Positions 1 through 22,873 of a DNA stretch of 22,873 bases are shown here, in pieces. The position numbers and the translations under genes were made by a program. The stretch's first letter is position 1, and every line of letters begins with the position of its first letter. Source of the stretch: a virus; IMG/VR virus record IMGVR_UViG_3300030107_002980, positions 1-22,873 of that record, one strand, 5' to 3'. The notes under the pieces are model-generated. The model ran no database searches. It saw only the letters and a list, made by a program, of their open reading frames with translations, and was not told the origin of the DNA.

Positions 1-105
1 ACACTTGGATTAGACCCAGAAACAACTAACCGAATTGTAGCATTAGCTGTGGCTTGGATTCTTGGTGATTCTCTGCGAGTTACATCTGAAACAGAATCTG
101 CATAG
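1..105 (+). CDS. C-terminal fragment of an unknown protein (5' end outside window)
   Basis: Frame 1 is open from the first base to a TAG at 103-105, giving 34 residues that end ...RVTSETESA. The visible part has a short hydrophobic helix-like stretch (RIVALAVAWILGD). A strong intrinsic terminator follows within 20 nt, which supports this being the real 3' end of a gene and of a transcription unit. Too little is visible to suggest a function. Confidence 0.6.
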   Translation, partial: TLGLDPETTNRIVALAVAWILGDSLRVTSETESA

Positions 106-123
106 AACTATATGCAAACATTA

Positions 124-165
124 AGCAGTTCGCCTATAATACTGTAGGCGAGCTGCTATTTTTTT
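124..165 (+). terminator. Rho-independent terminator
   Basis: A 13-bp stem pairs 124-136 with 145-157, with one T-G wobble and no mismatch. The loop is 8 nt (137-144), and the 3' arm is followed by A and then seven T (159-165). It lies between the stop of the upstream gene and the first thioredoxin-like gene, so it should end the upstream transcript. The stem-loop itself contains TATAATAC (135-142), which could also serve as a -10 element for the next genes. Confidence 0.88.
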
Positions 166-178
166 GGGATATTAAATA

Positions 179-460
179 ATGGACACAAAAGAAAAACATC
201 TTTTAGTTTTCTCGGCTAACTGGTGCGGACCATGTAGAATGATGAAGTCTACAGTATGGAATGACCCAGAAGTAAAAGATAAACTAGAAGTTTTTGACTC
301 TGTTAACTTTATAGATATAGACGCGCCTGAATCGAGGCAGCTAACTACTATGTATAAAGTTAATGCAGTTCCAACTATTTACATAGTAGACGAGAAGGGT
401 ATTCCAGTAAAAGCTGGTAATACGATGGATGTTTCAAGAACAATTAGTTTTCTGAGTTAA
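179..460 (+). CDS. Thioredoxin-like protein with CGPC active site
   Basis: This is a 93-residue single-domain thioredoxin-fold protein, somewhat shorter than the usual ~105 residues. The active site is W15-C16-G17-P18-C19, followed by RMMK, and a cis-proline segment (NAVPTIYIV) follows, as in the classical fold. There is no signal peptide, so it should act in the cytoplasm as a dithiol reductant. The likely partner is the phage ribonucleotide reductase 3.5 kb downstream, whose C-terminal CxxC needs re-reduction; that link is inference. It is the first gene after the terminator. GGGA at 166-169 is a weak possible ribosome binding site. A second thioredoxin-fold gene starts 1 nt after its stop. 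Confidence 0.9.
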   Translation: MDTKEKHLLVFSANWCGPCRMMKSTVWNDPEVKDKLEVFDSVNFIDIDAPESRQLTTMYKVNAVPTIYIVDEKGIPVKAGNTMDVSRTISFLS

Positions 461-461
461 C

Positions 462-761
462 ATGGATAAAAACAATTTACAAGTAGTAGTATTTATGACC
501 ACTTGGTGTCCTCATTGTAAAAACATGAAAAATTACACTTGGTCTAATGATTCAGTAAAAAGTGCTGTCATGCCTTACCATAACAGTAAACCGGCTTTTG
601 TTTTGTGTGATAAGCCACAAAATAGGTACTTAGTAGATGAGTTCAGTATAGAAAAGTACCCAACGGTGGTCATCATGGATGAAGATCACAACATAAAAAA
701 GAAGGCTAATAACATGTCTCCAGAAGAACTTGTTTCATTTTTAGATTCATTAGATGAATAG
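462..761 (+). CDS. Thioredoxin-fold protein with CPHC active site
   Basis: The product has 99 residues with W15-C16-P17-H18-C19 in the same position as the CGPC of the preceding gene, and a cis-proline segment EKYPTVVIM. CPHC is best known from DsbA-like oxidases, where the His destabilises the disulfide and makes the protein more oxidising, but there is no signal peptide here and the size fits thioredoxin or glutaredoxin. It probably arose from an old duplication of the first gene, or is a second redoxin with a different partner. The start ATG lies 1 nt after the upstream stop, and its own stop overlaps the next start, so translation is probably coupled. Confidence 0.82.
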   Translation: MDKNNLQVVVFMTTWCPHCKNMKNYTWSNDSVKSAVMPYHNSKPAFVLCDKPQNRYLVDEFSIEKYPTVVIMDEDHNIKKKANNMSPEELVSFLDSLDE

Positions 762-1731
762 CGATTCAAAAATTTTAATTACCGGAGCTAAAAGCTACGT
801 TGGCACTAGGTTAGGAATCTGGCTTTCCAATAGTGGGTTTTCAAACGTTCATGGCTTAGCAGGAACAAAACAGGGTATAGACTTAGGACAAGATTCTGAC
901 CTTGGCTGGGCGTTCGACATGAACCCTGAAATTGTTGTACATTTAGCAACCAGACCTCCAAGCAAAACAAATTCCTTAGATTATCCTGCTGGCTTAATGT
1001 ATGAGAACATTCTTATAACAAGCAGGGTCATGGAAGAAGCGAGGCTTTCTGGGTGTAAGAAATTTATTTCATTATGGGATTCTTGTTGTTACCCAGACAT
1101 TCCCATGATTCCATTTAAAGAATCTGATCTGTGGGACGGGTCTCCTCACTGGACTAAAAGATATTATGGAAACTCCGCAAGAGTAATGATGGAAATGTCC
1201 ATGGCTTTTGCTACACAGTTTCCTGACATTGTTTTTGTAAATTTAATAGCCCCAGAAATATATGGTCCTTACAGCGACTTTAACCCTAATAAAAATAAAA
1301 TAATAGAAAATGCCATATCAAATATAAGAGCGGCACAAAATGCAAATCTAGATATAGATATATCTGGCCAAGCAAAAATTACCAGAGACTTTCTCTTCAT
1401 AACAGATGCTTTGAGTGCCATCGAAGAAGTCATTCTAAACGTTAATGAGTCTTCAACCTACAATATTTCAGAAGGTTCAGATTATTCAATAAAATCAATT
1501 CATGAAATGCTGGCTGAAATCTGTGAATTTGAGAATGTTATAAACTGGGAAGAAGGAGAAGAAATTGATGTCCAAAAACGGAGCTGTCTCAATACAAATT
1601 TAATACAAAAAGAAACCAACTGGAAACCCAGAGTGACGCTAAAAGAAGGTTTGGCCGAAACGATAAAGTATCACGATGAAAATTTGGAAGCTAAGTATTT
1701 ACGTCACGATTCAATAATAGAACAAAGATGA
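754..1731 (+). CDS. NAD-dependent epimerase/dehydratase family protein (extended SDR)
   Basis: The 325-residue product matches the extended short-chain dehydrogenase fold used by nucleotide-sugar epimerases, dehydratases and GDP-fucose synthase. It has the N-terminal NAD(P) motif TGAKSYVG (residues 10-17), then VVHLATRPP as the typical strand-4 region, and late in the protein an RDFLFITDAL-type motif (RDFL/YVxD). The C-terminal NxNLIQKETNWKPRVTLKEGL is also typical. The catalytic YxxxK is altered: the aligned stretch is Y138-G-N-S-A142-R143, so the Lys position holds Ala. It might be a diverged enzyme or a non-catalytic protein. It overlaps the upstream gene by 8 nt and the downstream gene by 4 nt (ATGA), which places it in an operon with a probable glycosyltransferase. 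Confidence 0.85.
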   Translation: MNSDSKILITGAKSYVGTRLGIWLSNSGFSNVHGLAGTKQGIDLGQDSDLGWAFDMNPEIVVHLATRPPSKTNSLDYPAGLMYENILITSRVMEEARLSGCKKFISLWDSCCYPDIPMIPFKESDLWDGSPHWTKRYYGNSARVMMEMSMAFATQFPDIVFVNLIAPEIYGPYSDFNPNKNKIIENAISNIRAAQNANLDIDISGQAKITRDFLFITDALSAIEEVILNVNESSTYNISEGSDYSIKSIHEMLAEICEFENVINWEEGEEIDVQKRSCLNTNLIQKETNWKPRVTLKEGLAETIKYHDENLEAKYLRHDSIIEQR

Positions 1732-2618
1732 TAAACGCAATAGTATTATCTAAAGATAAAGCTTGCCAGTTAGATCTTTTGATTGAAAGTATAAGCAAAA
1801 ACTGTAAAAACATATTTAACATAAAGGTTATTTATGAGTCCTCAAATAGTTCTTTTGAATTGGGGTATAACAAACTAAAAGAAAAATTATATTATAAAAA
1901 TAGGTTTGGTCTTGACTTTCCCATAAGGTGGTACGAAAGAAGAAACAAAAATTTATCTCAAGATATCCTAAACACTTTAGACGACTCTGTAGACTTAACT
2001 TGTTTATTAAATGATGAAAATATATTTTTCTCCAATTTCGGTTCATACAAAAGCATTTTGAATCTTTTTAGAAAAGAACCTCTTGCTAGCCTTTCATTAA
2101 GGCTTGGAGATAATACAGTAATACAGAACCCATATTCAATTGGTAGATACTTTATAGATAAACCAGAAAAGTTCTCACTAATAGACAATAAGTTTATTGG
2201 ATGGGATGCAAGCTTGATAAAACCATTTACTAATTTTGGTATGCCGTTTTCGCATAATGGGCATGTCTATACAACTAAGCTTTTGAAACATGCTTTGTCT
2301 GTTACTGAAATTGACGAGATAGATAGTCTTGAAAAATTAATTCAACAAAATCTATATTCAGGAGTTTTTGCGTCGTCAGTTTCCCCTTTTATGGCCTGCT
2401 TGAAAAATAGCGTTGTTGTGACAAATACTGCAACGGCTCTATCAGACCCTGAAGACTTTGAACAAATTTTTGACACATCTTTATTTAGTGTCAATGAAAG
2501 ATACCTGCACGGTTACAAAATAGACTATGACTTTTTTAATTTTTCTAATATATCAAAGCCATTCCAACAACATGTAACGAGATTTCGGCGTGAAAATAAT
2601 ATGCAGTACGGTCGTTAG
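1728..2618 (+). CDS. Probable GT-A-fold glycosyltransferase
   Basis: The product has 296 residues. The N-terminus, INAIVLSKDKACQLDLLIES (residues 2-21), has the layout of GT-A glycosyltransferases: a beta strand, then a helix that orients the polypeptide towards donor binding. A second strand follows (IKVIYESS) and then a hydrophobic strand ending in an acidic stretch, LTCLLNDENIFF, in the place of the DxD metal/nucleotide-sugar motif. The match is structural reasoning from motif order, not a firm family assignment; no full DxD is present (NDEN). Its position directly after the epimerase homologue (ATGA overlap) and before a probable beta-propeller gene supports a role in glycan synthesis on phage or host surfaces, which is inference. 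Confidence 0.5.
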   Translation: MINAIVLSKDKACQLDLLIESISKNCKNIFNIKVIYESSNSSFELGYNKLKEKLYYKNRFGLDFPIRWYERRNKNLSQDILNTLDDSVDLTCLLNDENIFFSNFGSYKSILNLFRKEPLASLSLRLGDNTVIQNPYSIGRYFIDKPEKFSLIDNKFIGWDASLIKPFTNFGMPFSHNGHVYTTKLLKHALSVTEIDEIDSLEKLIQQNLYSGVFASSVSPFMACLKNSVVVTNTATALSDPEDFEQIFDTSLFSVNERYLHGYKIDYDFFNFSNISKPFQQHVTRFRRENNMQYGR

Positions 2619-3519
2619 AGCCGCTAAACAAGGTGACATGCATGGAGGATTGTATGTCATAGATATAGACTCAGGAGAAGTAATTCATCATGCGCCTTAT
2701 GAAAGAGATTTTATTAATGATAATGAGCGTGGAGGAGAAAGAGGTCTACGTGGCATTTGTGTTCTTCCTGATCGCATACTCGTGGCTGATTCTGCTGGGT
2801 TTACAGAGTTAGACAAAAAAAGCTATGAAATAAAAAGGACTCACTCTAATAGAGATTATTTCAAAAGTATACATGAGATATCTTTTAATGATGGATTTCT
2901 TTGGGTTACATCCACAGCTCATGACGCTGTAGCGAAGTTAGACTTAGATTTTAATGTAATAAATTTCTGGGAGCTGAAGGGCAAAAGTTTAGAAAATTCA
3001 AAAGAACTAACTGGAAAAGTTTCTATTACCCCTGAACAAAAAACTAACGATGACAACTACCATATAAACTCTGTTTTTTCAAATAATGGAAAAGTTTTTG
3101 TAGCAGGTCTTTTGACTCCTCTTTATGACATAGAAACTATGGAAGAAGTTTGTGCTATTCCTAGCTTGCAGGCACATGGTCACAAGATTCATAGCTTTGT
3201 TCACAACTTCTACAAATATGAAGACATGACTATTGCTAATTTAACTAGCTTTAACGCTATAGGAATATCAAAAAATAATGTTGATTTTTCAATACAAAAA
3301 ATACCAAGTTCAAGCCATGTCACATATCACATAGATTCCATTGCAAAAAATAATTGGAATAGAGGCTTAGCAAGAAAAGACAATATCTTACTGATAGGAT
3401 CTTCTCCTGCAAGGATATTGGTTTATGACTTAGACACTAACGAGTTTCTAAAAGAAATTAAATTAGAACAAGATATGAAACATGCTATTCATGGACTGGA
3501 GATATTAGATGAAATTTAA
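2590..3519 (+). CDS. Probable beta-propeller protein, function unknown
   Basis: The product has 309 residues and starts at GTG (2590); no ATG is in frame until codon 17, and the strand beginning KIICSTVVRAA looks like the true N-terminus. Recurring strand-turn units resemble propeller blades: GGLYVIDIDSGEV, RILVADSAGFTELD, FLWVTSTAHDAVAKLD, KVFVAGLLTPLYDIET and ILLIGSSPARILVYDLDTN. Several conserved-looking His lie in or near these units (HGHKIHSFVHNF, HVTYHIDS). Such propellers often carry sugar- or lactone-hydrolysing activity or mediate binding, but no activity can be assigned here. It overlaps the glycosyltransferase-like gene by 29 nt, and its stop overlaps the next start by 11 nt. Confidence 0.6.
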   Translation: MKIICSTVVRAAKQGDMHGGLYVIDIDSGEVIHHAPYERDFINDNERGGERGLRGICVLPDRILVADSAGFTELDKKSYEIKRTHSNRDYFKSIHEISFNDGFLWVTSTAHDAVAKLDLDFNVINFWELKGKSLENSKELTGKVSITPEQKTNDDNYHINSVFSNNGKVFVAGLLTPLYDIETMEEVCAIPSLQAHGHKIHSFVHNFYKYEDMTIANLTSFNAIGISKNNVDFSIQKIPSSSHVTYHIDSIAKNNWNRGLARKDNILLIGSSPARILVYDLDTNEFLKEIKLEQDMKHAIHGLEILDEI

Positions 3520-3697
3520 TAAAGACCTCGCTCTAAAAAATGGGGCAGAAAAAGTAAAAAATGGAAAGCTTTTTTGGGGTTGGCTGTTGCCAATGAAAGA
3601 TGGTTATCGTAAGATGGTTGCTTACGCCCATCGTGATGAAATTTTTTGGGTTCATCCTGAGTACAAAAATGGGCAAGACGATAAGAAGAAAAAGTAA
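3509..3697 (+). CDS. Small conserved-looking protein, unknown (62 aa)
   Basis: The product is 62 residues, aromatic and basic: the middle reads NGKLFWGWLLPMKDGYRKMVAYAHRDEIFWVHPEY, followed by a charged tail of lysines. It looks like a small folded beta-rich domain (GKLFWGW, MVAYAHRD and EIFWVHP as strands) with a disordered end. The start ATG overlaps the end of the preceding gene by 11 nt, which suggests coupled translation. I do not recognise a family. Its 3' end overlaps a second tiny reading frame in another frame. Confidence 0.65.
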   Translation: MKFNKDLALKNGAEKVKNGKLFWGWLLPMKDGYRKMVAYAHRDEIFWVHPEYKNGQDDKKKK

Positions 3698-3773
3698 AAA
3701 AGACAAGAAACGTTTGAAAACAGAACGTAGAACTAGAGCCGCAAAATCCACTGGCTCGGTTCACCCAAAGTAG
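3669..3773 (+). CDS. Tiny highly basic protein (34 aa), unknown
   Basis: ATG at 3669 opens a 34-codon frame, MGKTIRRKSKKDKKRLKTER and then RTRAAKSTGSVHPK, ending at TAG 3771-3773. It overlaps the last 29 nt of the 62-aa gene in a different frame, the same overlap style used throughout this window. More than a third of the residues are Lys or Arg, so it would be a strongly cationic, probably nucleic-acid- or ribosome-associated peptide if made. A GAG lies at a plausible Shine-Dalgarno distance. The Lys/Arg bias could also arise from the A-rich sequence, so expression is unproven. Confidence 0.45.
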   Translation: MGKTIRRKSKKDKKRLKTERRTRAAKSTGSVHPK

Positions 3774-3836
3774 GTCTTACTCAAACAAACTTAGGGAATT
3801 TTCTGAAAATAAAAACGGCACTGTTTTCATTCCGTG

Positions 3837-3842
3837 TATAAT
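3837..3842 (+). promoter_or_regulatory. Candidate -10 element upstream of nrdA leader
   Basis: A perfect TATAAT lies in the largest noncoding gap, and its predicted transcription start (about 3848-3851) falls on a G-rich stretch that begins the structured RNA described next. No TTGACA-like -35 hexamer is present at 16-18 bp upstream (the place holds aacggc), so recognition would need an activator or a phage factor. In AT-rich DNA a lone TATAAT is weak evidence; its value lies in its position. Confidence 0.35.
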
Positions 3843-3847
3843 ACCTT

Positions 3848-3985
3848 GTTGGGTTAAAAAGAGCTTCGTAAAGAGAGCTAGAGCGACACCAACTCAACAT
3901 GCCACTGTTGCACCAAGTTAGTAGTTAAAACTTTATATTTTCAACCCCTAATCAATTTCTTGGTAAAACATGTGTCGCTCTTTTT
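3848..3985 (+). ncRNA. Candidate structured RNA / nrdA leader with pseudoknot and terminal U-run
   Basis: Stem A pairs 3848-3855 with 3891-3898 (8 bp, one G-U). Stem B pairs 3880-3889 with 3972-3981 (10 bp, perfect) and runs straight into a U-tract (3981-3985). The order A5'-B5'-A3'-B3' with only one nucleotide (3890) between B5' and A3' is an H-type pseudoknot that can stack coaxially. Loop 3 contains an extended hairpin: 3912-3917 with 3959-3964 (ACCAAG/CTTGGT), 3918-3921 with 3948-3951, and 3924-3930 with 3938-3945 (one bulged C). The RNA lies between a candidate -10 element and the nrdA start at 4019. It could be a cis-regulatory leader with attenuation or a separate small RNA. I could not match it to a known riboswitch class. 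Confidence 0.5.
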
Positions 3986-4018
3986 ATATTCTGTAAAACA
4001 TAAGCGTGTGGACATCTA

Positions 4019-6478
4019 ATGACATCAAATATCAAGGTTAAGAAGCGTAACGGAAGACTAGAAGAAGTAAACCTAGATAAGATAAACAAATGTGTAGAAA
4101 GAGCTTGTGAAAACTTAGATGATGTAAATGTTAGCGAAGTGGTTCTTGATGCAAGCCTTCAGCTTTATAACAAGATAACTACATCTGAAATAGACACTGC
4201 TTTGATAATGTCGGCTCGTTCAAAAATAGAACAAGAGCCAAACTACAACTATGTTGCTACCAACTTGCTTCTTGCGAGCCTGTACAAAGAAGTCTTTGGC
4301 AAAAGTGTAAACGGAGACTTTGCAGATGAATATAAATCTTGCTTCATAAAAAACATCAAGACTCTTGTAAAAGAAGATAGACTTAGTGAAAACATTCTTA
4401 ATTATGATTTAGAGCTACTCAGCGAAAATCTAGTCTTAGAAAGAGACAAAAATTTTAAGTATCTAGGAATTCAAACTCTATACGACAGATACTTCATACA
4501 TAAAGAAGGCAGACGTATGGAAACGCCTCAAGCGTTTTATATGCGTGTCGCCATGGGTCTTTGTTTAAATGAAGAAAATAAAGAAGAGAGAGCTATTGAA
4601 ATTTACAATATGATGTCTGAGTTTAGATACTCACCATCTACACCAACTCTCTTCAATAGTGGAACTTGTCACTCTCAATTATCATCTTGTTACCTAAGCA
4701 CAGTAGATGATTCTATTGATGGAATTTTTGGCACTATTCATGGTCAAGCTAGACTCTCAAAATATGCTGGAGGTCTTGGTGTAGACTGGAGTTCTGTTCG
4801 TTCTACTGGCTCTTATATTAAAGGTACAAATGGCCAGTCTTCTGGATTGATTCCTTGGTTGAAGATATTCAATGACACGCTTGTTGGTGTAAATCAAGGC
4901 GGTAAACGTAAAGGCGCTGGTTGTGCTTACTTAGAGGTGTGGCATCTTGACGTTGAAGACTTTTTAGACCTAAGAAAAAACACAGGCGATGATCGTCGTC
5001 GTTGTCATGATATGAATACCGCCTTATGGATTTGCGATGAGTTTATGCTTGCAGCTCAGAAAGGCAGAGATTGGTATCTATTTGATCCGTCTGAATGCCC
5101 TGATCTACATGAAACATACGGCAAAAAGTTTACAAGAGCTTATAACAAATACAAGAAGATGGCAAAAGAGGGAGATATTAAAAACTTCCGTGTTATAAAT
5201 GCTAAAGATTTATGGAAGAAGATGCTCAAGTCCTTGTATGAAACAGGGCATCCATGGATTACTTTTAAAGATCCTTCTAATATTCGTTACAGCAATAAAC
5301 ATGAAGGTGTAGTTCATTCCTCTAATTTATGTACAGAGATACTTCTTCATACTAAACCAACGTCATATGAAGATGGTGAGGTTGTTGAAGTAGGAGAGAC
5401 CGCCGTTTGTAATCTTGCTTCCATCAACCTTGAAAATCATGTTAAGGTTCGCACTATTGACTGGAAGAAGCTACAAAAAACAGTAGAGGTAGCTATCAGA
5501 GGTTTGGATAATGTCATTGATATTAACTTTTACCCAACTAAAGAAGCCGCTAAGTCTAATCTAAGAAACCGCCCTGTTGGTCTAGGTATTATGGGTACTC
5601 ATGGCTTGCTTCACAAGTTAGGAGTCGTTTACAATTCTCAAGACGCTGTGCTTCTCTGTGGCAAGATACAAGAATTTATCTCTTACCATGCCATTCTGAC
5701 TTCTTCTAAACTAGCGAAGGAAAGAGGTCATTACGAATCTTATGAGGGTTCAGAATGGAGTTATGGCAATTTGCCTATCGACACTTATTGTCGTTTGATG
5801 AACGAGAGACACCCAGAGTACACAAAGAGCGGTGGAGACAATCATTACAAGTCCTCCGATTTTGAAAAAATGGATTGGGACAAAGTGAGAAGCCATATAG
5901 CTGTACATGGAATGAGAAATTCAAATGTTATGGCTATTGCTCCTACTGCAACAATTTCTTATATACAAGGATGCTCACAGTCTATTGAGCCTGACTATTC
6001 GGTGCTTTTTGTATACTCAACATTGAGTGGAGAGTTCACAATGATTAATGAGCATTTTGTAGAAGTCGCCAAGAAAAATGGGATATGGGGAAAAGATCTT
6101 ATCGAGGCGTTAAAAGCCGCCGATGGAGATGTCATGTCTATTAATTTAGACGAGGAAATACAGCGAGAATTTAAAACCGCTTTTGACATTGAAGCAAACA
6201 TATTGATAGATGCTGCGGCTGAAAGACAAAAATGGATTGATATGGGAGAATCTCTCAATCTATATAACAAAGGTACAAGCCTAAAATATCTCAATGACAT
6301 GTATATGCACGCTTGGGAACAAGGTTTAAAAACAACATATTACTTGAGAAGCAAAGCGGCTACGAGACTTGAGAAGTCTACTGTTCAGACTGTTAGAGAA
6401 CAGGAAGTACCCGAAGAAGATTTGAGTCAAATCAAAGCTTGCTCTATAGACGACCCAGATTGTGAAAGTTGCCAATAA
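4019..6478 (+). CDS. nrdA: Class I ribonucleoside-diphosphate reductase, alpha (R1) subunit
   Basis: The 819-residue R1 subunit reduces NDPs to dNDPs together with the NrdB encoded next. An N-terminal ATP-cone (about residues 3-90, IKVKKRNGRLEEVNLDKIN) suggests dATP/ATP activity control. Key residues are visible at the expected places: the substrate-reducing cysteine pair C224 (QLSSCYL) and C464 (AVCNLASINL), the thiyl/active-site set N436-x-C438-x-E440 (SNLCTE), PTATISYIQGCSQSIEPDYS, the radical-transfer tyrosines Y774-Y775 (TTYYLRS), and a C-terminal redox CESC (C815, C818). Full length, with no intron or intein. It follows the structured leader region; its TAA overlaps the nrdB ATG (TAATG). 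B12-independent, since it has an R2 partner. Confidence 0.98.
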   Translation: MTSNIKVKKRNGRLEEVNLDKINKCVERACENLDDVNVSEVVLDASLQLYNKITTSEIDTALIMSARSKIEQEPNYNYVATNLLLASLYKEVFGKSVNGDFADEYKSCFIKNIKTLVKEDRLSENILNYDLELLSENLVLERDKNFKYLGIQTLYDRYFIHKEGRRMETPQAFYMRVAMGLCLNEENKEERAIEIYNMMSEFRYSPSTPTLFNSGTCHSQLSSCYLSTVDDSIDGIFGTIHGQARLSKYAGGLGVDWSSVRSTGSYIKGTNGQSSGLIPWLKIFNDTLVGVNQGGKRKGAGCAYLEVWHLDVEDFLDLRKNTGDDRRRCHDMNTALWICDEFMLAAQKGRDWYLFDPSECPDLHETYGKKFTRAYNKYKKMAKEGDIKNFRVINAKDLWKKMLKSLYETGHPWITFKDPSNIRYSNKHEGVVHSSNLCTEILLHTKPTSYEDGEVVEVGETAVCNLASINLENHVKVRTIDWKKLQKTVEVAIRGLDNVIDINFYPTKEAAKSNLRNRPVGLGIMGTHGLLHKLGVVYNSQDAVLLCGKIQEFISYHAILTSSKLAKERGHYESYEGSEWSYGNLPIDTYCRLMNERHPEYTKSGGDNHYKSSDFEKMDWDKVRSHIAVHGMRNSNVMAIAPTATISYIQGCSQSIEPDYSVLFVYSTLSGEFTMINEHFVEVAKKNGIWGKDLIEALKAADGDVMSINLDEEIQREFKTAFDIEANILIDAAAERQKWIDMGESLNLYNKGTSLKYLNDMYMHAWEQGLKTTYYLRSKAATRLEKSTVQTVREQEVPEEDLSQIKACSIDDPDCESCQ

Positions 6479-7485
6479 TGAAAAAGACTAAAGAAATCAT
6501 TTCGGATAAAGTCGCTGTAGTAAACCAAATTCTTCCTCATACAAACAAATGGGCTTGGGATTTGTTTATTGATGGCGCGGCTAATAACTGGATGCCAACA
6601 GAAATTTCTATGGCTAAAGACATAGAACAGTGGCGCTCTGATTTGTTGACTAATGATGAGAAGCTCGTGGTAAAAAGATCTTTAGGATTTTTTGCTGGTT
6701 CAGAGTCTTTAGTAGCCAACAATCTTCTTTTGAGTATCTTCAAGTATGTAACCGATCCTGAATGTCGCCAATATATACTTAGACAGGCTTACGAAGAAAG
6801 CCTACATAACTTAACAGTTGTCTACTGCTGCGATTCTCTAGGTCTGAAAATTGATGAAGTCTACCAAGCATATAACTCAATACCTAGCATCAAGTCTAAA
6901 GACGAGTTCCTGATGAATATCTGTACCGATATTAATAGGCCGGACTTTAATATAAATACTTTAGAAGGTAAGAGAGAATTTCTAAGAAACATTATTACCT
7001 ACTATGTTATCTGCGAAGGAATATTTTTCTTCTCCGGTTTTGCAATGCTTCTATCTTTTAATAGACAGAATAAACTACCGGGAATTGGAGAACAAATTCA
7101 GTACACTCTTCGTGATGAAAGCTTGCATATTAAATTTGGAACCACTCTTATCAATAGAATTAGAGAAGATAATCCAAAGGTTTGGACTAAAGCTTTTGAA
7201 AAGGAAACCTTAGAACATATAGATAAAGCTATGGAACTTGAACTTGCTTACGCAAGAGACGTTCTTCCAAACGGTATCTTAGGTTTGAATTCTGATATGT
7301 TTATTGACTATGTACAATACATAGCAAATCGCAGGCTAGAAGATTTAAATTTACCAAGTCCTTATGAAGATACTAAAAACCCATTTCCTTGGTTAAGTGA
7401 AATTATCGACTTAGAGAAATGTAAGAATTTCTTTGAAACTCGTGTTACTGAATATGCAGTCGGAAATATAGAAGACGATTTCTAA
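6478..7485 (+). CDS. nrdB: Class I ribonucleotide reductase beta (R2) subunit, class Ic-like (no radical Tyr)
   Basis: This is a 335-residue ferritin-like R2; the start is ATG 6478, which overlaps the nrdA stop. The six metal ligands can be read as E76 (FFAGSES), E107 and H110 (YEESLH), E180 (ICEGIF), and E214 and H217 (RDESLH). The first ligand is Glu rather than the Asp of E. coli R2, and the radical-tyrosine position four residues after H110 holds Val114. The spacing of the ligands (31, 3, 73, 34, 3) is the same as the E89/E120/H123/E193/E227/H230 set known for Chlamydia trachomatis R2, which uses a Mn/Fe cofactor and lacks the tyrosyl radical. The C-terminal tail carries Y326 (RVTEYAVG), which fits the radical-transfer Tyr. 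The class Ic assignment is inference from these positions. Confidence 0.95.
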   Translation: MKKTKEIISDKVAVVNQILPHTNKWAWDLFIDGAANNWMPTEISMAKDIEQWRSDLLTNDEKLVVKRSLGFFAGSESLVANNLLLSIFKYVTDPECRQYILRQAYEESLHNLTVVYCCDSLGLKIDEVYQAYNSIPSIKSKDEFLMNICTDINRPDFNINTLEGKREFLRNIITYYVICEGIFFFSGFAMLLSFNRQNKLPGIGEQIQYTLRDESLHIKFGTTLINRIREDNPKVWTKAFEKETLEHIDKAMELELAYARDVLPNGILGLNSDMFIDYVQYIANRRLEDLNLPSPYEDTKNPFPWLSEIIDLEKCKNFFETRVTEYAVGNIEDDF

Positions 7486-7628
7486 TGCTTAGAAGCATCA
7501 CAATAGACAATGACATGCTTAGATGGTTAGCTAAGCAGCTGAACAAAGAAACAGAAGCTGGTAATAAAATTACCAGAAGCACTCTTTCCAATTTAATTTG
7601 GGAATACGAAAAGAAAGAAGAAAAGTGA
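7485..7628 (+). CDS. Small ribbon-helix-helix-like protein (47 aa)
   Basis: ATG at 7485 overlaps the nrdB stop (TAATG), and the TGA at 7626-7628 overlaps the GTG start of dut. The sequence has the arrangement of MetJ/Arc-type DNA-binding proteins: a short strand (RSITID), helix 1 (DMLRWLAKQLNK), a turn, and helix 2 beginning TRSTLSNLIWEYEKK. If correct, it would act as a dimeric repressor or architectural DNA-binding protein, possibly autoregulating this operon; that role is speculation. Its exact fit between two overlapping coupled genes is the best evidence that it is a real gene. Confidence 0.65.
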   Translation: MLRSITIDNDMLRWLAKQLNKETEAGNKITRSTLSNLIWEYEKKEEK

Positions 7629-8059
7629 CTTACGGTTACAAATATTTTGAGGTCAAACTGCTACACGACTCTGCTAAATCCCCAACCAAAGGAAATATTG
7701 ATGATGCTGGCTGGGACTTATATGCTTTTGAAACAATCTCTATACCCTCTGGAGCTACCGTCCTTGTGTCTACTGGCGTTTCCATGGCTATTCCTAAAGG
7801 GTATGTCGGTTTAATATGGGATAGGTCTTCAATGGGAGTTAAAGGAGTTCATAGACACGCAGGTGTTATAGACTCTGGTTACAGAGGCGAAGTAAAAGTT
7901 TGTCTGCACAATACAACAAAAGAACCGTATCATATAGAAAGAGGCGACAGAATCGCACAAATGTTAATACAAGAAGCCCCAAACTTTATTCAACATGTAG
8001 TTCATGAACTAGACTCAACAGACAGGGGCGATGGAGGGTTTGGTTCTACAGGTAAGTAG
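7625..8059 (+). CDS. dut: dUTP diphosphatase (trimeric dUTPase)
   Basis: The product has 144 residues when started at GTG 7625, which overlaps the upstream stop in GTGA; an upstream TTG at 7598 would only add a charged extension overlapping the small gene. It hydrolyses dUTP to dUMP and PPi, keeping uracil out of phage DNA and supplying dUMP. All five trimeric dUTPase motifs are visible: I DDAGWDLYAFE, II DRSSMGVKGV, III GVIDSGYRGEV, IV RGDRIAQMLI and V RGDGGFGSTG. Motif I has Trp where Tyr or Phe is usual. It belongs with nrdAB and the dNMP kinase in dNTP supply. Confidence 0.96.
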   Translation: MTYGYKYFEVKLLHDSAKSPTKGNIDDAGWDLYAFETISIPSGATVLVSTGVSMAIPKGYVGLIWDRSSMGVKGVHRHAGVIDSGYRGEVKVCLHNTTKEPYHIERGDRIAQMLIQEAPNFIQHVVHELDSTDRGDGGFGSTGK

Positions 8060-8060
8060 T

Positions 8061-8747
8061 ATGGCTAGAAAAAAGAACAACGAGTCAGGATATACTACTA
8101 GACGGAAGGCTTTAAAGCCTAAAACGGAAAATCAGACAGAATATATTAACATCATAAATGAAAATGATGTTACGTTTTGCACAGGCCCAGCAGGTACTGG
8201 AAAAACAGCAGTAGCAGTTGGATTGGCTTGTGATTATTTATTGGATAAAAGAGTTGAGAAGATAGTTGTTACTAGACCTGTCATCGAGTCAGGTAGAGGG
8301 CTAGGCTTTTTGCCCGGAACTTTTGAGGAGAAAATACATCCTTATCTTGTTCCTGTATTAGAAGAAATGCAATACAGGTTAAATAGTAACAGAGTTCAAG
8401 CATATAGAGAAGAAGGCAAAATTGAAGTAGTGCCTTTGGAATATATGAGAGGGCGTAACTTTCACAATTCCTTTATAATATTAGACGAAGCCCAAAATGC
8501 TACGTTTGAACAGCTCAAAATGTTTATAACTAGAATTGGTTGGGATTCTAAAGCTGTGATTAATGGTGATATAGACCAGACAGATCTAGTATCAAGGGAT
8601 CAAGGAGGTCTTGAGGAATTTCTTGAACGCCTTGAGGACGTTGAAGGGGTTGGTATTGCTGAACTTACAGAAGATGATATAATTAGAAACAAGATTATTT
8701 CTAGAATCTTAGACGCTCTTTATGATGACACGGTAAAATATTCCTGA
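8061..8747 (+). CDS. phoH: PhoH-like P-loop ATPase
   Basis: The product has 228 residues from ATG 8061, 1 nt after the dut stop. PhoH-family features are clear: Walker A TGPAGTGKT (residues 41-49), RPVIESGRGLGFLPG, KIHPYLVPVLEEM, Walker B FIILDEAQNATFEQLKMF, and the NGDIDQTDL sensor-like motif. PhoH proteins are common in marine phages; proposed roles are RNA-linked (some cellular homologues are fused to RNA-binding or PIN domains), but the phage function is not established. The basic N-terminus (MARKKNNESGYTTRRKALK) may bind nucleic acid. Its TGA overlaps the next ATG. Confidence 0.95.
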   Translation: MARKKNNESGYTTRRKALKPKTENQTEYINIINENDVTFCTGPAGTGKTAVAVGLACDYLLDKRVEKIVVTRPVIESGRGLGFLPGTFEEKIHPYLVPVLEEMQYRLNSNRVQAYREEGKIEVVPLEYMRGRNFHNSFIILDEAQNATFEQLKMFITRIGWDSKAVINGDIDQTDLVSRDQGGLEEFLERLEDVEGVGIAELTEDDIIRNKIISRILDALYDDTVKYS

Positions 8748-9106
8748 TGCCTACCTATGATTACTTATGCAACGACTGCGGTCATGAATTTGAGCAATCT
8801 CATGGCTTTGGGAAAACTCCTGAGCCATGTCCTTGTGGAAGCAGTGATATTAAAATAGTTATCAATCAGGCTCCTGCTGCCTTTGTTAAAGGAGAGCCAA
8901 AAACTCTTGGCCAGCTTGCTGAGGCAAATACTAAAAACATGGGTCGTTATGAACTTGAGGATCACAGAGCAAAGCAAGAAAAAGGAAACCTCAAAAAACA
9001 AAAGCCGAAAGAGTGGTGGCAGAAATCAGGCGATGCAAGCAAAGCCGATATAAATAAAATGTCTACATCACAAAAGGCTAGGTATATACAAGATGGACAA
9101 AAATGA
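8747..9106 (+). CDS. FmdB-type zinc-ribbon protein
   Basis: The 119-residue product starts MPTYDYLCNDCGHEFE, the signature of the FmdB/CxxC_CxxC small zinc-ribbon family, with the second metal half PCPCGSSD (CxC where family members usually have CxxC). After residue ~45 there is a long, basic, low-complexity tail (NLKKQKPKEWWQKSGDASK...), unusual for the short bacterial FmdB proteins but seen in phage versions. The function of the family is unknown, although it is often annotated as a regulator. The start overlaps the phoH stop by 1 nt, and the end overlaps the next gene by 14 nt. Confidence 0.8.
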   Translation: MPTYDYLCNDCGHEFEQSHGFGKTPEPCPCGSSDIKIVINQAPAAFVKGEPKTLGQLAEANTKNMGRYELEDHRAKQEKGNLKKQKPKEWWQKSGDASKADINKMSTSQKARYIQDGQK

Positions 9107-9368
9107 TGAAAAAGAGGTAGCAGATCTTTCTAAGCTTCAAGATGATGATGTTTTCTGTGCAGACTGCAATGAAAAAATATTTAAAATGGTTAGGGTTGAA
9201 GAATCTGATTTTGAATTTTCGGTGCTTGTTACTTGTCCTTTTTGCGAAGGCGAAAGCTGGAGAAAAGATATGAAAGGCAAATACTACCAAGACACAGTAG
9301 ATGGCACTATAATAGAAGAAGTCACAGCAGATGGCAATGATTTTACAATAGAGGTAAAAAAAATATGA
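9093..9368 (+). CDS. Small acidic zinc-ribbon-like protein, unknown
   Basis: The product has 91 residues. Two cysteine pairs, CADC (about residues 22-25) and CPFC (about 48-51), are separated by about 22 residues with strand-like sequence between (KMVRVEES, FEFSVLVT), which fits a zinc ribbon. The protein is strongly acidic at both ends, unlike the basic zinc-ribbon protein just before it. No family recognised. Start ATG 9093 overlaps the upstream gene, and the end overlaps the next start by 4 nt (ATGA). Confidence 0.65.
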   Translation: MDKNDEKEVADLSKLQDDDVFCADCNEKIFKMVRVEESDFEFSVLVTCPFCEGESWRKDMKGKYYQDTVDGTIIEEVTADGNDFTIEVKKI

Positions 9369-9685
9369 CGGATGATGTGGAACAGTTTTTAACTCCTGAA
9401 GACACGACCTATGTTTATTATGGCATGGACGGAAAAGTAATTGAAGAAGAAATCGGATCTTCTTGTGCTTATACAGCTACTGTAAAAGGTAGAGACTTTA
9501 ACTATGTCAAATCTATGAGAGGTCGTTTATTCGATCCTTTTGGCATGGATGCAAACAAGATTAACTCAGTCAACACAAAATTTTCTAAAGTCAGTATTGA
9601 TACTTTTAATCATTACATAAAGTATTTAGAAACGAGGCAGAATAATAGCTTGACTTGGGCGGAGAGGAGTTTCTTAAATGACTAA
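9365..9685 (+). CDS. Hypothetical protein (106 aa)
   Basis: The product has 106 residues; no family is recognised. It has a beta-rich first half (TTYVYYGMDGKVIEEEI, YTATVKGRDFNYVKS) and a helical second half (SIDTFNHYIKYLETRQ, LTWAERSFLND). No metal-binding or nucleotide-binding motif is visible and there is no membrane segment. Coupled by overlap to both neighbours, in a cassette of small unknown proteins between phoH and the recombinase gene. Confidence 0.6.
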   Translation: MTDDVEQFLTPEDTTYVYYGMDGKVIEEEIGSSCAYTATVKGRDFNYVKSMRGRLFDPFGMDANKINSVNTKFSKVSIDTFNHYIKYLETRQNNSLTWAERSFLND

Positions 9686-9998
9686 GAAGACTGGAAAGTT
9701 AACTAAGATTGAAAAATTTTACATCGAAAATAATACAGACAAAAATGCTGAAGAAATTGCAAAAGATTTGAACAGAACTAAGTCTTCTGTTGATAAGCAT
9801 ATTAAAACTCTTGATAGAAGCTCTCACACTTCAGAAGCTAAATCAGACTCTTCAGATGTATCAAGCCTAATGGGTCACAAGGAGGGTAGAGGGGTAACTA
9901 TCATGACTCCAGCAGCCTCTGAACGTGGTGACGAGACAAGGTCTTCTAGAACTTCCAAGTCTAGGCATCACAACGCTATACATACGATCAAAAAATAA
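9678..9998 (+). CDS. Helix-turn-helix-like small protein
   Basis: The product has 106 residues. Residues ~7-46 (KLTKIEKFYIENNTDKNAEEIAKDLNRTKSSVDKHIKTL) have the pattern of a sigma-region-4/LuxR-like helix-turn-helix, with AEEIAKDLN as the first helix and KSSVDKHIKTL as the recognition helix. A Ser-rich linker follows and then a distinct C-terminal segment, GVTIMTPAASERGDE, plus a basic end. The linker plus motif suggests a DNA-binding head with a peptide that docks onto a partner such as RNA polymerase; this is inference. SD-like GGAGAGG precedes the ATG at 9678. Confidence 0.6.
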   Translation: MTKKTGKLTKIEKFYIENNTDKNAEEIAKDLNRTKSSVDKHIKTLDRSSHTSEAKSDSSDVSSLMGHKEGRGVTIMTPAASERGDETRSSRTSKSRHHNAIHTIKK

Positions 9999-10483
9999 TG
10001 ACTGTATTCTTAAGCAAAGAACTAGATAGTTATATAAATCAGTACGCTGATTCTAATCCAATATGGATAGCTGAACTTTCTAATGGAGAAACTGTTTACC
10101 AAGATGATGGTAGACCTAATGTTGAACCCGAAAGTGGATGGCTTAGAATGAAGCAATACTGTGAAGAAAACAATTTGCATATAGAAAGTATTAAAGTTAG
10201 GAACCGTTCTCATGTTGAAGATGTTGGTTCTGGATACGACGGTTACTTTTTTTGCAAAGGAGCTGGAGCTTTACTATTTCAGGATCTAACAGTCCATACG
10301 TTCAATATAGGTCATGTTGAAAATGGCAAACTATATGTAAGAACTTGGAGGCTTCCTGAGTTGATTCCAGAGCGTTTTGAAGAGAGGAGTCTTTACGATG
10401 CTCCTCATGAATGTTTGATTACAAAGAAAGGCATATTGGATGGACAAAAATTACAAGCACAAGACGACAGGGCAGGCATGTAA
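9998..10483 (+). CDS. Hypothetical protein (161 aa)
   Basis: The product has 161 residues; no family is recognised. The N-terminal half has strand-like segments (PIWIAELSNGETVYQDDGRP, GWLRMKQYCEENNLHIESIKV), then GYFFCKGAGALLF and FNIGHVENGKLYVRTWRLPEL, suggesting a compact alpha/beta fold resembling host-regulation or structural-accessory proteins, without catalytic motifs I can name. It starts at ATG 9998 overlapping the HTH gene stop (TAATG) and overlaps the next gene by 44 nt, one of the longer overlaps in the window. Confidence 0.6.
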   Translation: MTVFLSKELDSYINQYADSNPIWIAELSNGETVYQDDGRPNVEPESGWLRMKQYCEENNLHIESIKVRNRSHVEDVGSGYDGYFFCKGAGALLFQDLTVHTFNIGHVENGKLYVRTWRLPELIPERFEERSLYDAPHECLITKKGILDGQKLQAQDDRAGM

Positions 10484-10865
10484 TGCTGCTCAATACATTG
10501 CCGAAATGGTTTGTCTCAGAGAGGCTGAAAAACAAAGAGTCGGTAGGCCAGCTTATGCTTTGTGGAACACTGATAAATGGCAAAAAAAATTTAAAAGCCA
10601 AGTAACCAAAGCTTATACTCTTCTCAAAAAATATAGCGATAAAGCTATCATCAACGCCTTGAACTCTTACAAAGGCAAAAACATATATTCTCTGCGTGTC
10701 AAATTTCTTGAACCTATAATTAAAAAGGAACAAGAGTCTATTGACAAGCTAGAAGCGACAGAAATAAAAGAAGTTAAATACGAAGATAACACTATGCAAA
10801 AACCAAGAAAAAGTTTTGGCAGGAAAAGTTTGTTTTCCAAATTGGAGAATCTAGAAAATGAGTGA
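10440..10865 (+). CDS. Hypothetical basic helical protein (141 aa)
   Basis: The product has 141 residues and is mostly helical: TGQACNAAQYIAEMVCLREAEKQ, then ALWNTDKWQKKFKSQVTKAYTLLKKY and NIYSLRVKFLEPIIKKEQESIDKLE, with a basic tail (KPRKSFGRKSLFSKLENL). No recognised enzyme motif. The ATG at 10440 follows GAAAGG at a good Shine-Dalgarno distance, supporting this start inside the upstream gene. It ends overlapping the recombinase start by 8 nt, so it may be co-translated with the recombination genes. Confidence 0.6.
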   Translation: MDKNYKHKTTGQACNAAQYIAEMVCLREAEKQRVGRPAYALWNTDKWQKKFKSQVTKAYTLLKKYSDKAIINALNSYKGKNIYSLRVKFLEPIIKKEQESIDKLEATEIKEVKYEDNTMQKPRKSFGRKSLFSKLENLENE

Positions 10866-11925
10866 TGCAGCATTAAAAACCATTACTAAAAAGTACGGAA
10901 ATATATTAGTGAATGGAGCTGATGTATTTGAAGAACTACAAGACATGCAGGTTATACCTGTAAGTCCATCTCTAGACTATGCTCTTGGTGGTGGTTTTCG
11001 AGAAGGAACTTGGATTCAAATGATTGGAGATCCAAAGTCTGGAAAAACAACTACAGCTCTACAGTTCGCTGCGAACTGTCAGAAAAAAGAATATGGAGAA
11101 AGACCCATATTTTATGTCAATGTAGAAGGTAGATTAAGCACAAAGAACTTTGAAGGAGTTCATGGCTTAGATGCCAGCAAGATTACCGTAGTGCAGTCTG
11201 AAACAGAAACACTTAGCGCAGAGAAGTATCTGGGCGCTATAGAAAAAATAGTAAAAGCTCATCCTAATTGTGTTGTTATTATTGATTCAATATCTAGCTT
11301 TATAGCACAGAAAGATTTAGATGAAGAAGTGAGAGGTGATTACAGGCCGGGAGTTCCTAAGATATTGTCTAATTTCTGTAAGAAGATGAGTAGTGTGGTT
11401 CCTAAACAAAGAGCCATCATTATCATGATTACACACTTTATTGCCAATACTGGCGGTATGGGAAAGAAGAAAGTAGCCGATGGCGGCGTAAAGGTTCGCT
11501 ACCAAGCAGACACGATATTGGAAATTGCTTGGATTCAAGCATGGAAAGAAAAGAATGATGGCCGACAAATCGGACAAGCATTACACTGGAAAGTAATTAC
11601 CTCTGCGCTTGGGGGTTTTGTGGGAGCAGAAGCTATTGGATGGCTTCGCTACGGCACAGGTATTGATTACAAGCAAGAGTTGTTCGATCAAGCAAACGAC
11701 TTCGATTTGATTTCCGCAGCCGGAGCTTGGTACACATGTGATTTTTTAGTCGATAACCCGAAACCTATAAAAAAACTTTTAGAAGCCGAAGGAATCGAAA
11801 AAGATGATGAAGAAAAGATTACTAAATTGGTCAAGTTTCAAGGTCAGCAAAAGCTCAGGGCTTTTCTTGATGAACACGACCTATGGCCTGCTTTGCAAAA
11901 TTCATTAAAGGAAATGTTGTCTTGA
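10858..11925 (+). CDS. recA: RecA/UvsX-like recombinase
   Basis: The product has 355 residues. It binds ssDNA and catalyses strand exchange with ATP. Seen: an N-terminal helical part, the ALGGGFREGTW lead-in, Walker A GDPKSGKT (residues 57-64), the strand FYVNVEGRL carrying the Glu equivalent to the catalytic Glu of RecA, Walker B VVIIDSISSF, and the THFIANTGGMGKKKVADGG / YQADTILEI region in the place of the DNA-binding loops. Walker A differs from the RecA consensus (GPESSGKT), which places it with diverged phage RecA/UvsX proteins. It begins the recombination/replication block and is followed by a nuclease in a TTGA overlap. Confidence 0.88.
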   Translation: MSDAALKTITKKYGNILVNGADVFEELQDMQVIPVSPSLDYALGGGFREGTWIQMIGDPKSGKTTTALQFAANCQKKEYGERPIFYVNVEGRLSTKNFEGVHGLDASKITVVQSETETLSAEKYLGAIEKIVKAHPNCVVIIDSISSFIAQKDLDEEVRGDYRPGVPKILSNFCKKMSSVVPKQRAIIIMITHFIANTGGMGKKKVADGGVKVRYQADTILEIAWIQAWKEKNDGRQIGQALHWKVITSALGGFVGAEAIGWLRYGTGIDYKQELFDQANDFDLISAAGAWYTCDFLVDNPKPIKKLLEAEGIEKDDEEKITKLVKFQGQQKLRAFLDEHDLWPALQNSLKEMLS

Positions 11926-12344
11926 AAGCCATAGGTTTTGATGGCCGAGAAAGAAATTGGAACCTATCAAAGTGCGTAGTTTCAGGAGATCAGACAAGAC
12001 CTCGAAGTAAATTGCATATTTTAGCAAGAAAATTACTCCATGAGCAGTTTCCTTATGATACAATCCTTGAAGAAGTGCCGCTTGTCGGCTCACATAAGCC
12101 ATCAAGAAAATCTACCTTGTACGTTGATTTCTTGATACCGTCACATTCTCTGGCGGTAGAAGTACACGGGCGACAGCATTTTGAATTTGTCGCCCATTTT
12201 CATGGTAATCGTCAGGGCTTTAGAAAGTCAAAAGCTAGAGATAGGGATAAAGCAAATTGGCTTTATAACAACGACATAGAACTTATAGTCTTGAGTTATT
12301 CAGGAACAGAAGATGAATGGCGAAAATCAATTATCAATAGATAG
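11922..12344 (+). CDS. Vsr/DUF559-like endonuclease
   Basis: The product has 140 residues from TTG 11922, which overlaps the recombinase stop (TTGA) and has AAAGGA 9-10 nt upstream; an ATG at 11883 lacks a Shine-Dalgarno sequence and would add 13 residues. The core reads LARKLLHEQFP, ILEEVPLVG, STLYVDFLIPSHSLAVEVHGRQHFE, then LIVLSYSG. This is the E...D-x(n)-E-V-x-G-x-Q-H arrangement of the Vsr/DUF559 branch of PD-(D/E)XK nucleases. Such enzymes cut DNA in repair or recombination. Next to RecA it most likely resolves or processes recombination intermediates, which is inference. Confidence 0.72.
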   Translation: MKAIGFDGRERNWNLSKCVVSGDQTRPRSKLHILARKLLHEQFPYDTILEEVPLVGSHKPSRKSTLYVDFLIPSHSLAVEVHGRQHFEFVAHFHGNRQGFRKSKARDRDKANWLYNNDIELIVLSYSGTEDEWRKSIINR

Positions 12345-12792
12345 ACTAGAAGAGTTTGTAGGCAAACTAGACGCATATATGTCTGACATTGTTCATGTAG
12401 AGCCAAACTCTGAAGTAGAAAAAATACTTTCACTCACAGCATTTGAGCTTAAAGCCTTAACTTCAGAAGAGTGTTGTGAAAAGGCTTATGCTATATACAA
12501 CTACTGTAACTTTCTACAAAAGAAGTATAACAAAGAAGTTGCCAAATCCAAATGGTGCGAAGAGTTTATAAACTATGCTGTGTCAAAAGTTTCAAACCAA
12601 TTCGATAAGTATACTAAGTGGGAAGTGAAAGTAAACTCTGTGATAAGAGAAGACGACTTCGTACAAAAAGTATGGCGTGTCAAAAGGGTGATTGATGGAA
12701 ATGTAACTTCTTCGTCCGATATCATAAGAGACATCAGAAAACAAGCAGACACGCTACTTGAACTAAGCAGAAGAAAATATAGTAGGAATTAA
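12313..12792 (+). CDS. Hypothetical helical protein (159 aa)
   Basis: The product has 159 residues, almost entirely helical by sequence (LDRLEEFVGKLDAYMSDI-type amphipathic segments, EECCEKAYAIYNYCNFLQKKYNKEV, DIIRDIRKQADTLLELSRRKY). Several Cys occur but not in a metal-binding pattern. No family recognised. It overlaps the nuclease by 32 nt and lies just upstream of a zinc-ribbon protein and DnaB, so a helper role in helicase loading or recombination is possible but not supported by any motif. Confidence 0.6.
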   Translation: MNGENQLSIDRLEEFVGKLDAYMSDIVHVEPNSEVEKILSLTAFELKALTSEECCEKAYAIYNYCNFLQKKYNKEVAKSKWCEEFINYAVSKVSNQFDKYTKWEVKVNSVIREDDFVQKVWRVKRVIDGNVTSSSDIIRDIRKQADTLLELSRRKYSRN

Positions 12793-12794
12793 TC

Positions 12795-13250
12795 ATGTCA
12801 CCTTTAGAACTAATAAAAAATGGAATCATAGAAAATGATCTTGAAAAAATTGCTCAAGGCTATAATGCCCTCACAGGAGAAAACATTTCACCAATCACAA
12901 CAGACGAACCAGTCAGAAGAACATCGAATCCAGAAAGCACAGAATCAGACGAAGTGTCGCCATCAGTGCCGTTGCGGTCGGAAATAGAAGACTTCACGAT
13001 AAAACGTAATAGTCTTCCTGCTGGAAAGTACGGAAGAAAAGAAACAATACAAGTTGGAGAAAATCAGTTTGTAGATGATGGAAGTGAAGCAGTAGGAAAA
13101 GAATTTGAAACTCCAGACATCGCTCCAACACCCCGTAGAAAACCAGTACAAATGGTTGAAGTAGTTTGTCACGCCTGTGGGAAGAAAGAAGAAATAAATC
13201 CGGCTTATAAAACTGGAAATTATCATCGCTGCGCGAGGTGCGTAGGTTAA
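12795..13250 (+). CDS. Protein with disordered middle and C-terminal zinc finger
   Basis: The product has 151 residues. A short N-terminal helix (SPLELIKNGIIENDLEKIAQGYN) is followed by ~80 residues of Ser/Thr/Pro/Glu-rich, probably disordered sequence, then a C-terminal zinc ribbon C-x2-C ... C-x2-C (VVCHACGKKEEINPAYKT, then CARCVG). GGAATTAATC precedes the ATG. Its TAA overlaps the dnaB ATG. The layout of N-terminal helix, linker and zinc finger suggests an adaptor that bridges two partners, perhaps DNA and helicase; this is inference. Confidence 0.65.
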   Translation: MSPLELIKNGIIENDLEKIAQGYNALTGENISPITTDEPVRRTSNPESTESDEVSPSVPLRSEIEDFTIKRNSLPAGKYGRKETIQVGENQFVDDGSEAVGKEFETPDIAPTPRRKPVQMVEVVCHACGKKEEINPAYKTGNYHRCARCVG

Positions 13251-14740
13251 TGGACAAAATAAACGATGTGACAGCAGAAAAATCTGTAATTGCAGGTTTG
13301 ATACAACATGGGCAAGATGCCTTTGATGATGTTGATGGCATCCTTACGGCTAGCTCTTTTACACAAGAAGAGAACCAAATCATGTGGAGTTGTTTAGAAC
13401 AGCTCTTCAAAGATTCTACAACTGTTGACTTACCAACACTTTATGGCGCTTCCAAAGTTTTAAGTTTAGACGAGCAGTTTTCTAAGAAAGAATTAAAAGA
13501 CTACTTCAAAAAGCTAAGCGCCACGACTATTGAAAAATCAAATGTAAATCATCAAGCTGCAACTGTTGCCAAATTGGAAGTAGCTAGAGAAGTCTACCGA
13601 TGTTCTTTGATGGTTCAACAAAATATACTTGAGGTAAAGAGCGATAAGTCTATCTCTGAAATTTTGGCGATTGGAGAAGAACCTTTTTATGGGCTTGCAG
13701 ACACTCTTCAAAATCGAGGTGGTAATGAGCCAGTAGACATATTTCAAGATATTGATGAACATATAGATGACCTAATAGAAAACCCATGCGAAATGATGGG
13801 TGTAAGCACAGGTTTTCCAAGATATGACAAGATGATAGGAGGAGGGCTTAGACAAGGAAACGTAGACCTCATAGGGGCAAGAACAAAAGTTGGTAAAAGT
13901 TTTTTTGCAGATACGGTTGCTTTACATGTAGCTGGAAAACTAAATATTCCAGTCTTGGTATTAGACACTGAAATGCAGCAAAAAGATCATGTGTACAGAA
14001 TATTAGCTAGCATCAGCGATGTGCAAACTAACGAAATATCAACAGGTCAGTTTTCAAAATCAAAAGCAAAAATAGAGAGAGTTAAGCAAGCTGCTGAAAC
14101 CCTCAAGAAGATGCCCTATAAATACTCTCCCGTAGCCGGTGTTCCAATCCAAGAAATTGTATCCATTATCAGACGTTGGGTTAAAAGAGTTGTTGGAAGA
14201 GACGAAAATGGAAACACAAATCCTTGCCTTGTTGTTTATGACTATTTGAAGCTAGGTGGTTCGTCAGAAATGAAAGGCAACGAACAGCCACATATAGCTT
14301 TGGGTTTCAAAATGCAAGAACTGGTTAATGTCTCAATAAAAGAGAATGTCTCAGTTCTCTCTTTTGTTCAATTAAATAGAGAAGGGATTACCAGAGAAGG
14401 CGAAGATGTGATAGCAGGTTCTGACGACATTGCCCGATATTGTAGTAGCTTCTGTCTGTTCAAGAAAAAATCAGAAGAAGAAGTTGCTGAAGATGGTGGA
14501 GAAAGCGGAAACAGAAAGCTTAAACCCATTCTGCATAGGCATGGCGGAGGACTAGAAGAAGATTTTGATTATGTTAATATGAATTTGATTGGCGAGTATG
14601 GAAAGCTAGTTGAAGGATTTACAAAGTCTGAATATATGCTTGCTAACAAAAAGGAAAAAGAAGGTTTTGATAACGAAGTCAATGATGACAAAGAAGGCTT
14701 CGTAGTTGAAGAAGATATTGACCCGGAGAAACCATTTTGA
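13250..14740 (+). CDS. dnaB: DnaB-type replicative helicase
   Basis: The product has 496 residues from ATG 13250 (TAATG with the upstream stop). The N-terminal domain (~1-150) begins TAEKSVIAGLIQHGQDAFDD, as in DnaB family members. The RecA-like motor has Walker A GARTKVGKS (residues 209-217, K216), the VLDTEMQ segment, the strand LVVYDYLKL as Walker B, and VLSFVQLNREG (H3-like, with Q before L). It unwinds DNA 5' to 3' as a hexamer ahead of the polymerase and works with the DnaG encoded next. The C-terminus is acidic and low-complexity. It ends in a TTGA overlap with dnaG, so helicase and primase are translationally coupled. Confidence 0.94.
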   Translation: MDKINDVTAEKSVIAGLIQHGQDAFDDVDGILTASSFTQEENQIMWSCLEQLFKDSTTVDLPTLYGASKVLSLDEQFSKKELKDYFKKLSATTIEKSNVNHQAATVAKLEVAREVYRCSLMVQQNILEVKSDKSISEILAIGEEPFYGLADTLQNRGGNEPVDIFQDIDEHIDDLIENPCEMMGVSTGFPRYDKMIGGGLRQGNVDLIGARTKVGKSFFADTVALHVAGKLNIPVLVLDTEMQQKDHVYRILASISDVQTNEISTGQFSKSKAKIERVKQAAETLKKMPYKYSPVAGVPIQEIVSIIRRWVKRVVGRDENGNTNPCLVVYDYLKLGGSSEMKGNEQPHIALGFKMQELVNVSIKENVSVLSFVQLNREGITREGEDVIAGSDDIARYCSSFCLFKKKSEEEVAEDGGESGNRKLKPILHRHGGGLEEDFDYVNMNLIGEYGKLVEGFTKSEYMLANKKEKEGFDNEVNDDKEGFVVEEDIDPEKPF

Positions 14741-15843
14741 AAAAGTTATCTGGGGAAGAACTTAAAGTTCTTGGTGACAAGATTGCGTTGAATATAGTGC
14801 CAGTGCTTGCTAACTTTGGAATAGAAGTTCAAGTATTCTATGATCATGTAACTTGTCCTTGCCCTATTCACGGTGGAGACTGTCCTACTGGATGGAGCAT
14901 GACGACAGATCCAGATAATCCCTACTTAGGGATATGGACTTGCTGGACTCAACATTGTGAAGAAGAAGTAGACAGCACAACTGGTAAAAAGAAGTATGTC
15001 AATAATGCTCTAGGTCTCATAAGAGCTTTATTAGCTAATAAATATGAAAGAAAAAACGTCTCGTTTGGAGAAGCAATATCGTTTGCAATGAATCTTGTTG
15101 AGACTGACTTTGAAGATTTATCCAAAGGTTCTTGCAAGGTAGACTTTACAAAGAAAACATCGTCAAGCGCTGAAAGAAACTTTAAGAGGCGAGAACAAAA
15201 CAAGAAACTTGGACACCCAAGAAACAAAGTTAGGCAGTCTTTGTTGCGACCAGCTAAGTATTTTTTGAACAGAGGGTACAGCGAGGAAGTTCTTGACGCT
15301 TTTGATGTGGGAATTTCTCGAAGTACAAAAGGTGTTATGAGAAAAAGAATCATAGTGCCGGTCTACGATGACGAGGGAGAAGTCATGGTTGGCTATCTTG
15401 GAAGGTGGCCTTCTGAAGAGTACGAACATTATGGACAACCTAAGTGGAGATTTTCCAAAAAGTTTTATTCTGGAGCTTGGCTTTATGGCTATCATATCGC
15501 TAAGAATCATATAGAAAATACAGAGGTTGTAGTTCTAGTTGAAGGACAAGGAGATGTTTGGCGACTGTGGGAATCTGGAGTCAAAAACTCTGTTGGAATG
15601 TTTGGCTGTAGCATAAGTGACACTCAGTTAAGAATACTTGAAAACTCTACTGCCAAAAAAATTGCTCTAATATGTGATAATGATAAAGCTGGACGAAAGG
15701 CTAGAATCTCCATCAGAAAAAAATGCGAGAGTAAACTTGAAGTAGTGGATATAATGACTGAATTAAAGGATATTGGAGAAATGTCCACCACAGAGATAGA
15801 ACAAAAAATAAAACCTCAGATTGAAGGATTGTATAATGACTAA
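14737..15843 (+). CDS. dnaG: DnaG-type primase
   Basis: The product has 368 residues from TTG 14737, overlapping the dnaB stop in TTGA; no in-frame ATG is nearby, and the KKLSGEELKVLGDKIAL start looks natural. An N-terminal zinc-binding region (CPCPIHGGDC ... WTCWTQHC) is followed by a helical linker and the TOPRIM catalytic core: VVVLVEGQGD (the Glu and Asp pair) and LICDNDKAG (DxD), with the basic RMRKRII-type stretch (GVMRKRIIVPVYDDEG) upstream. It makes RNA primers for Okazaki fragments. Shorter than bacterial DnaG because it lacks a clear C-terminal helicase-binding domain, typical for phage. Confidence 0.92.
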   Translation: MKKLSGEELKVLGDKIALNIVPVLANFGIEVQVFYDHVTCPCPIHGGDCPTGWSMTTDPDNPYLGIWTCWTQHCEEEVDSTTGKKKYVNNALGLIRALLANKYERKNVSFGEAISFAMNLVETDFEDLSKGSCKVDFTKKTSSSAERNFKRREQNKKLGHPRNKVRQSLLRPAKYFLNRGYSEEVLDAFDVGISRSTKGVMRKRIIVPVYDDEGEVMVGYLGRWPSEEYEHYGQPKWRFSKKFYSGAWLYGYHIAKNHIENTEVVVLVEGQGDVWRLWESGVKNSVGMFGCSISDTQLRILENSTAKKIALICDNDKAGRKARISIRKKCESKLEVVDIMTELKDIGEMSTTEIEQKIKPQIEGLYND

Positions 15844-16597
15844 AATACTAGGATTCTCTGGCGCAAAACAAAGTGGAAAGAGTACATGCTGTAAGTTTAT
15901 ACATGGGTATCAATTAAGACTAAATGATGTAGTCAAGAAGTTTTTTATGGACGAAGAAGGTTCCCTTCTAGTAAATGCTACGCAAATAGATGAACATGGA
16001 AATGAAGTGGAAGGACTAGGAGTTCTTGACATTGAGAGGCAAGATGAAGAATTCGTAGAATATGCAGCACAAGCAATATGGCCTTATGTTAGATCGTTTA
16101 GCTTTGCCGATCCACTAAAAATAATAGCAGTCAATTTATTTGGATTAAAAGCAGAACAGTGCTATGGATCAGATGAAGATAAGAATACTCCTGTAAATAT
16201 TAAGTGGGAAGATATGCCGGGTGTTGCAAATCATTCTGGTTTTATGACCGCAAGAGAGTTCTTGCAGTATTTTGGTACAGATATCTGTAGACGTATAAAG
16301 CCCGACATTTGGACAGGTTCTTGCTTGCAGAGAATACTTTCAAGCGGTACTGAATTTGCCATTGTTCCTGATGTTAGATTCCCTAACGAAGTTGAAGCAA
16401 TACAAAAAGCTGGAGGAAAAGTGATCAGACTCACCAGAAAGCCTTTTGAAGATGCTCATTCAAGCGAAACGTCTTTAGATGCTAAAGAGGAAATATTTGA
16501 CCATGTATTAGACAATAGTGAGAAGGATCTTCACGAAACTAACTTAGCTCTCATGGAAGTATTAAAGGATTGGGGATGGCTAACAACAAAATCATAA
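15836..16597 (+). CDS. Deoxynucleoside monophosphate kinase (T4 gp1-like)
   Basis: The product has 253 residues from ATG 15836, overlapping dnaG by 8 nt. The P-loop GFSGAKQSGKST is at residues 6-17. Later segments fit the phage dNMP kinase family: KIIAVNLFGLKAEQCYG, MTAREFLQYFGTDICRRIKP, IVPDVRFPNEVEAIQKAGG and VIRLTRKP...HSSE. The enzyme phosphorylates dNMPs (in T4, dTMP, dGMP and modified dCMP) to dNDPs for DNA synthesis. Together with RNR and dUTPase it completes the visible dNTP supply, and it sits inside the replisome operon rather than beside nrdAB. Confidence 0.85.
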   Translation: MTKILGFSGAKQSGKSTCCKFIHGYQLRLNDVVKKFFMDEEGSLLVNATQIDEHGNEVEGLGVLDIERQDEEFVEYAAQAIWPYVRSFSFADPLKIIAVNLFGLKAEQCYGSDEDKNTPVNIKWEDMPGVANHSGFMTAREFLQYFGTDICRRIKPDIWTGSCLQRILSSGTEFAIVPDVRFPNEVEAIQKAGGKVIRLTRKPFEDAHSSETSLDAKEEIFDHVLDNSEKDLHETNLALMEVLKDWGWLTTKS

Positions 16598-17145
16598 GTA
16601 TACCTTGGGATGACAGAATGGTCACTCGCGCTCAAAAGAAAGCGAAGAGTCTTGGAAGAATAAGGAACTCAATATTGAGAGGTGGTGGAAATGCCGCCGG
16701 TTACTTAGGAGAGGAAGCTGTAGCATCTTATATTGGAGCAGAAATAACTAGCTGTAATAAAGGCTCAGATAAATATGACTACGATATCATAGCTAGAGAT
16801 GGTCGTAGGGTAGAAATAAAAACAAAAAGAAGAACAGTTTATCCACAGGAACACTTTGATGTGTCCGTCGCTAAGACGAGCGTTCATCAAAGACCTGATT
16901 TGTATATTTTTGTAAGTATTGAATTTGCTAAGGTGACGATGGAAAACGGAAAACGTGTCTATCGTAACATCAAAAGTATTTGCATCTTGGGGCAGGCAGA
17001 GCCTGAAGATTTTTTTGCGAGAGCCAAAATTTGGCGAGAAGGTGATATTGATGGTAGAAATGGTTTTAAAACACATGTAGATATGTATAATTTGCCCATA
17101 TCGGAAATAGATCCGTTAGATGATAGTTTGTTACCACAGAAGTAG
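16576..17145 (+). CDS. PD-(D/E)XK-type endonuclease
   Basis: The product has 189 residues from ATG 16576 (AAAGGATTGGGG upstream); it overlaps the kinase by 22 nt. The core motif is a helix GGGNAAGYLGEEAVASYIGAE, then YDYDIIARDGRRVEIKTKRRT. The Asp in the YDYDI strand and the E-x-K in VEIKTK make the classic metal-dependent nuclease active site, with an aromatic substrate-binding stretch (VYPQEHFDV) after it. The family is not identifiable beyond the fold; it could be a Holliday-junction-type or restriction-like nuclease. In the replisome operon it most likely takes part in replication or recombination. Confidence 0.72.
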   Translation: MANNKIISIPWDDRMVTRAQKKAKSLGRIRNSILRGGGNAAGYLGEEAVASYIGAEITSCNKGSDKYDYDIIARDGRRVEIKTKRRTVYPQEHFDVSVAKTSVHQRPDLYIFVSIEFAKVTMENGKRVYRNIKSICILGQAEPEDFFARAKIWREGDIDGRNGFKTHVDMYNLPISEIDPLDDSLLPQK

Positions 17146-18136
17146 TAGTCTTGGCACTTTAGAATTTTGTCAGCAAAAATACTTTTTGCAGTACAATCTT
17201 TCGTTCAAAGACAAAACTAACGCAAAAGCCTTGATGGGTACTATTACTCATAAAGTTATGCAAACTCTTGGAGACAAGAAAGTTGCAATGAATAAAGGTC
17301 TTGATGTTGTAGAAGATGAAGAAACTGGAAGAAATCTAACTCTAGAAGAGTGTGACGATCTTGAGCTTCTAAACAACATAGCTTTTGATTATTACACAAA
17401 CGCTTTTCCAGAGGTCAGCCTTGGAGAAAAAGAAAAAAGACAATGCCTTCGCTGGGCAGAGAAGGCGGTAGCATATCAAGATGGACTACTAGACCCCAGA
17501 AATCAAAACGTGTTTGCTACCGAGTTATTTTTTGACATAGAAATAAAAAAACCTTGGGCAAAATACAAGTATGAGTTTGAAGACCAGACGATTGAAGGAT
17601 ACCTGTCAATCAAAGGCACTGTAGACTTAATCCTTAAACAAGGAGAAGACTACTATGAAATACTAGATTACAAAACCGGAAAACGGCTAGACTGGGCGAC
17701 CGGAGAAGAAAAGACTTATGAAAAGCTACAGAAAGATACGCAACTTCTTCTTTACTACTATGCTCTCAAGAACATGTATCCAGAAAGAGAATTTTCAGTA
17801 AGTATATATTACATCAATGCTGGCGGATTATTCTCAATGGTGTTTGATGAAAGTGATTACGAAAAGGCTGAATCTATACTGAGGAAAAAATTTGAGCAGA
17901 TAAGAGACATTCAACAGCCTAGACTTCTCTCTAATGAAAACAAACATTGGAAGTGTCAAAAGCTTTGTAAGTTCAGTGGTGAATATCAAGATTCAGGCAA
18001 GAGTATATGCCAACACATAAGAGACGAAGTTAAAGAAAAAGGCGTAGTCAAAGTTGTTGAAGAGTACGGAAAAATTGAAAAGATCGCCACTTATGGAGAT
18101 GGCGGCGGAAGATTAGCAGAAGATAATAAAAAATGA
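17120..18136 (+). CDS. RecB/Cas4-like exonuclease with Fe-S-type cysteines
   Basis: The product has 338 residues. RecB-family nuclease motifs appear in order: SSLGTLEFCQQKYFLQY (C17), GTITHKVMQTL, GTVDLILKQGEDYYEILDYKTGK (catalytic D and E-x-D-Y-K) and DTQLLLYYYALK. Four cysteines (C17, C279, C283, C297), one before and three after the nuclease core, match the 4Fe-4S arrangement of Cas4/AddB-like nucleases. It is expected to degrade or resect DNA ends. No cas genes or CRISPR repeat are nearby, so this is a phage nuclease rather than a CRISPR factor. ATG 17120 lies in the end of the previous nuclease gene, and its TGA overlaps the dnaE start. Confidence 0.85.
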   Translation: MIVCYHRSSSLGTLEFCQQKYFLQYNLSFKDKTNAKALMGTITHKVMQTLGDKKVAMNKGLDVVEDEETGRNLTLEECDDLELLNNIAFDYYTNAFPEVSLGEKEKRQCLRWAEKAVAYQDGLLDPRNQNVFATELFFDIEIKKPWAKYKYEFEDQTIEGYLSIKGTVDLILKQGEDYYEILDYKTGKRLDWATGEEKTYEKLQKDTQLLLYYYALKNMYPEREFSVSIYYINAGGLFSMVFDESDYEKAESILRKKFEQIRDIQQPRLLSNENKHWKCQKLCKFSGEYQDSGKSICQHIRDEVKEKGVVKVVEEYGKIEKIATYGDGGGRLAEDNKK

Positions 18137-20046
18137 GTTGGACACCTTTACACTTACATACACACTACAGTCTTTTGGATGGCCTCAGTAAGCCCTCGCA
18201 GGTCGCTGAGCGATGTTCTAGCTTAGGCTATACCTCCTGCGCCTTAACCGATCACGGCACTATATCAGGCGCTGTGGCCTTTACGCAGGCAATGAAGAAA
18301 AAGAATATCAAACCTATTCTTGGGTGTGAGTTCTACCTAAGCCAGCAAGATTGCAAAATAAAGTCCGACGAAAATAGAAGCCTGAGTCATTTATGTGTGC
18401 TTGCTAAAAATAGAAAAGGTTGGGACAGCCTGATCCAAGCAGTATCTAAAAGTAATGACGAGGAAAATTACTATTACAAGCCAAGGCTAGACCTTGCCGA
18501 ATTAAACCTTTTTGCAGATGGTAACTTAATATCTTACAGCGGACATCTTGGTAGCGACTTAGCGAACGCAATATTTGTAGATCCAAAATCTGCTTATAAC
18601 GCAAAAACAGAAGAGGAGGCTAAAAGATATACGCATCCAAACTGGGATAGTGAAGTATTAAAGATTGCAAACAGATATAGAACTATATTTGGCAAAGAAA
18701 ACTTTTTTATTGAGATACAAGCTATCGACCAAGGCAATTCTCCAGCAGCAAAGTTGGTAGTTCAAGGTCTACGATACATAGCCAAAAAGTATAAATTTCA
18801 AACTGTTGCAACCGCAGATTCACACTATCCAGAAAAGAAAGATGCAAACGACCAGTTATTACTGCTTTGTTCTGCACTAAAAACAACTCTACCTAAAATC
18901 AAGAAAAAGCTAAGAGAATCTGGAGAAGCTGCATTTGCCGGTTTTCTAAAGTCTAATAACTTTCATATTCCATCTCTTGAAGAAATACAAAATGTAAACA
19001 CGCCACAAGAAATAGAAAACTCAATGCTAATAGCTAGTATGTGCGAAGACTACAACATACTAGGCAAACCTATGCTTCCTAAGTTCAAATGTCCCAAAGA
19101 CTTTTCAGAAGATCAATATCTAAGACACTTATGTAGAGAAGGCTGGAAAAGCAGATTAGCGCCCACAGGAAAAGTTAATACCGAGCAAAGTAAGCAGGTA
19201 TATGCAGACCAAATTAAGAAAGAGCTTGATGTCATTAGCGAAGCAAACCTAGCTGGCTACTTCTTAATAGTTAGAGACATTGTCAACAGTGTAGTTGATA
19301 AGAATCATATTCCCGGACCGGGAAGAGGTTCGGCTGCTGGATGTTTAGTATCATATTTAGTAGGAATAACTCAGGTAGACCCAATTGAATATGGATTGCT
19401 GTTTGAGAGGTTTTATAACGCTGGTAGAAATTCAGAAGATCATGTATCCTTGCCTGATATTGATATAGACGTTCCAGCTAATAAAAGAGATGAAACAATA
19501 GACTATATACGAAGCAAGTACGGGAGTGAAAAAGTTGGACAAATGGTAACATTTGGAAGATTGCAAGGTCGAGGCGCAATCAAAGAAGTTTTGAGAATGA
19601 ACGAAGCTTGTGGTTATGACCAAATGAATGAAATAACAAAAAGTCTTCCTCATGAGCATGAAGTGTCCGACCAACTAGCAGAAATGGATAATCCATCTGT
19701 AATTAAATGGACTCTCATGAACCAACCGGAAACACTTCGTGGTTATTGTAGATTAAATGATGACGGTGTTCTTGAAGGCGATTACGCTAAATTTTTCGAT
19801 CAAGCTATGAGGATAGAAGGGACTTTCAAGTCACAAGGCAAACACGCTGCTGGCGTAGTAATATCCTCTCATGACCTTAATGAAGTTTGCCCAATGGTAA
19901 GAGACAAAAGAGGTAGCGAGAAAATAGCTGGAATGGAAATGAATGACTTAGAGTCTATGGGGCATGTAAAATTTGATATTCTTGGTATTTCACTAATGGA
20001 CAAAATGATGGGAATTAGAGATCAACTAAAGGTAAGAAATGGATAA
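18133..20046 (+). CDS. dnaE: DNA polymerase III alpha, N-terminal half (PHP + palm)
   Basis: The product has 637 residues with the N-terminal PHP domain (LHLHTHYSLLDG, LTDHGTISG, GCEFYL, TADSHYPEKKD) and the palm: IPGPGRGSAAGCLVSYLVG, catalytic aspartates in PDIDID (residues 441-446), VGQMVTFGRLQGRGAIK, KHAAGVVISS, and the third catalytic Asp D615 in VKFDILG. It ends 22 residues after D615 with LKVRNG, exactly where bacterial DnaE continues into the fingers. The rest is encoded by the gene at 20921. All PHP metal-ligand motifs appear conserved, unlike E. coli DnaE. No intein sequence is present at the end. ATGA overlap with the RecB-like gene; polymerase at the replication fork. Confidence 0.94.
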   Translation: MSWTPLHLHTHYSLLDGLSKPSQVAERCSSLGYTSCALTDHGTISGAVAFTQAMKKKNIKPILGCEFYLSQQDCKIKSDENRSLSHLCVLAKNRKGWDSLIQAVSKSNDEENYYYKPRLDLAELNLFADGNLISYSGHLGSDLANAIFVDPKSAYNAKTEEEAKRYTHPNWDSEVLKIANRYRTIFGKENFFIEIQAIDQGNSPAAKLVVQGLRYIAKKYKFQTVATADSHYPEKKDANDQLLLLCSALKTTLPKIKKKLRESGEAAFAGFLKSNNFHIPSLEEIQNVNTPQEIENSMLIASMCEDYNILGKPMLPKFKCPKDFSEDQYLRHLCREGWKSRLAPTGKVNTEQSKQVYADQIKKELDVISEANLAGYFLIVRDIVNSVVDKNHIPGPGRGSAAGCLVSYLVGITQVDPIEYGLLFERFYNAGRNSEDHVSLPDIDIDVPANKRDETIDYIRSKYGSEKVGQMVTFGRLQGRGAIKEVLRMNEACGYDQMNEITKSLPHEHEVSDQLAEMDNPSVIKWTLMNQPETLRGYCRLNDDGVLEGDYAKFFDQAMRIEGTFKSQGKHAAGVVISSHDLNEVCPMVRDKRGSEKIAGMEMNDLESMGHVKFDILGISLMDKMMGIRDQLKVRNG

Positions 20047-20260
20047 GAAGACTAGCTACAGACAAAACGTAAAAGACAGAATCAAGTCAGGAAGGTACGT
20101 TGATTACAAAAGCTTATCAATTTGTAGAATCAATGACTTCTATCCATTGATGCATGGGAAAATTAGATACCAAGTACATTCTCATTTTTTCAGTAAGCTA
20201 TACGAAAACATTGACGAAGCGTTAGATAAATTTTTTGAGATTAGAAGGAAGATAAGATGA
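20039..20260 (+). CDS. Small basic protein inside split dnaE (73 aa)
   Basis: The product has 73 residues: MDKKTSYRQNVKDRIKSGRY, then VDYKSLSICRINDFYPLMHG and KIRYQVHSHFFSKLYENIDE, ending in EIRRKIR. It is basic and probably alpha/beta with a helical end. I do not recognise it. It has no intein blocks. The ATG overlaps the stop of the N-terminal dnaE gene by 8 nt, and its TGA overlaps the exonuclease ATG (ATGA), so all four genes from the dnaE N-half to the dnaE C-half are likely co-translated. A role in holding the polymerase halves or exonuclease together is possible but only from position. Confidence 0.6.
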   Translation: MDKKTSYRQNVKDRIKSGRYVDYKSLSICRINDFYPLMHGKIRYQVHSHFFSKLYENIDEALDKFFEIRRKIR

Positions 20261-20940
20261 ATTACAAAGACATTATTGTTTTTGACTTTGAAACAGGTTC
20301 GAGAAACCCAGAAAAAACGCAGCCTATACAAATAGCCGCTGTAGCAATACATGGTCGTAAGCTGACAGTCCAGCCAGACGGCTACTTTGAAAGTTTAATG
20401 CGACCTATTCTCGACGACGAAGAAGCAATCAAAATGGGTCTAGACCCAATCGAAGACGAAGCATTGGCTGTAAATGGCAAAACAAGAGCAGAGCTTGCAA
20501 AAGCTCCTTCAGAACGGACTGTATGGAAAAAATTCACGAACTTTGTGAATAAATACAACTGGAAAGGAACTCCTTACTTTGCCCCGATTGCAGCAGGTTA
20601 TAACATCGTTGGCTTTGATATGCCGATTGTCCAAAGAATGTGTGAACTATATGGGCCAATCGACAAGAAAACAGGAAAGCAGACGCTCTTTAACAAAATC
20701 CACAGGATTGACGTAATGGATAATGTCTGGATGTGGATGGAAAATAATGCAGATGTTAGGTCATTGAGTATGGACTCAATGCGAGACTTATTTGGTATGA
20801 GTAAAGAAAATGCTCATGATGCTTTGCAAGATGTTAAGGACACGGCCAATCTAATGATTGGCTTTATGAAACTGCATAGAAGAATTGCACCGAAGATTAA
20901 ATTTGAAAAGGCTTTTGCTGATGGAAACCTCCACATTTGA
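20257..20940 (+). CDS. DEDDh 3'-5' exonuclease (epsilon/DnaQ-like)
   Basis: The product has 227 residues. The DEDDh exonuclease motifs are clear: Exo I IIVFDFETGS with D10 and E12, Exo II AGYNIVGFDMPIV with D121, Exo III NAHDALQDVKDT with H187 and D192. This is the fold of DnaQ/epsilon, the Pol III proofreading subunit. Lying between the two halves of alpha, and overlapping the C-half start by 20 nt, it most likely proofreads for this polymerase. In PolC the same type of domain is inserted inside the polymerase chain itself; here it is a separate gene. Confidence 0.93.
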   Translation: MNYKDIIVFDFETGSRNPEKTQPIQIAAVAIHGRKLTVQPDGYFESLMRPILDDEEAIKMGLDPIEDEALAVNGKTRAELAKAPSERTVWKKFTNFVNKYNWKGTPYFAPIAAGYNIVGFDMPIVQRMCELYGPIDKKTGKQTLFNKIHRIDVMDNVWMWMENNADVRSLSMDSMRDLFGMSKENAHDALQDVKDTANLMIGFMKLHRRIAPKIKFEKAFADGNLHI

Positions 20941-22513
20941 ACCACTTGAGCTTGGATTTGAAGATGAAAAAGCTTGGGATTTAATATGCTCAGGAAAAAC
21001 AAAAGGTGTTTTTCAACTAGAGAGTAACTTAGGTAAGTCTTGGGCTAAAAGAGTTCAGCCAAAAAATATTGAAGAACTATCTGCTCTAATATCAATTATT
21101 AGACCCGGAACATTGAAGGCCATTGTAGATGGCAAATCAATGACTCAGCACTATGTTGATAGGAAGAATGGGGTGCAAGAAATAACTTATCTTCACCCAT
21201 CCCTTGAGCCAATCCTTAAAAAGACTCAAGGAGTTCTTGTATACCAAGAACAATCTATGCAGATTGCACAACAGTTGGCAGGCTTTAACCTTCAAGAAGC
21301 CGACAATCTACGTAAAGCTATCGGTAAGAAAAAAGCAGACCTTATGGCTAAGGTTAAAGAGGATTTTCTAAAAGGAGCCTCTAAACAAGGAATTATCACG
21401 ACGGAAGAAGCCGAAGAGATTTTTAGCTGGATTGAGAAGTCTAGTCGCTATGCTTTTAATAAGTCCCATGCCGTATCTTACGCTATATGTGCATATTGGA
21501 GCGCTTATGCTAAGGCTCACTTTCCGCTAGAATTCTATTGCAATTACCTCATTCATTCTTCTGGTAAACCAGATCCGCAACAAGAAGTAAGAGAGCTAGT
21601 CAACGACGCTAAGAATCTAGAAATATATGTAAATCCGCCATCAATAAAATCTTTGAACACACAGACAGATATAATCGAAGATCGAATACATTTCGGCCTA
21701 ATAGATATAAAATCTGTTGGAGCAAGGCAAATTGATAAATTTAGAGACGCAATAGTATATCTAGAGCAAACTTTAGGCAAGCAGCTTTGTGAAGTTAGTT
21801 GGTACGAGTTTCTTGTTTTAGTTTCACAAAAAATTAATTCAAGGATGTTAACAGCTTTGATATCAGTAGGATTCTTTGCGGATTTTCCAGAGAGTAGGCA
21901 GCAAATGCTAGACGAGTTTGATACTTGGTCAAACATAACTAAGAAAGAGGCTGAATGGGCAGAAGATAACTTTGAAAGCTATAGCAACTTAGTAGATTTG
22001 CTTAAAGCTATGGCTCCTGTTAAAAAAGATGGAGGAGCAGCATTTAACTCAAAGCGCTCTCAAATAATTTCTGATTTAGTAATCCAATGTGAAAATCCAT
22101 CTTATTCGCTAAAAGACGATCCTGAATGGGTTATCAGAACCGAAGAGAACTATTTAGGAATAGGGCTTACATACTCAAGAGTAGAAGCTTATGACACAAG
22201 CTTAGCCAACACAACTATCAAAGAATTTATTAATGGTAAAAGAGGCAATGTTAAAATGGCTGTTACCATAAATGAAGTTAAGAAATACACCGTTAAAAAA
22301 GGTAAGGCTGTTGGTCTTGAAATGGCTTTTTTATGCGTCGAAGATACGACAGGTACTATGGATAGCGTTACGGTCTTCAGTGACCAATGGGACAAATATA
22401 AAAATATTTTATACGAAGGGAATAACGTTGTCTTGATTGGGCAAGATTCAAAAAAGAAAAGATATCAATTAGACGATGGCTTTATAGTTAATGAAGTCAT
22501 TGAATTACGTTGA
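20921..22513 (+). CDS. dnaE: DNA polymerase III alpha, C-terminal half (fingers to OB fold)
   Basis: The product has 530 residues from ATG 20921 (AAAAGG upstream); a TTG at 20885 would add 12 residues of poor match. The start LELGFEDEKAWDLICSGKTKGVFQLES aligns with DnaE directly after the palm region lost from the other half. Fingers follow: VLVYQEQSMQIAQQLAGF, NLRKAIGKKKADLMAK and SSRYAFNKSHAVSYA. A helix-hairpin-helix-like region comes next and a C-terminal OB fold (about the last 100 residues, VKMAVTINEVKK ... VLIGQDSKKKRYQL). No obvious QxxLF clamp-binding motif is seen. The site of the cyanobacterial DnaE split intein (before the CFN of their FNKSH region) is intact here, so this is a different break. 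Confidence 0.93.
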   Translation: METSTFEPLELGFEDEKAWDLICSGKTKGVFQLESNLGKSWAKRVQPKNIEELSALISIIRPGTLKAIVDGKSMTQHYVDRKNGVQEITYLHPSLEPILKKTQGVLVYQEQSMQIAQQLAGFNLQEADNLRKAIGKKKADLMAKVKEDFLKGASKQGIITTEEAEEIFSWIEKSSRYAFNKSHAVSYAICAYWSAYAKAHFPLEFYCNYLIHSSGKPDPQQEVRELVNDAKNLEIYVNPPSIKSLNTQTDIIEDRIHFGLIDIKSVGARQIDKFRDAIVYLEQTLGKQLCEVSWYEFLVLVSQKINSRMLTALISVGFFADFPESRQQMLDEFDTWSNITKKEAEWAEDNFESYSNLVDLLKAMAPVKKDGGAAFNSKRSQIISDLVIQCENPSYSLKDDPEWVIRTEENYLGIGLTYSRVEAYDTSLANTTIKEFINGKRGNVKMAVTINEVKKYTVKKGKAVGLEMAFLCVEDTTGTMDSVTVFSDQWDKYKNILYEGNNVVLIGQDSKKKRYQLDDGFIVNEVIELR

Positions 22514-22514
22514 C

Positions 22515-22531
22515 TCTCAAGTGCTTTGAGA
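22515..22531 (+). other. Short hairpin after dnaE C-half
   Basis: A 6-bp perfect stem TCTCAA/TTGAGA with loop GTGCT lies just after the stop of the dnaE C-half. There is no T-run after it, so it is not a canonical intrinsic terminator; it may slow polymerase, stabilise the 3' end, or be a processing site before ssb. The 60-nt gap that follows is one of the few noncoding stretches in this window. Confidence 0.4.
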
Positions 22532-22573
22532 CTATAACTATATTTAGCAACAATATAAATGCGAGACATTTAA

Positions 22574-22873
22574 ATGAATACGATTTCAAACTATTGCAGA
22601 TTTATCGGAAGATTAACAGACGACCCTAAAGTCGTTGAATTTGAAAATACAAATCTTTGCACTTTTACTTTAGCTATTAATGAATATAGAAAAGAAAAGA
22701 ACGGAGATAAGAAGAAGACTGTCAACTATTTTGATTTTGAAGCTTGGGATTCTGGCGGAGAGACGATTAGTCGATACTGTTCTAAAGGAGATATAATTGA
22801 TTTAGTCGCTTCTGCAAGAAACAACTCTTGGATTGACAAAAGTGGACAAAAAAGATATTCGACAAAATTCAGA
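22574..22873 (+). CDS. ssb: Single-stranded DNA-binding protein, partial (runs off window)
   Basis: The first 100 codons are present, with no stop before the window end. The sequence MNTISNYCRFIGRLTDDPKV ... CTFTLAINEYRK ... TVNYFDFEAWDSGGETISRYCSKGDIIDLVASARNNSW matches the bacterial-type SSB OB fold (GRLTxDP, F.lAvN, W...GE.I..Y..KGd). It coats ssDNA at the fork and for RecA-mediated recombination. The C-terminal acidic tail cannot be checked because it lies outside. It is separated from dnaE by 60 nt, so it may have its own promoter; TATAAATG at 22554-22561 is a weak candidate. Confidence 0.92.
   Translation, partial: MNTISNYCRFIGRLTDDPKVVEFENTNLCTFTLAINEYRKEKNGDKKKTVNYFDFEAWDSGGETISRYCSKGDIIDLVASARNNSWIDKSGQKRYSTKFR

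What the first reader, a model, noticed from the sequence alone, without database searches (positions are those of the whole stretch)
18133..22513. Pol III alpha (DnaE) split into two genes, with the exonuclease gene in the gap and no intein
The N-half (637 aa) ends 22 residues after the third catalytic Asp (VKFDILG), and the C-half (530 aa) starts at the fingers (LELGFEDEKAW). Together they add to about 1,167 aa, the length of a normal DnaE. Neither edge has an intein splice motif, and the site used by the cyanobacterial DnaE split intein is intact in the C-half. The catalytic palm and the dNTP-binding fingers would therefore meet as separate polypeptides. The gap holds a 73-aa gene and a DEDDh proofreading exonuclease, with 8-, 4- and 20-nt overlaps that suggest fixed stoichiometry. 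This arrangement is unusual and might be a previously undescribed split replicative polymerase.
Basis: partly seen in the sequence, partly recalled or inferred. Interest (0 to 1): 0.78.

Follow-up and report, generated by a model that had tools for sequence, protein, structure and literature searches.

The report
Phage replicase split into two proteins
A large, mostly uncultured group of marine and freshwater phages makes its only recognisable DNA-copying enzyme as two separate proteins, with the proofreading-enzyme gene between them and nothing to splice them together; this matters because the break runs between the catalytic and nucleotide-binding parts of the enzyme and has been kept throughout the group.

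Summary
The window encodes a bacterial-type Pol III alpha (DnaE) as two intact ORFs: PHP-palm-thumb, 637 aa, and fingers-HhH-OB, 530 aa. Between them lie a 73-aa ORF and a DEDDh exonuclease gene. No intein, intron or frameshift rejoins them. The break falls in the palm-fingers linker and little or nothing of the family model is lost.

It is not an artefact or a decayed gene. Of 287 ORFs carrying the C-half (147 clusters at 95% identity) none is fused to an N-half. Catalytic residues are invariant in 135 representatives, dN/dS is 0.01-0.13 where measurable, and on two sets of 20 contigs (18 shared) there is one split DnaE each and no PolA or PolB. The clade is monophyletic on a long stem.

p73 is dispensable and the gap is not fixed: in relatives it holds HNH endonucleases, methyltransferases or a 6-kb metabolic cassette. 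Best model: a permanent gene-in-pieces whose halves reassemble non-covalently, as reported for phage gp43A/43B and NrdA, probably with the exonuclease as third core subunit. Split Pol III alpha is not wholly new (jumbo phages; three isolate records). New here are the N-exo-C operon, its breadth, and its status as sole detected replicase. Function is inferred.

The parts
18133..20046 (+). DnaE N-half: PHP, palm and thumb, 637 aa, with PGRGS, PDIDID (D442, D444) and VKFD (D615)
   Evidence: PF02811 2e-37, PF07733 8e-70; catalytic residues invariant in 135 representatives
20039..20260 (+). p73, small ORF of unknown function, conserved in the marine subclade only
   Evidence: homologues in 45 gap-ORF sequences; under purifying selection; absent in L099-L124; no Pfam or PHROG match
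20257..20940 (+). DEDDh 3'-5' exonuclease (presumed epsilon-like proofreading subunit), 227 aa
   Evidence: PF00929 5e-16, PHROG 'DNA polymerase exonuclease subunit'; D, E, D, H and D residues invariant in 135 of 135
20921..22513 (+). DnaE C-half: fingers, HhH, OB fold, 530 aa
   Evidence: PF17657 3e-49, PF14579; AF2 model matches Taq, M. tuberculosis and E. coli Pol III alpha; fingers motifs invariant
17120..18136 (+). upstream neighbour: Cas4/RecB-like PD-(D/E)XK nuclease, overlaps the N-half by 4 nt (context)
   Evidence: PF12705 4e-23
22574..22873 (+). downstream neighbour: SSB, cut by the window end (context)
   Evidence: PF00436 3e-16

Best explanation
A permanently split (gene-in-pieces) C-family replicase. 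Shown by sequence: one ancestral break in dnaE at the palm-fingers linker; both pieces kept intact under purifying selection with every catalytic motif; an exonuclease gene kept between them; no splicing element; no other family A or B polymerase and no second DnaE detected on the long contigs searched. Inferred: the N-half (PHP-palm-thumb) and C-half (fingers-HhH-OB) are translated separately and dock non-covalently across the normal palm-fingers interface to form one active site; the exonuclease binds this core, probably the N-half's PHP domain through its conserved C-terminal [KR]AFA[DN]G tail, and proofreads. Origin (inferred, less certain): an insertion event, plausibly a free-standing homing endonuclease, broke dnaE at a tolerant linker, and the exonuclease came to lie, or already lay, in the gap.
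For: No fusion among 287 C-half ORFs, 147 clusters at 95% identity. A pattern for a fused gene with the clade's ESNLG motif gave 0 hits in IMG/VR, while the generic fused pattern gave 42. PGRGS, the palm Asps, VKFD, YQEQ, LRKAIGKK and FNKSH are invariant or nearly so in 135 representatives. dN/dS 0.01-0.13 for all four genes where dS is not saturated. N and C distance matrices correlate at r = 0.87. No PolA or PolB in 20 contigs of 53-176 kb, and one C-half and one N-half (split further in L042 and L044) in each of 20 contigs of 30-176 kb, 18 of them shared. The clade is monophyletic, support 0.976, stem 0.50. The split sits just before E. coli alpha residue 584, in a linker. The gap holds Endo VII-like and other HNH endonuclease genes in relatives. 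Precedent: split phage polymerase gp43A/43B co-purifies and is active, and split NrdA is active (PMC2988022).
Against: No biochemistry. No complex could be predicted: two separate AlphaFold jobs only, the N-half at pLDDT 51 and the C-half at 70 with residues 31-90 of its fingers below 50. No homing endonuclease is in the window itself, and no clade member with an unbroken gene was found to prove the order of events. Correlated distances also arise from plain co-inheritance.
Confidence: 0.8

Rival explanations
1. The exonuclease is an obligate structural bridge: palm half, exonuclease and fingers half form a three-polypeptide core in which the proofreading subunit holds the two halves together.
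For: An exonuclease lies between the halves in essentially every locus where the region is covered, over the whole clade. Its C-terminal tail stays conserved even where it no longer overlaps the C gene. It is the slowest-evolving of the four genes.
Against: Gene order alone does not show contact. Independent splits at the same linker (phiT1) have no exonuclease in the gap. Split gp43 is not reported to need a bridge.
Confidence: 0.2
2. The halves are joined after transcription or translation by a cryptic split intein, an intron, or a frameshift.
For: True inteins, one of them split, do occur at other dnaE sites in the L041-L044 lineage.
Against: No intein family on either half; no Rfam intron; two complete conserved genes lie in the gap; where the gene is broken inside the catalytic loop the intein is easily detected.
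Confidence: 0.03
3. Assembly artefact, or a decayed polymerase next to another intact one.
For: The window is a fragment with only 22.9 kb visible.
Against: Same arrangement in 147 distinct clusters, purifying selection, no other polymerase found on long contigs.
Confidence: 0.02
4. The split polymerase is auxiliary (repair or one strand only) and the phage relies on the host replicase.
For: The C-half appears to lack the tau-binding C-terminal domain; host dependence cannot be excluded from sequence.
Against: The same window carries RecA, DnaB helicase, primase and SSB, a nearly complete replisome in which DnaE is the only polymerase seen.
Confidence: 0.12

Closest known systems
Split minimal Pol III alpha of group 2.2 jumbo phages (PMC7824862)
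   Same: Pol III alpha catalytic unit encoded as separate N and C proteins thought to reassemble
   Different: There the version is minimal, lacks the other DnaE domains, is encoded at distant loci and accompanies a PolB; here it is near full length, in one operon with an exonuclease, and the only polymerase detected
Split PolB gp43A/43B of Aeromonas phages 25 and 44RR (Petrov 2010, via PMC2988022)
   Same: Replicative phage polymerase in two polypeptides without an intein; in phage 25 a homing endonuclease gene is associated with the split
   Different: B family; no proofreading gene reported in the gap; shown biochemically
Genes-in-pieces NrdA of phage Aeh1 (Friedrich 2007, via PMC2988022)
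   Same: Enzyme split within a functional region, re-forming without splicing
   Different: Ribonucleotide reductase; the homing endonuclease is still in the gap
Cyanobacterial split-intein DnaE and 'fractured genes' (Dassa 2009, title seen in PMC3229294; details from memory)
   Same: dnaE (or another conserved gene) in two genes
   Different: There trans-splicing rejoins the chain; here no intein; the site used in cyanobacteria is uninterrupted
Rossellomorea phage phiT1 gp20/gp19/gp18 (PV767480)
   Same: DnaE split at the same linker, with a 49-aa ORF in the gap
   Different: Separate lineage on the tree; no exonuclease in the gap

Membership tests
C-family DNA polymerase III alpha (DnaE) | PHP, palm with three catalytic Asp, fingers, HhH, OB in this order | tested here: met
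   order met across two genes
C-family DNA polymerase III alpha (DnaE) | Single polypeptide | tested here: not met
   no fused ORF in the clade; so it is filed as a split variant of DnaE, not as an ordinary DnaE
C-family DNA polymerase III alpha (DnaE) | C-terminal tau-binding domain | tested here: inconclusive
   The best profile match ends at E. coli residue 1056 of 1160, suggesting absence; not tested structurally
Split-intein (cyanobacterial-type) DnaE | Intein N and C fragments at the break | tested here: not met
   junction alignment
Genes-in-pieces by homing endonuclease insertion | Contiguous ancestral gene broken into complementary ORFs at one point | tested here: met
Genes-in-pieces by homing endonuclease insertion | Homing endonuclease gene in the gap | tested here: inconclusive
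   Absent in the window; Endo VII-like (12 gap ORFs), HNH_3 and HNH-like ORFs in the gaps of relatives
Genes-in-pieces by homing endonuclease insertion | Pieces form an active enzyme | not testable with these tools
   Needs co-expression and assay
Jumbo-phage split minimal Pol III alpha | Distant loci, minimal domains, PolB present | tested here: not met
   Neighbouring genes, PHP present, no PolB on 20 contigs
PolC | Exonuclease domain embedded in the polymerase chain | tested here: not met
   The exonuclease is a separate ORF; PolC models score far below DnaE models

The most novel reading that the evidence does not exclude
A three-polypeptide core replicase in which the proofreading exonuclease is the clasp that holds palm and fingers halves together, so that polymerisation and proofreading are coupled by assembly itself.
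Probability: 0.2. Interest if true: 0.8.

Novelty: new variant of a known kind. Interest (0 to 1): 0.57.

Why it matters
If the halves work together, C-family polymerases tolerate a chain break between the palm and the dNTP-binding fingers, and a widespread group of aquatic phages replicates with such an enzyme as its only detected polymerase. It would give a natural split Pol III for dissecting fingers motion and proofreading handoff, and a clean evolutionary contrast: in one lineage of the same clade, a second break inside the catalytic loop is accompanied by a split intein while the linker break never is. It also warns that gene callers and phylogenies that expect one dnaE will miscount these phages.

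Tried and rejected
Assembly artefact, decay, chance: rejected. Intein, intron or frameshift rejoining: rejected for the window. Fixed stoichiometry from overlaps: rejected, since gap sizes and content vary. p73 as a necessary subunit: rejected for the clade, absent in the freshwater-type subclade. p73 as an AP2-like relic of a homing endonuclease: a thought from its strand-strand-strand-helix look; Pfam, PHROG and PDB searches gave nothing, left open. Named close relatives: none; best phage-collection matches were about 36% (N) and 31% (C), and the exonuclease found nothing at 1e-5. AlphaFold of the N-half was too poor to use. Search for an unbroken sister gene in the clade: none. Intron in the L042 extra break: no Rfam support. 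The original 'fractured genes' paper was not held.

Full report
What is there. The window (an IMG/VR virus record of 22,873 bp) carries, on the + strand, RecA, a DnaB helicase, a Toprim primase, a deoxynucleotide kinase, a Cas4/RecB-like nuclease, then the polymerase cluster, then SSB. The polymerase cluster is N-half 18133-20046, p73 20039-20260, exonuclease 20257-20940, C-half 20921-22513, with overlaps of 8, 4 and 20 nt. The N-half has PHP and the Pol III alpha NTPase (palm/thumb) domain; the C-half has fingers and HhH by Pfam and an OB fold by its model and by alignment to E. coli alpha 947-1056. The AF2 model of the C-half (pLDDT 70) matches Taq, M. tuberculosis and E. coli Pol III alpha in Foldseek.

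Where the break is. Against TIGR00594 the N-half ends at position 565 and the C-half starts at 581; against NF004226, 562 and 586. About 15 model positions are unmatched but a similar number of unmatched residues is present at the two new ends, so little or nothing is missing. In E. coli numbering the C-half match begins at residue 584. This is the linker that leads from the last palm helix into the fingers (structural statement from general knowledge of Pol III alpha). No intein or intron model matches.

It is real and conserved. The first scans gave 23 N-half loci, 20 C-half loci, 80 by a C-half profile and 80 by an exonuclease profile, with overlap between them; a DNA pattern scan added 79 new loci. 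Every locus with enough sequence is split. Of 287 ORFs with the C-half none carries the N-half; they form 147 clusters at 95% identity, the most distant at 36% identity to the window. A pattern for a fused gene with the clade's ESNLG signature gave no hit, whereas a similar pattern without it gave 42 hits, most of them fused dnaE genes, which serves as control; it requires an AAA lysine codon and a set spacing, so the negative is limited. Catalytic residues are invariant over 135 representatives in both halves and in the exonuclease. dN/dS is 0.01-0.13 for all four genes where synonymous sites are not saturated; many comparisons are saturated and were not used. On 20 contigs of 30-176 kb there is exactly one fingers match and one N-half region (split again in L042 and L044); separate searches of 20 contigs of 53-176 kb (18 shared) found no PolA and no PolB. 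The contigs are not known to be complete, so absence is not proof.

One ancestral split. With 50 other DnaE sequences, mostly of phages, the 135 split representatives are monophyletic, support 0.976, on a stem of 0.50. Splits in Rossellomorea phage phiT1 (same linker, 49-aa ORF in the gap), Cellulophaga phi19:2 and Bacillus phage Jayan fall elsewhere in the smaller tree and look independent. Splitting dnaE has therefore happened several times in phages.

What sits in the gap. In one subclade (L099-L124 type) p73 is missing and in many members N, exonuclease and C follow each other directly, so p73 is not essential to the arrangement. Elsewhere the two gaps hold Endo VII-like HNH endonuclease genes (12 ORFs), HNH_3 and other HNH-like ORFs, TylF-like methyltransferases, a uracil-DNA-glycosylase-like ORF, or in L083 and L088 a 6-kb run of metabolic genes (UDP-glucose dehydrogenase, saccharopine dehydrogenase and class III aminotransferase by Pfam; aldehyde dehydrogenase by inspection). 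The halves are thus independent genes, and the gap is a place where free-standing endonucleases and cargo land. That fits, but does not prove, an origin by homing endonuclease insertion.

An internal contrast. The L041-L044 lineage keeps the same linker break but has, in addition, a break in the catalytic loop at PGRG|SAAG. There the first piece ends in a sequence that passes NCBIfam's intein N-terminal cut-off (30.6 against 24.5 bits) and matches Pfam Intein_splicing below its cut-off, the second piece begins with a 35-residue tail ending HN|S, and a Vsr-like ORF lies between (C-tail and Vsr-like reading by inspection). The same lineage has an in-frame insert of about 125 aa at FNK|SHA in the C-half that looks like a cis intein (sub-threshold match). 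So within one clade the break inside the active-site loop comes with an intein and the break in the linker does not.

How it most likely works. Inference: the halves are translated separately from one operon and dock across the palm-fingers interface; the exonuclease binds the core and proofreads. Its C-terminal [KR]AFA[DN]G tail is conserved also where it does not overlap the next gene, which suggests a protein function, perhaps PHP binding as for E. coli epsilon (from memory). Precedent that split phage replicases and reductases work without splicing: gp43A/43B co-purify with polymerase activity, and split NrdA is active (PMC2988022).

Known or new. A split minimal Pol III alpha has been reported in jumbo phages, in distant genes next to a PolB (PMC7824862). 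The present system differs in domain content, operon, exonuclease and lack of another detected polymerase. Paper searches found no description of it, within an open-access library only. I rate it a new variant of a known kind.

Limits. No activity, no complex, no host and no isolate are known. AlphaFold of the N-half failed (pLDDT 51) and multimers were not available.

Noticed in passing
L044 2426-4697 and 5968-7950: dnaE with a split intein at PGRG|S with a Vsr-like ORF between its halves, plus an in-frame insert of about 125 aa at FNK|SHA that looks like a cis intein; the same gene also has the non-intein linker break.
   Followed up: partly
L044 8737-11442: A glycosyltransferase-like ORF appears to contain a large intein (CLTPNTNIV... 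to HN|C).
   Followed up: no
L042 2836-3300: A further ~470-nt interruption of the palm just before LPDIDID, with a stop; no Rfam intron match. Insert, recombination or misassembly.
   Followed up: partly
L083 and L088, between the N-half and the exonuclease: About 6 kb of metabolic genes (aldehyde dehydrogenase, class III aminotransferase, UDP-glucose dehydrogenase, saccharopine dehydrogenase and others) inserted between the halves of the polymerase.
   Followed up: partly
L009, L010, L022, L033, L062, L064, between exonuclease and C-half: TylF-like methyltransferase gene inserted in the gap.
   Followed up: partly
L099-L124 N-halves: PHP domain shortened by about 110 residues and apparently without metal ligands, while it looks intact in the marine subclade; proofreading may have shifted wholly to the exonuclease.
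   Followed up: no
L133, L135, L136 (phiT1, Cellulophaga phi19:2, Bacillus phage Jayan): Independent dnaE splits in isolated phages, two of them with a small ORF in the gap; an isolate such as phiT1 could be a bench model.
   Followed up: partly
L219 (SAR202 MAG contig, 152,655 bp) and L220 (Flavobacteriales MAG contig): Clade members binned into bacterial MAGs, possible host hints or mis-binned phage.
   Followed up: no
window 11883-12344: 153-aa ORF overlapping the end of recA that reads like a Vsr/DUF559-type nuclease; no Pfam match.
   Followed up: no
window 16570-17145: 191-aa ORF that looks related to ORFs that land in the dnaE gap of relatives (L192, L204, L206, L103, L217): perhaps a mobile nuclease-like gene; no Pfam match. 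Resemblance by eye only.
   Followed up: partly
window 179-760: Two tandem thioredoxin-like ORFs with CGPC and CPHC motifs.
   Followed up: no
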